The position numbers and the translations under genes are program-made. A stretch of DNA of 64,000 nt from Chloroflexota bacterium (lineage in GTDB: Bacteria > Chloroflexota > Anaerolineae > Aggregatilineales > Phototrophicaceae): positions 1 through 64,000 of the forward strand of contig WTGF01000002.1 in assembly GCA_011525385.1 (NCBI GenBank), given 5' to 3'. How positions within the stretch are numbered: position 1 is the first letter of the stretch; each line of letters begins with the position of its first letter. Under the pieces are notes generated by a model. The model was not told where the DNA came from. It searched no databases and saw nothing but the letters and a program-made list of their open reading frames with translations. Of this stretch, positions 1-64,000 are shown piece after piece.

Positions 1-90
1 TGTAATTCATGATTTTCAACAGAGTCCAGCGGATCGCCCCTACCGGCTGTCAGGTACTTGTTGCTCTTAATTTCAACCGACTTCAATACA
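1..90. repeat. Right-hand part of a MITE-like repeat, cut by the window edge
   Basis: Positions 26-50 share a 25-nt block, CCAGCGGATCGCCCCTACCG followed by GCTGT, with positions 52494-52518. Positions 71-90 (TTTCAACCGACTTCAATACA) resemble the right terminal inverted repeat of the element at 52338-52560 (TTTCAACCGAAAAGGATACA). This is therefore probably the right end of a second, diverged copy whose left end lies outside the window. The rest of 1-258 shows no convincing gene; the short open frames here have no recognisable features. Confidence 0.6.
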
Positions 91-258
91 CTACCCAATC
101 ATCTGAAACAATTGTCGGCTCGAACCGTAGACAGCTTACGCGGGAGATCGAAAACCGTATACTGGCCAGGGGCGCCCGGCGATATTCCCGCTTGGAAGGA
201 CCTTGATATACAATGAGCGAGATAACTGCCCAAAACACACTTGAGAGCATCAAAGCCT

Positions 259-1164
259 ATGAATCTCAACTACCACCTGCTCGACGTCTTCACCAATCAG
301 CCCTTCGGCGGGAATCAATTGGCAGTCTTCGCCAGTCCGCCGCTCGACCTCCCAACCAGCACGATGCAACTAATCGCCAAAGAGATGAATCTTTCGGAAG
401 TCACTTTTGTCTTTCCACCCGCGGATTATCAAAATGACTTTCGAGTGCGAATATTTACGCCGGCTCGGGAATTGCCGATGGCCGGTCACCCGACCGTCGG
501 AACCGCCTTTTTGCTGGCGCATCTCGGCATGATTGACGAGATCTCAAAGTCGCGAACATTGACATTCGAGGAGGGCATTGGCCCGATTCAAGTTACGGTA
601 GAGAGCGATGAAGACGGGATGCCTGATAGCGTGCTGATGCGACAGCCCCTTCCGCAATTCCTCGACATTTACGAAGACCGCGAAGCCATTGCGCAGATGC
701 TCTCGCTGAGGCCGGGCGATCTTCACCCCGACGCTCCCCTGCAAGTTCTCAGCAATGGTCTGCCCTTTCTATACGTGGCGGTAAAGTCTCTGGGCGCAAT
801 ACGGCGACTCAGCTTGCGTCTTGACCTGTGGCAAGGGTTGCTCATGGGCAAGCCCGGCGAAAACGTCTTTGTCACCACAACCGAAACGGAAAACCCGGGA
901 TCAACCGTGCATAGCCGAATGTTCGCGCCCGCATTGGGTATCGCAGAAGATCCGGCGACCGGGTCGGCGAGTGGGCCGCTGGGCGTATACTTGCTGAAAT
1001 ATGGCTTGGTCGAGAGCCAGGAAATCGTTAGTGAGCAAGGTATCGAAATGGGCCGTCCCAGTTTCATCAACATAAAAGTTGACAGAGGGGGAGACAAGTT
1101 CACGGAAGTGACAGTCGGCGGCGCTTGCGTCTATATGGGACAAGGGACGCTTATCGTCCGCTAG
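259..1164 (+). CDS. PhzF family isomerase/epimerase-like protein
   Basis: A 301-residue protein of the PhzF (diaminopimelate-epimerase fold) family, usual length about 260-300. Visible family motifs are the start LLDVFTNQPFGGNQLAVF, the segment MNLSEVTFV whose Glu47 corresponds to the catalytic glutamate of PhzF/YddE, GHPTVGTAF in the first half, and DPATGSASGPLGVYL in the second. Members isomerise or epimerise small acidic substrates, but most are uncharacterised, and no phenazine genes are present, so phenazine synthesis should not be inferred. The ATG at 259 is chosen over an in-frame TTG at 241 because family similarity begins there. It stands alone, followed by a 155-nt gap. Confidence 0.88.
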   Translation: MNLNYHLLDVFTNQPFGGNQLAVFASPPLDLPTSTMQLIAKEMNLSEVTFVFPPADYQNDFRVRIFTPARELPMAGHPTVGTAFLLAHLGMIDEISKSRTLTFEEGIGPIQVTVESDEDGMPDSVLMRQPLPQFLDIYEDREAIAQMLSLRPGDLHPDAPLQVLSNGLPFLYVAVKSLGAIRRLSLRLDLWQGLLMGKPGENVFVTTTETENPGSTVHSRMFAPALGIAEDPATGSASGPLGVYLLKYGLVESQEIVSEQGIEMGRPSFINIKVDRGGDKFTEVTVGGACVYMGQGTLIVR

Positions 1165-1319
1165 GATTCACATGCCGCGGCTCGCAACTCACCTTGGGTT
1201 TCTGCTCAATTCCTTTGCCTATCCACAAAGCAAAGATCGAGTCGTCACGAAAGCCGCCCCAATAACAGGATGAGTCGCGAAATATGCTATCATTGAAGTG
1301 AACTGGAGCACCGGCGAAG

Positions 1320-1694
1320 ATGGCAAAGAGCGGCGTTATCGACCACTATGAACCGGAAGCGGTCATGCGGGGTTTACTGGATGGGGAAGGCTTCCGCAAC
1401 CGCGTGGCCGGCGCTTGCATCTACACTTGCCCGCGCTGCGGGCATCGAATCCGTTTTCGCTGGCGCAGTTTCTACCGAGCCGATGGACGCTCGCCAATGC
1501 CCCGCCACCTTCGTCGGATTCTCGATGATTTCACGCCTGATCTGCCCACTGACGAACAAAGCATCGTCGATTTTGATTGTCCCACATGCCAGGCCCCAAC
1601 GCGCATCATCTTCAGCATTCTCGATTACAAGAAAATCGCATACCACTTCGACATCTATGCCGTGCTCGTGGGCGAAGGTAAAGCGCAGAAATGA
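1320..1694 (+). CDS. Hypothetical zinc-ribbon protein
   Basis: A 124-residue protein of unknown function. It carries two CxxC pairs, CPRC at about residues 37-40 and CPTC at about 87-90, spaced as in a zinc ribbon, with a basic stretch (HRIRFRWRSFYR) between them. There is no signal peptide or membrane segment, so it is probably cytoplasmic. Its stop overlaps the start of the next gene by 4 nt (ATGA at 1691-1694), which implies translational coupling and a shared role with the helicase-C-like protein that follows. A nucleic-acid-binding role is inferred only from the zinc-ribbon pattern and this neighbour. Confidence 0.7.
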   Translation: MAKSGVIDHYEPEAVMRGLLDGEGFRNRVAGACIYTCPRCGHRIRFRWRSFYRADGRSPMPRHLRRILDDFTPDLPTDEQSIVDFDCPTCQAPTRIIFSILDYKKIAYHFDIYAVLVGEGKAQK

Positions 1695-3406
1695 GAGAGC
1701 TGCTTGCCACCCTGAATGACTACGACCCCGGCATGCTGCCCGCTCTGGCGGAAACCTGGGGGATCGCCAGCAAAAGCCTTGTCGATGATGCGATAATCCC
1801 ACAATTACACCGTGCAATGCTCGATCCGCAGTCGTCGGAAGCGGCTTGGGACAAGCTCGACGATAGCGCCCGCACCGCCTTGCAACTCCTCGTTAGCAGC
1901 GCGCAGCAACGCATGAAGATCGGACAGTTCGAGCGCTTTTATGGCAAGATTCGCAAACTGGGACGCGCGCAGATCGAAAAGGAACAGCCCCACCTGCAAG
2001 GTCAAAGCATTGCCGAAACGCTGTATTATCGGGGCTTCATTGGCGAAGGATACGACAAGGTCGACGACAATCTCATAGGCTTCTTTTACGTGCCGCCAGA
2101 TCTGGCGGACGCGCTTCCCCTGCACAAAACAAGTTATGAACATATTGAGGTCGAAGACTCATCCTCCCTTGACCTGCCATCCCTGCCCACGATTGACGAC
2201 GTACAAGATATAAGCTCCGCCGATACCTCGATCGTCGACGACCTAACCACCTTGTTAGCGTTCACCCAGGCAAATGAAGTCGAAATGGAGGATGATGGAT
2301 TCTCCCAACAGGCCATACGGGCGCTGATGCCGCATGTCTTGCATGACAGTGTAGTGCGTCTGGACTTCCTGCTCGGGCTGGGCATCAGCGCAGCCCTCAT
2401 CACTTCACAGGACGGCAAGGCCTACCCGCGGCGCAATGAGGTCCGCGCCTTTCTATCCGCGACGCGCGCGGAACAAATTCGGCTGCTCGCGCTGGCATGG
2501 CTGGAGAGCCAGACCTACCGTGATTTGTGGCATATTCCCGGCCTATTTCCCGATGATTCCGGCTGGTCCTATGACCCGGCCGGGGCTCGCGACGCTGTCA
2601 TGAGCCTCTTCGCAGAACTGCTGCCCGAGCAAGGCTGGGTTTCGGTCAACGACTTGATCGACGTCATCAAGGACATCGAGCCGGATTTTCAACGCCCGGA
2701 TGGCGATTACGACAGTTGGTACATTCGCAACGCGGCTGGTGAGTTTCTCAACGGATTTGAGAGCTGGGACGCCGTGGAGGGCTCATTGATAGAATTCTAT
2801 CTGGTGGGTCCGATGTATTGGTTGGGTTTGGTCGATATCGGCGATGACGTTGTGCGTTTGACCGCCTACGGACGCGCCTTTCTGGAAATTCAGGATTGGC
2901 CCCTGCCTCCAGACCAGCCCCACCCGATCGAGATACGCAACGACGGCGCCTTGCTGGCGTCGCGCCGCGTCAATCGTTTCGAGCGCTTTCAACTGGCGCG
3001 CTTCGCTCGCTGGGAACAAGCGGGCGATCCTTATGTCTACCGGCTTGGCGCGGACAGTATCCAGCGCGCTACCGTCCAAGGCATCAACGTGCAGCACATT
3101 CAGGCTTTCCTGGTTCGACAATTGGACGGCAAGCCAATTCCCATCCCGATCGTCAAGTTGCTCCGTAACTGGCAAGATGGCGCCAAGACCACGGTGAGTT
3201 TTGAATCACATATAATCTTGCGCGCCAACAATGAAGAGGTGCTGGACAAAATTTTCGCTATGCCGGCTTTTCGACGACATTTGGGCGCGCGCCTCGGTCC
3301 CATGTCCTGCGTCATCCGCGAAGACCAATGGCAGGACCTAAGTGACAAGCTCGGCGACGACGGCATAGAAGTGGACGCGGCAGGCCTGGGGCGCAGCAAC
3401 GATTGA
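1691..3406 (+). CDS. Helicase-associated (Helicase_C_3/XPB-like) domain protein without helicase motor
   Basis: A 571-residue acidic, soluble protein. The C-terminal part (about residues 460-565) has the pattern of the Helicase_C_3 domain that accompanies some XPB/Ssl2-type helicases: IQAFLVRQLDGKPIPIPIV, then LLRNWQDGAKTTVSF, a segment IILRANNEEVLDKIFAMPAF, and a final LGPMSCVIREDQW block. The long N-terminal part looks helical with winged-helix-like stretches. No Walker A, DEAD or motif VI is visible, so it lacks the motor itself. It is coupled by a 4-nt overlap to the zinc-ribbon gene upstream and ends 3 nt from the convergent rsmI. A role in DNA transactions is likely, the exact one unknown. 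Confidence 0.6.
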   Translation: MRELLATLNDYDPGMLPALAETWGIASKSLVDDAIIPQLHRAMLDPQSSEAAWDKLDDSARTALQLLVSSAQQRMKIGQFERFYGKIRKLGRAQIEKEQPHLQGQSIAETLYYRGFIGEGYDKVDDNLIGFFYVPPDLADALPLHKTSYEHIEVEDSSSLDLPSLPTIDDVQDISSADTSIVDDLTTLLAFTQANEVEMEDDGFSQQAIRALMPHVLHDSVVRLDFLLGLGISAALITSQDGKAYPRRNEVRAFLSATRAEQIRLLALAWLESQTYRDLWHIPGLFPDDSGWSYDPAGARDAVMSLFAELLPEQGWVSVNDLIDVIKDIEPDFQRPDGDYDSWYIRNAAGEFLNGFESWDAVEGSLIEFYLVGPMYWLGLVDIGDDVVRLTAYGRAFLEIQDWPLPPDQPHPIEIRNDGALLASRRVNRFERFQLARFARWEQAGDPYVYRLGADSIQRATVQGINVQHIQAFLVRQLDGKPIPIPIVKLLRNWQDGAKTTVSFESHIILRANNEEVLDKIFAMPAFRRHLGARLGPMSCVIREDQWQDLSDKLGDDGIEVDAAGLGRSND

Positions 3407-3409
3407 CAG

Positions 3410-4234
3410 TCAATCCTTCTTGATGCCCATCTGATAGACATCGCTCTTGGACCAGCCCGCCTCTTTGGCAAGCGCTTTCGCCGCTGCCGACAGGCTTTCG
3501 CCCGCGGATATCCGCTCATTCAGGGCAAGGATGACTCGCTCGTCAGGCCAGCGGCTCTCTGTGGGTGGAGCGCCGGCGATCAGCAAAGTCACTTCCCCGC
3601 GCGGATTCTCTCGAAGAAAGTAGTCACAAGCATCTTGCGCAGAGCCGCGATAAAACTGCTCGAACTTCTTGCTGATTTCACGAGCGACGCAAACAGCTCT
3701 CTCGCCACCGAAAACTTCCCCGATCGCTCGCAAAGAGTCGGTCAATCGGTAAGGACTCTCATAGGCGATGACAGTGCCGGGCTCGCTCGCGAGTTGGCCT
3801 AGCAGCGCCTTGAGAGCGGATGCTTTGCGCGGCAGGAATCCCACGAACAGGAAGCGGTCCATCACCATGCCGGAACCAACTAAAGCGGCAGTGATGGCGC
3901 TGGCGCCAGGCAAAGGAACCACATCATAGCCTCGCGCAATCGCTGCTCGAATCAGTTCCGAACCCGGGTCAGAAATCCCCGGCGTGCCGGCATCCGATAT
4001 CAGGGCCACATCACCGGTCGCCAGCGCGGACAGAATCTGATCCAGCTTGGACAGCTTGTTGTGTTCGTGATAGCTCGTCATGGGCGTCCTTATATCAAAA
4101 TGCCGAGTCAGCACACGTGATGTGCGTGTATCTTCCGCGGCGATCAAGGATGACTCGCGCAAGATCCGCAAGGCGCGCAAGGTGATATCCTCGAGGTTGC
4201 CGATCGGCGTTGGAACCACGTAAAGGACTCCCAT
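3410..4234 (-). CDS. rsmI: 16S rRNA (cytidine(1402)-2'-O)-methyltransferase
   Basis: RsmI methylates the 2'-OH of C1402 in the decoding centre of 16S rRNA using S-adenosylmethionine. Family motifs are clear: YVVPTPIGNLEDITLRAL at the N-terminus, EDTRTSRVLTRHF, LISDAGTPGISDPG, GASAITAALVGSG and FLFVGFLPRK. Length from the chosen ATG at 4234 is 274 residues, normal for the family. An upstream ATG at 4279 would add 15 residues, but it lacks a ribosome binding site and the known proteins begin at M-G-x-LYVV. It is convergent with the preceding gene, with 3 nt between the stops. Confidence 0.95.
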   Translation of the reverse strand: MGVLYVVPTPIGNLEDITLRALRILRESSLIAAEDTRTSRVLTRHFDIRTPMTSYHEHNKLSKLDQILSALATGDVALISDAGTPGISDPGSELIRAAIARGYDVVPLPGASAITAALVGSGMVMDRFLFVGFLPRKASALKALLGQLASEPGTVIAYESPYRLTDSLRAIGEVFGGERAVCVAREISKKFEQFYRGSAQDACDYFLRENPRGEVTLLIAGAPPTESRWPDERVILALNERISAGESLSAAAKALAKEAGWSKSDVYQMGIKKD

Positions 4235-4350
4235 GCGGTCGATTCTCTCGTTCCCTATTTGATAAACCACGTCGCTCATGCGACGAGAAGATTTATTATT
4301 TTGCGAGAGCGCAGTAGTTCTTCTCGCCGATTGCGCGCCGAGCGGCTGGC

Positions 4351-5577
4351 TCAGGGAGTTTGGCTGGCCCCGGCCGGGAAGACATGCGCCAGCGCTTCCG
4401 GCATGACGCTCTTGAAGGCGACCAGGCTATGGCCGCTGCCCAACTCGACGAACTTGTATTGCAGATCGGGATCGTGCCCCATCCGCCGCTCCAGAATCCC
4501 GCGCAGCGCCAAAGCCGGCTGATAGAAGCGCATGTCCTGCTCGTAACGGCCGACAGAATGGAAGATCCGACGCGGCAATAGCGGAGAATCGCGGAAGCGT
4601 TCGGCATATTCCCGTAGCTTGTGCACGGCCGGCTTCCCCCCCAACGGTGGCGAAATCATAATCAAGTGGGCGAATATGGCCGGGTTCTTGAGCGCCGCGT
4701 GAGCCGCTGCTACGGCGCCCTCGCCGACACCGCCCAACCCTAGATTGACAGGCTCAATGCGGTGCTCGGTCTGCAAAAAGGGCAGCAATTCCGCGACCAC
4801 CAGGGCATAGTGATTGTCGTTTCCAATGTACTCCGTCACGCGCTCCGATTGGCTGCCGGCCGCGAGCATGGCAATAATCACCGGTTCCATACGTCCATGC
4901 TTGATCAGCGCATCGGCGATATAGGGCACCTCCAGGATGTTCAGCGCCCATTGGCCGTCCATCAATATCAGCAAGGGATAAACATGGCTCGAACTGGGGT
5001 CGTAACCGGGCGGCGTATAGACCCACAGATTGCGATCGTTGAATGCCAAATGCGTCGAACTGAAGCGATGACGATAGACATTCCCGCGCGGCACCGCGGT
5101 CATCGCCTGCCAACTGGGGACGGGACGCGCCCGCGGCATTTGCAAAACGGAGGTACTGACCTGGGCTGTCTGTACGGTGAGGGCATTAAGCGGGTCGGCT
5201 TCCCAAAAGCGATCCACGCGATCCATCAAGTTCACTTCTTGCGCAAGCGGCGTACCCGGATCATCAATCGCGAACATATAGTCGACCAGGGCATCGCGGT
5301 CAAAGTAGCGCTGGAAATACCACAGTGAGGTGTCGTCCAACCTCACCAGATTTTCAAAGGGTGGATCCCGATTCACAATATCGATGTTGACCGAGACCCG
5401 TTGCGCCGTCAAGGAATCATAGACAAAGGTGGCGCGATCGCGCTCGACCCAAGGCCATTCACTGCGCGTCGACAAAAGCTCGTCGACAGCGGACTGCCGA
5501 AGATCCTCGGGTAGTTGATAAATCTCACACAGAAACTGAATGAATGAATTCCAGCGCGCTGACGCCAAGACTAACAC
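4351..5577 (-). CDS. Enterochelin-esterase-like alpha/beta-hydrolase fold protein lacking the nucleophile serine
   Basis: About 408 residues. The second half follows the putative esterase (PF00756, enterochelin esterase/Fes-like) pattern: LWVYTPPGYD, a strand YPLLILMDGQ, the nucleophile elbow region, and a C-terminal GSGHSLVAF carrying a candidate catalytic histidine. The first 160 residues resemble the extra N-terminal domain of Fes-like enzymes. At the elbow, where G-x-S-x-G is expected, the sequence reads LGGVGEGAVAA, with Val284 (codon 4726-4728) in place of serine. It may be a non-catalytic homologue or bind a ligand. The start is uncertain: the GTG at 5577 is only 1 nt from an AGGAG, while an in-frame TTG at 5568 has about 10-nt spacing. 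Confidence 0.65.
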   Translation of the reverse strand: MLVLASARWNSFIQFLCEIYQLPEDLRQSAVDELLSTRSEWPWVERDRATFVYDSLTAQRVSVNIDIVNRDPPFENLVRLDDTSLWYFQRYFDRDALVDYMFAIDDPGTPLAQEVNLMDRVDRFWEADPLNALTVQTAQVSTSVLQMPRARPVPSWQAMTAVPRGNVYRHRFSSTHLAFNDRNLWVYTPPGYDPSSSHVYPLLILMDGQWALNILEVPYIADALIKHGRMEPVIIAMLAAGSQSERVTEYIGNDNHYALVVAELLPFLQTEHRIEPVNLGLGGVGEGAVAAAHAALKNPAIFAHLIMISPPLGGKPAVHKLREYAERFRDSPLLPRRIFHSVGRYEQDMRFYQPALALRGILERRMGHDPDLQYKFVELGSGHSLVAFKSVMPEALAHVFPAGASQTP

Positions 5578-5791
5578 TCCTGTTGCTTGCCTGGAACAAA
5601 TTCATTTTAGCACTGGCTTGCGCTATCGAAAAACCCGATCTGCGCCGTCCGAGACCTTGCAGAGACGCTCGTGGAACTCTATGCTAGGTGCACAAGTTCG
5701 CTTTCGCCCAAGTAACAGCGCGCTATCATCGCATTCGCTATGATCTAATAGCGTGGCGTTTGAACTAAGCAAGACCGGAGAATGCATCACC

Positions 5792-6196
5792 ATGAGCAAA
5801 CCCTACATCTATTCGTTCACGGAGCCGATCAATCCCGAAGCGCTGCATGTGCTGCTAGGACAGACCGATTGGGCGGATACGCGTTCCCCATTGGATATTC
5901 AGCGCATGCTCGACCGCAGCCAAATCACCCTGGGCGTCTGGAACGAAGACCGATTGATCGCTTTTTCGCGTGTCATAACGGACGACATGTATCGCGCCTT
6001 GATTGACGACGTAGTCGTCGACCTAGGTTTCCGCGGCCAGGGCATCGCATCGACGATGCTGGACAAGCTCCTCAAAAGACTGCAACATGTGGAGCAGGTC
6101 ATGCTGGATTGCGCGACTGGCTTGAGCGGCTTTTACGCGCGCTTCGGTTTCCGGGACAAAGGCGGCTCTTCGATGCTATTGGAAAAGAAGCGGTGA
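5792..6196 (+). CDS. GNAT family N-acetyltransferase
   Basis: A 134-residue single-domain protein of the Gcn5-related acetyltransferase fold. It contains a strand ending LIDDVVVDLGFRGQGIASTM, in which RGQGIA is the acetyl-CoA pyrophosphate-binding loop (motif A, Q/RxxGxG/A), and a later FYARFGF segment typical of motif B. The substrate is unknown. The ATG at 5792 is preferred over an in-frame GTG at 5753: it has an upstream GGAG, and the GNAT similarity starts after it. It is monocistronic. Confidence 0.85.
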   Translation: MSKPYIYSFTEPINPEALHVLLGQTDWADTRSPLDIQRMLDRSQITLGVWNEDRLIAFSRVITDDMYRALIDDVVVDLGFRGQGIASTMLDKLLKRLQHVEQVMLDCATGLSGFYARFGFRDKGGSSMLLEKKR

Positions 6197-6302
6197 GCGG
6201 CGGCCGTCGCAGTGGAGTGCATAGCATGCCTGTACAGGCTGCGTCCGTTGATATCTGGATTTCGGGATAAATTATTGATACAGCCGAGCAAGAAAGCGCC
6301 AA

Positions 6303-7418
6303 ATGAGCCAACTCACATATAACCTGGACATCCAGCCGTTCGCGCGCGCCGGCAACCGCGACTCGCTGGAAGACCTGCAAGAAAAGCATGGCCCAAGCAA
6401 GATTTACCAGTTGGCAAACAACGAGAATCCGCTGGGTCCCTCCCCAAAAGTGATCGACGCTATCAGTGCTGTGGCTCCAACGCTTTCCTACTACCCGGAT
6501 TACTCAGACATAGGGCTTCGACAAGCGATCGTCAGAATACTTGGACGCGGATTGACAACGGAACATATCTACACCGGTTGCAGCGGTTTCGAGTCTCTCG
6601 AATTGATCGCGCGCGGATTCCTGAGACCGGGGGACGAATTGATTCTGTCTTCGCCGACATTCACCGGCGCTTATGCGAAAATCTCCCAACCCTTGGGAGC
6701 GAAGGTCGTCGATGTGCCGCTGAGGCCCGATTCATTCGAGTACCGCGTCGACGCCGTGCTGAAAGCGATCAACGAAAGAACTCGGCTAATCATGCTCTGC
6801 AATCCCAACAATCCGACAGGAACCGTGATGCCCTCGGAGTCGATGAAGGCCCTGATGCGCGGAATTCCTGATCATGTCTTGGTAGTTGCGGACGAGGTGT
6901 ATCACCATTTTGTGGACGATCCCGCATACCCCGATTCACTTCGCTACGTACTCGAAGGCAAGAATATTGTGGTCGTGCACAGCTTTTCCAAGGCATACGG
7001 TCTTGCTGGGCTTCGTCTTGGCTACGGCATTGCCAAGCCCGATCTTGCCAACTATATCGCGGGCTTGCAGCGCGGTTTTCACCAGAACAAGCTGGCGCTG
7101 GCTGCTGGCATCGCGGCCTGCGGCGATCAAGGACATGTCCATAAGGTCGTTAGCTATCTGAGAGCGGAGGCCAAATGGGTCTGCGCCCAACTAGAGCGGA
7201 TGGGCATACGCTATTGGAAGCCGGCGGCAAATTTCCTCCTGTTCGAAACCCACATGCCGGGGGATGATTTGCAGGGGGCGCTTTTGGAACGCGGCTTCTT
7301 GCTGCGTGCGCAAACGCGAAACGAATTGCCCAATGCCGTGCGGCTTAGCCTGGGCACAAGAGAAGCCAACCAAGCCTTCCTGGGCGCCTTGGGGACTATA
7401 CTGGACGAATCCAACTGA
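6303..7418 (+). CDS. Histidinol-phosphate aminotransferase-like PLP enzyme (fold type I)
   Basis: A 371-residue class I/II aminotransferase of the HisC type. Visible are LANNENPLGPSPKV near residue 37, CNPNNPTGTVM at about 166-176, DEVYHHFVD at about 197 and HSFSKAYGLAGLRLGYG with the PLP lysine at Lys230. The family makes L-histidinol phosphate from imidazole acetol phosphate, or transaminates related aromatic or cobyrinic side-chain substrates (CobD-like). No other histidine genes are nearby, so the substrate cannot be settled from context. The ribosome binding site is weak. Confidence 0.85.
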   Translation: MSQLTYNLDIQPFARAGNRDSLEDLQEKHGPSKIYQLANNENPLGPSPKVIDAISAVAPTLSYYPDYSDIGLRQAIVRILGRGLTTEHIYTGCSGFESLELIARGFLRPGDELILSSPTFTGAYAKISQPLGAKVVDVPLRPDSFEYRVDAVLKAINERTRLIMLCNPNNPTGTVMPSESMKALMRGIPDHVLVVADEVYHHFVDDPAYPDSLRYVLEGKNIVVVHSFSKAYGLAGLRLGYGIAKPDLANYIAGLQRGFHQNKLALAAGIAACGDQGHVHKVVSYLRAEAKWVCAQLERMGIRYWKPAANFLLFETHMPGDDLQGALLERGFLLRAQTRNELPNAVRLSLGTREANQAFLGALGTILDESN

Positions 7419-7521
7419 TATAGCGGCGACGACACCGATTCCGCAGCAATGGCCCGCGACCGCCTAGACAACAGGTCATCGACAAGGTCGCTATGGCCAC
7501 CAGTCTCTCCGAAAAACATCA

Positions 7522-7550
7522 TTGTCGCGCTTCCTAGCCTGTGATAGAAT
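7522..7550 (+). promoter_or_regulatory. Probable sigma-70-type promoter of rpsB-tsf
   Basis: TTGTCG at 7522-7527 and TAGAAT at 7545-7550 are separated by 17 nt. Transcription starting just downstream would give a leader of about 135 nt before rpsB, long enough for autogenous control by S2, although I do not see a structure I can name there. Confidence 0.55.
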
Positions 7551-7692
7551 CCGCCGCGGAATCGTGGCAACTTCGCGTTTCCAAATTCCACATGTCGGGA
7601 CTCTTGGTGGGTGTTGTCCGCCCAAGGCGGATTTTCACCGGAGGATGAACGATGTGCGAGACCAAAACACCAATTGATCAAGGAGATTTGTG

Positions 7693-8604
7693 ATGCCCTC
7701 AGCGGTAAAAATGCGCTCCCTTCTCGAAACCGGTGTCCACTTTGGCCATCGTACTAACAAGTGGAATCCCAAGATGGATGAGTTCATCTTCACCCAACGC
7801 AACGGGATCCACATCATCGACCTGCAGATTACGCTGAAAAACCTCAATAGCTTCCATGACATGATCGCCAAGCTGATCGCCGATGGCGGCAGTGTGCTTT
7901 TTGTCGGTACCAAACGGCAAGCCCAGGAGATTATCCAGCGAGAGGCCGGGCGCTGCGACATGCCCTTTGTGAATTATCGCTGGTTAGGCGGTACGCTTAC
8001 CAACTGGAAGACGATCCGCAGCCGCATCGACACTTTGAAGCAGCTCGAACAACGGCGTGACGCCGGCGAGTTTGACAAGCTGACAAAGAAAGAAGCGCTG
8101 GTACTGAGCCGCAAGATATCCAAGCTACAATTGCGCCTCGGCGGTATTCGCGAGATGAACCGCACCCCGGAAATGCTAATCGTCGTTGATGCCGAACGCG
8201 AACACACCGCCGTGAAGGAAGCCAATATTCTCGGAATTCCAGTCCTGGCGCTGGTCGATACCAATGCCGATCCTGACCTTGTTGATCACATTTTGCCCGC
8301 AAACGACGACGCGATGCGTTCGATTCGGCTGTTGGTAAGCGCCCTGGCGGATGCCGTGCTCGAAGGGCATAACCTGCGCCAGTCCGCCGGCATTGAAGAG
8401 GAAGAAGAGCAAATGTTCACCGATACCTATGACGACGAACTCGGTGACGAAGATTTGCTGGGCGAATCGACTCTGGCGAAACTGCGCGATTCCAAGCTCT
8501 TCGGCGATGCCGAAGGAGAGACGGGCGAATCCAGCGAAGATGCCGGCGGCAATGGCGCCGCAGTTCAACCAGCGTCCGAAGCAGAAGCAAAAGCCGAAGA
8601 ATAA
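7693..8604 (+). CDS. rpsB: 30S ribosomal protein S2
   Basis: S2 sits on the head-body junction of the 30S subunit and recruits S1. The protein begins MPSAVKMRSLLETGVHFGHR, with the hallmark GVHFGHR-x-x-KWNPKM, and contains NYRWLGGTLTNWKTI and LVDTNADPDLVDHILPANDD. At 303 residues it is longer than the usual 230-260 because of a low-complexity acidic C-terminal tail rich in Glu, Gly and Ala after about residue 235. The ATG at 7693 has AGGAG at 7681-7685; the GTG at 7690 is too close to it. It is followed by tsf after 35 nt, the classical rpsB-tsf order. Confidence 0.97.
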   Translation: MPSAVKMRSLLETGVHFGHRTNKWNPKMDEFIFTQRNGIHIIDLQITLKNLNSFHDMIAKLIADGGSVLFVGTKRQAQEIIQREAGRCDMPFVNYRWLGGTLTNWKTIRSRIDTLKQLEQRRDAGEFDKLTKKEALVLSRKISKLQLRLGGIREMNRTPEMLIVVDAEREHTAVKEANILGIPVLALVDTNADPDLVDHILPANDDAMRSIRLLVSALADAVLEGHNLRQSAGIEEEEEQMFTDTYDDELGDEDLLGESTLAKLRDSKLFGDAEGETGESSEDAGGNGAAVQPASEAEAKAEE

Positions 8605-8639
8605 CTGAAGACCCTGTCCGAATGGAGCATGTAAGGCAA

Positions 8640-9245
<606 letters not shown>

Positions 9246-9297
9246 GCACTTGCGAGAAAGGCTAGCCGAGTTGCCTTTTCCCACGGACAACCAAGAC

Positions 9298-9334
9298 AAA
9301 AAGGGGATTAGCGCCGCGCTAGTCCCTTTGTTTT
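9298..9334 (+). terminator. Rho-independent terminator after tsf
   Basis: An AAAGGGGATTAGCG arm and a CGCTAGTCCCTTT arm with a CCG loop form a long hairpin with one bulge, followed by a T-rich run (TTTGTTTT). It separates rpsB-tsf from the MerB-family gene downstream. Confidence 0.8.
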
Positions 9335-9447
9335 ACAAACCCCCTTGCTCATGCCAGGAGAAGGTCTGTTATTTTCTGTGAGCGCGGCATTCTTGTGGAC
9401 AATTCGCCAGTTACGCGCCGAGCGGCTTTTCGTTGCCGACTGCTGAT

Positions 9448-10119
9448 ATGCTAGATCAAATGGACTGGGACATAAGGCTCTTTGTCTATCGCTTGTTCGC
9501 AAGTCGAGGCTTTCCTCCCAACGTCGAAGAAATCACCCGGCATTTCCACATGGCTGTCCCCGGTACAAAACGAGCTTTGCATCGACTGCATAAGTCTCAT
9601 GCGCTATTTCTGCGTCCCGGCTCGGATGACATCCTGATGGCGAATCCTTTGTCCGCGGTCGCTACCGACTATCAAGTCAGCATCGGCAAAAGACGCCTGT
9701 ATGCCAACTGCGCCTGGGACGCCCTCGGCATCCCGGCAATGCTGCATGCGGACGCGAGAATTGCAGCGCGCCATCCGCTCGACCGCGATCTGGTTCATTT
9801 CTCAATCGAGGACAGCAGGCTGAGTTCTGAGAGCGAAGGGATCGTACATTTCGCCAAACCCTTCCGGAATTGGTACGATAACCTCATTGATACTTGAGCG
9901 ACTATTCTGTTCTTCCGTGAGGAGAAAGAGGTTGACCAGTGGTGCCGCAAGGAAGGACGAATGAAAGGAGCGCTGCTGTCTTGGCAAAAGGTATGGACGC
10001 TTTCGCAGCGGTGGTATGGCGATCGCATGTCGCCGGCCTTCCGCGGCAGAACGCTGAATGACGCGCGCGCGATATTCGCCTCGCTTGATTTGACCGATGA
10101 TTTCTGGATGGGTGATTAG
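9448..10119 (+). CDS. MerB-family (organomercurial lyase-like) protein, probable selenoprotein with in-frame UGA
   Basis: The frame from 9448 to 10119 encodes 223 residues if the TGA at 9895-9897 is read through; MerB has about 212. The N-terminal 60 residues are a helix-turn-helix-like domain. YANCAWDALGIPAML carries the C-x-x-D motif (Cys88, Asp91), matching MerB Cys96 and Asp99. The TGA is codon 150, just after NWYDNLIDT and before ATILFFREEKEVDQWC. In MerB this position is catalytic Cys159, spaced 63 residues from Cys96 (here 62). After it, the family C-terminus is intact, including WYGDRMSPAFRGRT and LDLTDDFW, to a TAG at 10117. A SECIS-like hairpin follows the TGA. MerB cleaves C-Hg bonds by protonolysis; whether this protein acts on mercury is unknown, as no mer genes adjoin. 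A nonsense mutation is the alternative. The start may instead be ATG 9460 or TTG 9433; none has a good ribosome binding site. Confidence 0.8.
9905..9930 (+). promoter_or_regulatory. Candidate bacterial SECIS hairpin
   Basis: The arms TTCT-G-TTCT-T-CC (9905-9916) and GG-AGAA-AGAG (9921-9930) give ten base pairs (one T-G wobble), with a bulged G9909, a bulged U9914 and the tetraloop GUGA (9917-9920). The loop GU lies at nt 20-21 after the UGA. In E. coli fdhF, SelB recognises a bulged U and a loop GU at the same distance from the UGA. The hairpin lies inside the coding sequence, as is normal for bacterial SECIS elements. Confidence 0.65.
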
Positions 10120-10163
10120 AATCGGCGAGCAATGGTGACAAAGTTCTGGAACAAGGAGCGGAC

Positions 10164-10892
10164 ATGAGCAAGTCTGGCGAGCTACCCTATCAACGTATAT
10201 TGCTGAAACTGAGCGGAGAAGCCCTGGCGGGAAACAGTGGATTCGGAATTGATCCCGAAAAAGCGGCATACATTGCCCAGCGTGTGCGGGAAGTCTATGA
10301 ATTGGGTATGCAAGTAGCCATCGTCATCGGAGGCGGCAACCTGTGGCGCGGCGAGCCCGCGGCGAAACTCGGCATGGAGCGCAGCACGGCCGATCATATG
10401 GGAATGATCGCTACGGTGATGAATGGATTGGCTCTCCAGGACGCCATCGAGCGGCTAGGCATCATTACCCGCGTACAAACCGCGGTGCAAATGAATTCAA
10501 TTGCTGAACCTTATATCCGCCTGCGCGCGATTCGACACATGGAAAAAGATCGTGTCATCATCCTGACCGGCGGCATCGGCACACCCTATTTCACGACCGA
10601 TTCCGCAGCCGCCCTGCGCGCCAGCGAGATCGATGCTGATGTGATCGTCAAGGCCACCAAAGTGGATGGCGTGTATTCCGACGACCCTGTCCACAACCCA
10701 AATGCGACGCGATTTGGCAGATTGGCCTATCAAGATGTGCTCGAGCGCCATCTACGCGTGATGGATACCACAGCATTCACGCTTTGCCAGGAAAATGAGA
10801 TGCCGATCATTGTGCTGAACTTCTGGAATCCGGACGACTTGGTCAAGGCCTTGCGAGGAGATACATCTGTCGGCACTCTTATCTGCGACTAA
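10164..10892 (+). CDS. pyrH: UMP kinase
   Basis: PyrH phosphorylates UMP to UDP in pyrimidine nucleotide synthesis; it is a hexameric amino-acid-kinase-fold enzyme. Motifs visible are ILLKLSGEALAG at the N-terminus, the glycine loop VIGGGNLWRG, ADHMGMIATVMNGLAL, ILTGGIGTPYFTTDSAAALRA and VKATKVDGVYSDDP. Length 242 residues is typical. The ATG at 10164 has AAGGAG at 10153-10158. It lies 44 nt after the MerB-family gene. The usual downstream partner frr is absent, replaced by a glycosyltransferase gene. Confidence 0.97.
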   Translation: MSKSGELPYQRILLKLSGEALAGNSGFGIDPEKAAYIAQRVREVYELGMQVAIVIGGGNLWRGEPAAKLGMERSTADHMGMIATVMNGLALQDAIERLGIITRVQTAVQMNSIAEPYIRLRAIRHMEKDRVIILTGGIGTPYFTTDSAAALRASEIDADVIVKATKVDGVYSDDPVHNPNATRFGRLAYQDVLERHLRVMDTTAFTLCQENEMPIIVLNFWNPDDLVKALRGDTSVGTLICD

Positions 10893-11010
10893 TGACGACT
10901 GATATCCCTGCCTCCGACGATCGGCGCCGCTGGCGGGCATTGCGGTTATGCCGCTTTCATCGACCATGTTACACTTGGAAACGATTCGTTCATAAATCAA
11001 CTGGAACGAC

Positions 11011-12426
11011 ATGACCGCAAGCGAAGGCAAGCGCATAGCCGTCTTTTCCATGACGCCGCTCTTCCCCGATTTCGCGATGGGCGGCGGGCAAGTTCAACTC
11101 AAGAAGGTTGCGCTTCACCTGGGCGAGCTTGGCCACCGCTTGACTATTCTGTCGACCCGACATGAAGAATCCACCGCGCCGTTCTCGTGGCACGATAACG
11201 TTCACATCAAGCCGATCCTGCGCTTCAAACAGCCCTATCCCGAGCCCTATTTTACGCCCCTTTACAACATCGCTAATGCAATGCGCGCCGTCGGCGACGC
11301 TCTCGTCGAGGCGGATATTCACTACAGTCACGACGGCGGTCTGATTTTCCCCTATGTCTACAGAGACAAACCAACCATCTTTTCCATGCGCAGCATCATC
11401 TATCCGGAGACCTTGCAATCCGCCCTGCTCTTCCAAGGTGACGAATGGATCTTGCCCTCCGAGCATACCAGAGCGTCCTACGCTGCGGTTGTCTCGCAGT
11501 TTTGTCCCGATGTCGAATCGAGAATGCATGCCATCCATAACGGTTTCGACTGGCAGAAATTTCGCTATACCGAACCGGATGCCATCTTCGACGTGATACC
11601 GAAAACGATAGCGGAGTGTCCGATCCTGTTATTCCCGCACAGGCCGGATTTGAATAAGGGTATCTACGAAGTGGTTAAGGTGGCGAGAAGTCTCGTCTAT
11701 GACTATGGTTGGACTGATCTGCGCGTTCTGGTGCCGCGCGGCCTGGACGCGGAAACGGAACCGGGCACTCGCGCCTACTATGAGCGGTTGCGGCAAGAGA
11801 TTGGCTCGACCGGACTGACTGACAGCTTTTACTTCCACGATTGGATACACGAAGATTTGATCGCGGAATACTACAGCATCGCCGATGTGACCATGTGCAT
11901 CGGCAACTGCGTCGAGACCTTCGGCAATACGCCATTCGAATCTCTGGGCTGTGGCACGCCGCCGATTCTGTCACGCGTCTCGACCTACCGGGATCTTTTC
12001 TCGGACGAACATGTTGATCGGGTCGACTACGGCGACATCGACCGGGCGGCTGAACACGCGCATAACATATTGAGCGAAAAACGGCGCACGTCGCCAGCGA
12101 CGCTGCATTACCTCAAGAGCGAGTTCTCGCTCGAGAAAATGGTGACGCGCTACGCGGATGTGATCCTCAACGCACAGAAGAAACCAGCGCTAAGCTACCG
12201 AATTCCAAAACTCAGTAAAAACACTTTGTATCGCAAGGCGCCTTGGTGCTATCTCTCAGAGCGCTTCGGGATCTACCATGATTTCCGTGCAGACTACAAC
12301 GAGGACAGCCTGCTAGTCTCGACCTTGCGCGCGAATCCGGACGGCTTCGCAGGCAAGTGCGTCGATTCCGCAACGCTACATGATTGGCTCGACAACGGAT
12401 ACGTGGTGCCCCGGGTAAATGCCTAA
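11011..12426 (+). CDS. GT4-like glycosyltransferase
   Basis: A 471-residue GT-B-fold glycosyltransferase. The N-terminal Rossmann half has the glycine-rich GGGQVQLKKVALHLGELGHR and LTILSTRHEE. The C-terminal half has FPHRPDLNKGIYEVVKVA, FHDWIHEDLIAEYYSIADV and CVETFGNTPFESLGCGTPPI, where the E-x-x-x-x-x-x-E-S/A type nucleotide-sugar-binding block of GT4 is recognisable. There is no membrane segment. The last 80 residues, including RKAPWCYLSERFGIYHDF, extend beyond the usual fold. Donor and acceptor are unknown. It stands alone between pyrH and the TPR gene. Confidence 0.8.
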   Translation: MTASEGKRIAVFSMTPLFPDFAMGGGQVQLKKVALHLGELGHRLTILSTRHEESTAPFSWHDNVHIKPILRFKQPYPEPYFTPLYNIANAMRAVGDALVEADIHYSHDGGLIFPYVYRDKPTIFSMRSIIYPETLQSALLFQGDEWILPSEHTRASYAAVVSQFCPDVESRMHAIHNGFDWQKFRYTEPDAIFDVIPKTIAECPILLFPHRPDLNKGIYEVVKVARSLVYDYGWTDLRVLVPRGLDAETEPGTRAYYERLRQEIGSTGLTDSFYFHDWIHEDLIAEYYSIADVTMCIGNCVETFGNTPFESLGCGTPPILSRVSTYRDLFSDEHVDRVDYGDIDRAAEHAHNILSEKRRTSPATLHYLKSEFSLEKMVTRYADVILNAQKKPALSYRIPKLSKNTLYRKAPWCYLSERFGIYHDFRADYNEDSLLVSTLRANPDGFAGKCVDSATLHDWLDNGYVVPRVNA

Positions 12427-12562
12427 GTGCAGTCACAAGCGATCCGGCAGATTCTCGAATTAGCTGCATTTGCATCTGCGCTGCGACAGAAGCGCGAACG
12501 CTGCGTAGTACTGGAGTACATGCTATACTGACTTCAGGTTAAGTGCTTGGGAAATCCAACCT

Positions 12563-13498
12563 ATGGCAGTTGTCAGCGAATTGATAGACGTCGGCCTGGC
12601 ATTGAAGCAGCAAGGCAAACTCAAGGCTGCTATCGAACATTTTCGGCAGTTGCAGGCGACATATCCCGAAAACGCCAGGATCATGTTCGAATTGGCAGTA
12701 TGCTGGTCGGCCTTCGATGTTCCCGAACAAGCGCTTCCGCTCTATCGCGACTTGCTTGCCCGTCCCAAAGGCAAGGGCCTGCCAGCGAAGGACCTGCCGC
12801 GTCTTTACACCAGGCTCGGCGCCGCGCTTTATGCCCTGCAGGAATATGATGAAGCCTTGTCGATTCTGGACGATGGGCTGCGCCTCCATCCGTCTTATCG
12901 CCCCTTGCGCGCCTATCGCATCTTCGCCCTGCAAGCCGCCGAGATGCCCGGAAGCGCGCTATATGACGCGCTTGAGCTAATGCTGGAGTCGCTGGCGCCT
13001 TCCCGCTGGGATACTTTTGAGGATCAGATCCGACAGATCGTTGCAGAAATGCGCGACCCGCATGACGAAGCCGCGATCTCTGCTCACACATCAGAGAACA
13101 AAGCCAAGTCGCAAGCGGTCGAAAACCAAGACCCCCAGACATTGGCGAAGCTGACGGACGGAACTAAATCGCGCCGGTCCAGCAAACTTTCTGCCTCGGC
13201 GCTGGACGATGGTCCGAATGCTGATAAACAGCAAAGCTCAGAAACTGACGGCGAAAACAGAATCACAGTCGACTTGGCAGATCCAATTGAAGAAGATTTT
13301 GAGCTAGACGTACAAGTCGTCAAGCAGAGGTCCAAAACGCGCAAGAACAAAAAAGCTCGGGGCGGGCGCAGCCAGTTGGGCAAGAAGTCGGTACGCATCA
13401 ATATCAGCGATGCGAACGACGAAAGCGACCCTTCTTCCAAGGATGACGCGCCCCCCGCTCCAACCGGCAAGGTTCAGATACCGATTGACAACGATTAA
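12563..13498 (+). CDS. TPR-repeat protein with charged disordered tail
   Basis: A 311-residue protein. The first 150 residues form three to four tetratricopeptide-like helical hairpins (for example ALKQQGKLKAAIEHFRQLQA and ALYALQEYDEALSILDDGL), a scaffold for protein contacts. From about residue 170 the chain becomes low complexity, rich in Lys, Arg, Asp, Ser, with a basic patch KQRSKTRKNKKARGGR near 262, and is probably disordered. It has no signal peptide or membrane segment. Function is unknown; the basic tail may bind nucleic acid or an acidic partner. Confidence 0.75.
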   Translation: MAVVSELIDVGLALKQQGKLKAAIEHFRQLQATYPENARIMFELAVCWSAFDVPEQALPLYRDLLARPKGKGLPAKDLPRLYTRLGAALYALQEYDEALSILDDGLRLHPSYRPLRAYRIFALQAAEMPGSALYDALELMLESLAPSRWDTFEDQIRQIVAEMRDPHDEAAISAHTSENKAKSQAVENQDPQTLAKLTDGTKSRRSSKLSASALDDGPNADKQQSSETDGENRITVDLADPIEEDFELDVQVVKQRSKTRKNKKARGGRSQLGKKSVRINISDANDESDPSSKDDAPPAPTGKVQIPIDND

Positions 13499-13618
13499 GC
13501 GCTTCAGGATTGCTTGCTCGCGCCCTGTTCACCCGCGATCGCTCAAGACTCGGTTCAGATTTGGCTCGCCTTCCTCTATAATCAATTGCCTGTGACATGA
13601 TCAACGCGAAAGGTTCTC

Positions 13619-13795
13619 ATGGTCGTCATTCTTGCGCATGGCGCGCTTGGCCCTTTTGATGAGATCATATTTGTGAGCATCGCTATCATCTTTATAGTTA
13701 TGATGGGCATCAGTTGGCTGCGCAGCCAGGGATTGCCCGAATTAGAGGATGATGCGGCAGAATCAGCAGACGGCGAGCATTTTGAACTGGAGTAA
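13619..13795 (+). CDS. Small single-pass membrane protein
   Basis: An open frame of 58 residues, too short for most gene finders. It has one hydrophobic helix (IIFVSIAIIFIVMMGISWL, about residues 16-34) and an acidic C-terminal tail (ELEDDAAESADGEHFELE). A GAAAGG ribosome binding site lies 5 nt before the ATG, and the stop is 9 nt before the VOC gene, so it looks like the first gene of a four-gene run ending with dtd. Function unknown. Confidence 0.6.
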   Translation: MVVILAHGALGPFDEIIFVSIAIIFIVMMGISWLRSQGLPELEDDAAESADGEHFELE

Positions 13796-13804
13796 AGGAA
13801 AGTC

Positions 13805-14194
13805 ATGAGACTAGAGCATGCAGCGTTCAACGTGAAAGATGTTAAAGCATTTGCGGCTTGGTATGCCGAACATCTGGAAATGGAGATCGTTCGTTCCTTC
13901 GACGAACCGCCGTTCATCCACTTTTTGGCGGATTCGGCAGGCAAGAGCCTGATCGAAGTTTACAGCAATCCCCTGGGCGAGTTCGTCGCCTACGGCGATT
14001 ATCATCCGGTCACATTTCACCTGGCCTTCGCGGTCGACGACATGGAAGCGGCGCGGCAGCGCCTGGTAGCTGCCGGCGGCACACTGGACGGCGATGTCGA
14101 TACGACGCCGACAGGCGACAAGCTGGCCTTCGTGCGCGATCCCTGGGGCTATACGATTCAACTCGTACAGCGCGTGAAGCCCATGCTGGATTGA
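13805..14194 (+). CDS. VOC/glyoxalase-like protein
   Basis: A 129-residue vicinal-oxygen-chelate fold protein. The N-terminal MRLEHAAFNVKDVKAFAAWY is a typical first beta-alpha-beta module with the metal-ligand His at position 5. The second module contains HPVTFHLAFAVDDMEAARQRL, and the end FVRDPWGYTIQLVQR carries the D-P-x-G-x-x-I-x-L/F signature. Metal binding is likely; the reaction (lyase, dioxygenase, resistance protein) cannot be told. AAAGGAAAG precedes the ATG. Confidence 0.85.
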   Translation: MRLEHAAFNVKDVKAFAAWYAEHLEMEIVRSFDEPPFIHFLADSAGKSLIEVYSNPLGEFVAYGDYHPVTFHLAFAVDDMEAARQRLVAAGGTLDGDVDTTPTGDKLAFVRDPWGYTIQLVQRVKPMLD

Positions 14195-14257
14195 GCCGCG
14201 GCGGGCAAACATCAATTGCGGCTTGGCGAAACGAAGATCGCAACTTGAGGAAACCGG

Positions 14258-14545
14258 ATGAACATCCAATTCGACTTGCGAAGCGAAGGCGAAGCGCTAC
14301 CGGAGGCTTTCCTCGACGAGACGGAACTTGAGCAAATGTTTGAAAGCACGCGGCGCTCGATCGGGGCGGGTTTGCGCCGCAAGTTTCGCGATGTACTTTG
14401 CGCCGAACACGAGCAAGCGCCAACATTCCTGATCACTGGCGTCTACGACAAGGAAAAAGAAGAAATGGACATTCAGTACCACGTAGATACCTGTTGCCGT
14501 TACTTCTTGCTGCGCGTGATGCAGATTCTCAATCAACAGGGCTAG
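14258..14545 (+). CDS. Hypothetical small soluble protein
   Basis: A 95-residue acidic protein without recognised domain. It contains an amphipathic helix (about residues 22-48), then strand-like segments PTFLITGVYD and EMDIQYHVDTCCRYFLLRVM with a Cys-Cys pair, and ends in a helix. It sits 63 nt after the VOC gene and 13 nt before dtd, in what is probably one transcript. Confidence 0.65.
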   Translation: MNIQFDLRSEGEALPEAFLDETELEQMFESTRRSIGAGLRRKFRDVLCAEHEQAPTFLITGVYDKEKEEMDIQYHVDTCCRYFLLRVMQILNQQG

Positions 14546-14558
14546 CGGAGAACATATC

Positions 14559-15008
14559 ATGAGAGTACTGTTGCAACGCGTGAGCGCCGGATCAGTAACC
14601 GTGGACGGCAAAGTCTGCGGGGCGATTGAAGGTGGATTCGTGGCGCTGGTCGGGGTCGCTCACGACGATACCCAAGTGGAGGCGGAGCGTTTGGCCAAGA
14701 AGACCGCCAACTTGCGCGTTTTCTCGGACGACGATGGCAAGATGAATCTGTCGCTCCTCGATATCAACGGAGGCGCTTTGGTTGTTTCGCAATTCACCCT
14801 GTATGCCGACGCTCGCAAGGGCCGTCGTCCCAGCTATATTGACGCCGCTCCGCCACAGCAAGCCGAACCGCTGGTGTCGCGTTTCGCCCAATGCCTGCAA
14901 GCCGCTGGCGTGAAGCGCGTTGAAGGCGGGATCTTCGGCGCGCTGATGCAAGTCGAAATCCATAATGACGGTCCAGTGACCATCATGCTTGATAGCGACC
15001 TTTTGTAA
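14559..15008 (+). CDS. dtd: D-aminoacyl-tRNA deacylase
   Basis: DTD hydrolyses D-amino acids and glycine from mischarged tRNAs. The 149-residue sequence shows the start MRVLLQRVSAGSVTVDGK, the catalytic SQFTLYAD motif (SQxTL) and the C-terminal N-x-GPVT motif (HNDGPVTIMLDS), which together form the Gly-cisPro chiral filter pocket of this family. Length and both motifs are standard. It is the last gene of the short run beginning at 13619. Confidence 0.96.
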   Translation: MRVLLQRVSAGSVTVDGKVCGAIEGGFVALVGVAHDDTQVEAERLAKKTANLRVFSDDDGKMNLSLLDINGGALVVSQFTLYADARKGRRPSYIDAAPPQQAEPLVSRFAQCLQAAGVKRVEGGIFGALMQVEIHNDGPVTIMLDSDLL

Positions 15009-15091
15009 GTCACGCTTAAAGTACAATCAAAAAGCGGCTCTTTCCGATCCGCCTTCGCTTATCTGATTTGTATGTCGCCAGGCAGGAGTTC

Positions 15092-16516
15092 TTACTCATC
15101 TTCCTCGCGCAGCGGCAGAACATTCGGCCAGACCGAGGCATGGTGCTCATAGGCATCGATGCCAATTCTGTCGGCTTCCGGATCAACATGCAAGATATCG
15201 GCGGCTTTTAATACGCCGAACATCACGAAGCTGGCGACTGCTGTCCAAATCGCCACCACGGCGACACCGACAACTTGCGCGCCGAGCGTGTCCAAGGTGC
15301 CGCCATCCAGCAAGCTGGGGGCCCCAAGCGCGGCGGAACCAACGATACCGATCATTAGCGTGCCGAAGGCGCCACAAGCGCCGTGTACCGAAAAGGCGCC
15401 TACTGCGTCGTCAATCTTCATGGATTCAACCACGCTGACCGAAATGACCACGACGATGCCAGACAAAGCGCCAATGACTAGCGCGCCGAGCGGCGTGACC
15501 GCTGCGCATCCCGCTGTGATGCCCACCAAGCCCGCCAAGGAGCCATTCAAGATGAAGCTGACGTTCCAATTCTGCGTCAGGAAATAGGTGTAGAACATAG
15601 CGCCAAGCGCGCCGGCGGCTGCGGCGAGTGTGGTATTCACGGCAACCAATCCCATGGTATTCGGGTCGCTCGCGCCCAGGGTCGAGCCGACATTAAAGCC
15701 GTACCAGCCAAACCAGAGGATGAATGTTCCTAATGCGGCAATGCCCAGGTTGGAGGCCGCCGGGGGCCGTCCGAAGACGCGACCAGCGCGGGGACCCACC
15801 ATATAAGCGCCGACCAGAGCGACGATGCCGCCGGTCATGTGCACGATGGTTGATCCGGCAAAATCAATGAATCCTTGCGCGGCGATCCAGCCGCCGCCCC
15901 AGGTCCAGAAAACGACTACCGGATAGATAATCGCGCCCAGAATCGCGCTGTAAATCAGCTTTCCGACAAAGTTCGTGCGTTCCGCCATTGCCCCCGTGGC
16001 AATGGTCGCGGCCGCGCCAGCAAAAGCGAACTGGAAGAAGAAACCCGCCAAAAGAGCGCCATCGCCGTCACCGGAACCGTCAGCGCCGCCTAACAAAAGC
16101 GGGATGTTGGCCGGCGTCAGACCGCCCCCATCCATCCCGGCATCGTAGGTGCCGTAGGCGATGCCGTAGCCAACGATGAAGAAGACAATGCCCGTGATAC
16201 AGGCGTCCATGAAGTTCTCGGCGAGCGAATTGACCACCCCCGTTTCGCGGATCATGCCGCCTTCCAGCATGGCGAAGCCGGCCTGCATGAAGAAGACCAG
16301 GAAGCCCGCCAGCAGAATCCAGGTTATGTCCAGATTAGACTGGACTGCCGCGGCCGCCGACATAGCATCGTCGACCGTCATTTCCACCATTTCTTCGGCG
16401 GCGGCGTCCTCTGCGGGAGGGTCGTCTTGCGCGATGGCATCAAAGCCGAAGCTATACAAGACCGCCATACCTATCAAAATGGACAAAAGCCGGTAAAGCA
16501 TCTTGCGCTTATTCAT
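15092..16516 (-). CDS. amt: Ammonium transporter (Amt family)
   Basis: A 474-residue membrane protein with an N-terminal signal-like segment (about residues 8-30), a short acidic Ala/Glu-rich linker and eleven membrane helices. The twin pore histidines are visible in STIVHMTGGIVALVGAYM and AFSVHGACGAFGTLMIG, and the gating aromatic FQFAFAGAAATIATGAMAER is present. It conducts NH3/NH4+ across the cytoplasmic membrane. The ATG at 16516 has GGAGGG with 6-nt spacing; a further in-frame ATG at 16522 directly abuts that site. No glnK is adjacent, which is unusual since amt and glnK are often linked. Confidence 0.95.
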   Translation of the reverse strand: MNKRKMLYRLLSILIGMAVLYSFGFDAIAQDDPPAEDAAAEEMVEMTVDDAMSAAAAVQSNLDITWILLAGFLVFFMQAGFAMLEGGMIRETGVVNSLAENFMDACITGIVFFIVGYGIAYGTYDAGMDGGGLTPANIPLLLGGADGSGDGDGALLAGFFFQFAFAGAAATIATGAMAERTNFVGKLIYSAILGAIIYPVVVFWTWGGGWIAAQGFIDFAGSTIVHMTGGIVALVGAYMVGPRAGRVFGRPPAASNLGIAALGTFILWFGWYGFNVGSTLGASDPNTMGLVAVNTTLAAAAGALGAMFYTYFLTQNWNVSFILNGSLAGLVGITAGCAAVTPLGALVIGALSGIVVVISVSVVESMKIDDAVGAFSVHGACGAFGTLMIGIVGSAALGAPSLLDGGTLDTLGAQVVGVAVVAIWTAVASFVMFGVLKAADILHVDPEADRIGIDAYEHHASVWPNVLPLREEDE

Positions 16517-16936
16517 GCGCATCCCTCCACACAGTTCTACTGCTGCATCAACCGATTTTACGTTAAACAGTCTATCGCAGACCTAACTCTTGGAGTCACC
16601 GCAAATCTATCTCAATTCTGGGCAATACTTTTGGCAGTTTTTCACAATCTAACGACTGATTCTCGAACAAACCCGTGTCATCATCTGTAATACTACCACG
16701 AACCGCGCATTATTGACAAGCGACTCAGCCATCAATTCTGAGTTTCTTGTCAGAAATGACTATAAATCCAGAAGAGATTATCGCTTATGCGCCATGTTTT
16801 GACTAATATTGGCTGGATTTTCCGTCTCAGCGATCCGCGTCGGGGCAAATGATTGGGCGCGGCCCAAATCAAGCAGAATACCTTTGTACGTTTTTGACAG
16901 TGGCTTCGCCCCTGCAGGTCGAAGGCGCAAAATGCC
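16517..16936. other. Intergenic region between amt and ribulokinase
   Basis: About 420 nt with no convincing open frame, more AT-rich than the genes around it. It must hold the amt promoter (minus strand). A TTGACA at 16713-16718 on the plus strand has no matching -10. The araB gene reads toward this region and ends at 16937, but no clear terminator hairpin was seen. Confidence 0.4.
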
Positions 16937-18583
16937 TCACGATAAAGCGTCGTGCCTGATCGCTTTGAGACGTTTCATCACATCGTTGGTTCCGCGTCCG
17001 AAGTAATCGTAGAGCAGCCGATACTCGGAGTAGAGTTTGTCATACACCAACTGGTTTTCCGGGATTGGCGTCACGACCCCTTCTTTGAGCTTGCCCATAT
17101 TCGCGGCGGCTGCTTGTATATTTGGGTAAATGCCCGCCGCCACAGCAGCGTGCATGGCCGATCCCAGCGCAGGCGCTTGCGCCGAACCGGAGAGCTTGAA
17201 GGTTCTGCCCGTGACATCGGCATAGATCTGCCGCAACAGCGCGTTTTTCTCCGGCAATCCACCGGCCGCAACCAATTCTTTCACTTCGACGCCCTTCGCT
17301 TCAAAGGCTTCGATTATTTCGCGCGTGCCAAATGCCGTCGCTTCAATAAGCGCCCGATAAATCTCAGGCGCTCGTGTCGCCAGCGTCATACCTAGGATCA
17401 TGCCGTTCAGATCAACATCGACCAGAGTGCTACGGTTGCCGTTCCACCAATCCAACGCGATCAGCCCGTGTTCGCCAACTCGCTGCTTCGCGGCTTCCTG
17501 TTCCAAATACTCGTGTATGCCAATGCCCGCGCCTGCGGCTGCCTCATGGTACTCAGGCGGCACGGCATTGTCGACGAACCAAGCGAAGATGTCCCCGACG
17601 GCGCTTTGACCGGCCTCGTAGCCGTACAATCCGGGAATGACACCCCCCTTGACAACGCCACACATGCCGTCAACCACTTTCAAATCGGCGCCGGACAAAA
17701 TATGGCAGGTGGAGGTACCCATCACCATCACCATGACGCCCGGGTCTGTGGCTTTGACCGCTGGCGCCGTGACATGGGCGTCTACATTGGCTACCGCAAC
17801 CGCGATCCCAGCCGGCAATCCCGTCATCCCCGCCATCTCGACGGTTAAGCCCCCGGCCCTTTCACCCAGTTCGGCAAATTCCCGGCCGATTTTCTCGTCC
17901 ACTACGTTTTCAAAAGCCGGATCCAGCGCTCTGAAATAGGCTTTGGAGGGGAAATCACCATCTTGCACCAGCGCTTTGTACCCGGCCGTACAGGTGTTGC
18001 GCGTTTCCACACCGGTCAATTGCCAGATCACCCAATCCGCCGCTTCCACGAATTTATCGATCTGGGCATAAATGTCGGGTCGTTCTTGCACGATCTGCAG
18101 CAACTTGCTGAAGAACCACTCGGACGAGATCTTGCCGCCGTAGCGCGGCAGCCAGCTTTCGCCCATTTGCCTGGCGGTTTCATTGATCTGGTCGGCCTGG
18201 CGTTGCGCGGCATGATGCTTCCACAACTTGATGTAGGCATGAGGCTCGTCCTTCAGCTCAGCCAGGAAACAGAGTGGCGTGCCATCGGCCTTGGTCGGCA
18301 TGGGGGAGCTCGCTGTGAAGTCGATGCCGATCCCCTTGACATCGGCAGGATCGACGCCGCTTTCGCTCAAAACTGCCGGAACTGTGTTAGCAAAAACATC
18401 AATATAGTCTTGCGGATGCTGCAGCGCCCAGTCCGGCGGCAATCGCTTGCCCGAAGGCAAAGTTTCGTCCATGACCGCGTGCGGATATTCGAACACTGCC
18501 TCGGCAATCTCGCCGCCATCGCAGGTATCGACCAGAACCGCGCGCCCGGACAATGTTCCGAAATCGAGCCCAATGGTATACAT
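16937..18583 (-). CDS. araB: Ribulokinase (FGGY family)
   Basis: A 548-residue FGGY carbohydrate kinase; ribulokinases are about 550-560, longer than xylulokinases or glycerol kinases. Features are the start [18 protein letters not shown] (phosphate-1 loop), [28 protein letters not shown], typical of Ara[14 protein letters not shown], and [19 protein letters not shown] near the C-terminus. It phosphorylates L-ribulose to L-ribulose 5-phosphate in arabinose catabolism. No araA or araD is nearby. The ATG at 18583 has AGAAGAGG at good spacing. Confidence 0.9.
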
Positions 18584-18778
18584 GAAGCAACCTCTTCTCG
18601 TTTGCCTTAGTCTGCGGCGTATATTGTCACAAATCTATCATTCAAGTGCAAACTTAATCCGATTCTCATCAACTTGCGCTTATCAACCAGGCGCTTTATC
18701 CGCTAAAATCTCTTTAATGGATTGTTTAGAACTTTCCATAACAATCATCACCGGATTCTGAATTCAAGGTAAGCGCCA

Positions 18779-20173
18779 ATGCATGAGGGTCGATTCCCGC
18801 CAGGTCCTCCGGATATCGGCAGCAGCCCCATTGAACAGTATATGACTTATCGCAAGTTCCTGGCGGATCCGCTCAAGCGCGTCACTGAATGGGTCGCTGC
18901 CTACGGCGATGTCATGCATTACAAGTCGGGCGATCGCCATCAGTACATGATTGCCAATCCCGATATGATCCGCGAAATTCTGGTTCGGCAATCCCACATC
19001 TTCATTAAAGGACCCGATTATACCAACGAAAAAACCGGCCTGGCGCGCTTCATGGGCACGGGACTGGTAACCAGCAATGGCGAATTTTGGAAGCGCCAGA
19101 GGCGGCTGGTTGCGCCTGCCTTTCACACCGGGCGAATCGCAGCATATGCCGATACCATGGTGAATTACACCTTGGAACGTGTGGAGCGATGGCAAGACGG
19201 CGACATACTCGATGTCGACGAAGAGATGATGCAATTGACGCTGATGATTGTCGGACGGACCCTATTTGACGCTGACGCCTCTACCACAGTCAACCAGGTG
19301 AAATCTGCAGTGGAAGTGGTGCAGAAAGCCAGCAATACGGCCAACCTGTTGCCGGCCTGGGTGCCAACCCCCCTGCGCATTCGCTCGCGCCGCGCCAATG
19401 CCGTACTGGACAAGATCGTTTACGGATTTATCAATCAACGTCGTTCCACTGGGGAAGACCGGGGCGATCTTCTGTCAATGCTTCTGCTATCCGAAGACGA
19501 AGACGGCGATCGCATGACCGACCTGCAAGTGCGGGACGAAGCGGTCACCCTGTTCCTCGCCGGCCACGAAACTACGGCGAACGCGCTTAACTGGACCTGG
19601 TGGCTGCTGGCGCAATACCCGCAAGTCGAGAAACGACTCCACGACGAGTTGGACAGCGCCTTGGTGGGGAAACCGCCAACGCTGGAGGATTTACGCCGCC
19701 TTCCTTATGCCGATATGGTCCTCAAAGAATCCATGCGTCTGATGCCTCCCGTCTGGTCGATCGGGCGCGTGAACCGGCAGGAGACGGAAGTGTTGGGTTA
19801 CAGCTTCCCGGAGTGGTCAGGCGCGCAGATCCTGATCTATTGCGTGCATCGCCACCCCGATATCTGGGAGCAGCCAAACGAATTCATTCCAGAACGATGG
19901 GCCGAAGAACGTATCAGCGAGATCCCAAAATACGCCTACATACCCTTTGGCGGTGGTCCGCGCATCTGCATCGGCAACAGCTTCGCCACGATGGAAGCCA
20001 ATTTGCTGCTGGCGACGATCGCCCAGCGTTTCCAGTTGCGTTTGCTCGCAGGCGTGGAGATCGTGCCCCAGCCTTTTATCACCATGTTCCCGCGCGACGG
20101 CCTGCCGATGCGGCTGGAACGGCGCCAGCCACAGTTGAAGCAACAGCCCGATCTGGCAGCAGCCGGCCACTAG
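18779..20173 (+). CDS. Cytochrome P450
   Basis: A 464-residue heme-thiolate monooxygenase, cytosolic with no membrane anchor. It has the I-helix oxygen-activation motif AGHETTANALNW, the K-helix E-x-x-R (KESMRLMPPVW), the aromatic PERW segment (FIPERWAEERI) and the heme-binding loop FGGGPRICIGNSFATMEAN with the axial Cys397. All key residues are present. The closest recognisable pattern is the bacterial class resembling CYP4/CYP102-type fatty acid or alkane hydroxylases, but the substrate is not predictable. No ferredoxin or reductase adjoins it, so redox partners must be elsewhere. Confidence 0.93.
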   Translation: MHEGRFPPGPPDIGSSPIEQYMTYRKFLADPLKRVTEWVAAYGDVMHYKSGDRHQYMIANPDMIREILVRQSHIFIKGPDYTNEKTGLARFMGTGLVTSNGEFWKRQRRLVAPAFHTGRIAAYADTMVNYTLERVERWQDGDILDVDEEMMQLTLMIVGRTLFDADASTTVNQVKSAVEVVQKASNTANLLPAWVPTPLRIRSRRANAVLDKIVYGFINQRRSTGEDRGDLLSMLLLSEDEDGDRMTDLQVRDEAVTLFLAGHETTANALNWTWWLLAQYPQVEKRLHDELDSALVGKPPTLEDLRRLPYADMVLKESMRLMPPVWSIGRVNRQETEVLGYSFPEWSGAQILIYCVHRHPDIWEQPNEFIPERWAEERISEIPKYAYIPFGGGPRICIGNSFATMEANLLLATIAQRFQLRLLAGVEIVPQPFITMFPRDGLPMRLERRQPQLKQQPDLAAAGH

Positions 20174-20253
20174 CCCGACAAACCCGCTGTCGATACACAA
20201 CAAGATAGGCGTTACAATACTGCTCAGATCAGATAGTGATTCTGGAGTCTATC

Positions 20254-21231
20254 GTGATTGAACTGACCCGAAAACTGGTAGAAACCTGGGGACCGCCCGG
20301 CTACGAACATCGCATCCGAGACATCATCCGCGACGAGGTCAGCGCGCTAGCGGACGAGACCTGGGTTGACGGCCTGGGCAATCTGATTTGCCGACTTGGA
20401 TCCGGCGGCAAGAAGGTCCTGGTCGCCGCGCACATGGACGAGATCGGTCTGATGACCAACTACCAGGAGCCGGAAAGCGGCTATCTGCGATTCACAGCTA
20501 TGGGAGGCTTGCAAGCCGACACGCTCAACGGCAACCGCGTCCTCTTTGAAGATGGCACGGTCGGTGTAATCGCGGTGCAGAAGGGCGGTGGCAAGTCTCT
20601 CGGCGACTTCTATATTGATGTGCAAATCGACAATGACAGCAATGCCATTCCAATAGGACAGCCGGCCGGTTTCATGCGCGAGATGCAAATGCGCGGCCAG
20701 CGCATCGTCGCCAAGTCGCTAGACGACCGCATTGGCTGTGTCGTGGCCATTGAAACCATGCGGGGGCTGGATCGACAAACGCCAAACGAAATCTACTTCG
20801 CATTCACTGTCCAGGAAGAAGTTGGCTTGCGAGGCGCGAAGACCGCGGCACAGGGCGTCCGACCGGATATCGGCATCGCGATTGATGTCACGGGCAGCGG
20901 CGACCAGATCCGCGGACGCAAAATGCTTGTCAAGCTGGGCGGGGGCGCCGCAATCAAGGTCCATGACCCGGGCCTGGTAGTGCCTGTGGCGATCAAGAAT
21001 TGGATGATCGACCGCTGCCAAGCGGATGACATCCCCTATCAATTGGAGTTGCTTGCCGGGGGAACGACGGACGCCTCGGCCATTCAACTGGCCGACGCCG
21101 GCGTACCCAGCGGTTGTATCTCGATTCCCACACGCTATCTGCATACGACCAGTGAAACCGTCGACATCAGAGATGTAGAGGCATGTGTCGACCTGCTGTC
21201 CGGCTTGCTCGCCAATCCGATAGCGATCTGA
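20254..21231 (+). CDS. M42 family metallopeptidase (cellulase M/glutamyl-aminopeptidase type)
   Basis: A 325-residue di-zinc aminopeptidase of the M42 family, which trims peptides in the cytoplasm as large tetrahedral complexes. Motifs are AAHMDEIGLM (metal-ligand His and bridging region), KSLDDRIGC (metal Asp), FTVQEEVGLRG (catalytic Glu and metal Glu), and AGGTTDASA and TRYLHTTSETVD at the C-terminal active-site segment with the last His ligand. GTG at 20254 is chosen for its CTGGAG at 6 nt; a GTG at 20236 lacks one. Confidence 0.93.
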   Translation: MIELTRKLVETWGPPGYEHRIRDIIRDEVSALADETWVDGLGNLICRLGSGGKKVLVAAHMDEIGLMTNYQEPESGYLRFTAMGGLQADTLNGNRVLFEDGTVGVIAVQKGGGKSLGDFYIDVQIDNDSNAIPIGQPAGFMREMQMRGQRIVAKSLDDRIGCVVAIETMRGLDRQTPNEIYFAFTVQEEVGLRGAKTAAQGVRPDIGIAIDVTGSGDQIRGRKMLVKLGGGAAIKVHDPGLVVPVAIKNWMIDRCQADDIPYQLELLAGGTTDASAIQLADAGVPSGCISIPTRYLHTTSETVDIRDVEACVDLLSGLLANPIAI

Positions 21232-21286
21232 TCGGGGCCCGAGAATCAACGCCGCGCCAATCCAAAGGCTCGGGAATTCACGACTT

Positions 21287-22261
21287 GTGAAAGCTGTACT
21301 CTGTAAATCCTTCAGCGCGCCCGATCAACTGACGGTCGAAGACGTTCCAAGTCCGCCGGTCAAAGGGGGCGAAGTCAAGATCAGGGTGCGCGCCTGCGGC
21401 GTCAACTTCCCCGACGCGCTGATGATCCAGGGCTTGTACCAATTGAAGCCGCCCTTCCCGTTCAGCCCGGGCCTGGAGGTCGCTGGCGATATCATCGAAG
21501 TTGGCCAAGGTGTGGACGCTGATCGCGTCGGCCAGCGGATTATGGCCACCACGATGTTCGGTGGCTTCGCCGAAGAAGTCGTCGTCCCGCAATCCTCCGC
21601 GCTGCCCATGCCCGAAAATATGTCCTACGAAGGGGGCGCTGGCTTTCCGCTGGTGTATGGAACGGCGCATGTCGCCCTGTCGCGCCGAGCCCGGCTGCAA
21701 GCCGGCGAAACCTTGCTCGTATTAGGCGCAGCAGGCGGCGTCGGTCTGGCGGCAGTGGAAATCGGCAAGCTGATGAGCGCGCGCGTGATAGCCGCCGCCA
21801 GCAGCGCGCAGAAGCTGGCTTTGGCGCGCAGCCGCGGCGCCGACGACGCGATCAATTATAGTAACGAGAACCTGCGCGATCGCATAAAATCGCTAACTGA
21901 AGGCCGTGGCGCGGATGTCATCTTCGACCCGGTTGGCGGTGATATTTTTGACCAGGCGGTTCGCCGCATCGCTTGGGAGGGTCGCTATCTGGTGATCGGA
22001 TTCGCCAGCGGACGGATACCGACCTTGCCCGCCAATATCGCCTTGCTTAAGAACGCGTCCGTGGTCGGCCTGTTCTGGGGCGCCTACCTTTCCCAAAATC
22101 CCGGCGTGATCAAACGCTCATTCCAGCAGTTGCTGGCCTGGTACGGCGAGGGTCGTCTGCGGCCCCATATTCACCGGACCTATGCGCTCGAAGATGCGCC
22201 CAATGCGCTTGAGGACCTCATCAAGCGGAAGGCTATGGGCAAGCTGGTTTTGATGGTCTAA
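21287..22261 (+). CDS. Zinc-independent MDR family NADPH:quinone oxidoreductase
   Basis: A 324-residue medium-chain dehydrogenase/reductase. The N-terminal GroES-like domain has VRACGVNFPDALMIQGLY and FPFSPGLEVAGDIIEV; the Rossmann domain has LLVLGAAGGVGLAAVEIGKL with the AAGGVG dinucleotide loop. The zinc-ligand cysteines of alcohol dehydrogenases are absent, which places it with quinone oxidoreductases and crotonyl-CoA-reductase-like enzymes. The end GKLVLMV is family-typical. It starts with GTG and has a poor ribosome binding site. Confidence 0.88.
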   Translation: MKAVLCKSFSAPDQLTVEDVPSPPVKGGEVKIRVRACGVNFPDALMIQGLYQLKPPFPFSPGLEVAGDIIEVGQGVDADRVGQRIMATTMFGGFAEEVVVPQSSALPMPENMSYEGGAGFPLVYGTAHVALSRRARLQAGETLLVLGAAGGVGLAAVEIGKLMSARVIAAASSAQKLALARSRGADDAINYSNENLRDRIKSLTEGRGADVIFDPVGGDIFDQAVRRIAWEGRYLVIGFASGRIPTLPANIALLKNASVVGLFWGAYLSQNPGVIKRSFQQLLAWYGEGRLRPHIHRTYALEDAPNALEDLIKRKAMGKLVLMV

Positions 22262-22425
22262 GTTCCTCCGGCACTTCTTCAATCCTGGTTGAGCCTAGCG
22301 AATATATGTTCTAAGACCAGTCGCCCGAAAACGGGTTCTGTGATATGCTATGCGTGGGGACACAAGTATTTGGGGGGCAAATACTGTATTTTCCCGACCG
22401 TTAAATCAAAATCAGTCAAGGTTGA

Positions 22426-25400
22426 ATGATGGCCTATCGTGGCGGCGATGAGCCGGAATATATCGACGACGATGAATATTTCGACCCGGATGCCTTGGAC
22501 AGCGGCGATCGGGGGGCGGGAGCTCGTCCGTCGGATGCCGCAAAGCGCGGCTCTTCCAACGTCTTGGGGGGGAGCGGCTCGCGCACAGACGCTATCGACG
22601 CCTCCCCCCGGAACAGTGACGCTCGGGATGACAATTCTTCGTTGGGCGGTTCCGGCGGAGCGCGCGAGTCCATGCGCGCCCAACTAAACCGCCCCCCCAA
22701 GAAGTCTCGCCGGGGCAAAACGAAAGCCGCCAGGGCGCGTGAGAGCGACGGCAAGCGGGATTCTCGACGACGCGCGCCGGGTCCCCGGGATGGATCAAAC
22801 GATGCCAATCGAGCGGAACGCGACAATCAAAAAGGAAGAGCCAAACATCGATTCATGAGTCTGCGATCGCCCTTCCGTCGAAACAAGGTGACTGAGGACA
22901 GCAAGAAGGATGCCCGCCCTCGCGACAAAAACGGGAAGACAAGCAAACTGAAGGCTCTTTCCAGTCGCGTCGGCAACTTGCGCCAAAGCCTGAAACGAGC
23001 TGTACCAGGCGAGGACGCGCGCCCGGTACAACCTGTCAGCCGCTCGGAGGGCAAATCAAACAAGCCCTCCGTTCGCGCCGCATTTGGCGCCAGCCGCGGC
23101 GATACGCGCAGGACACGTCGCGAAACGCAGTCTGTCGGCGCGTCCCAGGGCCGTTTGGATCGCGTCGACGCCGACGAGCAACACGCAAGTCCCGGCAGCC
23201 ACATCCGTCCCAGCAAGGCGCCAATCTTCAAGTCAAGCGAATGGCTCGATTTGGATCGGAAGCTGGATCTGATCGGCGTAGGGCTGGTCTTCGGAGCCAT
23301 CGTCCTGTTTTTCAGCGCGCTTTCGCGTGAACAGGCTGCGATTGGCGCGGTACACAAGCTGATAGGCCAACTGCTGGGCTGGGGAGCTTTAGCGGTTCCA
23401 ATCACGATGTTTGCCATCGGCATGTGGCTGATCGTTCGGCATTTTGGCGATCAGGCGCCAATGATTGATCCGGTGCGTCTGGCCGGCACATTAACCGCAT
23501 TCATCGGCGCTCTGGTGTTGCTCCAGTTTGGGGAGTCATTGAGCTATGCCGGCGACAGCTATTGCGCGCCGGATTGCGTGCGCGGCTTGGTAGAGCGTTC
23601 CTATCTCGGCGGTCGCGGCGGGGGGCTTATCGGCGGCTGGATATACCAGGTCCTCGTTATTAATCTGACCGAGGCGGGTGGATTCGTGATCGTGGCTATG
23701 GTCTTGACCTTCGCGACGATGATGATCACGCGCTTGAGCATGGCCGAGTTGGCCGCCGTGACAATCGGATTCACGCGGGGCATGCGTGACAACATGGCGC
23801 AGCGAGCCGCCAGACGGCGCGCGCAACAATTGCAAATGGAAGAGCAAACGATGCTGGCTCGGCAAGAGGCAACCGTCCGCGTATCCAAGCCGGAGTCGGC
23901 CAAATTGTCAGGTTCGGTAGCTGGCATGAACGCCCTGCCCGAGCCATCCGGCGCTACCATGCCGATTCCGATTCGACTGCGTGACATGCTTTCCAAACGC
24001 GTCAGTCTCTTGAGAGCCTCCGCCGAATCCAGCGCAGAGGCCGCTGCCCGCGAGGTAAGGACGGCAAGGGCGCCAAATCGGCAAGGATCACGCATCTTCG
24101 GGCGATTCTTTGGCGGCGGCGCTGGCAGCGCCTCGGAAACTCGGAACCATGCCCCTGTGGACGATAGGAGCGCGGTGACGGCAAGCAAACCAAAGGTAAG
24201 GCCCAACTGGCGGTCTTACGGAGACAAACCCGCGCCGCCGATGAGCGTATCCGGGGCGCCGACAGCCCCAATAGAACGACCAACGAAGCGACCATTTGAC
24301 GAACCCGGCATCGCGCCCTCCAAGCAGCAAGAACCACGGCCTGCATCGGAGGATCGCGACGATGAAAACGCGCGCTCAGGCAATAATACTTGGCTGAGCT
24401 CGCGCCCATTGAAATCGCCCAAGCCAAGATCGGATGCGGCACAGGTCATCCGTCCCACAAGCGATGCGGATGAGCTATCAGAATCCTTCAGCAAACCCGA
24501 AGTCCCATCCGAACAGCTTGACGACCAGTCGGCCGCGTCCGTAGAAAGCGCAACTGAACTCTCGAGCCGGGAAGAACCCTTTCCCCGGGCTGGGGAGCCG
24601 GCGGAACCAGAAAACCAGACTGTTTCGACCGGACCGGCGAGGCGATCACGACCTCGCGCCGATTGGCAGTTGCCAGATTTCCGCGTATTGCTCACCGGCG
24701 GCTCCACTGGCGAAATGGACGAAGAAGTCCTGCTGCAGCAAGCGCAGATAATTGAAGATACCTTGGCCAGTTTCGGCGCGCCCGGGCGCGTGGTGGAGCT
24801 TAATACCGGTCCGGTGATTACGCAGTTTGGCGTCGAACCCGATTATCTGACATCGCGAACCGGCAAGCGCAGTCGTGTCAAGGTCAGCACCATCGCCCAG
24901 TTGGACAAAGATCTTCAACTGGCGCTGGGGGCCAAGTCGATCCGTGTAGAAGCGCCGGTGCCGGGAAAAGGTTATGTCGGCATCGAAGTGCCCAATCCGG
25001 ACTCGGCGATGGTGAGCCTGCGCGACGTCATGGAATCACGCAGTTTTCAACACATAGATTCTCCCCTGGCGATCGCGCTGGGTATGTCCGTAGACGGCAA
25101 TCCGGTTTCTGCCGATCTGACGCAGATGCCTCACCTTTTGATCGCCGGCACCACCGGTTCCGGCAAATCCAAATGCATCAACGCCATCATTATCAGCATC
25201 CTGGCCAACCGATCGCCTGACGATGTCAAATTCATTATGGTTGATCCAAAACGGGTAGAATTGACCGGTTACAATGGCTTGCCGCATCTGGTCGCGCCCG
25301 TCGTCGTGGAACTCGAAAAGACGGTAGGCGTCTTGCGCTGGGTCACGCGCGAGATGGACGAGCGCTACAAGAAGTTCAGCAAGGCCGGCGCGCGCAACTT

Positions 25401-26205
25401 GATCGATTACAACCACATTCTCGCTCCCGGGTCGGCGCCCATGCCCTACATCGTGGTGATCATCGACGAATTGGCCGACCTGATGATGACCGCGCCCGAA
25501 GAAACGGAACGCGCCGTTTCGCGCATCGCGGCGCTGGCCCGCGCGACCGGCATCCATCTGGTGATCGCCACGCAGCGTCCCTCTGTTGACGTGGTGACCG
25601 GGCTCATCAAAGCCAATTTCCCGGCCCGCATCGCCTTCGCCGTCGCGGGCAGTGTCGACAGCCGCGTGATCCTGGATCAGCCGGGCGCTGAACGCCTGCT
25701 GGGCAAGGGCGATATGCTCTATCTATCCGGCGACGCGCCGGCCCCTTTGCGCATGCAGGGTGTCTTCGTCTCCGATGAAGAGATCAACAGCATCAGTCGC
25801 TTCTGGAAGCTCCAGAATCTGGGCCTTGCCGAGATTGAACCGATTAGTCTTCCGGCTGGAGGGGGAAGCGCAAACAAGAAACCCGGCAATGAACACGAGC
25901 CCAGCGCCACAAATGTCGAAGCGCCCAGTCAGGCTGCGTTTTGGGATACCTCCGCGCAGCGCGACATGACCGGCATGGCTGTGGAAGATTTGACTGGCAA
26001 CCCCGACCCCCAAGAGGATGAGCTATACCAAACCGCGGTCGATATGGTCCGACGCCTGGAAAAGGCGTCAATCTCGCTCTTGCAGCGGCGATTGCGCATC
26101 GGCTATACGCGCGCGGCGCGCCTGGTCGACATGATGGAAGAGCGCGGCGTTGTCGGCCCCCCCAAGGAAGGCAGCTCCAAGCCGCGGGATGTCCTGCCGG
26201 AATAA
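22426..26205 (+). CDS. ftsK: FtsK/SpoIIIE DNA translocase
   Basis: FtsK anchors at the division septum and pumps DNA to resolve chromosome dimers. At 1259 residues it is long. Residues 1-270 are a basic, Arg/Lys/Ser/Gly-rich disordered extension that precedes the four membrane helices (about 285-460). A low-complexity linker follows to about 740. The motor has DYLTSRTGKRSRVKVS, Walker A LIAGTTGSGKSKCINAI near residue 905, Walker B IVVIIDELADLMM and IATQRPSVDVVTGLIKANFP. The end holds the winged-helix gamma domain (SISLLQRRLRIGYTRAARLV), which reads KOPS sites. The double ATG at 22426/22429 leaves a one-residue ambiguity. Confidence 0.95.
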   Translation: MMAYRGGDEPEYIDDDEYFDPDALDSGDRGAGARPSDAAKRGSSNVLGGSGSRTDAIDASPRNSDARDDNSSLGGSGGARESMRAQLNRPPKKSRRGKTKAARARESDGKRDSRRRAPGPRDGSNDANRAERDNQKGRAKHRFMSLRSPFRRNKVTEDSKKDARPRDKNGKTSKLKALSSRVGNLRQSLKRAVPGEDARPVQPVSRSEGKSNKPSVRAAFGASRGDTRRTRRETQSVGASQGRLDRVDADEQHASPGSHIRPSKAPIFKSSEWLDLDRKLDLIGVGLVFGAIVLFFSALSREQAAIGAVHKLIGQLLGWGALAVPITMFAIGMWLIVRHFGDQAPMIDPVRLAGTLTAFIGALVLLQFGESLSYAGDSYCAPDCVRGLVERSYLGGRGGGLIGGWIYQVLVINLTEAGGFVIVAMVLTFATMMITRLSMAELAAVTIGFTRGMRDNMAQRAARRRAQQLQMEEQTMLARQEATVRVSKPESAKLSGSVAGMNALPEPSGATMPIPIRLRDMLSKRVSLLRASAESSAEAAAREVRTARAPNRQGSRIFGRFFGGGAGSASETRNHAPVDDRSAVTASKPKVRPNWRSYGDKPAPPMSVSGAPTAPIERPTKRPFDEPGIAPSKQQEPRPASEDRDDENARSGNNTWLSSRPLKSPKPRSDAAQVIRPTSDADELSESFSKPEVPSEQLDDQSAASVESATELSSREEPFPRAGEPAEPENQTVSTGPARRSRPRADWQLPDFRVLLTGGSTGEMDEEVLLQQAQIIEDTLASFGAPGRVVELNTGPVITQFGVEPDYLTSRTGKRSRVKVSTIAQLDKDLQLALGAKSIRVEAPVPGKGYVGIEVPNPDSAMVSLRDVMESRSFQHIDSPLAIALGMSVDGNPVSADLTQMPHLLIAGTTGSGKSKCINAIIISILANRSPDDVKFIMVDPKRVELTGYNGLPHLVAPVVVELEKTVGVLRWVTREMDERYKKFSKAGARNLIDYNHILAPGSAPMPYIVVIIDELADLMMTAPEETERAVSRIAALARATGIHLVIATQRPSVDVVTGLIKANFPARIAFAVAGSVDSRVILDQPGAERLLGKGDMLYLSGDAPAPLRMQGVFVSDEEINSISRFWKLQNLGLAEIEPISLPAGGGSANKKPGNEHEPSATNVEAPSQAAFWDTSAQRDMTGMAVEDLTGNPDPQEDELYQTAVDMVRRLEKASISLLQRRLRIGYTRAARLVDMMEERGVVGPPKEGSSKPRDVLPE

Positions 26206-26426
26206 GGTCAAGCTATCCCCTACTGATTGCGCCTCTTGCCACAAAATGCAATAGCTTATTGCTGCTGACCGACAATTCCAACTGCTACGCGCCTCGTGGA
26301 CGCCGCCAAATTCTTCTGCCCACTTAATCGCCCCCAGCCATAGACAATCACGCTTGCCGTGAAGATGCCGCTGTTTCAACTGCTGCTTTGCGCTACAATA
26401 CGGCGCGTACAGAAAGGACTTGGCCC

Positions 26427-27401
26427 ATGAAATACGCCCAGATTGATGGCATCGACAAACCAGTCGCGCGCTTGCTGCAGGGCGGCATTATGTTCGGCGA
26501 CGACCGCGACGACAACTTCCGCCTGCTGGACGCTTGCTTCGAAAGCGGCTTCACCGCCTACGACAGCGCGCACAGTTATGGCGCCGGCAGCAGCGAGACA
26601 ACATTTGGCGACTGGATGGCCGACCGCGGCATTCGCGACCAGGTGGTCATCTTGACCAAATGCGCCCACCCTGAAAACGGTATAGCGGACCGCGTCCGAC
26701 CGGAATACATTCGGCGCGATTTGCAAGAATCGCTGGAACGCCTGCAAACCGACCACATTGAACTCTACCTGCTGCATCGCGACAGCCGCAAGTATCCAGT
26801 CGGCGAAATTGTCGACGTGCTCCACGAATTCAAAGAGAAAGGTCAGATCGGCGTCTTCGGCGGTTCCAACTGGCTGGCCGACCGCGTTCAAGCCGCCAAC
26901 GAATACGCCGCCGCCAACGGCAAAACACCCTTTACTGTGTCCAGTCCGCAGTTCAGCGTGGCCGAGATGATCAAGGAGCCCTGGGAAGGCTGCACAAGTG
27001 TCAGCGGCGTACAAGGCGAAGCCGACCGCGCCTGGTACGATGAAAACGAAATCTCGCTCTTCACTTGGTCCAGCCTGGCGGGCGGATTCATGACCGGCAA
27101 GTTCACCCGCGACAACCTCGATACTTTTACCAAGTATATGGACACCAATCCCATCGGCGCCTACGCTTACGAGAGCAACTTCCAGCGCCTGGATCGCGTC
27201 ATTGAGTTGGCTGCCGACAAGGGCCTTTCTCCGTCGCAAATCTCGGTCGCCTACGTGCTCAGCAATAACCCTCGCTACCATGCCATCGTCGCCAACTGGG
27301 AAATCGAGCAGATCCCGGATAACGCCGCCGCCGCCGATCTCCACCTGAGCGCCGCGGAAATCGCCTGGCTAGAACTGAAAACGGAGGAGAAACCGGCATG
27401 A
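26427..27401 (+). CDS. Aldo/keto reductase
   Basis: A 324-residue TIM-barrel NAD(P)H oxidoreductase. It shows FTAYDSAHSYGAGSSETTFG (catalytic Asp and Tyr), VVILTKCAH (catalytic Lys), IELYLLHRDSRKYPV (catalytic His), and GVFGGSNWLADRVQAA. An atypical feature is the C-terminal half, including QGEADRAWYDENEISLFTWSS, typical of AKRs acting on sugars or sugar-like substrates. AAAGGA lies 8 nt before the ATG; an in-frame start at 26388 would add 13 unconserved residues. It overlaps the next gene by 4 nt, so the two enzymes probably work together. Confidence 0.92.
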   Translation: MKYAQIDGIDKPVARLLQGGIMFGDDRDDNFRLLDACFESGFTAYDSAHSYGAGSSETTFGDWMADRGIRDQVVILTKCAHPENGIADRVRPEYIRRDLQESLERLQTDHIELYLLHRDSRKYPVGEIVDVLHEFKEKGQIGVFGGSNWLADRVQAANEYAAANGKTPFTVSSPQFSVAEMIKEPWEGCTSVSGVQGEADRAWYDENEISLFTWSSLAGGFMTGKFTRDNLDTFTKYMDTNPIGAYAYESNFQRLDRVIELAADKGLSPSQISVAYVLSNNPRYHAIVANWEIEQIPDNAAAADLHLSAAEIAWLELKTEEKPA

Positions 27402-28384
27402 GCGACAAGATTCGCTGGGGTCTGATCGGACTGGGTTTGATATCGCGCAAGTTCGCCAATGGTCTAGCTTTTGCGCCGGATGCGGAGATCTACGCCGTTG
27501 CCTCACGCTCGCAGGAGAAAGCGGATGCCTTCGGCGCGGAATTCGGCGCGACCAAATGCTACGGTAGCTACGAAGATCTGGCGAACGATCCGGATGTGGA
27601 TGTCGCATATATTGGAACGCCCCATAATTATCACCTTGCCCATACGCTCCTCTGCCTCAACGCCGGCAGAAACGTGCTTTGCGAGAAGCCTTTCGCCGTG
27701 AATGCGGGTGAAGCAAAGGTGATGATAGACTGCGCCCGCGAAAAGAATCTCTTCCTGATGGACGCCTTCTGGACCCGCTTTTTCCCGGCAATGGCCAAAC
27801 TGCGCGAGCTGCTTGCGGACAAGATCATCGGCGATGTCATGCTGGTAACGGCCGATTTTGGCGGGCGTGGCCCGGTCCTGCCGGAGAAGCGGCACTTCAA
27901 TCCCGATTTGGCGGGCGGCGCCTTGCTCGATGTCGGCTCTTACTGTTTGCAGTTCGCGTCAATGATTTACGGCAAACAACCCCTAGATATTGTCTCCCAA
28001 GTCGCTATCGGGGAGACCGGCGTCGACGAACTCTCGGTAGTCGTATGCAAATACAGCGACTATGAAATGGCGACTCTCACATCGGCGATCCGCCTGGGCA
28101 CGCCGCAGGAAGCCCGCATCATGGGCAGCAAAGGCTATATCGCCATCCCGGATTTCTGGCACCCAAGCGAATTCACAGTCGTACTCTCCGGACAAGAGCC
28201 GGAAACCACACGTTTCGAATACCAAGGCGAAGGCTTCCATTTTGAGGCCATCGAAGTTGGCAATTGCATTCGCGCCGGCCTGACCGAAAGCGCGATTTAT
28301 TCGCTGGACGAGACGCTCGCGATCATGGAGACACTAGATCGCATACGCGCCGACTGGGGACTGCGCTACCCCTTCGAGGACTAG
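27398..28384 (+). CDS. Gfo/Idh/MocA family oxidoreductase
   Basis: A 328-residue NAD(P)-dependent dehydrogenase. The Rossmann start is RWGLIGLGLISRKFANGL, followed by YIGTPHNYHLAHTLLCLNAG and the EKP motif in NVLCEKPFAVNAGEA, whose lysine is catalytic. The C-terminal alpha/beta domain has LLDVGSYCLQFASMIYG. Relatives oxidise or reduce sugars, inositols or dihydrodiols. Start ATGA overlaps the aldo/keto reductase stop, suggesting the pair handles one sugar-derived substrate. Confidence 0.92.
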   Translation: MSDKIRWGLIGLGLISRKFANGLAFAPDAEIYAVASRSQEKADAFGAEFGATKCYGSYEDLANDPDVDVAYIGTPHNYHLAHTLLCLNAGRNVLCEKPFAVNAGEAKVMIDCAREKNLFLMDAFWTRFFPAMAKLRELLADKIIGDVMLVTADFGGRGPVLPEKRHFNPDLAGGALLDVGSYCLQFASMIYGKQPLDIVSQVAIGETGVDELSVVVCKYSDYEMATLTSAIRLGTPQEARIMGSKGYIAIPDFWHPSEFTVVLSGQEPETTRFEYQGEGFHFEAIEVGNCIRAGLTESAIYSLDETLAIMETLDRIRADWGLRYPFED

Positions 28385-28439
28385 CCATATCGCGTTTGAC
28401 AAGCCAAGCCGCCTGTGTTATGCTCGGCCCACGTACATA

Positions 28440-28572
28440 TTTCTAAGACTCGGGTGTGCCTGAACCCGGATGTTCGGCACAAATAGGGAAAGTCGGTGCG
28501 AGTCCGACACTGTCGCGCAGCGGTAACTGATCGTGTCATCAAACGTTCAGAAGTCCGAATTCCTGCCCCAGC
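28440..28572 (+). promoter_or_regulatory. Cobalamin riboswitch
   Basis: The conserved core AAATAGGGAAAGTCGGTGCG (28481-28500) is followed by AGTCCGACACTGTCGCGCAG and CGGTAACTG, the B12-box-type signature, and by CAGAAGTCCG and CCTGCC (28562-28567). The order matches the cobalamin riboswitch class. With the terminator at 28630-28656 it should shut down the downstream uptake operon when adenosylcobalamin or a related cobalamin is plentiful. Confidence 0.9.
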
Positions 28573-28629
28573 CTTAGCTCGTAAATCTTTCGCGTCAAAA
28601 GGGAGACGAGCGTGGTTAGTATCACTTAT

Positions 28630-28656
28630 GCCCGCCGAAACCCGGCGGGCTTTTTT
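28630..28656 (+). terminator. Attenuation terminator of the cobalamin riboswitch
   Basis: GCCCGCCG (28630-28637) and CGGCGGGC (28643-28650) form a perfect 8-bp hairpin followed by six T. It lies 52 nt before the first gene. The segment between the aptamer and this hairpin, with CTCGT and ACGAG arms around 28578-28610, may provide the switching helix. Confidence 0.88.
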
Positions 28657-28708
28657 GATGCAACGATAACCAGCCCCGTTTCCTCCTTTATCCTGAAGGA
28701 GGGATAAA

Positions 28709-29902
28709 ATGCGTTCCAAACTTTTTGTGTTCTTCAGTATTCTGATGTTCATGGTCCCGGCGACGGCGCAGGACCAAAACGTGACCGAGGGTTGTATCAC
28801 GAATTACAGCGCCGATGTCGACTATTTCCCCGAAAAAATCGAGATTCTGGACGCGGAAAGATTCGCTGTCCAATATCACAACCATTACAAAGTCCTGAGC
28901 GTCAGCGACGCCTACGACGGCGCGCCCGGCTTTGACTATGTACTGGTGCAATGCGGCGCGCCCGCGCCTCCGGCAGCCGATTTCGCTGATGGCGCGCAAT
29001 TCATCGAGGTGCCAACCGGCGACATCATCACCCTTTCCACGACGCAGTTGCCCGCTCTAGCGCAGCTTGACCTGCTCGAACATCTGGTGGGCGTCGACAG
29101 CGCCTTTTATATCAGCACGATTGAAGTGGTCGACGCAGTTGCCGACGGGCAAATCGCCGAGGTGGGATTCGGCGCGCAGATCAACATCGAGCTGGTGCTG
29201 AACCTGGAGCCGCAATTGGTCATGAGCTATGGCTACAATCCGGATACCGATGCCCATCCGGTCTTGCTGGATGCCGGCGTCTTCACGGCGCTGGACGCCA
29301 GTTGGCGCGAACTGTCGCCACTGGGGCGCGCCGAGTGGCTCAAATTCACCGCCCTCTTTTACAATCGCGAAGCGGCTGCGACGGAGATATACGACAGCCT
29401 CGCCTCCCAGTACGAGAACGCGCGACAACTCGCCGAGAGCGTACCGGAAGCGGACCGACCGAGTGTGCTGATCAACTCATTCCTGGGTTATGCCGACGCC
29501 TGGTTCATCCCGGGCCAAGAAACATACGTCGGCAGGCTTATCCGCGACGCCGGGGGGGAGCTGCTGCTGGCGGAAGAAGGTTCGACCTCGAGCCAGGGCT
29601 GGAGCTTTGAAGCTGTCTATGAGGCCGGACTTGCGGCAGATCTTTGGCTTGTCGAGACCTTTGGACTTTCCTCTCAAGCGGACTTGCTGGCGCTCGACAG
29701 TCGCTTCGGCGACTTTGCAGCCTTCCAGTCGGGCGATGTCTGGAACAACAATGCGGACGAAAACGTCAACGGCGGCAACAACTACTACGAATGGGGCGTG
29801 ACCAATCCGCACCTGGTATTGGGGGACCTGGTGGCGATACTCCACCCGGACCTGTTACCCGAGCGCGAATTCGTCTTTTATCAGAAACTTGCGAGCAAGT
29901 AG
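28709..29902 (+). CDS. btuF: Cobalamin-type ABC transporter substrate-binding protein
   Basis: A 397-residue secreted binding protein of the helical-backbone class III type (BtuF/FhuD/FepB). The signal peptide is MRSKLFVFFSILMFMVPATA, with likely cleavage after ATA. The binding domain includes QLDLLEHLVGVDSAFYIS, LNLEPQLVMSYGYN and WNNNADENVNGGNNYYEWGV. AAGGAGGGATAAA precedes the ATG. Its position under a cobalamin riboswitch and beside an adenosyltransferase gene supports corrinoid rather than iron-siderophore specificity. It heads a four-gene operon. Confidence 0.88.
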   Translation: MRSKLFVFFSILMFMVPATAQDQNVTEGCITNYSADVDYFPEKIEILDAERFAVQYHNHYKVLSVSDAYDGAPGFDYVLVQCGAPAPPAADFADGAQFIEVPTGDIITLSTTQLPALAQLDLLEHLVGVDSAFYISTIEVVDAVADGQIAEVGFGAQINIELVLNLEPQLVMSYGYNPDTDAHPVLLDAGVFTALDASWRELSPLGRAEWLKFTALFYNREAAATEIYDSLASQYENARQLAESVPEADRPSVLINSFLGYADAWFIPGQETYVGRLIRDAGGELLLAEEGSTSSQGWSFEAVYEAGLAADLWLVETFGLSSQADLLALDSRFGDFAAFQSGDVWNNNADENVNGGNNYYEWGVTNPHLVLGDLVAILHPDLLPEREFVFYQKLASK

Positions 29903-29903
29903 C

Positions 29904-31046
29904 ATGTCGCAACTGGTTCATAAAACCACCCGGGCCTCGTCGGCCATCGTTGAAACGGGACCGGCAGACGCTTCCCATATCTGGAATCGACGCCGGCTCG
30001 CTGGGGGCGTATCCGGCCTCGATCGGCGCTTCATGATTTTACTGCTGATGACCTTGACCCTGGGCCTGCTGCTGCTATTGAGTACGGCGCTGGGTTCGGT
30101 ATCGATTCCCTTGGACCAGATCGTCTCGGCGCTGCTTGTTGGCGAGTCAGACTCCACTGCCTGGACGAATATCGTTCTCAAGTTTCGCCTGCCCAAAACG
30201 TTGACAGCGGTGTTAGCGGGCATGGCACTGGGTGTCAGCGGACTGCTTATGCAAACCTATTTCCGCAATCCCCTGGCCGAGCCCTTCGTGCTCGGTGTCA
30301 GTTCGGGCGCCAGCTTGGGCGTCGCTCTGGTGGTACTCTCGACCGGCGCCTCCGGACTGGCAATGATCGCCGGTCTGGGATTCACGGGCGATCTGTTGTT
30401 GACGACGGCAGCCGGACTGGGCGCCGGCCTGACCATGGGACTGGTTTTGCTGGTTGCGACGAGGGTTCGCAACAATCTGACCCTGCTGATCCTCGGCCTC
30501 ATGTTTGGGTACCTGGTGGCGTCGATGGTTAGCTTTCTGCTCTATTTTGCCTTGCCGGAGCGGATCCAAGCCTATATCAACTGGACTTTCGGTTCATTCA
30601 GTGGGGTCACTGTCGCACAGTTGCCGCTACTGGGGGCCTTTGTCATCGCGGGCTTATTGATCGCGGCGACCTCCGTCAAGCCGCTGAATGCCCTCTTGCT
30701 CGGCGAAGACTATGCGCTAAGTATGGGAACAAACCTGCGACGCGCGCGGTTAAGGATCGTGCTTTCGACCGCGCTCCTGGTTAGCGCCGTGACGGCTTTT
30801 TGCGGTCCGATCGCTTTCATCGGCATTGCCGTGCCCCACCTATGTCGCGCCATTCTGCGCGCATCGGATCATCGAATCCTGTTGCCGGGCACTTGCCTGA
30901 CCGGTGGCATTGTGGCCTTGTGCGCTTCGCTGATCGCGGAAATGCCGGGCAATAACCTGGTTCTACCGCTCAATGTAGTTACCGCGCTGCTGGGCGCGCC
31001 CGTGGTGATGCTGGTGATCCTGCGGCAGTTTAGGGGGCGGCAATGA
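29904..31046 (+). CDS. btuC: Cobalamin ABC transporter permease (FecCD family)
   Basis: A 380-residue inner-membrane permease with about ten helices. Family marks are VLAGMALGVSGLLMQTYFRN, PLAEPFVLGVSSGASLGVAL, LLLGEDYALSMGTNLRRAR (the cytoplasmic L-loop that docks the ATPase) and FCGPIAFIGIAVPHLCRAIL. The ATG at 29904 begins 1 nt after the upstream stop; an in-frame TTG at 29889 inside btuF is less likely. An unusually long basic N-terminus of about 45 residues precedes helix 1. It overlaps btuD by 4 nt. Confidence 0.92.
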   Translation: MSQLVHKTTRASSAIVETGPADASHIWNRRRLAGGVSGLDRRFMILLLMTLTLGLLLLLSTALGSVSIPLDQIVSALLVGESDSTAWTNIVLKFRLPKTLTAVLAGMALGVSGLLMQTYFRNPLAEPFVLGVSSGASLGVALVVLSTGASGLAMIAGLGFTGDLLLTTAAGLGAGLTMGLVLLVATRVRNNLTLLILGLMFGYLVASMVSFLLYFALPERIQAYINWTFGSFSGVTVAQLPLLGAFVIAGLLIAATSVKPLNALLLGEDYALSMGTNLRRARLRIVLSTALLVSAVTAFCGPIAFIGIAVPHLCRAILRASDHRILLPGTCLTGGIVALCASLIAEMPGNNLVLPLNVVTALLGAPVVMLVILRQFRGRQ

Positions 31047-32053
31047 GCGTCCCGGCCTTGCAAACACGCGATCTTTCGATCGGCTACCCACGAAGGCGCG
31101 AGGGTGATATTTGCCTGGCGAGAGCGCTTAATGTGCGCCTGGAACCCGGCAGTTTCGTGGGCCTGCTGGGTCCCAATGGCGTCGGCAAATCGACGCTATT
31201 GCGAACCCTGGCGGCCATGCAAGCGCCCTTGGCCGGTCAAGTGCTGCTTGATGGCGAAGACGCCCGTCGCATGAGGCCCGGGGATCTGGCGAAAGCGCTC
31301 AGCCTCGTCTTGACCAACACGCCGCATCCCGACTTGATGACCGGCTTCGACTTGGTCGCCCTCGGCAGGCTGCCGCACAGCGACTGGCTAGGACGACTAG
31401 CTGATCAAGACCGGAAAGCCGTTCAATGGGCGCTGGGCGCGGTAAATGGGCAAGACCTGGCGGGCCAGCTTGTCACCGAGCTCAGCGACGGCCAGCGTCA
31501 AAAGTTGATGATCGCGCGCGCCCTGGCCCAGGAGACAGCGATCTTGCTGCTGGACGAACCGACCGCATTTCTCGATCTGCCCCGCCGTGTTGAAGTCATG
31601 CGCCTGCTCAAGCGCCTGGCGCATCAAACGGGACGGGCAATCCTCGTCTCCACGCACGACTTGGATCAAGCCTTGAGAAACTGCGACCAACTTTGGTTGA
31701 TGCGGGAGGGCGCCATGCTGGTCGGCGCGCCCGAAGACCTGGTGCTTGATGGCGGCATCACGGAGACATTCCATACCGACGGCATCAGTTTTGATGAAGG
31801 CAGCGGCGCCTTTGCTGTTGAAAGTCCCGCTGGCGCTGCGATACATGTCAAAGGCAACGGCACGCCAGAAACCTGGATGCGGCGGGCGCTCACGCGCAAT
31901 GGCTATCGCCATGACCCGGCTGCCGGCGTCGCGGACATTTCCCTGGGACAAAACGGCGGGGGACCCGAATGGCATCTGACAATAGAGGAGCGCCTAAGCC
32001 GGCATCACTCGGTTGCCGAGGTCTTGGCCGCGCTTAAAGATGCGGGAATATGA
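31043..32053 (+). CDS. btuD: Cobalamin ABC transporter ATP-binding protein with C-terminal extension
   Basis: A 336-residue ABC ATPase. Walker A is LLGPNGVGKSTLLRTLAAM, the signature is LSDGQRQKLMIARAL (Asp replaces the first Gly of LSGGQ), Walker B is ILLLDEPTAFLD and the switch histidine is in ILVSTHDLDQALR. The ATPase proper ends near residue 240. About 90 further residues, including AGAAIHVKGNGTPETWMRRA, form an added domain of unknown role, possibly regulatory. Both start and stop overlap the neighbours by 4 nt, so translation of the whole operon is coupled. Confidence 0.92.
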   Translation: MSVPALQTRDLSIGYPRRREGDICLARALNVRLEPGSFVGLLGPNGVGKSTLLRTLAAMQAPLAGQVLLDGEDARRMRPGDLAKALSLVLTNTPHPDLMTGFDLVALGRLPHSDWLGRLADQDRKAVQWALGAVNGQDLAGQLVTELSDGQRQKLMIARALAQETAILLLDEPTAFLDLPRRVEVMRLLKRLAHQTGRAILVSTHDLDQALRNCDQLWLMREGAMLVGAPEDLVLDGGITETFHTDGISFDEGSGAFAVESPAGAAIHVKGNGTPETWMRRALTRNGYRHDPAAGVADISLGQNGGGPEWHLTIEERLSRHHSVAEVLAALKDAGI

Positions 32054-32589
32054 GCGACAAGACTGAAAGCAAGCCGGGTCTCGTCATGGTGCATACCGGC
32101 GAGGGACGCGGCAAATCGACATCGGCCTACGGCGTGATTCTGCGTATGTTAGGGCGTAAAAGGAGCGTCGCGCTAATCCAGTTCCTCAAGCACGAAAGCG
32201 GCAATTGGGGCGAGATCCGCGCATTCAAACAGCTGGGACTTGAACCAATAAAAACCGGGGACGGCTTCACCTGGACCAGCAAAAACATCGACGAAACACA
32301 AGCGCGAGCGCTGCATGGCTGGCAAACGGCGCAGGCGATCATCATTTCCGACGAATACGAACTTGTCGTGCTCGACGAGTTTACTTATCTGCTGGACTTC
32401 GGCTGGCTGGACGCGACTGAAGTGATCAACTGGCTGCAAGCCAACAAACCGGCTCGCCTGAACCTCCTCATTACCGGGCGCAACGCGCCGGCGCAGTTGA
32501 TCGAATACGCCGATACCGTCACCGAAATGCGCAATGTCAAACACGCTTACGACAGCGGCATAACCGCTCGCGCAGGCATTGAGTTCTAA
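32050..32589 (+). CDS. cobO: Cob(I)alamin adenosyltransferase (CobA/CobO/BtuR type)
   Basis: It transfers the adenosyl group of ATP to cob(I)alamin, making coenzyme B12 from imported cobalamin. The 179-residue sequence shows the P-loop VMVHTGEGRGKSTSAYG, the segment SVALIQFLKHESGNWGE, YELVVLDEFTYLLDFGWL and LNLLITGRNAPAQLIEYAD, all typical of the CobA family. It is the last gene of the riboswitch-controlled operon, so uptake and activation of B12 are regulated together. The convergent glycoside hydrolase gene ends 23 nt downstream. Confidence 0.95.
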   Translation: MSDKTESKPGLVMVHTGEGRGKSTSAYGVILRMLGRKRSVALIQFLKHESGNWGEIRAFKQLGLEPIKTGDGFTWTSKNIDETQARALHGWQTAQAIIISDEYELVVLDEFTYLLDFGWLDATEVINWLQANKPARLNLLITGRNAPAQLIEYADTVTEMRNVKHAYDSGITARAGIEF

Positions 32590-32611
32590 GACATCAACGA
32601 AGCGAAATGCG

Positions 32612-34705
32612 CTAGATGACCACCACGGCTGATCGCGCTGGAATCGGTATTCCACCGTCCAAGCTATGCCAGTTCTCATCGTCCACCGCCCGGTAGCGGC
32701 TGAGCGAATGCTCGCCGTCAAGTGACGCGTCGACGCGGACTGGTTCGTCTTCGTAATTTGCTATAGCCAGTCCGGGCGCCCCACCCGTCTTGCTGATGAA
32801 AACGGCATAGGGATGATGAGGGCTGCCATTCGTTGCAATCACGGTGGCGCCAACTGTATCGCGATATTCGCCGTCCCAGAAATAGTCGCGCAGTTCGACG
32901 CGCAAGGCATCCATTTTCTTGCCGTAGTCCATCGTCAGCGGGAAATCGTCCAAATGTCCTTTGAAATTGTATGGTTCATAGCTCATGATGTAGCGATATA
33001 ACAAGCACTGATTGATCATATTGCGATCATTGAAACCGCTGATGGCGGTCATCAGTGGCATGTGCGGTAGCATATAGCGCGAAAGCGGCACGTGCCGCTT
33101 GTCCCAACTGCGATGATAAGACAAGTGGTATGCCTCGAATTGCCAATCGTAGATGCCTTCCCCGGCAAAGAGAAAATCGGGGTTGACCTCTCGGCTCATC
33201 TGTTCAAGGCGCTGCTGGAATTCGTTATCGCGCGAATAGACCGGGAATCCCGACCGATGGCCATGGTTCTCGTCAAAGCACAACAGCGTCGGCGAATGAT
33301 GCTGGTTTTCATCGTAGAGAATACCGTCAGCGCCCAAATCCAGTACCTTCTGGAACTCCCTGGCGCTAACTTCGAAATACTCGTCGCTGCCGAAGCACAT
33401 GGGTATCAGTCGTTTGGTATTGATGTTGAGCGCTTGCGTCGCCGTATGATATTGATAACCGTTGTAGTGGTAATAGTCGCCGTAGGGATCCTTTACCGCC
33501 AGGCGATGCAGATCCTCGCGGAACCACTCGCTGGCCCGGTCGGCCCAGGTAAATTTGGCAAAGATAATCAGCTTGACGCCACAACTCTGAATATGCGCGA
33601 TCGCCGCCTTGAGTTCCTCAAAACTGCCCAGACGCGGATCGGGACTATGCGAGGGATTGCCTTGATCTTGTCCGCCGTCATTCCAGCCAACCAACTGGAT
33701 CGCCTTGACCCCGTGTCTCGCGGCTTCTTCACCTATTTTGCCCAGTTCCTTGAAGGGAATGCGCAATTCGTCCTCGGGTGAGTTGATATGCAATTGCCAC
33801 CAGGCATGGGGATGACGCGCCCATTCCGGTATCTCCGGCGTCTTCATCCAGCTATCGCGCCAACTTCGGTAGACATCGACGCCCTGCTGCCAGCCGCCTT
33901 GATACGGTTGAACCGCGATTGGCGTCAGCGCGCGTGATTCGCCCGGTTGAATATATGGCAGGTGAATGGCGGCAAAGCGCGCTGCGACATCCAGCCCGCT
34001 GATGGACGGGGAAGTCGGCACGCGCGAATCAATGGCGCTGTCGTAACCCGGGCGCAATTCGTTGTGCCAAGCAACCAACTCCGCGCTCGGCTCGCTTAGT
34101 CCCGCGTAAAGTCCCTGATCGGCGCTGCGCAAGAGCACGTAGGGCACCGCCGGCGCGCCGCTGCGCCAGGAATCCGGACCATATTGCACCGGATAATCAA
34201 ATCCGTAGTAGCCCAAGGTGTTCGCGAAACTGGGATAGAGCTGACGCTGCTCGGCAGTGGCGTAACCGTAGTGAAAGACCTCGAAGCAATCCGCCGCTGG
34301 CGGCCGCTGAACATCGCCAAAATAAGGGCAACGCACCGTCTCGACTACACCGTTGGACTGATTGTCGATAGCGAGCGCAAATGTCGCGCGCGGCCCGGAC
34401 AAAGTGACGCTTTGCGTGATCCTGATCTTGTGCTCGCCTCCATAGGCCGAATTCACGCGATCCCAGGTGAATATGACCTGCTGACGATCGTCCGCAATCA
34501 CCAGCGACGAAACTTGCTGTTCTTCGCCATATACCGGGTTGTTGCGCCGTCCCGGCAATGGAATCAAGAGTTGGAAGGAAAGTCCAAGATGGCGCCGGTT
34601 GAGGACCTCCCACCCGGTCTCCTTCGCCGTGAAACCAACCATTGCGCCGGTTTCCCTAGAGAACTCCAGACGCAGCGACTCATTCTCCAAATTGATAATA
34701 TCCAT
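32612..34705 (-). CDS. Glycoside-hydrolase-like protein (DUF6259/alpha-galactosidase-like architecture)
   Basis: A 697-residue cytoplasmic protein without signal peptide. An N-terminal beta-sandwich (about 1-280) is followed by a TIM-barrel-like region with AIQLVGWNDGGQDQGNP, GVKLIIFAKFTWADRASEWF and LGADGILYDENQHHSPTLL, and a C-terminal beta domain. The Asp/Glu of GILYDE is a plausible catalytic acid or nucleophile, by analogy with clan-D glycosidases, but I infer this. AGGAG lies 6 nt before ATG 34705; ATG 34711 abuts it directly. As the last gene of the sugar-importer operon it probably breaks down the imported oligosaccharide. Confidence 0.65.
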   Translation of the reverse strand: MDIINLENESLRLEFSRETGAMVGFTAKETGWEVLNRRHLGLSFQLLIPLPGRRNNPVYGEEQQVSSLVIADDRQQVIFTWDRVNSAYGGEHKIRITQSVTLSGPRATFALAIDNQSNGVVETVRCPYFGDVQRPPAADCFEVFHYGYATAEQRQLYPSFANTLGYYGFDYPVQYGPDSWRSGAPAVPYVLLRSADQGLYAGLSEPSAELVAWHNELRPGYDSAIDSRVPTSPSISGLDVAARFAAIHLPYIQPGESRALTPIAVQPYQGGWQQGVDVYRSWRDSWMKTPEIPEWARHPHAWWQLHINSPEDELRIPFKELGKIGEEAARHGVKAIQLVGWNDGGQDQGNPSHSPDPRLGSFEELKAAIAHIQSCGVKLIIFAKFTWADRASEWFREDLHRLAVKDPYGDYYHYNGYQYHTATQALNINTKRLIPMCFGSDEYFEVSAREFQKVLDLGADGILYDENQHHSPTLLCFDENHGHRSGFPVYSRDNEFQQRLEQMSREVNPDFLFAGEGIYDWQFEAYHLSYHRSWDKRHVPLSRYMLPHMPLMTAISGFNDRNMINQCLLYRYIMSYEPYNFKGHLDDFPLTMDYGKKMDALRVELRDYFWDGEYRDTVGATVIATNGSPHHPYAVFISKTGGAPGLAIANYEDEPVRVDASLDGEHSLSRYRAVDDENWHSLDGGIPIPARSAVVVI

Positions 34706-34717
34706 AAACATCTCCTC

Positions 34718-35590
34718 TCAGCCCTTGATTGAACCCGAGGTCAGCCCCCGAATGAACCAGCGTTGCAACAAGACGTAGATAACGATCATGGGGATGCTGG
34801 CGATGCTCAATGTAGCGAATATGACATTCCACTCCGCTCGTCCAAATTGGAGAAAAAATACCTGAATCGTCAACGTTAGCGGACGCAACTCATCCGAACG
34901 TATCAGCAGCAAGGGCAAAAAATATTCGTTCCAGGCGCCAACAAAGGTCAAAATCCCAACAGTCGCCACCGCCGGTCCTGAAATCGGCATGACAACGCGC
35001 AAAAACGCCGAAAACTCGGAACACCCGTCAATCTTCGCCGCTTCACGCAGCTCACCTGGAATGGAACGGAAAAACGCTTGAAAAATGAAGATCGCTAAAG
35101 GAATCGTACCGGACGCTATCGCCAGGATTAGACCCAGATAACTATCTGTCAACTTCAGCCGCACAAACAGCACGTAGAAAGGAATTATGGGTACCGGCGC
35201 TTGCATGGTGAAAACGAAGACCAACAGGATAACGGTGCTGAAGCGAAACGAGAACTTGGCGAAGGCATAGCCGGCAATCGAAGACAAGCAGACCACCACC
35301 AGGACGGCGCCAATAGATACGATGCCGCTGTTTAACAGCGCACGCCCGAGCTTCGCCTTCTCCCAGGCGTCCGCGTAGTTCTGAAACTCTGGACTGGCGG
35401 GCAAGCCCCAAATGTTTGAGACAAGCTCGCCCGGGGTCTTGAACGAAGCCAGTACCATCCACAAGACTGGATAGACGATGATTACGGTGAACAATATGAG
35501 TATCGAATGGTTGAAAAGCGTCACAAGTATAGGACGCCAATAGATGCCTTGATGCTTCGAATCCTGCCTGGTGAACTGCGCTGCGCTCAT
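34718..35590 (-). CDS. Carbohydrate ABC transporter permease (MalG-like)
   Basis: A 290-residue permease with six predicted membrane helices. The cytoplasmic EAA loop is ELREAAKIDGCSEFSAFLRV with the conserved EAA-x3-G spacing, followed by VMPISGPAVAT. The C-terminal end QRWFIRGLTSGSIKG is the hallmark of MalG/UgpE permeases. It is 12 nt upstream of the glycoside hydrolase gene on the same strand. No ATPase gene is present in the cluster, so a shared MsmX/UgpC-like ATPase encoded elsewhere is expected. Confidence 0.93.
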   Translation of the reverse strand: MSAAQFTRQDSKHQGIYWRPILVTLFNHSILILFTVIIVYPVLWMVLASFKTPGELVSNIWGLPASPEFQNYADAWEKAKLGRALLNSGIVSIGAVLVVVCLSSIAGYAFAKFSFRFSTVILLVFVFTMQAPVPIIPFYVLFVRLKLTDSYLGLILAIASGTIPLAIFIFQAFFRSIPGELREAAKIDGCSEFSAFLRVVMPISGPAVATVGILTFVGAWNEYFLPLLLIRSDELRPLTLTIQVFFLQFGRAEWNVIFATLSIASIPMIVIYVLLQRWFIRGLTSGSIKG

Positions 35591-35603
35591 GCGAATTTGT
35601 CTT

Positions 35604-36524
35604 TCAGTCCCTATTGTCGCCGCTGGTCATAAGTTTGAGCTGGATTGCCGCTACCAGCGTGACGATGACAAGCAGAACGTAAGACAAGGCGGCTGAAAAG
35701 CCGAAGCGATAGAACTTGAATCCACGAATATAGATGTGCAGCGCCATGACGTTCGTGGCATTGGCCGGTCCGCCGGCCGTCATGATGAAAGGAATATCAA
35801 AGACGTTGAAAGCGCCCATAAGGGAAATCGTGACGTTGACAATCATAACCGGCTGTAGCATCGGCAGGGTGACGTGCAAGAATTGCTGCCAAACCGACGC
35901 CCCATCTATGCGCGCCGCTTCATAAAGTTCGTCGGGGATCGACTGCAAGCCGGCGAGGAAAATCACCATGTGGAAGCCGTACCACTTCCATATATCAACC
36001 ATGATCAGGGAATTGAGCGCCACCGCCGCATCGCCGAGCCAGTCCTGCACCAAGAAGTCCAAACCTAAACCGCGCAGCAGGCTGTTGATCAAGCCGAATT
36101 GCGGATTGAACAGCCATGACCACAATACGCCCACGACCACAAAGGACATCACCACCGGCATGAACAGGCTGGTTCGATAAAAAGTCCGCCCTTTCAAGGC
36201 CTGGTGCAGCAGAATCGCCAGTATTAAGGACAGGACGATCTTGCCCACTACCGTCCCGACCGCATAATGCACATTGTTCATCAAGACGGTGAGCGTCATC
36301 TCGTCGCTCAAAATCTTCTCGAAATTGCGCAGGCCAATATATCTGGGCTCTTCAATACCATCCCAGCGCAAAAGTGACATGTGCAGGCCACTGACGAGCG
36401 GATATAGCTTAAAGATGCCGTAAACAGTCAACGCCGGCAGGATCCACAAGTAAGGCGACAGTTTCGAGAGCCGCCGCAGTATCTCCTTAACCGGCGTGTT
36501 CTTCGGTTTTACAGTGGCAGGCAT
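35604..36524 (-). CDS. Carbohydrate ABC transporter permease (MalF/UgpA-like)
   Basis: A 306-residue permease with six predicted helices. It starts with a basic cytoplasmic tail, then LWILPALTVYGIFKLYPLVS. The EAA loop is ELYEAARIDGASVWQQFLHV followed by TLPMLQPV, and the helix-5 region FIMTAGGPANATNVMALHIY is typical of this subfamily. It pairs with the MalG-like permease 13 nt downstream to form the membrane channel. Confidence 0.94.
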   Translation of the reverse strand: MPATVKPKNTPVKEILRRLSKLSPYLWILPALTVYGIFKLYPLVSGLHMSLLRWDGIEEPRYIGLRNFEKILSDEMTLTVLMNNVHYAVGTVVGKIVLSLILAILLHQALKGRTFYRTSLFMPVVMSFVVVGVLWSWLFNPQFGLINSLLRGLGLDFLVQDWLGDAAVALNSLIMVDIWKWYGFHMVIFLAGLQSIPDELYEAARIDGASVWQQFLHVTLPMLQPVMIVNVTISLMGAFNVFDIPFIMTAGGPANATNVMALHIYIRGFKFYRFGFSAALSYVLLVIVTLVAAIQLKLMTSGDNRD

Positions 36525-36587
36525 TCGCCCTAAGCCTCAGTAGTTCCAATAAAACAAAGCGAAACAATTGCAGATTGTGAGAACTAT

Positions 36588-36644
36588 GAATCTAATCCAA
36601 ATCCCGGCAAAAGCGCTCCCCTTCTCCCTTTATGGGAGAAGGGG
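36588..36644. repeat. Interspersed repeat with perfect hairpin
   Basis: Positions 36588-36624 match 61502-61538 over 37 nt with one mismatch (core ATCCAAATCCCGGCAAAAGC). It continues into a perfect 11-bp hairpin, CCCCTTCTCCC (36618-36628) and GGGAGAAGGGG (36634-36644), with a 5-nt loop. It lies in the 316-nt gap between the binding-protein and permease genes and may stabilise or attenuate the operon mRNA, allowing more binding protein than permease. The remainder of 36525-36840 shows no gene. Confidence 0.7.
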
Positions 36645-36840
36645 CCGGGGGATGAGGGTAGAATCGCAACGATCGCGTTTGCACATAATTAACTTGGAAT
36701 TGCTACGGAGTCAAAGGCAATTTACGCGAAGCGCAATTTTGCGCCCGTTGCTCCGCTCAAGCGCGCCAGACACATTCGCATAAAATACGGCAATTGGGGT
36801 AAGAGACTTCGCCCTTACCCCCTGAATAGACTAGGTTTGA

Positions 36841-38151
36841 CTAAAACTCGAATTCGTAGCCGTCAGCGTAAAGCTCATCCAGAACACCCTGGATGTTCGC
36901 GGCGGCTTCGCTCGCGGTGACAGTCTTGGCGACAATTCCTTGCTGCTGTTCCTGGAAGGCGCGCGTGATTTCCGGCGGCCAGTACCAATCAAGATAGACG
37001 AACTGATTGGGCGCCGAAATATCGCCATAACGAATAGACAGCGGATCATCGCTGGGCTGGACGCCAATATTGGTCGACACCGCGTCGGCGTAGACCGCGT
37101 TGCGTAAGGCGACCATCTCGTCGGTTGTCCAGAAATCCAAGATGGACCAGGCGAGCGCTTCCCGTTCCGGCGCGATCCGCGAATAGATTCCGGTGGCCCA
37201 ACCAGTACCGCCCGGCAACTGACGCTTCACGGTCTCGTCATCCACAGAGCGCAAGGGGTTGACAAAGGACAGATCAAGTTCGGGGAAGTCCCCCATTCTA
37301 TAGCTGCCAACCCAACCGCCCCAGTGATACCAGAAGGCGGCATTGCCCGATGTCAGCGACAGCTCCGCCGCTGGCACATCCATACTGTTGACGCCGTCCA
37401 CGAACATGCCGTCGTCAGTGTAGGCCTGCAATATCTCCAAACCAGCCAGATGCTCCGGATCGGTGAATTTGGTATTGCCGGTCAAGACATCGAAGGTGCC
37501 CTCGACTGGCCGGTTGCCGGAGGTCTGCGCGTATGCCCAGAACTGCCAGACCGGCCACAGATAAATGTTCAGCCCGGAATGCGTGAAAGGCGCGTAGCCG
37601 GCCGCTTTCAGATCGTCGGCCATATCCAACAGTTGCTGATAGCTCTCCGGTTCGCCTTCAAAACCGACCGCGTCCAAGGCCTTCTGATTGTAGAAGAAGG
37701 GGAAACCGCTGATGCCGCCGTTCGGTATCGCCCAAAGCTTTCCGCCGATGGAGTAAGTCTCCAGACCAATCGGGCGGAAGCGATCCAGATAATCCACGTT
37801 AGACAAGTCCTTCAAGCGACCGCCAACGGCATATCGTCTCAAGTCCTGCCCGTTAAGGTCCATGATGTCAATCTGGTCGCCCGCGATTTCGGCAGCGGCG
37901 AATAGCTCGGTATAGCGTTCGCTTGTCAAACTGCGCCAAACGACCTTGACACCGGGAAATTCCGCCTCGATACTGGCAATAAATTCTTCCTGCTGCGTGG
38001 CCTCGCCGGCGCTCATGACGACGAAATCACCTTGATAGTCGCTCTGCCCCAATACCGGCAAACTACCGATATTGGATGCCCCGGCGACGACCGCCCCGCT
38101 TGCGCCGGCAGCAGCCTTCAGAAAATCTCGCCTGCTTAACTTATTACTCAT
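36841..38151 (-). CDS. Extracellular sugar-binding protein with Tat signal
   Basis: A 436-residue family 1 solute-binding protein. The N-terminus LSRRDFLKAAAGASGAVVAG is a twin-arginine (Tat) signal (S-R-R-D-F-L-K) followed by a hydrophobic stretch, so it is exported folded. The mature part has the usual alternating domains, with GGKLWAIPNGGISGFPFFYN and AAFWYHWGGWVGSYRMG likely lining the sugar pocket. It is the first gene of the importer operon, 316 nt before the permeases. Confidence 0.93.
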   Translation of the reverse strand: MSNKLSRRDFLKAAAGASGAVVAGASNIGSLPVLGQSDYQGDFVVMSAGEATQQEEFIASIEAEFPGVKVVWRSLTSERYTELFAAAEIAGDQIDIMDLNGQDLRRYAVGGRLKDLSNVDYLDRFRPIGLETYSIGGKLWAIPNGGISGFPFFYNQKALDAVGFEGEPESYQQLLDMADDLKAAGYAPFTHSGLNIYLWPVWQFWAYAQTSGNRPVEGTFDVLTGNTKFTDPEHLAGLEILQAYTDDGMFVDGVNSMDVPAAELSLTSGNAAFWYHWGGWVGSYRMGDFPELDLSFVNPLRSVDDETVKRQLPGGTGWATGIYSRIAPEREALAWSILDFWTTDEMVALRNAVYADAVSTNIGVQPSDDPLSIRYGDISAPNQFVYLDWYWPPEITRAFQEQQQGIVAKTVTASEAAANIQGVLDELYADGYEFEF

Positions 38152-38297
38152 CTCAAAGTCCTTTCAACAACTCAAAAACTGTATACAACAAGCTGGCTTT
38201 CGAAATGCTGCATTACACCCCCTTTATGCCTTGACGGAAAAGATAACAGATACCTGGAGTTTACTTAGATTGAAGACATAAGTCAAAATTAGGCAAC

Positions 38298-38326
38298 AAA
38301 AAACCGACATTGCTGTCGGCCTTTTT
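38298..38326 (-). terminator. Terminator downstream of tRNA-Val
   Basis: CCGACA (38304-38309) and TGTCGG (38314-38319) form a hairpin with a TTGC loop. It is flanked by six A on the plus strand, giving a U-tract for minus-strand transcripts from the tRNA, and by CTTTTT on the other side, so it could work in both directions. Confidence 0.8.
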
Positions 38327-38333
38327 CGTCACA

Positions 38334-38406
38334 TGGGCTGTACAGGACTCGAACCTGTAACCTCCTCGACGTCAACGAGGCGCTCTGCCAGTTGAGCTAA
38401 CGGCCC
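38334..38406 (-). tRNA. tRNA-Val (anticodon GAC)
   Basis: The complementary strand folds as a cloverleaf. The acceptor stem pairs GGGCCGT with the ACAGCCC region, the D arm has TAGCTCAACTGGCAGAGC, the anticodon stem CCTCG/CGAGG encloses TTGACGT with anticodon GAC, and the T arm contains GGTTCGAGTCC. The discriminator is A; CCA is not encoded. Confidence 0.93.
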
Positions 38407-38572
38407 TTTTCGTAATGAAGAGTATACACTTTTTGCTCCACTGGTCAAGCCCAGCCCGGCATACTATGCCGTGTCGCACATTGCATGGAACCCTTCCCTC
38501 CCTTTGACAAAAGGGACCTATCCGACTTAGAATGGCGCGGGTCCAGACAGCCAAACAAGAAAGAGCCCGCGC

Positions 38573-39376
38573 GTGCGAAACATCATCGCCGAATATGCGA
38601 AATCGCGCTTTCGCGAAATACAGGACGTCAAATACGCCACAACGCGGCCGGAAGCCAGCCTGGTCTTCCGTAGCCACGAGCCGGACGTCATCGTCGAAAC
38701 CTGGATGAACAGCCGGCTCTACGTATACGTCCTCGATCATGTGCCAACGACGCGAACAATAAAATCGATCCTCAAGCAGAACACCGGCGCCAGCATCGGT
38801 ACGCTGTTTTTGGTTGATGCCGGGCTATTGCCGAATGACGGATATGTCGGCAGAGTCGCAGGTTGGCAAGATGATCTGCGCGTGATGAATATGGGCGCCA
38901 TCTACGCCTACGATCTCGGGGACGACGCGATTCGCTTGATACAAGTCAATTATGACGAGACGACACAGCGCAACCAGTTCATCGTCTGGCATACGACGGA
39001 ATTCCCCTGCGACGCCGTTTCCGTTCGACGGCGCGATTTTCAAACGCATATCAGGGGCAGTTGGTATATCGGCGACATTGCCTCGCCCCGCTTCAAACGC
39101 CGCATCAACCAAGAACGCGCCCGACAACGCTTTCACTATCAGACCAAGCGGAGGCAAAAGATCGATGGCCTGCCGGCCGAGCAGATCAGCGCCGCCTATC
39201 TGGCGCTGGAGATTGAAGTCGGCGCGGGTCAAGAAGCAGTCAAAGAAGCCTTCCGCAAACTCGCCCGCGAATACCATCCCGACGTGACGGCTCACGAAAA
39301 GGGCGAAGCCGAGCGGCGCTTCAAAGAGGTCCAGTCCGCCTACGATCAAATCAAATCGCATCGGCGCTGGCGCTAA
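38573..39376 (+). CDS. J-domain (DnaJ-like) protein with unknown N-terminal domain
   Basis: A 267-residue protein. The C-terminal 65 residues are a J domain: SAAYLALEIEVGAGQEAV, then FRKLAREYHPDVT with the HPD motif that stimulates DnaK ATPase, and ERRFKEVQSAYDQIK. J domains usually sit at the N-terminus, so a C-terminal one is unusual. The first 190 residues are a mixed alpha/beta region without recognised family, presumably the client-binding part. The start is a GTG. No dnaK is nearby. Confidence 0.82.
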   Translation: MRNIIAEYAKSRFREIQDVKYATTRPEASLVFRSHEPDVIVETWMNSRLYVYVLDHVPTTRTIKSILKQNTGASIGTLFLVDAGLLPNDGYVGRVAGWQDDLRVMNMGAIYAYDLGDDAIRLIQVNYDETTQRNQFIVWHTTEFPCDAVSVRRRDFQTHIRGSWYIGDIASPRFKRRINQERARQRFHYQTKRRQKIDGLPAEQISAAYLALEIEVGAGQEAVKEAFRKLAREYHPDVTAHEKGEAERRFKEVQSAYDQIKSHRRWR

Positions 39377-39441
39377 TATTGGAGCGAATTGAGACCAGGT
39401 TCCAATACAACCCGCGCGAGGGCTTTAAGCGTGGCGTAGGA

Positions 39442-39942
39442 CTATTCCGCCTGTCGAATGCAGAATCGCGTGAAATCAGAGTCAAAGTCGAGCGGCTCCG
39501 CCAAAGCCGCAACGATTTGTAACATCTCGGCGCGATGAAGCGTATTGTGATTGAAGACTTGAAAGACCAGCTGCCAAACCGGAACAGTAACCAGCGTGTC
39601 GCGATAGACGGTGTCAACCAGGCGGTCGAATTCCCGATCGTCGAATAATGCTATGTACGAGCGCCACTCCGCTTCAACGGCATCCCAACGTTCCCGCACC
39701 TGCGCGCGATCCGGATTGTCAATTGCAAATGCCTTGCCGATCTCTTTGCTGCCGTGCAACCTTTGCATGTAGCCATACATGGCGTCAATTACGTGGGCGC
39801 ACTCGCGCTGCAAACTGCCCCAGGAATAACCGCTGTCCACATTGAACAGAGACTCGTCCAGCGACATGATGACTTCATCCCACAGTCGCCTGTCCTCGTA
39901 CATCTGATAATCAAAGACTGTTCGGACCACGTGTGACTTCAT
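39442..39942 (-). CDS. DinB-like (YfiT) four-helix-bundle protein
   Basis: A 166-residue protein with the DinB/YfiT pattern: a first helix with DYQMYEDRRLWDEVI, a middle SLQRECAHVIDAMYGYMQRL containing a metal-ligand-type His, and the C-terminal FQVFNHNTLHRAEMLQIVAA in which the H-x-x-x-H/R pair typical of metal binding is seen. Members are metal-dependent thiol transferases or hydrolases such as mycothiol- or bacillithiol-linked enzymes. Its start overlaps the stop of the gene upstream by 4 nt. Confidence 0.78.
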   Translation of the reverse strand: MKSHVVRTVFDYQMYEDRRLWDEVIMSLDESLFNVDSGYSWGSLQRECAHVIDAMYGYMQRLHGSKEIGKAFAIDNPDRAQVRERWDAVEAEWRSYIALFDDREFDRLVDTVYRDTLVTVPVWQLVFQVFNHNTLHRAEMLQIVAALAEPLDFDSDFTRFCIRQAE

Positions 39943-40478
39943 CCGCGCAATAGTCCCGTCAAATGCTGTAACAGGCTCAGATCAAATTCCGCCGGCTGGC
40001 TCACCTCCGCCACCAAGCGCAATATCTGCGAACGCCGCGATGTACTATGATAGAGGACATCAAACACCAGTTGCCACACTTGCATTTCGCATCGGCCTTG
40101 GTCGCTCTCAACTTCACGTCTTGAGAAAAACAGCTCTCCATCAAATTCGTCCGCGAATGCAGTCCACGCCCGCCGCAGGGACATCCACCTGGCAGCGATC
40201 GCTGCCCGATCCGCTGTGTCTTCAACCGATTCACCAGCAAAGGGAGCGGCGCCAAGGATTCTCTGGAGACAGACTGATTCAGTGTCGAGAATCCGCTGGC
40301 ATTCACTTTGGACGGATCCCCGCAAAAACTTGACCTCGCGCAGGAACTGATCCTCCGTCAGCGGCGCAATGGCCAAATCCCAGACGCGCTGGTTTTCCCA
40401 GAAGTTAAATCGGATCAGCTTTCGCGCGAAATCGATATTGAAAGCGCCTGATTCGGTGTCCAGAGTAAGCTCCTCCAA
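39939..40478 (-). CDS. DinB-like protein, paralogue of its neighbour
   Basis: A 179-residue relative of the following gene: LIRFNFWENQRVWDLAIAPL, VQSECQRILDTESVCLQRI, and VWQLVFDVLYHSTSRRSQIL line up with it. The histidine in the middle helix (AHVIDA in the paralogue) is replaced by RILDT here, so its metal site may be incomplete. Tandem, 4-nt-overlapping DinB paralogues suggest duplication and possibly a heterodimer. Substrate unknown. Confidence 0.7.
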   Translation of the reverse strand: MEELTLDTESGAFNIDFARKLIRFNFWENQRVWDLAIAPLTEDQFLREVKFLRGSVQSECQRILDTESVCLQRILGAAPFAGESVEDTADRAAIAARWMSLRRAWTAFADEFDGELFFSRREVESDQGRCEMQVWQLVFDVLYHSTSRRSQILRLVAEVSQPAEFDLSLLQHLTGLLRG

Positions 40479-40556
40479 CGCGCTCAGGGGATCCTTAGGC
40501 TACAAAACGGGGATTCGTTGTTCTGAAAGCGTCCCACAACCGGGACCGCAAATCTG

Positions 40557-40629
<73 letters not shown>

Positions 40630-40687
40630 GGGTGAAGCACCATCATACGGAGTATGACCCACGAAGTCAATGCGGATACCAACTGAG

Positions 40688-40758
40688 AGCGGGTAACGGG
40701 ATTCGAACCCGTACTGACACCTTGGAAGGGTGGAGTGCTACCGTTACACCATACCCGC
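40688..40758 (-). tRNA. tRNA-Gly (anticodon TCC)
   Basis: A 71-nt cloverleaf on the minus strand: acceptor GCGGGTA with TACCCGC, D arm TGGTGTAACGGTAGCA, anticodon loop CTTCCAA with TCC, T arm GGGTTCGAATCCC, discriminator T. Confidence 0.93.
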
Positions 40759-40776
40759 GAGTTCTGTCTTCGGAAG

Positions 40777-40850
40777 TCGGGGCGCCCGGATTCGAACCGG
40801 GGACCTCACGGACCCAAACCGTGCGCGCTACCGGGCTGCGCCACGCCCCG
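40777..40850 (-). tRNA. tRNA-Pro (anticodon TGG)
   Basis: A 74-nt cloverleaf on the minus strand: acceptor CGGGGCG with CGCCCCG, D arm GGCGCAGCCCGGTAGCGC, anticodon stem CACGG/CCGTG with loop TTTGGGT (TGG), T arm CCGGTTCGAATCCGG, discriminator A. It is the promoter-proximal member of the Pro-Gly-Met cluster. Confidence 0.94.
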
Positions 40851-40930
40851 AACGCTGACACATGCTACAGCGATACGCCGCCAAAGTAAAGCCACAGTTT
40901 GACAGCGCCATACGCTCGCGCGGGGCGCAA

Positions 40931-41443
40931 TCACGGGCTTTCAGCCATTTCGCCTGGACTGGAACGGGACTCGCCCCCGCCGAACAGATCCATCCATTCA
41001 TCCACTTCCGCGTCAGAAATCTGTATGTCAACTTCCTCGCCCGGGGCGTCTTCGGCCGGGCTTTCTCCCGCAAGTTTGTCAACAAACTCGGCCGAGGTCA
41101 GCCATTTCATCTTGTGCGCCCGGGCACAATCCAGCACGGCCTGGTCAGAAGAAACAACTGTCCAGTTTTTTGGATCTCTAGTGCGGCGGATATGTAGTTT
41201 GAGCAAACGGTCCGCATCCGAGTGTTGCATCGCGGCAAAGATAACCTGAACAGATTTGGTCGACATCGCGGAATACCCGCCGGGCAGGCCGCAATCAAAG
41301 ATCACAGTGCATTGCATGCGACCTCGCTTCTTCGCGACCAGGCCCTTGAGCTTGGTTACCAACTTGGCTTCGTCGTTGGGATCGGCCAGGTCAATATCCG
41401 GCAATCTGGCGATCAAGTTATGTCCATCAATGAGATAGGGCAT
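40931..41443 (-). CDS. NYN (YacP-like) domain protein, predicted PIN-like nuclease
   Basis: A 170-residue protein with the NYN/YacP pattern: MPYLIDGHNLIA (first acidic residue), VIFDCGLPGGY, VQVIFAAMQHSDADRLL (acidic cluster) and TVVSSDQAVLDCAR. The conserved Asp residues of a PIN-like metal nuclease are present. It probably processes structured RNA, as for B. subtilis Rae1/YacP. An acidic C-terminal tail of about 40 residues is extra. ATG 41443 with GGAAG upstream is preferred to a TTG at 41449. Confidence 0.85.
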   Translation of the reverse strand: MPYLIDGHNLIARLPDIDLADPNDEAKLVTKLKGLVAKKRGRMQCTVIFDCGLPGGYSAMSTKSVQVIFAAMQHSDADRLLKLHIRRTRDPKNWTVVSSDQAVLDCARAHKMKWLTSAEFVDKLAGESPAEDAPGEEVDIQISDAEVDEWMDLFGGGESRSSPGEMAESP

Positions 41444-41533
41444 TTCCAAAACACTTCCGCTTGCAGGGGCGGACGGGCACGTCGCGTATACGCCCCTTCA
41501 GCCTGCGACCTTGGGTCCGCCGTTGTCGACGAC

Positions 41534-42811
41534 TTATCCATATAGGGGCAAGCCCATCGTGAAGGCGCTACCGACATTCAGGCGGCTGCGGACCTGCAAG
41601 AAACCGCCATGTACTTCGCAGATTGCCGTCGCGACATACAACCCCTGTCCCAAGCCCTGTCGCGATTCACCTGCTTCAACGCGATTGTTATCGCCGCGGT
41701 AGAAGCGCTCGAAAATATGCGGCAAGTCCTTTTCGCCGATACCGACGCCGTTGTCTGTGACGCGAATCGAGACATATACTCTACCGGCTATCGCGCTGGT
41801 CCGCGCAGCCAAAGCGACATATCCACCTCGACGATTGTATTGCGCGCCATTGCGGACCAAGTGTCCCAGCGCCCATTGTAAACGCTTGTCGTCGCCGCGG
41901 ACCTGCAATCCGCCGACGCCGCGTGTCATGACCAACAAATCAATGCCCCGCGCCTGGAGATCCACACTTATGCCGCGGACGACCGACCACAAGAAGTCTT
42001 CGACCGAAACGGCTTGGCGCTTGACGTCAAAAATGCCGGCATTCATCTCGGCAATATCCAGTAATTCCAGCACCAATTGGTCGAGCAAATCAACGTTGAA
42101 CAACAATTTGTTCAACAATTGCCGATTGACCGCCGCGTCTTCCGGCCTGGCATTTAGCAATTCTCCGGCCAGCTTGATAATGGACATCGGCGTTTCAAGC
42201 TCTTGTGCGATCTGTGAGACATAGCCGTCCTTCAAGCGTTGCGCCAGCGCATCGTGCGTGACGTCGCGCATGATGATTACGCTGCCGATTCGTCTCTTGT
42301 TCTCGTCGCCGATGGCAACAACTTGGGCCCGCACGATGCGATGGTTTAGCGCCATCTCGTCCGATTCGCCCAGGGGCATTAATTCGGCCTGTATCCGGGT
42401 CACCGCGCGATACTGCTCGAAAAGCGAACCCAGCGCGCTGTCCCAAAAGGCCTTTCGACCCCCTAACATAATCTGCGCGGCCTGGTTCATCATTGTCACC
42501 TTGCCATTCAGGTCCTGCAATATGATGCCGTCGTTGACACTGCCGAGAACAGCGTGCAGCCGCTCCAATTCGCCCGCGCGCGAGTGCAAGGCGCGCTGCA
42601 AATGTCGCTGTCGCCTGTTCAGCTCTTCATTGCGCCTGGCTTGTTCCAACAGCAATTCCTGCTGTTGTCGCAGATGTTCTTGCATATCGCTTCGTCCATG
42701 CAAGCCGCGATAGAGCCGGCGAAATACCGATTCGCTTGCCGTGCCGAATTTATGCACCTGCGCTACTGTATGGCCGATTTCAGTTGGAGTTGCAGAAGGT
42801 ATTTTGCCCAT
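41534..42811 (-). CDS. PAS sensor histidine-kinase-like protein with Gln in place of the phospho-acceptor His
   Basis: A 425-residue soluble protein. Residues 40-90 form a coiled coil, 90-185 a PAS domain (NDGIILQDLNGKVTMMNQAA), then a dimerisation helix and an HATPase domain with N box LGHLVRNGAQYN, G1 VTDNGVGIGE, F box IFERFYRGD and G2 QGLGQGLYVA. In the H box the usual SHELRTPL reads AQELETPM, so Gln203 (codon CAA, 42203-42205) replaces His, and the neighbouring Arg is Glu. It cannot autophosphorylate in the normal way. ATP binding looks intact, so it may be a regulatory pseudokinase or act with a partner. No response regulator is adjacent. Confidence 0.8.
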   Translation of the reverse strand: MGKIPSATPTEIGHTVAQVHKFGTASESVFRRLYRGLHGRSDMQEHLRQQQELLLEQARRNEELNRRQRHLQRALHSRAGELERLHAVLGSVNDGIILQDLNGKVTMMNQAAQIMLGGRKAFWDSALGSLFEQYRAVTRIQAELMPLGESDEMALNHRIVRAQVVAIGDENKRRIGSVIIMRDVTHDALAQRLKDGYVSQIAQELETPMSIIKLAGELLNARPEDAAVNRQLLNKLLFNVDLLDQLVLELLDIAEMNAGIFDVKRQAVSVEDFLWSVVRGISVDLQARGIDLLVMTRGVGGLQVRGDDKRLQWALGHLVRNGAQYNRRGGYVALAARTSAIAGRVYVSIRVTDNGVGIGEKDLPHIFERFYRGDNNRVEAGESRQGLGQGLYVATAICEVHGGFLQVRSRLNVGSAFTMGLPLYG

Positions 42812-43028
42812 TTTGCTTCGCTGGCCACGTCAACTGATAACGGATCTGGTAGATGTTGCGGATAATGCCACTCAGCCGTTATGAAGTCCTTTAACACTAA
42901 GGATTATAGTCAAATTGCGAAATGGGCGCGAACCAGCCGCGGGAGTTTGCGCCGGGGGACAATAAGCTTATGATGGTAAGTATAAAACCATTGATTGGAT
43001 ACAAGGCCATCGAGACGGACTGCCGGAA

Positions 43029-43769
43029 ATGCAAAGCATAGCGCCAACACGCCGGCTGAGCAGGCGCTCGCGCGACCTCTTGGTAGCTGCCGCCGTCGTT
43101 TTTCTTCTGGGCGCGCTGCTGATGATCGCGGGAATCGCGCTTCATATATTCAATCTGGTAGTCCCGTTCAATCCAGGCTCGCAAATATATGATCTGACTA
43201 GAAAAGGCATTCTGTCCCTCGGCGCCGGAATCGTATTCGCGTCTTTCTTGATGGCCTTGCGCGCGATCACCTGGAAGACCGACAATGCTCTGGCGCGTGA
43301 ACTGGGTACGTTGCTCGTTCATCATCTGGACCGTCAATTCGTCTATATACGCAATATCAGCAAGCGCCCGATCGGTTACCTCGATGCGGTGCTGGTCAGC
43401 AAACACGGCGTGCTGATCTTTCGCATTTCCAAACGCAAAGGGCTCTTTCTTAACGACAAAGGGGACTGGCTGCGTCGGCGGCCCAAGGGCAATTGGAAAC
43501 CGATGCGCTGGAATCCTACGCGCGATGTCGCCGTTCAAGTTTCCAAGCTGCGCGAGTTTCTTGAGGATTTCCAACTGGCCGCTGTCCCCGTTCGCGCTGT
43601 GATAATTTTCACGCGCGAAAGCCCGCTGGTACAATTGACCCTGCAAGATCCCGCGGTTCCCGTCGTGCACAGCAGCAAGCTCGTGGAACATCTTCAAGAC
43701 AACTATCTTGGGCACGATCACCTGGATGCCGAGACGGTGCAACGGGTCGCCAACCTGCTTTATCGCTAA
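43029..43769 (+). CDS. Membrane protein with degenerate NERD (nuclease-related) domain
   Basis: A 246-residue protein. Two membrane helices (about residues 17-42 and 60-82) precede a soluble domain with the NERD pattern: LARELGTLLVHHLDRQFVYI, then GYLDAVLVSKHGVLIF and KRKGLFLNDKGDWLRR. In active NERD domains the strand after D-x-x-V reads E-x-K; here it is IFRISK, so Glu is Arg and Lys is Ser, and nuclease activity is unlikely. It is 9 nt before the AddB-like gene and may anchor the repair complex at the membrane. Confidence 0.65.
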   Translation: MQSIAPTRRLSRRSRDLLVAAAVVFLLGALLMIAGIALHIFNLVVPFNPGSQIYDLTRKGILSLGAGIVFASFLMALRAITWKTDNALARELGTLLVHHLDRQFVYIRNISKRPIGYLDAVLVSKHGVLIFRISKRKGLFLNDKGDWLRRRPKGNWKPMRWNPTRDVAVQVSKLREFLEDFQLAAVPVRAVIIFTRESPLVQLTLQDPAVPVVHSSKLVEHLQDNYLGHDHLDAETVQRVANLLYR

Positions 43770-43778
43770 AGGTCGAGT

Positions 43779-46700
43779 ATGCCTGCCAATTTGTATCTGG
43801 CGCCAGTCGGCGTCGACAAGACCGCGACCGTCGTGGATAGCCTCCTTGACACCATACATGTTCAGCGGCGGACGCTGCCAAAAATCTGGGTGCTGACGGC
43901 AAACCGGCGGCAGGAAATGAGTTTTCGCGGACGACTGGCGGATCATGGCAACGCCGGGTCGACAATCTTCAACATCGAGTACTTCAGCTTCTATACGCTA
44001 AACGAACGTTTGCTCAACCTGGCCGCGAAGCCAGCGCGCAAAATCACCGGGCATACGCAATTGGCCTTGCTGCGCAGCCTGACAAGCCGCATAAACGCCG
44101 AAGGCCAACTGCGCTTTTTTGACAGAATCGCCAGCACCCATGGCTTCATCGAGATAGTAGCCGACCTGATCAACGAGTTGAAACAGAACGACGTCGATGT
44201 CCAGAAATTCGTCCAGGCGGCGGGCTCCGACAAAGACCGCGATATCGCAGGGATTTATCAACTGTACCAGAAGACGCTGAAAGAAAGCGAACTCGTTGAT
44301 ATCGAAGGCGAAGGGCGGCTGGCACTGGCGACCCTTCGTCAAAAGCGGGATATCGTAAGGGATGTAGATCTAGTCATTGTCGACGGTTTCGATCAGTACA
44401 CGCCGGTGCAAGCGCGACTGTTGACCGAACTGGCTCGGGCGGTTCCGCAGGTCGACATCACCCTGACGACATTACCAGAAAAAGCCGGCAGGTTTTCCCG
44501 GCGGGGTGAACTCACCCGTTCCCGCCTGGAAGACGCTTACAAAGCGGCCGGATCGAGTCTTCGCGTAACGACGCTGCCATCCCGAGGGGGCGACCGTCAT
44601 GCGGACCTTGCGCAACTGGGCGGAGTGATATTCCAGGCGGAGCCCGCTTCCTCCGGGGGCGAGGCGCTTCGATTGATCGCCATGCCCAGCGAAGCCCAAG
44701 AAACAAGAGCTGTCTTGCGCGCGGTCAAAGAGCAGTTGCTCAAAGGCGCGCGCGCCGAAGATATACTGATCGCGCTGCGCGACTGGGATCGCTACGCCTC
44801 CTATTTCCGGCGGGGGCAAGACGAATACGATCTGCCCTTGCTGCTGCACAACCAGCCGCTATTGCATACGATTCCGGTAATTGCCCTCCTGATCGACCTG
44901 CTCGATCTGGCGCCGCAGTTCCGACGTGCGGATCTCTTGGACGTTTTGCGTTCACCCTATATCGATTCCGGCTTGAGCGACGAAGACATCGATCTCCTGG
45001 ACAGTATCAGCCGACGGCAACTATTCTTGCGCGGCGCGCAGCAGCATTGGATCGCCATGATCAAACTGGCTGCCGAGCATCCCTGGATCGACGACGAACA
45101 AACTGGCGAAGCCATGGGGGAGCGCCTAGAGAACCTGGCGAATAAACTGGCCCGTTTTCTGGCTGGCATCACGCCTCCGGCATCAGTGGAAACCTCTGCC
45201 TATATCGAGTGGCTGGAGAATCTAATCGGGCGCGAATTCGATCCGCAAGACTCTCGCGGGGACAGCGGGGAGGGATTTTCGCTGAATATGCGCGAGCGCA
45301 TTATCGACGGCTTGCGCCCAACTGACGCCACCGTGCAGCGAGATATTGAAGCGCTAAAAAGCCTGAACCAAATCCTGCAAGATTTGCTCGTCTCCGCTCA
45401 AATACTCCACTCGGGATTGGGAGAGCCGAGCAAAATCGAATGGACTCGCTTCTGGTCCGATCTCAAATACGCCTTGCAGAATACGTCCGGGCGTTCTTCC
45501 GACACCGTCCGCGACGGACGCGTGCTGGTTACCACAGCTACAGAAGCGCGCGGGCTGCCGCACGAGCACGTTTATATTATGGGCTTGGCGGAAGGCCTGT
45601 TCCCGGCTGAGATACCGGAAGATCCAATCTATCTGGATTCGGAACGAGAGCATTTACAGTCCAAAGGCATCCTACTGGCGACGCAAGCGGAGCGCGTCGA
45701 CGACCGCGGCTTGTTCGTGGAGTTGATCAGCTTGCCGCGACAGTCCTTAACCTTGTCGCGCCCGACCTTCAAGGACGGCAAAGTTTGGCTGGAAAGCTAT
45801 CTCTGGCGCTCGGTTATGCAAGCGTTTCCTCAGTTGTCGATTGAGACGGCTGCTGTTGGCCAAGTCCTGACGCTGGAAGAGGCGGCGTCCCCCGCAGAAC
45901 TGATGCTGTCGATGGCGGGCGCGCTTGCGAAAGGCGGGGACGCTGACGCCCCCGCCTGGTACGACGACTGGTTGAATCGCAGCCCCAAACACAGGCGGCT
46001 CTGGTCCCAAATCAAGCATGGACAGGCTGTCGAATGCAGCAGGATATCGGCGCAGAGCCCCTTTGACCAATTCAGCGGGCAGCTGACACGCCCGGTCTTG
46101 CGCGCGAAGGTCGAGATGGAACTGGGCTCCAAGCGAGTCTGGAGCGCGTCGCAACTCCAGGATTATGGCTTGTGCGGCTTCCGCTTTTTCGCCAAGCGTC
46201 TGCTGAAACTCGCCGAAACCAAAGAGCCGGAAGCCGGCTACGACTCGCTGCAGCTCGGTCTGCTCAATCACGACATCCTAGAGGAAACCTACTTTGAGCT
46301 TGGAGAGCTTGCCATCCAGCCGGAAAATCTGGCGCGGGCCCTGGAGACATTCGAGCCCATTGCCAGACAAAAGCTCGAAAGTGCGCCACAGGCGCTCGGC
46401 TTCTTGGCCCCTCCGCGTTGGCAAGCGGAGAAAGCCATGCTGCTCAAGCGCTTGCGAGCCTTGATTGAGCGCGATTTTTCCGACGCCAGTCCGCTCAACC
46501 GCCTGGAAGGAAACCGCCAAGTCTATACTGTGGAATACGAGTTCGATCGGCTAGCGATTGATTTGCCCGAGCTCGGCGAAAAACTGCTGGCGCGCGGCAA
46601 GATTGATCGCATTGATGTCGTGGATGACCAACTGATATTGCTGGACTACAAAACCGGTTCCACTCGCATCGCCCGCAGCGACATGGAAACCGGGCGCGAC

Positions 46701-47000
46701 TTGCAAATGATGCTCTATGTCTTGGCGCTGCAAGCGGAAGGCACAACTATGACAGACCCGCCCCAAGTCAAGTCGAGTCTGTTTTGGCACCTGCGCAGTC
46801 TCGATAGCAGCGGCGCAATTGACCTCGACAATGAAGACGATAAAGGGGCGATAGAAGCCGCGCGCGCGCAAGTTGCGGAGAATATCCGGGCTGGGCGTAA
46901 TGGCAGCTTTCCGGCGCAGCCGACAAAACTCGACGACGGCAAATGCGCTCGCTATTGCGAATACGCGCGTCTATGTCGCGTCAACGTCGCCAATCGCTAA
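43779..47000 (+). CDS. AddB-like PD-(D/E)XK nuclease/inactivated helicase
   Basis: A 1073-residue protein similar in layout to AddB of the AddAB double-strand-break resection complex. The N-terminus LAPVGVDKTATVVDSLL sits where AddB has G-x-x-x-x-G-K-T, here degenerate. Helicase remnants include DVDLVIVDGFDQYTPVQA and VLVTTATEARGLPHEHVYIM. The C-terminal nuclease has QLILLDYKTGS (Asp, then the D-Y-K motif), and cysteines in QDYGLCGFRFF and KCARYCEYARLC match an iron-sulfur staple like that of AddB. AAAGG precedes the ATG. It is followed 17 nt later by the AddA-like gene. Confidence 0.82.
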   Translation: MPANLYLAPVGVDKTATVVDSLLDTIHVQRRTLPKIWVLTANRRQEMSFRGRLADHGNAGSTIFNIEYFSFYTLNERLLNLAAKPARKITGHTQLALLRSLTSRINAEGQLRFFDRIASTHGFIEIVADLINELKQNDVDVQKFVQAAGSDKDRDIAGIYQLYQKTLKESELVDIEGEGRLALATLRQKRDIVRDVDLVIVDGFDQYTPVQARLLTELARAVPQVDITLTTLPEKAGRFSRRGELTRSRLEDAYKAAGSSLRVTTLPSRGGDRHADLAQLGGVIFQAEPASSGGEALRLIAMPSEAQETRAVLRAVKEQLLKGARAEDILIALRDWDRYASYFRRGQDEYDLPLLLHNQPLLHTIPVIALLIDLLDLAPQFRRADLLDVLRSPYIDSGLSDEDIDLLDSISRRQLFLRGAQQHWIAMIKLAAEHPWIDDEQTGEAMGERLENLANKLARFLAGITPPASVETSAYIEWLENLIGREFDPQDSRGDSGEGFSLNMRERIIDGLRPTDATVQRDIEALKSLNQILQDLLVSAQILHSGLGEPSKIEWTRFWSDLKYALQNTSGRSSDTVRDGRVLVTTATEARGLPHEHVYIMGLAEGLFPAEIPEDPIYLDSEREHLQSKGILLATQAERVDDRGLFVELISLPRQSLTLSRPTFKDGKVWLESYLWRSVMQAFPQLSIETAAVGQVLTLEEAASPAELMLSMAGALAKGGDADAPAWYDDWLNRSPKHRRLWSQIKHGQAVECSRISAQSPFDQFSGQLTRPVLRAKVEMELGSKRVWSASQLQDYGLCGFRFFAKRLLKLAETKEPEAGYDSLQLGLLNHDILEETYFELGELAIQPENLARALETFEPIARQKLESAPQALGFLAPPRWQAEKAMLLKRLRALIERDFSDASPLNRLEGNRQVYTVEYEFDRLAIDLPELGEKLLARGKIDRIDVVDDQLILLDYKTGSTRIARSDMETGRDLQMMLYVLALQAEGTTMTDPPQVKSSLFWHLRSLDSSGAIDLDNEDDKGAIEAARAQVAENIRAGRNGSFPAQPTKLDDGKCARYCEYARLCRVNVANR

Positions 47001-47017
47001 AAGAAACCGAAGGCCTA

Positions 47018-50000
47018 ATGGACGACAAAGCCGCCAGCGACTCCCAAATGCAGTTCACGACTGAGCAGCAAGACGCCGTAGACATCCACGACAAGAACCT
47101 GATCGTCGTCGCCGGCGCCGGGTCCGGCAAGACGCGCGTCCTGGTAGAACGCTATCTGCAATTGCTGGGAGCAAACCCGGATTGGCCGATCAAATCGCTG
47201 GTCGCCATCACCTTCACACGCGAAGCCGCTTTCGAGATGCGCCATCGACTCCGGCTCGAGCTGGAGCGGCGCGCCACACCCGCGGACGAGGACGTCTGGC
47301 GGCGCCATCTGTCCGAGATGGACAGCGCCCGCATTGACACCATTCATGGCTTGTGCGCGTCGATCCTGCGCGCCAACGCCGCCCAAGCCGGTATAGATCC
47401 CAAGTTCGATGTGCTGGACGAAATTGAATCGTCGATTCTGCTGGAAAACGCCGTCGAAGAAGTGCTTGCAACCTCGGCGCCAGAGTCGCTGGCGCTCTTC
47501 TCATTCTATGACGCCGACAAGATACTCAGTGCTATCACCCGCCAGGATCTCGTCAGCCTCGCGCTTCCCGGCGAAGCGCCCAATCCCGACGCCTTGCTGC
47601 GGACCTGGCGGGAACAATGGTCGGGGGAAGTTCTGCGGGCTTGCAAGCAACTATGCCAAAGCGAAGACGCCCAAAAAATCTTGAGTGACGCCGGGTACCC
47701 GAGCGACGACAGGCTCGGCATGCTGTACGTGCAATATCAAGCTTATTTGACGAGCATAGCCGCGGAAGACGATGCCGAGGTCATCTGGCAACTGATAGCC
47801 GAATGTCATAGCCGGGGCGCGGTAGGCAATATCGGTTCGGCAGCATCATGGGGCGGCGCGGAAGCCAAGCAAGAGGCGGCCGGTCTGTTGCGCGGCGCGC
47901 GCGCTCGAATGAAAGAGCTGTTGGACGAAATTGGCGAGCCATTGGGCGAACTGGATGCGCAAAGCGCGCAATTGCTGCCGCTTTGGATCCGACTTCTGGC
48001 CAGAGTGCAGGACGCATATCGGAAGCTCAAACAGGAGCGCGCCCTGGTCGACTTTGACGACCTGGAACGCTTGACTGCAGAGGTCTTGTCACAGGAGCAT
48101 ATCAGACGACGCTATCGCGAGGCTGAATTCAATCACCTGCTGGTCGATGAGTTTCAAGATACCAATGACCGGCAATGGCAGATCATTCGCGCTTTGGCGG
48201 ATCTCGACCGTGGCGCTGCGCTCTTTGCCGTCGGCGATCCCAAACAGAGCATCTACGGGTTCCGCGGCGCGGATGTCAGCGTTTTCAACCGCGTCCGCGA
48301 GCAAATCGCGGGGGATGCCAATGGAAAAGAGCTTTCGCTGTCCGCTTCTTTTCGTAGCCATCGCCGGCTGATCGAGCAATTCAACGGGCTCTTCAAACCT
48401 GTTCTTGCCCGCGACGACGACAGCCCGACCGCGGATTTCCAGGTGCCATTCGACACGCCTATGACCGCCTTTCGCGAGGAATCGCCAGGCGATCCGCCCA
48501 TCGAATGTATCTTGCTGGATTATCAAGCGCGCGGCGAAAACGGGGACCTTCCCGCTCGCAATCCCCGACGAGCGAGACGCATCCCGGCTGACGAGATGCG
48601 CCGCTGGGAAGCCTTCGAGATCGCGCAGCGCGTCAAGGGGCTAATCGCTTCGGGAAGACTTGTTTTCGACCGCGATTGCGGCGGATTCCGACCAATCCAA
48701 TATGGCGATATCGCCATACTCTTCCAGGCCATGAGCAAGGTCAAGATCTACGAGGACTGTTTCAAGACCCGCGGGATCCCCTTCCTCACAATCGCCGGAC
48801 GCGGCTACTACGACCGGCAAGAAGTTTGGGACGTGCTGGATCTTTTGCGCTGCCTGCACAATCCGCTCGACAATCTGTCCTTGGCTTCCGCTTTACGTTC
48901 ACCCATATTCGGATTCAGCGACGATCTGCTCTTTGCCTTGCGCCTTATGAAAGATCCCCACCCCTCGTCAAATAATCCCCTGCCCTTGTGGGCCGCCATG
49001 CGCATCGCCCAGATCAGCGATGCGCCGGGCATAACTGACGAAGATCAAGACCTGCTCAAGTTCGCTCTGGATACGCTCGACCAGCTGCGGCAAATAGCCG
49101 GGCGCGTCACAATCTTTGAATTGTTGGGGCGAGCGCTGACATCGACCGGTTATCTTTCGATATTGACGGGATTGCCAGACGGCGCGCGTCGTCGCGGCAA
49201 CGTAGAGAAATTGCTGCAATTGGCTGAGGACAGCGGCAAGATCACGCTGGGCAAGTTTTCGCGCTATCTGGAAGACTTGAGTTCGCGTGAAATCCGCGAA
49301 GGGGAGGTCTTGGTCGCAGCCGGCAATGCCATACGCTTGATGACTGTTCACGCCAGCAAGGGTCTGGAATTCCCGATGGTCATCCTGGCCGACGCATCCT
49401 GGACAAGAGGCAGTGGCGCCGCGCCAACACTGCTCAGCGATGCGAATTTTGGCTTGAGTTGCCAGGTTTTTGATGTCGCGCAGAACAAGGCAGTAGCGGC
49501 CTTTGCCCACCGTCGCAACGCCAGCTTGCTTGCGCGGAAGGAAGCGGCTGAACGCAAGCGACTGCTTTACGTAGCGGCGACTCGCGCGCAAGACTATTTA
49601 CTCGTCAGCGGACAGATGACCTTTAACAGGAACGGCCAACTCTCCGCGCGCGGATGGCTGGGGCAACTGCTGGCCGCCTTCGATATGCATGATCTCGAAC
49701 GGAAAGAGGAAGGATGGCACAGTTTTAATGGTGACAAGATCCGCGTATTAATGCCGCCTCTGCCGCCCTCGCATCGCGATCTGCAAGCTGGCTTTGACGC
49801 CGGCATTCGGACATCGGAGGCCCTTCAAACCCCTGGTGAACTGCCGTCGCTGCCTCCGCCTCTGATCAAAGCCATACCTCCTCAAAGTGGCTTGAGCCTC
49901 AAACACATTTCAGCGACGCAGTTGGCCGACTTTGGCGCATACCGGCACAGCAGCGGTCAAATACGTGAATTCTACCGCCGACGCCTGCATAGTCCCGCCG

Positions 50001-50611
50001 GGAACGAGAAACCCATCACGGCGCCTAACGCAGGCGCGCTTGGTCGTCGGATGACTTCTCGTCGTGTGCTCGGCTCGATCGTGCATGATCTGCTGCGTTT
50101 CGGTCACTATGACGCGACGGATGACCTCATTCGCTCCTGCGCCTGGCAAGCAGGATTGACCCTCAACCGCGATATCGACGAAACTGTGGACGCTGTCAAG
50201 CGCTTGCTGGCCGACTTTCGACAAAGCAATGTCTTCTATTGGATCTCATCCGCCCGCGCCGGGCATCGGCCCGTTTATACCGAATTGCCCTTCGTCTATC
50301 GCGCGGGCGGTCGAATTATCCACGGAGTCATGGATCTTCTATTGCAAGGGGCGGATGGCGCCTGGACAATTGTCGATTACAAAACAACCTCGCTCCAGGG
50401 CTCCCGCCAGACGCGCGTCCGGCGCTACACCCTGCAACTGGCAGTTTATGCCGCGGCTGCGCAGGCGCGCTTGAGATTGTCGGACCTCCCGGCAACATAC
50501 GTCCATTACCTGGCGGACAACAGCACCCTGCCCATTGACAAACATGACTGCCTGGCAGAACTCAACGCGCTCGAAGCGCGCATTCTCGAGTTGGAACAAT
50601 TCCATGCCTGA
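47018..50611 (+). CDS. AddA-like UvrD-family helicase/nuclease
   Basis: A 1197-residue SF1 helicase joined to a RecB-type nuclease. Helicase motifs are all visible: Q motif FTTEQQDAVDIHDKN, Walker A VVAGAGSGKTRVLVERYL, motif Ia AITFTREAAFEMR, motif II VDEFQDTNDRQWQII, motif III AVGDPKQSIYGFRGAD, motif V TVHASKGLEFPMVI and motif VI LLYVAATRAQDYLL. The C-terminal nuclease has HGVMDLLL and WTIVDYKTTSLQ with catalytic Asp and Lys. With the AddB-like protein it should resect double-strand breaks for recombination. ATG 47018 has GAAGG 5 nt upstream. Confidence 0.93.
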   Translation: MDDKAASDSQMQFTTEQQDAVDIHDKNLIVVAGAGSGKTRVLVERYLQLLGANPDWPIKSLVAITFTREAAFEMRHRLRLELERRATPADEDVWRRHLSEMDSARIDTIHGLCASILRANAAQAGIDPKFDVLDEIESSILLENAVEEVLATSAPESLALFSFYDADKILSAITRQDLVSLALPGEAPNPDALLRTWREQWSGEVLRACKQLCQSEDAQKILSDAGYPSDDRLGMLYVQYQAYLTSIAAEDDAEVIWQLIAECHSRGAVGNIGSAASWGGAEAKQEAAGLLRGARARMKELLDEIGEPLGELDAQSAQLLPLWIRLLARVQDAYRKLKQERALVDFDDLERLTAEVLSQEHIRRRYREAEFNHLLVDEFQDTNDRQWQIIRALADLDRGAALFAVGDPKQSIYGFRGADVSVFNRVREQIAGDANGKELSLSASFRSHRRLIEQFNGLFKPVLARDDDSPTADFQVPFDTPMTAFREESPGDPPIECILLDYQARGENGDLPARNPRRARRIPADEMRRWEAFEIAQRVKGLIASGRLVFDRDCGGFRPIQYGDIAILFQAMSKVKIYEDCFKTRGIPFLTIAGRGYYDRQEVWDVLDLLRCLHNPLDNLSLASALRSPIFGFSDDLLFALRLMKDPHPSSNNPLPLWAAMRIAQISDAPGITDEDQDLLKFALDTLDQLRQIAGRVTIFELLGRALTSTGYLSILTGLPDGARRRGNVEKLLQLAEDSGKITLGKFSRYLEDLSSREIREGEVLVAAGNAIRLMTVHASKGLEFPMVILADASWTRGSGAAPTLLSDANFGLSCQVFDVAQNKAVAAFAHRRNASLLARKEAAERKRLLYVAATRAQDYLLVSGQMTFNRNGQLSARGWLGQLLAAFDMHDLERKEEGWHSFNGDKIRVLMPPLPPSHRDLQAGFDAGIRTSEALQTPGELPSLPPPLIKAIPPQSGLSLKHISATQLADFGAYRHSSGQIREFYRRRLHSPAGNEKPITAPNAGALGRRMTSRRVLGSIVHDLLRFGHYDATDDLIRSCAWQAGLTLNRDIDETVDAVKRLLADFRQSNVFYWISSARAGHRPVYTELPFVYRAGGRIIHGVMDLLLQGADGAWTIVDYKTTSLQGSRQTRVRRYTLQLAVYAAAAQARLRLSDLPATYVHYLADNSTLPIDKHDCLAELNALEARILELEQFHA

Positions 50612-51566
50612 ACTCTGGAAGCGGCTGCTGCCCGACTGGGCGCATCCGGACCATCCGATCCTCCAATACGAGTTGGCGCAGCGACAGCTTGGGAACTCGC
50701 GCCGGAAGAGCATATTGCAGCTATTCTTGTTGGCCCTGCTGTTGGGCGGCGGCGGATATCTCTACGCCAGCGCCACATCAATCGGCGCCGGCGCCGAGAA
50801 TCTCGCTGATTTTCTCTGGCGCTGTCTCTATTTCCCCTCGCTATTGGTCCAAACCGCGACGGTCCTGGCCGCCCTGGCTTTCGGCATCCGATCGGTCGAA
50901 GCCGACCGCAGTCGACAAACCTGGGACAGCCTGCGGGTCACTGAATTCGGCGCCGGGATGACGCTGCGCGCCCGCTGGACGGCGATACTCTATCGCCTGC
51001 GCGCGCCGATCATAGCCCTGCTCCTGACGCGCCTGGTTTTGGCCTTCGGCATGATAGTTAACATGACAGCTTTCGGCGGAGGATACCTGCGCGTCCTCAG
51101 CAGCAGCATCTTGGACGCCTCCGACCTTTGGATCACACTGCTGATGGTCGCCCTGCTCATGACAGTCCAAACGCTGCTCCCGCTCGCCACGGTGGGCGCC
51201 GCGGGGGCCTTCGGCATTTTGATATCCGTCGCCATCAAACAGCGTCTGTTGGCGATCACAATTCAATTTGTCTTGTCCCTTACGATAGTCGCGGCCGTCG
51301 CCGGAGGGCTGTTCGCCGTCACGAGCGCCTTGGGTGGCGGGTTGATGGCGTCAGATGGTCTGCGGTTTTTCCTCTTCCTGGTTTACAGCGGCTTCGCCGA
51401 TGGCGGCATACTCTTGGCTAACTTGGGCAGCCTTGGCGCTGTTTGGAAGATGCTGCCGCAGGGCGCGTACTTGTCAATAGGACTTCTGCTGATACTTGCT
51501 TTGGAAGCCTGCGCGATCGATGGATGCCTGGGTCTGGCTATTCGCCTTTCCGAACGGGGCGAATAA
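50604..51566 (+). CDS. Polytopic membrane protein (ABC-permease-like)
   Basis: A 320-residue protein with about six to seven hydrophobic helices; the start overlaps the AddA-like stop by 8 nt. After a cytoplasmic start with HPDHPILQYELAQRQLGNSR, helices follow at about 41-58, 76-98 and through to the end. The N-terminal P-I-L-x-x-E-L and VEADRSRQTWDSLRVTEF resemble membrane subunits of ABC-2-type exporters, in which a segment of this kind lies on the cytoplasmic face, but no ATPase gene adjoins. Function is unknown; the overlap with the addA-like gene may be incidental. Confidence 0.65.
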   Translation: MPELWKRLLPDWAHPDHPILQYELAQRQLGNSRRKSILQLFLLALLLGGGGYLYASATSIGAGAENLADFLWRCLYFPSLLVQTATVLAALAFGIRSVEADRSRQTWDSLRVTEFGAGMTLRARWTAILYRLRAPIIALLLTRLVLAFGMIVNMTAFGGGYLRVLSSSILDASDLWITLLMVALLMTVQTLLPLATVGAAGAFGILISVAIKQRLLAITIQFVLSLTIVAAVAGGLFAVTSALGGGLMASDGLRFFLFLVYSGFADGGILLANLGSLGAVWKMLPQGAYLSIGLLLILALEACAIDGCLGLAIRLSERGE

Positions 51567-51627
51567 AGCGACCGAGCACGATCCACATCTAGGTAAATGT
51601 AGTCACGAATCACCCTTGAACTCATGT

Positions 51628-51810
51628 CTAGGCCCCCATGTTCTTCTTTCTTACGTCCTGTACAGTCTTTTGAAATTGCTCATGTTCCTCTTTTTTTGAA
51701 AGCAGCTTGCGATAATTCCCACTGCGGATATCACGATACACATAAGCTATAACAGAAGCAGCAACCATCGTTAAAGCAAGTAAAACAAGAAAAACGAATT
51801 CTTGGCTCAC
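51628..51810 (-). CDS. Small single-pass membrane protein
   Basis: A 60-residue protein starting at GTG 51810, with AGAGGAG at 8-nt spacing. It has one helix (FVFLVLLALTMVAASVIAYV) and a Lys/Glu-rich cytoplasmic tail, YRKLLSKKEEHEQFQKTVQD. Its start overlaps the stop of the four-helix protein upstream by 4 nt (GTGA). An apparent longer open frame to 51900 reads back into the other gene and is unlikely. Function unknown; base composition is AT-richer than the surroundings. Confidence 0.6.
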   Translation of the reverse strand: MSQEFVFLVLLALTMVAASVIAYVYRDIRSGNYRKLLSKKEEHEQFQKTVQDVRKKNMGA

Positions 51811-52271
51811 GTTGATATCTCCTCTGTTAGTTTCTTGGAACGCGTGTACCCAATGTAAAATAGCAGTGGAGTCGTTATCAATCCAATCAACAAGAAGCAT
51901 CCAATGGCTAGCACAATATTTAGATCTGTGTTGAAGTTCAGCGAGGATACGCGATTGTTTATGTAAATCAAAGTCAAGAATATGAGGCTTAAGACACCAA
52001 GAGCCAATAACGTAGCCTTGATAAAGAAGTAAAACAACTGGTGGCTAGACCAATTCAAATCCGTCCTAGACAAATCGATATACGTAGCGGCGACGAGAGT
52101 TAGTGAAATCAGAAACAATTCGATTCCATCTAACAACTTCGTCGGGATAATTTCGGATCCTTGCAAAACTGCCACAGCTATGCCGATTACAATTGGCAAC
52201 GAGGGTACAATGATTGCCACACTGATCCACAACGTTATGTGAATTACCGGATGGCTTGACTTTGACGGCAA
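51807..52271 (-). CDS. Hypothetical four-helix membrane protein
   Basis: A 154-residue protein with four predicted helices: about 11-37, 48-66, 80-106 and 117-143. It begins with TTG at 52271, supported by a strong AGGAGG 9 nt upstream. There is no recognised family. With the small downstream membrane protein it forms a translationally coupled pair that is clearly AT-richer than the neighbouring genes and lies next to a MITE-like element, so it may be acquired. Confidence 0.6.
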   Translation of the reverse strand: MPSKSSHPVIHITLWISVAIIVPSLPIVIGIAVAVLQGSEIIPTKLLDGIELFLISLTLVAATYIDLSRTDLNWSSHQLFYFFIKATLLALGVLSLIFLTLIYINNRVSSLNFNTDLNIVLAIGCFLLIGLITTPLLFYIGYTRSKKLTEEIST

Positions 52272-52337
52272 CGAACAAATCCTCCTAAACCGTACCTTAC
52301 TACTTTTCTACTTGACTTTCAAGCAAACGGATCTGAA

Positions 52338-52560
52338 GGTACTGTATCCTTTTCGGTTGAAAGTCCTTTACAGTCCTCGACATGAAAACCTAAGCCCAAA
52401 ATACCAACGATCTGGTAGGGGCGACTGCACTGCTGTGTCTACGCGCAGCGGTGAGTCGCCCGATATTCATTCAGTTTCCACGCATCGGGCGATCCAGCGG
52501 ATCGCCCCTACCGGCTGTTAGGTGGTGGTGGTTTATTTCAACCGAAAAGGATACACCTCC
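52338..52560. mobile_element. MITE-like element A
   Basis: A perfect 20-bp terminal inverted repeat is seen: TGTATCCTTTTCGGTTGAAA at 52343-52362 and its complement at 52536-52555. Inside are a second inverted pair GGTAGGGGCGA (52414-52424) and TCGCCCCTACC (52502-52512). The element is flanked by the direct repeat GATCTGAA (52330-52337 and 52561-52568), a likely 8-bp target duplication. It encodes no protein, so it is non-autonomous. It fills most of the 416-nt gap 52272-52687. Confidence 0.75.
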
Positions 52561-52687
52561 GATCTGAATGCTCAACTAGTTCTTGGCTCGACAATTACAT
52601 CTAGTTTCCACAATTGTCATCGGTCCGAGAGCGGGAAAGCCTATAAATGAATACAATACTGTATTCGGAAATAAACAATTCTCTACC

Positions 52688-53755
52688 ATGCCAATCGACA
52701 GCCGCGACTACAAGAACCTGACCGACTACCTGCAGCACCTCTATCAAACTCAACCCTTCGCCCGGGACGGCATTGAGCATCCCGTGACGGTCTTCTACCC
52801 CACCGCGGACCAGGTGCGCCATCTGGACAGCGTACTCGATCCCTGTCCCCCGGCTGTCGAGCCGCGCGACTATGCCGCGTACGACTACAGCTATCTGCAC
52901 GAATTGCAAAACCGCAAGCCCTTTTTGCATAACGGTTATACCTTTACCATGAAGCGCTTGACACCGGAGCCGCTCAAACTGCGCGGAGCGCTCGGCCGCT
53001 ACTTCGACATGCTCGCCACTTGCGCTTCGCTGGAAAACGAGTTGCGCGACGCCGCCGCCGACGGCTGGATGCGCGCGCCTTCACGCGCCACTTATCACCG
53101 CGCGGTTGACCCCAAGGATGCCTTGCTGCGCGGGATCAAACGCTGCGCGGCCATCGGCATCGGGACCTTGACCGTCTTCAACGACCGCGGCGCGTACAAA
53201 GCGATGCTGGCCCGCCGCTCGGAAAAAACGGCTTACGACAGCGGCATGTTTCATGTGCTGCCGGCGATGATGTTCGGCCCAACGACCCCGGACTTCGCCA
53301 ATCCTCAAGAGTGGAGCGTACGGCACCAGGTGCTGTGCGAAGTGCTGGAAGAAATGTTCAACATGCCGGAAGAATGGACGCCGCAACGCTGGGACTTCTT
53401 TTATCAGCACCCGGCCCTCCTGTATTTGCAAGAGTTGATGGATGCTGGCAAAGCCGAACTCTGCCTGACCGGCGTCATCATCAATCTGCTGACATTACGC
53501 CCGGAAATCAGTACCCTGCTTCTGATCCATGATCCGGAGTGGTACGCGCGTATTACCGCAAGGGATAGCGATATTCCCTTCAGAACAGCCGAAGAGACCT
53601 TGAACCGGAGCGTCGTCACAGCCCCAATTGCCGAAGACAACGAGTTTCTGTCCTGCTTTCCCGCCGAATTGCACCTGCAAATGCCCGCTCATGCCACCGC
53701 GACTCTATGGCTGGGAATAGATCTGGCGCGCGACTTGATTGCCAGACGGCTTTGA
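52688..53755 (+). CDS. Hypothetical protein with Nudix-like region
   Basis: A 355-residue soluble protein of uncertain function. The middle part resembles Nudix-fold proteins: a strand FNDRGAYKAMLARRSEKTAY, then MFHVLPAMMFGPTTPDF, and VRHQVLCEVLEEMFNMPEEW, which is where a Nudix box (R-E-x-x-E-E) would be. Here Cys replaces the Arg, so metal-pyrophosphatase activity is doubtful. The N-terminal 130 residues are unrecognised. The ATG at 52688 is chosen; the open frame extends upstream to 52583, but into weakly coding sequence next to the MITE. It lies between the two MITE-like elements. Confidence 0.6.
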   Translation: MPIDSRDYKNLTDYLQHLYQTQPFARDGIEHPVTVFYPTADQVRHLDSVLDPCPPAVEPRDYAAYDYSYLHELQNRKPFLHNGYTFTMKRLTPEPLKLRGALGRYFDMLATCASLENELRDAAADGWMRAPSRATYHRAVDPKDALLRGIKRCAAIGIGTLTVFNDRGAYKAMLARRSEKTAYDSGMFHVLPAMMFGPTTPDFANPQEWSVRHQVLCEVLEEMFNMPEEWTPQRWDFFYQHPALLYLQELMDAGKAELCLTGVIINLLTLRPEISTLLLIHDPEWYARITARDSDIPFRTAEETLNRSVVTAPIAEDNEFLSCFPAELHLQMPAHATATLWLGIDLARDLIARRL

Positions 53756-53778
53756 CTCTTGAGTACAGCTTTGCATCC

Positions 53779-54043
53779 CAGGGCAATCGCATCAAACAAC
53801 TTTTTTACCACCGAGAACACCGAGAGCACCGAGTTTAAGCTTTCATGTCGGTTGTCCTTCTAATTCCATCACCTGAATGCGGCGAGGTTGCCAGCGAAAC
53901 TTCATTTGTGGTTGAAAAGCAAGCCTGAAACATAAGATGAGCTATGTTCTTTGCTTTTCTCGGTGTTCTCGGTGCCCTCGGTGGTTAATAATCAGTCCGA
54001 TTTGGTACCATGTCAGTCGCCACATTTTGATGCAATTGCCCTG
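53779..54043. mobile_element. MITE-like element B
   Basis: Terminal inverted repeats CAGGGCAATCGCATCAAA (53779-53796) and TTTGATGCAATTGCCCTG (54026-54043) match in 17 of 18 positions. The 265-bp element is flanked by perfect 10-bp direct repeats CTTTGCATCC (53769-53778 and 54044-54053), a likely target duplication. An inner 27-bp inverted repeat (53807-53833 and 53959-53985) consists of tandem ACCGAG-type units. No protein is encoded. It fills most of the 372-nt gap before the peroxiredoxin gene. Confidence 0.8.
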
Positions 54044-54084
54044 CTTTGCATCCGAATTTACATAGACCCCGCCGCGCCATCGGT

Positions 54085-54090
54085 TATAAT
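54085..54090 (+). promoter_or_regulatory. Probable -10 box of the first peroxiredoxin gene
   Basis: A consensus TATAAT lies 38 nt upstream of the ATG. The -35 region (around TAGACC, 16 nt upstream) is weak. The promoter lies just outside MITE-like element B. Confidence 0.45.
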
Positions 54091-54127
54091 CTAACGAAAC
54101 GTTGGACATTTACGAAAGGAATGCGCA

Positions 54128-54601
54128 ATGCCATCCGTAGGAGAGAAAGCGCCGGATTTTGAATTGTTAAATCAAGAGGGCAAAGCAGTCCGATTAAGCG
54201 ACTATCGCGGCAGCAAGGTCCTGCTATTCGCCTATCCTAAAGCCGGCACATCCGGGTGCACCGTCCAGGCCTGCGGCTTTCGTGACAACTTCGCGCAAAT
54301 CGAAACATCGGAGGCTGTCGTACTCGGATTGAGCCCGGATGAGCCCTCCGCGCTGAGCAAATGGATCGCCAAAGAAGACCTGCCCTATGACTTGCTGTCG
54401 GATCCGGATCACGGTGTTCTGGAAGCCTGGGATGCCTGGGGAGAAAAGTCCATGTACGGCAAGAAATACATGGGCGTAATCCGTTCTCACTGGATCATCG
54501 GCGAAGACGGTACTGTCTTGGATGCCCAGGTCAAAGTCAGCCCCAAGAAAAGCATCGAAAAGGCGCTGAAGTTCCTGGCAAAATCCCACCAGGCCATCTG
54601 A
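54128..54601 (+). CDS. bcp: Peroxiredoxin (Bcp/PrxQ type)
   Basis: A 157-residue thiol peroxidase that reduces hydrogen and organic peroxides using thioredoxin. The active-site motif P-x-x-x-T-x-x-C is in FAYPKAGTSGCTVQACGF; the peroxidatic Cys is followed five residues later by the resolving Cys, the PrxQ alpha arrangement. The start KAPDFELLNQEGKAVRLSDY is typical. A close paralogue is encoded at 61923. Confidence 0.92.
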   Translation: MPSVGEKAPDFELLNQEGKAVRLSDYRGSKVLLFAYPKAGTSGCTVQACGFRDNFAQIETSEAVVLGLSPDEPSALSKWIAKEDLPYDLLSDPDHGVLEAWDAWGEKSMYGKKYMGVIRSHWIIGEDGTVLDAQVKVSPKKSIEKALKFLAKSHQAI

Positions 54602-54630
54602 CCAGCCCCGCCCGGGTCATCTAAGTTGTC

Positions 54631-56136
54631 ATGCGCATACGCTTCGCTATTCTCATATTGCTATCGCTAGCGACTGTTGCCTGCCGATCGCAGCGGGAAA
54701 CTGCGCTCGACGACCTTGTTGCTCTGCCAAGCGCCACCATCGAGATCGTCTATGTAACGCCGACTTCTGCGCCGACCCGCGTGCCGACCCTGGTCAGAAT
54801 ACAGCCGACCGCGATTCCCACAGCAACACCCACGATGATTGACCGCGCAAGCAGCCAAGTCGGCGATGGCAGCAAGCTCGACTGCATGGACACACTTTTG
54901 CGCGCCTATACAGAAGCCGGCAACCGTTGTCTCGGCGGTCCAAGCGGTCATTTCTGCAATGGCGGCGGACCGGCGAATACCGCGCCGGCGGAAAATCTAT
55001 TGAAGGACCCCGGCGCTGTCATAGAGGCAGCCGCGCTGGATGCCCTTCGCTCGCTTGCTCTGGATAATGCGGCGGGAGGCGGCTTAATCTGGCTGCGCCT
55101 GGAAGAAAACATCCTGATGGATGCCCTTCTGATTGGACAGGTCAGCATTCAAAATGCTGTCTTGCCCGATAGCGATTTTGCCAAATGGCAGTCCTTCACT
55201 TTGGAAAGTGGAGCGAGCGAATGGCACTGCGATGGGGCTCCCGAGACCGGCGTCATGGTGATACAGGGACTGTACGGGCAGACATCTCGCGTCGTAGTCA
55301 ACGGCGTATCTCTTAGGATCGATGGCACAGTAATTGTCCTCACACAAGACAGTACCACCAAGTTTATCGCCATAGAGGGACAGGTCCGCCTGCTTGCCTT
55401 CGGACAGTTCATAAACATGAACGCCGGCGAACAACTAAATTTCAGCTATGCGCCGGGCGATTGGCGGAAACCCGAAGGGTCCATCGCCAGCCCTTCACTT
55501 TTCGAATACAACCTGGTTAAGGACCTGCCAATTGTGCTCTTTGACCGACCCGTACCGATTCCGCAGCCCGGTTACGTGCAGACTCAAGGCGGCGTCAATA
55601 TGCGCATCGCCCCCGATATCGAAGCCCAATTGCTCTTTCAGGTGCCGGCCGGCGAAACCATGAGCGTGCTCGGCATCAGCGCCAATCGCGAATGGCTGCA
55701 CATCCGACTGGGCAACGGGGAAACAGGCTGGATGAGCGCGGGCTTGCTTGCGAAGAATCTCGGAGAGATCAAGCAGGTTTATGATGTCACGCCTCCGCCG
55801 CCGCAACGATACGGGGAGCTTGGCAGCCGGGCATTTGTTAACGTCGCTGCGGGAGGAAACCTGCGCGAAGCCCCGGATACCGCCTTTCGCGTTAAAGGCA
55901 CCTTGCCATACGGCACCCAGGTGACATTGCTCGCGCGCAGCCCATACAGCCCCTGGGTAAGGGTTGACTTTGGGGGTGAAGTCGGCTGGATGGCCCTGTT
56001 CACGCTGCGATCAGAATCGGTGATCGCTTCACTGCCCATCGACTACAACGTACCCTTGCCGCCACGCCCTACTGCCACCCCCGTATTCAGCTACGGAGGC
56101 GGTCATGCCTATCCCGACCCCAGCACCGGATACTAG
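54631..56136 (+). CDS. Lipoprotein with two SH3-like domains
   Basis: A 501-residue exported protein. The N-terminus is a lipoprotein signal ending in the lipobox SLATVAC, so the Cys is lipidated and the protein anchored to the outer face of the membrane. A Thr/Pro-rich linker (TPTSAPTRVPTLVRIQPTAI) leads to a beta-rich middle domain. Two bacterial SH3-like repeats follow, with GGVNMRIAPDIEAQLLFQVP and AGGNLREAPDTAFRVKGTLP, each ending in a GW motif. SH3_3 repeats often bind peptidoglycan. Its stop overlaps the convergent gene by 4 nt. Confidence 0.87.
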   Translation: MRIRFAILILLSLATVACRSQRETALDDLVALPSATIEIVYVTPTSAPTRVPTLVRIQPTAIPTATPTMIDRASSQVGDGSKLDCMDTLLRAYTEAGNRCLGGPSGHFCNGGGPANTAPAENLLKDPGAVIEAAALDALRSLALDNAAGGGLIWLRLEENILMDALLIGQVSIQNAVLPDSDFAKWQSFTLESGASEWHCDGAPETGVMVIQGLYGQTSRVVVNGVSLRIDGTVIVLTQDSTTKFIAIEGQVRLLAFGQFINMNAGEQLNFSYAPGDWRKPEGSIASPSLFEYNLVKDLPIVLFDRPVPIPQPGYVQTQGGVNMRIAPDIEAQLLFQVPAGETMSVLGISANREWLHIRLGNGETGWMSAGLLAKNLGEIKQVYDVTPPPPQRYGELGSRAFVNVAAGGNLREAPDTAFRVKGTLPYGTQVTLLARSPYSPWVRVDFGGEVGWMALFTLRSESVIASLPIDYNVPLPPRPTATPVFSYGGGHAYPDPSTGY

Positions 56137-58517
56137 CCGGCTTCGACGCGAATGGTGGTCAGCGGGACACTGTCGCCGATAACAGCCCCAGTCTCATCCC
56201 TAACCCGGGGACGATAGCCGTTGCCGCAATCATCCGCCGGCATCAATTCGCAGGTATACAAGCCGATAATGAGTTGATACTCGCCCGCTGATAGCTGTGC
56301 CGGCAACCGCAAATCGTAAGTATCCACGATATAGCCCTCCGGCCCCCACCATTCGCTAATTGCCCGGCCGGCAGGATGCAACTTGTCAACTTGCGCCTGG
56401 GGCGGTCCCCCGGTCGAAAGATGCAAGAAGCTGGAAAAGTTGACATCAATTTCTTCCAGCGCATACCAGTAGACGCGCAAGCGCAAGTGATCGCCCGGGC
56501 GCAGGGCGTCAGCGCTGAGATCGTAGCCAAGCACTTGCAAACTGTCGTCCAGCCTGAAGCGCGTCCGAAACTGTGCTGGCAAGGCTTCCCCAGGCGGAGA
56601 GTTGTGCCAAGCCAGTCCTTCCTGAAAGAAGACGAGGACGCAAAGCAGCGCGATCCCGCCTCCCAGCAGGGGGCCAACGGTCGAAGCGCGCGCAAGCGAA
56701 GCGATATGCCAGTATGGACGCGGCATTGTCCGGCGTCGGCGCAATAGTGCCGCAGCGCCGACGGACAACAATATCGACAAGAGCGATACCCAGGCGGCTA
56801 AATCGCGGGCGGGCGTCGAGCCGAGATACACGCGCACCTTATGCTCGCCAGACGGTACGGGAAAAGTGATAAAGCCGTGGTGCGGGGACGCTGTGATTTC
56901 GACCGGTCTCCCATCAATTTCGGCGCGCCATCCCAGCCAATAAAAATTGTAAATCTCGGCGACAAAGTCTTCCCCGGCCTTGATTCGCCACTCGTGCGAT
57001 TGCGGCGAATTATGAATCAGCTCGGCGGCGGACCCTTCCGGCAGAAGCGAATGATTCAGTTTGTCTATCGGATAGCCATCGGCGTAGTCCAACAGCAAGT
57101 GCGCTGTGGGATCAGGAACGGAATGGACATGACGCGGCCGATACTCGCCGGTGAATGTCGTGCCAAGCTGCCGCCTCGCCGCCTCTTCAGCGTGGTAGGC
57201 TGCGATCGACGTATCCAGCGTTTCATGACGCCACTCGGGTACATAGAACAAGGGAATCGCCAGCACGATGGGAAGCGCGACGGCCGATGCCACCAAACTG
57301 ATTTGCCAACGCGAGTCGAGCCTCTCCAGCCAAAGGCCGTTGGCTCCTCCGATGATCGCCAGGCAAGCCGCGATCGGTCCCAGCAGGCGCCAGGGGAATT
57401 GCAAAAACTGAATCGGCCGCAGGCTGTCCCAGATCGGCAACGAACCTGGCATGACCAGAACCAACATCGCCAAAGCTACAATGGCAAAAAATATGATGCC
57501 GAGGAAGCTCTGCGGGTGCGGCGATCGATAACCGCGAATGTACAGTGCCGCAGTCGCCGCCAGAGCGAGCAGCGCCAGCATCCACTGCGCGACGCCGAGG
57601 ATTTTCAATTCGCTCAGTCCGTTGATGGCGCCAGCGTCATGGATCGGCGCTGCCGCCAGCAAGTCCGGCAGCCTCACGAAGGCCTCTCGATAATCCAGCA
57701 AGCCGGCCACAGTCAGGTTCTGCAGGTGTACGGAATCGCTCTCCAGCACCACCGGCAACCAAAATGTCGCGGCAACCCCGGTGCCCAGCGCCATCCCCAG
57801 CAAAGCCCAGGCAGCGCTTCGCCAACCCATACGACTGGATTCGCGATTCAAGTGCTGCAGGATCGCTTCGAATGCGATCCAGGCTACTGTAATGCCGGTC
57901 AAGACCAGAGCCATCAGATTATGCGCGTTTATCAGCGCCGTCTGCAGCAGAACCAGGGACAAGAAGTTGATCGGCGACGGGCGGTCGCGCAGCGCATCCA
58001 CCCGCCACAACAGCCAGGGAAACAGCGCGAAGGACAACAGTTCGGGATAGGTCCCTCTGGCGTAGGCTTCGGTATACATCAGATAAGGACTGTAAACATA
58101 GAGCAGCCCGGCGATGACCCCGCTCAAACGTCCGAATCGCCGCTTCGCAAACAGGTACATCCCGCTGCTGCATCCCAAAAGGCTGAGTACCAGCAAGGCG
58201 CGCAAAGCGTCCAGCGCGCCCAGGCCAAGTACGGCATGCAACAAACTGGTGATGACATAGGTCAAGCGCGCGTAAAAGTGAAACAAGGGCGATCCATAAC
58301 CCAGGTAGAAACCTTCCGCCCAGGTCGGGAATAGCAGACCCTGCGACCAACTGCGGTTCATCTCGGCCACGCGATAGCTGTGATAGAGCACATCCGGCCC
58401 ATTGGGTAAACCAGGGTTTCTAAGCAGAGGAATCACGGTGAATAGCGTCAACCCCAAGACCAATACCAGTCCGGGATCAATCGATTTTCGGATGCCACTC
58501 AACGAGGGGAAGCTCAT
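56133..58517 (-). CDS. GT-C-like/YfhO-like polytopic membrane protein
   Basis: A 794-residue protein with about eleven to twelve membrane helices in the first 560 residues and a large C-terminal extracytoplasmic domain ending in the beta-rich segments after VYWYALEEIDVNFSSFLHLS. Segment PNGPDVLYHSYRVAEMNRSW after the first helix and YAEGF-like WAEGFYLGYGSPLFHFYA resemble the first loop of membrane GT-C glycosyltransferases and PTPS-related (PF10131) membrane proteins, which likely transfer sugars from polyprenyl phosphates. Substrate unknown. ATG 58517 is chosen over TTG 58532. Confidence 0.7.
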   Translation of the reverse strand: MSFPSLSGIRKSIDPGLVLVLGLTLFTVIPLLRNPGLPNGPDVLYHSYRVAEMNRSWSQGLLFPTWAEGFYLGYGSPLFHFYARLTYVITSLLHAVLGLGALDALRALLVLSLLGCSSGMYLFAKRRFGRLSGVIAGLLYVYSPYLMYTEAYARGTYPELLSFALFPWLLWRVDALRDRPSPINFLSLVLLQTALINAHNLMALVLTGITVAWIAFEAILQHLNRESSRMGWRSAAWALLGMALGTGVAATFWLPVVLESDSVHLQNLTVAGLLDYREAFVRLPDLLAAAPIHDAGAINGLSELKILGVAQWMLALLALAATAALYIRGYRSPHPQSFLGIIFFAIVALAMLVLVMPGSLPIWDSLRPIQFLQFPWRLLGPIAACLAIIGGANGLWLERLDSRWQISLVASAVALPIVLAIPLFYVPEWRHETLDTSIAAYHAEEAARRQLGTTFTGEYRPRHVHSVPDPTAHLLLDYADGYPIDKLNHSLLPEGSAAELIHNSPQSHEWRIKAGEDFVAEIYNFYWLGWRAEIDGRPVEITASPHHGFITFPVPSGEHKVRVYLGSTPARDLAAWVSLLSILLSVGAAALLRRRRTMPRPYWHIASLARASTVGPLLGGGIALLCVLVFFQEGLAWHNSPPGEALPAQFRTRFRLDDSLQVLGYDLSADALRPGDHLRLRVYWYALEEIDVNFSSFLHLSTGGPPQAQVDKLHPAGRAISEWWGPEGYIVDTYDLRLPAQLSAGEYQLIIGLYTCELMPADDCGNGYRPRVRDETGAVIGDSVPLTTIRVEAG

Positions 58518-58686
58518 GTTTGCCGTTTGCAAGCAAGATCTGTCAACGATCCATCAGTATACAATGGCGCCAAGTGCCGGGCAATTTCGAGTCCCGACGA
58601 CAGCGGGCCTCCACCAACAATGTCAAGCTTGACGTTGCGATGTATATTTAAGTAAGAATTGATAATAGCTTATCGGAGAACAGGCC

Positions 58687-60753
58687 ATGTTGAGCGAACG
58701 AGGCCGGCAAGAAGATTCCGTCTACAGGCGTCGTATCAACGCCTGGGCCATGTACGACTGGGCCAACTCCGCCTTCTCAACCACGATTCTCGCCAGCCTG
58801 CTGCCAATCTACTACAGCACCGTCGCCGGCGCCAACCTGCCCAGCGAAGCCACCGCCACCGCCTATTGGTCCCTGACGATCAGCCTGTCACTGTTTATCG
58901 TCGCCATCCTCTCGCCCATACTTGGAACTGTCTCCGATGTCATGCGCAGCAAGAAGCGCTTCCTGGCCTTGTTCATCGGCGCCGGCGTGGTCGGCGCCGG
59001 ACTGCTGATCTTTGTCAGCACGGGCGACTGGCTGCTGGCCTCCCTGTTTTTTGTCTTGGGACGCATCGGCTTTGGCGGATCGCTCGTCTTCTACGATGCG
59101 CTGCTGCCACACGTCGCCCGACCAAGCGACCGCGACTGGGTTTCAACCAGAGGCTATGCCCTGGGTTATATGGGTGGCGGTATTCTGTTGGCGATCAACG
59201 TTGCGATGTTCTGGTTCATCCCCGACAGCCTGTTCGAAAACGCCGGCGTAAGGCTGTCGTTCTTGAGCGTCGCCATTTGGTGGGCTCTGTTTTCCCTGCC
59301 CATGTTGCGCCAAGTGCCGGAGCCGCCGTCCGTGACGGTCACACTGAGACGCGGCCAAACGGTCATCGGCGTCAGCTTGCGCCGCCTGCGCGATACATTC
59401 CGCAACATCACGCGCTATCGCGAACTGTTCAAATACCTGGTCGCCTTTCTGATCTACAATGACGCCATCGGCACCATCATCGCGATCGCGGCGATCTATG
59501 GCGCCGAACTCGGTTTCGGATTGATCGAACTGGTGCTGGCCATCTTGATGGTCCAGTTTGCCGGCGTCCCCTTCAGCATCATATTCGGACGCCTGCCCGC
59601 CCATAACGACCGGCGGGCGCCATTTTACCTGGCGTTCATTCTGATCAACGCGATCGCCCTGCCCCTGCTTGGAATAGCGCTGGTCAACGCCCTGCCCGCT
59701 GACATCGCAGGCGCTCAGCCCGCGCCCTATGTGGCCGACGGCGATTATGTCGGCGAGGGCGCATACCTTGTCGGTGAGGCCCCTTTCGCCGCCTCCGGCG
59801 ACTGGAATAGCCTGTCCGTGACCGGGGACGATCTGATCGGCGACGGCCTCGCCGGGCGCGTGACCGCCCTGCTGGCAGGACGACCCGAGGACCTCAACTA
59901 CCAGATCACGGATGAAGTCGACGCCTCCCAGACGCTGACCTTCAACGGGCAGGCGATTGAGTTGGAATACCGCTCGGCGCCCGAAGGCGGCGTCATCGCT
60001 TTCCGACTTGATGGCGACGTTTTGACCGATGCAGCGATAAACGGCGGAGACAACGCGGTTCTGGATCCTGTTACCGTCGACACATCAAATGATACCCTGC
60101 GCTATGGCGAAACCTTCACCCTTGAATTGGACGAGCCGGGTCTACACAGCCTCACGATCGTCAATGTCTCCGACGGAAGCGAAAGCGGCGCCGCCAAGAC
60201 AATTGCGCTGGGTCAAGTTGAAGTCTTGCCGGCAGCGCGGGTAAGCAGCTTGCCGACGATCATCGGCATTATCGTCGCCTTCGAGCTCATCGCCTTGCTG
60301 GTAGCATGGCTCATCCGGTCGCGTTTCCTCGCCTTATCGAACTGGTTGGATACCAGGCGCAGCATCCTCTTGTCTCTGCTGGTCTATTCGATCATCGCCT
60401 GTTGGGGGTTCTTCTTGAACGCCACCTTGGAATTCTGGATGCTGGCGCTAATGGTGGCGATGGTGCAAGGGGGCAGCCAAGCCCTCAGCCGCAGCCTCTA
60501 CGCCAGCCTCTGCCCCGCGGCCAAGAGTGGAGAATTCTTCGGCTTTTACAGCATCATGGAGAAATTCGCCTCCATCATCGGTCCGCTCATCTTCGCCTTT
60601 GCCGCCATTGTGCTTGGCAGCAGCCGCCCCGCCATTCTCAGCTTGATTCTGCTCTTCATCCTCGGCGGATACTTGCTCAGCCGCGTCGATGTCGAAGCAG
60701 GGCAACGCGTCGCCCGCGAAGAAGATGCCGCGCACGGCCATGCCAGTGATTGA
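58687..60753 (+). CDS. MFS transporter of the UMF1 family with inserted extracytoplasmic domain
   Basis: A 688-residue transporter; UMF1 (Atg22-like) members are usually about 420-480. The N-terminal signature INAWAMYDWANSAFSTTIL is clear, and GTVSDVMRSKKRFLALF is the MFS motif A. After about eight helices, roughly 190 residues (about 345-530) form a soluble beta-rich domain (for example EVDASQTLTFNGQAIELEYR, GETFTLELDEPGLHSLTIV), and then four helices resume with GGSQALSRSLYASLCPAAKS. The insert should face outside. Cargo unknown. A TTGACG about 60 nt upstream may be its -35. Confidence 0.85.
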   Translation: MLSERGRQEDSVYRRRINAWAMYDWANSAFSTTILASLLPIYYSTVAGANLPSEATATAYWSLTISLSLFIVAILSPILGTVSDVMRSKKRFLALFIGAGVVGAGLLIFVSTGDWLLASLFFVLGRIGFGGSLVFYDALLPHVARPSDRDWVSTRGYALGYMGGGILLAINVAMFWFIPDSLFENAGVRLSFLSVAIWWALFSLPMLRQVPEPPSVTVTLRRGQTVIGVSLRRLRDTFRNITRYRELFKYLVAFLIYNDAIGTIIAIAAIYGAELGFGLIELVLAILMVQFAGVPFSIIFGRLPAHNDRRAPFYLAFILINAIALPLLGIALVNALPADIAGAQPAPYVADGDYVGEGAYLVGEAPFAASGDWNSLSVTGDDLIGDGLAGRVTALLAGRPEDLNYQITDEVDASQTLTFNGQAIELEYRSAPEGGVIAFRLDGDVLTDAAINGGDNAVLDPVTVDTSNDTLRYGETFTLELDEPGLHSLTIVNVSDGSESGAAKTIALGQVEVLPAARVSSLPTIIGIIVAFELIALLVAWLIRSRFLALSNWLDTRRSILLSLLVYSIIACWGFFLNATLEFWMLALMVAMVQGGSQALSRSLYASLCPAAKSGEFFGFYSIMEKFASIIGPLIFAFAAIVLGSSRPAILSLILLFILGGYLLSRVDVEAGQRVAREEDAAHGHASD

Positions 60754-60779
60754 AAATCCCTTCGCTCCGTCTGCGCGAG

Positions 60780-61361
60780 TTACCTGCAAGCCGGATCGTC
60801 AAGCACATCGGTCTGCTCCCGCAACAGATCCGCGACCCGGCTCACATGACGAACTCCCGCCAGCGACAAGCGGCGCGGATGCGCTGCTGATGCCCGCATA
60901 TCCTCCGACTCGTCGCGAAAGAATGTGATGCTTCCCCGGCCCTGACCTTCTTGCCGGATACGTATCGAACTCAGCGCATCGAGACGCATGTAGCGAACGA
61001 TCCTCTTCTTGTGCATGTCCGCCACCAGCACCCGCTGGTCGGTGATCGCGTTAACCCCGCCGGTCATCAGCCCGAAGGCGAAATAGAGCAAGATGAACAG
61101 CAGACATATGCCGTCCACGACCAAAAGGGGAATCATCAGCCAGCCCATCGAGCCGGATTCCGGCAGCAGCGACGGCGCGAATATCAGAATCAGGATAGCC
61201 GCGTTCACGGACAAAGTGAAAAACATCAGTATCTTGCCGAAACCGCCGACCAGCGACTTGTCGCTCAGCTTATCCCACCAGAGCAGCGTCTCCCCCTCAA
61301 TGAGCAGCGCCTGAATCTGCTCCGCCAAGTCCTGTTCGTTAGCCGTGCCCTGTGTCGACAT
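60780..61361 (-). CDS. Membrane protein with bacterial PH-like domain
   Basis: A 193-residue protein. Two membrane helices (about residues 40-63 and 73-98) are followed by a PH-like soluble part: NAITDQRVLVADMHKKRIVR, YMRLDALSSIRIRQEGQGRG and SITFFRD, the strand order of bPH2/DUF304-type domains. Its function is unknown. ATG 61361 is a conservative choice; an in-frame ATG at 61406 is possible and neither has a clear ribosome binding site. It is convergent with the UMF1 gene, which ends 26 nt away. Confidence 0.72.
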   Translation of the reverse strand: MSTQGTANEQDLAEQIQALLIEGETLLWWDKLSDKSLVGGFGKILMFFTLSVNAAILILIFAPSLLPESGSMGWLMIPLLVVDGICLLFILLYFAFGLMTGGVNAITDQRVLVADMHKKRIVRYMRLDALSSIRIRQEGQGRGSITFFRDESEDMRASAAHPRRLSLAGVRHVSRVADLLREQTDVLDDPACR

Positions 61362-61501
61362 AAAACGCGATGCGGAATAATGATCACCAAGAAGACAGGC
61401 CGTCATTATACGACAGCCAGTCTGATATAATCAAAGTCTAGCCCGTCAATCAAAAGTGATCCCAATATAGTAATATGAAGCAACTGCATCTTGAAAGTTC
61501 T

Positions 61502-61709
61502 GAATCTTATCCAAATCCCGGCAAAAGCGCTCCCCTTCCGAAGGACTGTGTCAGCGGTCTGTGTCTAACCGACCTACACGCACCTGATGCCTCGCTGAGG
61601 AGAGGATATGTTTGAAGTAACGCAGAACGGTAGCAATGGGTCAGCCATGGCTGAGTCCTACATCCTTCATTAATGGCGAAAACTGTAGGGGCGACCTATC
61701 AGGTCGCCC
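61502..61709. repeat. Intergenic repeats in a 516-nt gap
   Basis: The gap 61407-61922 holds a second copy (61502-61538) of the repeat at 36588-36624, and a perfect 9-bp palindromic hairpin, GGGCGACCT-ATC-AGGTCGCCC (61689-61709), whose core resembles the GTAGGGGCGA arms of MITE-like element A. No gene is evident; the open frame across 61636-62016 runs out of frame into the peroxiredoxin gene. Confidence 0.65.
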
Positions 61710-61922
61710 GAAAATCGTCAAAAAATATACAGATTTATTGGCGATATCGAGCTTGATGAAAACGGTCCGCTCTTCAGCTGATGCTTCGGGATACTTCCCG
61801 CATGAGGCGGAGCACTGGGTCGGGGGATGGGTTAGAATATTGGCGGTTGTGTCGCAATTAACGGGCAAGCACAGTAAGTATACTGGATATATGCGAACCT
61901 CGTTTCTTAGGAGGAATACACC

Positions 61923-62396
61923 ATGCCCGATATCGGAAAGATGGCGCCGGATTTCGAGCTCAAGAACCAGGACAACGAGCTGGTCCGACTCAGCCACTAT
62001 CGCGGCAAAAAAGTAATCATTTTCGCCTTTCCCAAAGCCAACACCATGGGCTGCAATAACCAGGCCTGCTCTTTCCGCGACGTTTTCCCGCAAATCACCT
62101 CCAAAAATGCCCTTGTCTTCGGTGTCAGCTCCGATTCCACCGCCACACTAGCCGCCTGGAAAAAGCGCCAGCAACTGCAATACGATCTCTTGTCGGATCC
62201 CCAGCACAAGATGCTGGACGCCTGGGATGCCTGGGGCATCGACCTCAAGCTGTTCAAAGTGCCGCTAGGGGCGACGCGTTCCTATTGGGTCATCGACGAG
62301 AAGGGCATTCTGGTGGATCAACAAATCGGCGTGCGTCCGGCGGAAAGTGTGGAAAAGGCGCTGGCAAGCGTCGAAAGAATCGCGGAGGCCAGTTAA
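61923..62396 (+). CDS. Peroxiredoxin (Bcp/PrxQ type), second copy
   Basis: A 157-residue paralogue of the protein at 54128, with the same length and order of motifs. The active site is FAFPKANTMGCNNQACSF, again P-x-x-x-T-x-x-C with a resolving Cys five residues on. GCNNQAC replaces the common GCT-x-E-A-C, so peroxide preference may differ. AGGAGG lies 7 nt before the ATG, the strongest ribosome binding site in this part of the window, which suggests high expression. Followed 74 nt later by the homoserine dehydrogenase gene. Confidence 0.92.
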   Translation: MPDIGKMAPDFELKNQDNELVRLSHYRGKKVIIFAFPKANTMGCNNQACSFRDVFPQITSKNALVFGVSSDSTATLAAWKKRQQLQYDLLSDPQHKMLDAWDAWGIDLKLFKVPLGATRSYWVIDEKGILVDQQIGVRPAESVEKALASVERIAEAS

Positions 62397-62470
62397 GTCA
62401 GACTACCTGCTTCTCCTCAACTCCTTGTATTATTGTCCGCTGGCAAACCAAGCACGAAACGGATGACATA

Positions 62471-63487
62471 ATGAAACTTATCCTGATCGGATTTGGCCTG
62501 GTCGGACAGGGATTCGCCGAAATCCTCCTGGAAAAAGGCGACGACTTAAAAGCCAGGCATGATTTCTCAGTACAGATCGTCGGTGTCGTGACCGCTTCCA
62601 AAGGGAATCTTTACCACCCCGATGGATTGGATATCGCGCGCTTGCTGCGGACAGCCCAGACCGGCTCGTTCTCGGATTATCCCGAAAGTGAGCCGCTCCG
62701 ACGTGACTGGGGCGCAAATGACATGATCCTGCACGGGGGCGCGGATGTCCTGCTGGAAGCCAGCCCGACCAATTTGGAGACCGCGCAGCCCGCCCTCGCA
62801 ACCTGTCACCTGGCGCTCGACCAAGGTTTGCACATCGTCCTCGCAAATAAGGGTCCTGTGGCGCTGGACTACGGGGGTCTGCGGGAAAAAGCCGAAGCAA
62901 GGGGGCTCCACATGCGCTATGAAGCGACAGTGATGGCCGGTACGCCGACCATGCATCTGGCGCAAGACGCGCTGGCCGGCTGCGCTATTCGCTCCGCGCG
63001 CGGCATCCTCAACGGCACCACCAACTATATCCTGACGCAAATGGAGAGCGGTATGACCTACGCAGACGCCCTGGCGCAAGCGCAAGACCTGGGCTATGCC
63101 GAGACCGATCCCACGGCTGACGTCGAAGGCTGGGACGCGGCGGGCAAAGTCCTGATCCTGGCCAACGCCCTCTTCGGCACTTCATTGACCATGAGCGATC
63201 TCGACGTTCGCGGCATCACAGACATCAGTTCGGCTGATATCGACCAGGCCCGGCAATCGAGTCACCGCTATAAATTGATCGCTGAAGCGACGCCTGTTGG
63301 AGGCGCGGTGTCTCCACAGCGACTGCCTATGAGCGACCCTCTGGCCAGCGTCGGCGGATCCACCAACGCCATCACCCTCGATACAGATCTGCTGGGGGAG
63401 ATCACATTGATTGGAGCCGGCGCCGGCAAGTTGGAAACGGGTTACGCCCTGCTTTCCGACTTGATGGCGATAGGGCGCGCCACATGA
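62471..63487 (+). CDS. hom: Homoserine dehydrogenase
   Basis: Converts L-aspartate semialdehyde to L-homoserine with NAD(P)H, on the way to Thr and Met. The 338-residue protein has the Rossmann start KLILIGFGLVGQGFAEIL, NKGPVALDYGGLREKAEARG, the substrate-binding MAGTPTMHLAQDALAGC and GILNGTTNYILTQMESGMTY, and DPTADVEGWDAAGKVLILAN with the catalytic Asp/Lys region. It lacks the C-terminal ACT domain, so it is of the short, probably feedback-insensitive type. ATG 62471 is used; the open frame extends upstream to 62285 but that part overlaps the peroxiredoxin gene. Confidence 0.92.
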   Translation: MKLILIGFGLVGQGFAEILLEKGDDLKARHDFSVQIVGVVTASKGNLYHPDGLDIARLLRTAQTGSFSDYPESEPLRRDWGANDMILHGGADVLLEASPTNLETAQPALATCHLALDQGLHIVLANKGPVALDYGGLREKAEARGLHMRYEATVMAGTPTMHLAQDALAGCAIRSARGILNGTTNYILTQMESGMTYADALAQAQDLGYAETDPTADVEGWDAAGKVLILANALFGTSLTMSDLDVRGITDISSADIDQARQSSHRYKLIAEATPVGGAVSPQRLPMSDPLASVGGSTNAITLDTDLLGEITLIGAGAGKLETGYALLSDLMAIGRAT

Positions 63488-63555
63488 GCTACTGCAGCGC
63501 CTGAAACTCCCTCGAGAGAATCGCGTATAGTCCTATACTTGGGGCCATTACACTT

Positions 63556-63585
63556 TTGATATTGTTGAAGCCCCTATGCTATACT
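63556..63585 (+). promoter_or_regulatory. Probable promoter of the PspA gene
   Basis: TTGATA (63556-63561) and TATACT (63580-63585) are separated by 18 nt and lie 55 nt before the ATG, which is preceded by AGAGGAAG. Confidence 0.5.
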
Positions 63586-63639
63586 GAAGTAGTTGCGGAA
63601 AACTCGGCAATATTAGGTCAATAAGAGGAAGATTCAAAC

Positions 63640-64000
63640 ATGCCATCAATATTACAGAAGGTTCAAACGCTTTTCAGCGCCAATATGCACGGCATGATCG
63701 ACCGTGCCTTGGAAACCAACTCGCTGAAAGTCATGGACGAATACATCCGACAGGTTGAGCGCAATCTGGATGCCCTGGAAGACTCGGCCGCGACCGTCGG
63801 CGGTTCTGTACGAACATTGAAGCGCAAGTATGAAGAGTTCTCCAATCAGTCGGACAAACTGGACCGCGACATCGATACCTTAATCTTGCGCGGCAAAGAT
63901 GACCTGGCAGCCGCGGCTCAAGCCGAGCTGAACACCAAACAGGAACTGGCGCAGGAATACTACGAGCAGTGGCAGTCCCAAGAAGAGCAGTATCAAGGCA
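63640..64000 (+). CDS. pspA: PspA/IM30 family membrane-stress protein (partial, runs off window)
   Basis: The first 120 residues are visible. The protein starts MPSILQKVQTLFSANMHGMI (amphipathic helix that binds the membrane) and continues as a long charged coiled coil with VMDEYIRQVERNLDALEDSA and a Gln/Glu-rich helix. PspA/Vipp1 proteins form ESCRT-III-like helical or ring assemblies that protect the cytoplasmic membrane. The C-terminal part is outside the window, so PspA cannot be separated from IM30/Vipp1 (which has an extra C-terminal helix). Confidence 0.85.
   Translation, partial: MPSILQKVQTLFSANMHGMIDRALETNSLKVMDEYIRQVERNLDALEDSAATVGGSVRTLKRKYEEFSNQSDKLDRDIDTLILRGKDDLAAAAQAELNTKQELAQEYYEQWQSQEEQYQG

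Follow-up and report, generated by a model that had tools for sequence, protein, structure and literature searches.

A MerB-like gene of Chloroflexota with an in-frame UGA at the position of Cys159 is predicted to encode a selenoprotein

The gene described here lies in the window, the whole stretch of 64,000 nucleotides of a Chloroflexota genome that was analysed, and is likely to encode a MerB-like selenoprotein that would use Sec150, Cys88 and Asp91 to bind and cleave an organometal, probably an organomercurial (Table 1). It is near certain, judging from comparative evidence, that codon 150 is read as selenocysteine. This reading, put forward in an earlier note on the same DNA, is supported by the selenocysteine machinery of the host, by the codons of homologues and by the close relatives. 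Organomercurial cleavage is our best guess for the activity of the product. The gene, its conserved UGA, the selenocysteine machinery, the agreement of the codon with each host's code, the constrained hairpin of the family, the MerB domain and the predicted fold are observed; decoding as selenocysteine in the cell and the chemistry are inferred.

Translation of the gene gives 223 residues up to the TAG stop (10117-10119), with a lone TGA at residue 150 that is followed by 73 residues, which confirms the frame of 223 codons with one TGA described in the earlier note. The length of the open frame was rejected as proof, since the window read in six frames contains 1,979 TGAs and 10 of them have equally long flanks. 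A frame of this length may thus arise by chance, and it is taken as real because of homology. The PF03243 model spans the TGA with 97.9 bits at residues 68-191 (gathering cut-off 27), compared with 55.9 and 26.6 bits when the two halves are scored separately. The predicted structure of the 223-residue product has a pLDDT of 95.1 and the MerB fold is found in it, residues 1-195 of the model aligning to residues 17-209 of 5c17. In the alignment residue 150 falls on Cys159 of MerB, and Cys88, 62 residues ahead of the TGA, and Asp91 match Cys96 and Asp99, all of which had been proposed from the letters alone. Thr precedes the codon in 46/46 alignment rows, and the window has a His at the position of MerB Cys117. 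A strand ending in Phe-Phe had also been expected after the Cys159 position; it is present in the window, and only 15 of the 46 rows keep its first Phe. Purifying selection acts on the segment downstream of the TGA (omega 0.20-0.67 in 15 pairs of the window's clade of six) as well as on the one upstream (0.16-0.37 in the same clade), and some residues after the UGA are invariant in the alignment rows.

Table 1. Positions of the MerB-like gene, its predicted features and its neighbours in the window
Feature	Position	Strand	Evidence
Upstream neighbour tsf, elongation factor Ts	8622..9245	+	PF00889 139.6 bits
MerB-like gene read through UGA	9448..10119	+	Translation, PF03243, relatives, structure model
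N-terminal winged-helix-like domain, about residues 1-67	9448..9648	+	
Cys88 codon TGC, aligned with MerB Cys96	9709..9711	+	46/46 rows, MerB structure alignment
Asp91 codon GAC, aligned with MerB Asp99	9718..9720	+	46/46 rows, MerB structure alignment
In-frame UGA, predicted selenocysteine 150, aligned with MerB Cys159	9895..9897	+	Codon survey, alignment, host code
Candidate bacterial SECIS hairpin, 13-30 nt after UGA	9910..9927	+	Family conservation, codon constraint
GUGA-loop variant in window hairpin	9917-9920	+	
Downstream neighbour, amino-acid-kinase family, taken as pyrH (UMP kinase)	10164..10892	+	PF00696 107.2 bits

The family is not restricted to the genome of the window. A match is present in 35 of 101 genomes (the window's own and 100 relatives); 32 of these hold a full-length copy with exactly one TGA, G066 has TGT at the codon and no TGA, and the congeners G014 and G020 carry decayed copies (L175 and L176, the latter adjoining a pyrH-like frame). 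Apart from the two decayed copies, the close relatives have one TGA and none is frameshifted. The scan of species genomes added 64 further loci, with titles of Chloroflexota, Gemmatimonadota, Marinimicrobia, Actinomycetota and Acidobacteriota, plus four archaeal ones. Since several scan loci repeat genomes of the relatives set, distinct sites were counted (84 of 94 loci, compared over 66 nt, window included), and the codon at residue 150 is TGA in 75 of them, TAG in 5 and TGC in 4. Most loci come from metagenome bins; named isolates are represented by Nocardioides sp. zg-1230 and the five genomes with TAG. A sequencing error or a pseudogene is hardly conceivable: the decayed copies of G014 and G020 would be in keeping with it, but the same codon recurs in 32 of 101 genomes, each assembled independently, in 75 of 84 distinct sequences and in isolates like Nocardioides sp. 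zg-1230.

The five TAG loci all belong to Geodermatophilus, Blastococcus and Modestobacter (Geodermatophilaceae), where the gene's own stop is TGA, and the TGC loci are the four archaeal genes. In a tree made by a quick method without bootstrap, in which the branch of L172 is very long, the TAG rows are split (2 changes), because the Nocardioides locus L070 is placed among them. Among 400 Chloroflexota genomes, 59 match; 16 of these, the window's own included, have a strong single-TGA copy and four (G137, G156, G199 and G478) have a Cys codon at the site in five loci, the weaker matches being mostly other MerB-like genes.

The variation at this codon can be set against the code of each host. 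SelA, SelB, SelD and a tRNA-Sec with a UCA anticodon are encoded in the genome of the window, so that the machinery presupposed by the selenocysteine reading is present. Among the relatives a tRNA-Sec was called at E below 1e-11, a threshold demanded because tRNA-Ser also scores near the cut-off. The tRNA-Sec is clear in 28 of the 32 TGA-carrying relatives, and the remaining four have SelB. Its anticodon is CUA in each of the five TAG genomes and UCA in the others, whereas the four TGC genomes have tRNA-Ser alone and no tRNA-Sec above the cut-off; SelB above the cut-off is likewise absent in both TGC genomes tested. G066 has neither a clear tRNA-Sec nor a SelB above the cut-off. Of 15 further genomes, 11 are UGA carriers, and a SelB above the cut-off was found in 10 of them, the match being partial (183.3 bits) in G361; none of the 4 Cys carriers has one. 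The homologues thus have TGA, TAG solely with a CUA tRNA-Sec, and TGC or TGT in genomes that do not use selenocysteine, and we conclude that the codon follows the selenocysteine code of each host, as TAG goes with a CUA tRNA-Sec and TGC with tRNA-Ser only. The machinery is necessary and is not sufficient, since congeners without the gene also carry tRNA-Sec. Two side observations concern the machinery itself: G066 contains three short adjacent SelB-like pieces (G066:C4:207021-207893), perhaps remnants of a lost selB, and the SelD of the window's genome (L171, G000:C100:50859-51794) is itself a predicted selenoprotein, an in-frame TGA occupying the active-site position near its N-terminus.

Protein databases give 629 matches to the family, and the 120 homologues listed, NCBI entries included, all stop at the Thr that precedes the codon, so that the family has been deposited in shortened form. 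Residues 135-223 used as a protein query returned 8 candidates (relatives sharing exact 5-residue words), none with E <= 0.01. The uniform annotation of the 120 listed homologues is what would be seen if the UGA were an ordinary stop, the 149-residue product being functional and the remainder fortuitous. We regard this as very improbable, given the purifying selection and the invariant residues downstream of the UGA, the restriction of TAG to hosts whose tRNA-Sec reads UAG and of Cys codons to hosts where no selenocysteine machinery was found; moreover, a 149-residue form would be without the Cys159 position and its helix.

Selenocysteine insertion would be directed by a candidate SECIS hairpin after the codon. 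In the 80 distinct TGA or TAG sites, its loop (nt 20-23 after the codon) reads GGUC in 72, GAUC in 1 and GUGA in 7, the last being the window plus six others (members labelled L018-L023 and L036), and the loop is flanked by UUCC and GGA. The choice of synonymous codons is constrained within it: the hairpin Ser codon is TCG in 73 of 73, against 36% elsewhere in the same genes, and the Arg codon is CGG in 72 of 80, against 26% elsewhere, with CGC, the commonest Arg codon, never found there. The outer pairs of the hairpin covary across the family. With shuffles that ignore relatedness, pair 15-28 is possible in 72 of 80 sites (reached by 0 of 2,000 shuffles), pair 14-29 in 64 of 80 (3 of 2,000) and pair 13-30 in 48 of 80 (250 of 2,000), pair 16-27 being uninformative. 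The hairpin motif is absent from the archaeal Cys genes. Single-sequence folding was set aside as weak SECIS evidence and conservation was used in its place: the hairpin stretch of the window folds no better than shuffles (z -0.65), and the folds of other members are unremarkable (z 0.11, 0.00 and -1.82). The GUGA hairpin of the window is the weakest point of the selenocysteine case.

In six distant genes of four Chloroflexota genomes, a TGA stands in the column of Cys96 and another in that of Cys159 (L212, L221 and L222 in G253, L223 in G471, L226 in G127 and L228 in G512). These genes form two lineages, and the one of L226 and L228 keeps the Asp99 equivalent; PF03243 passes for the two genes tested. 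The second TGA is followed by the same hairpin as in the single-UGA family, with a closing pair U-A instead of C-G and an unchanged GGUC loop in L226 and L228; the second hairpin of L228 is not in its lowest-energy fold. After the first TGA there is another potential hairpin, whose loop contains GU; the lowest-energy fold includes it in L212, L223, L226 and L228 and lacks it in L221 and L222. A single-Sec relative of the double form, L224 in G213, has TGC at the first site and then TGA; its first-site loop is GAUCA and lacks the GU that is seen in its UGA relatives. A SelB above the cut-off is encoded in each of the five genomes (G253, G471, G127, G512 and G213).

As the earlier note had stated, the gene is located between tsf and pyrH, with PF00889 upstream and PF00696 downstream, the downstream kinase gene being taken to be pyrH from its family and position. 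Flanking-ORF clusters with the tsf and pyrH regions recur in the genus and one relative (24/25 downstream, 22/25 upstream). Conserved neighbours were rejected as a clue to function: outside the genus no flanking-ORF cluster occurs in more than 7 compared loci, those sharing one being Gemmatimonadota, and two neighbour clusters with more loci were left out as mixtures with shadow ORFs. Elsewhere in the window, a cobalamin riboswitch (28435-28584, +) lies ahead of a periplasmic-binding-protein gene (28709-29902), with an ABC transporter ATPase further on. This BtuF-like protein was considered as a second selenoprotein and discarded, there being no in-frame UGA within it. A cluster of three tRNAs is found at 40557-40850 (-) and a fourth tRNA at 38334-38406.

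We propose a mechanism for the product that is modelled on MerB chemistry. Sec150, already ionised at neutral pH, would capture R-Hg+, and Cys88 would supply the second ligand to mercury. Asp91, the equivalent of Asp99, the proton shuttle of MerB, would then shuttle the proton that breaks the carbon-mercury bond, and Hg(II) would remain bound by selenium and sulfur until it is taken away by cellular thiols. With selenocysteine inserted all the same, the protein could instead be a metal-binding sensor or scavenger, whose winged helix may bind DNA while Cys88 and Sec150 hold a soft metal. We consider this unlikely, though deserving of some weight, as the alignment with MerB2 and MerB extends over both parts of the model, which makes the winged helix part of the MerB fold, and Asp91 is invariant in 46/46 rows. 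For the lyase that we favour, no mer neighbour was found among 12 window proteins scanned, and the best match to the MerA model in the window's genome has 333.3 bits (cut-off 454.45). Of 17 genomes tested, only 4 have a MerA above the cut-off, the window's own not among them. PF12324 (HTH_15) has no match in this genome and none in the control genomes either, so that its absence here carries no information. The NCBIfam MerB equivalog and exception models score 45.2 and 35.3 bits, under their cut-offs of 193 and 200. These scores, the lack of adjacent mer genes and of a MerA above the cut-off, and the His at the Cys117 position count against the lyase reading. About half of the merB-bearing genomes in a published survey are likewise reported to be without merA (PMC8261052), and we therefore propose a selenocysteine-dependent organometal lyase, with organomercurials as its most likely, presumed substrate.

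The window protein shares with MerB (PF03243; PDB 3f0o and 5c17) the domain, the predicted fold, the equivalents of Cys96 and Asp99 and the Cys159 position, but differs in that the Cys159 codon is UGA (or UAG in other members), in that Cys117 is not kept and in its location outside any mer operon, its identity to MerB structures being about 16-20%. Of the Cys96/Asp99/Cys159/Cys117 signature as given in PMC8261052, it has the equivalents of the first two, with UGA at 159 and His at 117. Two reviews list one MerB-like selenoprotein, which the later equates with SaoL, with the motif CU (PMC13188914); the main texts of two papers cited for it in a review, PMC2398784 and PMC5029168, mention neither MerB nor alkylmercury. 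SaoL is the one MerB-like selenoprotein that we found in the literature, and an earlier mention of the family described here is possible. That the gene is itself SaoL, the MerB-like selenoprotein of the SAO operon, is improbable. SaoL is listed as such (PMC13188914) and its NCBIfam model (NF040728) gives a weak match, but the score is 30.5 bits against a cut-off of 140, the motif of our family is TU rather than CU, with Thr before the codon in 46/46 rows, and the neighbours are tsf and pyrH, SaoL being compared here by its description and model only. In Geodermatophilaceae, UAG-encoded selenocysteine is known for FDH, a UGSC-motif protein and AhpC (PMC5330540). Our TAG loci share with these the TAG at the selenocysteine site and the CUA tRNA-Sec, and no MerB-like protein is among the three named in that paper.

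It can be hypothesised, with chances that we judge to be even, that an unannotated MerB branch in at least five bacterial phyla consists of selenoenzyme organometal lyases, with selenocysteine in place of Cys159, encoded by UGA or UAG according to the tRNA-Sec of the host, and in some Chloroflexota in place of both cysteines. If this is true, two selenolates would hold the metal in the double forms, and these genes offer a direct test of whether a metal lyase that relies on two thiols can work with selenols instead. The switching between UGA, UAG and Cys at one codon would provide a natural test of codon reassignment. A published merB survey of 84,032 genomes is described as having screened for Cys159 (PMC8261052); with database records that end at the UGA in all 120 listed homologues, such genes would go uncounted in it. 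Surveys of this kind would miss the family, and the environmental capacity for demethylation would therefore be undercounted. The selenoproteome would gain a family in which selenium replaces the catalytic thiol of a mercury-cleaving fold, and the chemistry concerned is that in which the affinity of selenium for mercury would matter most.
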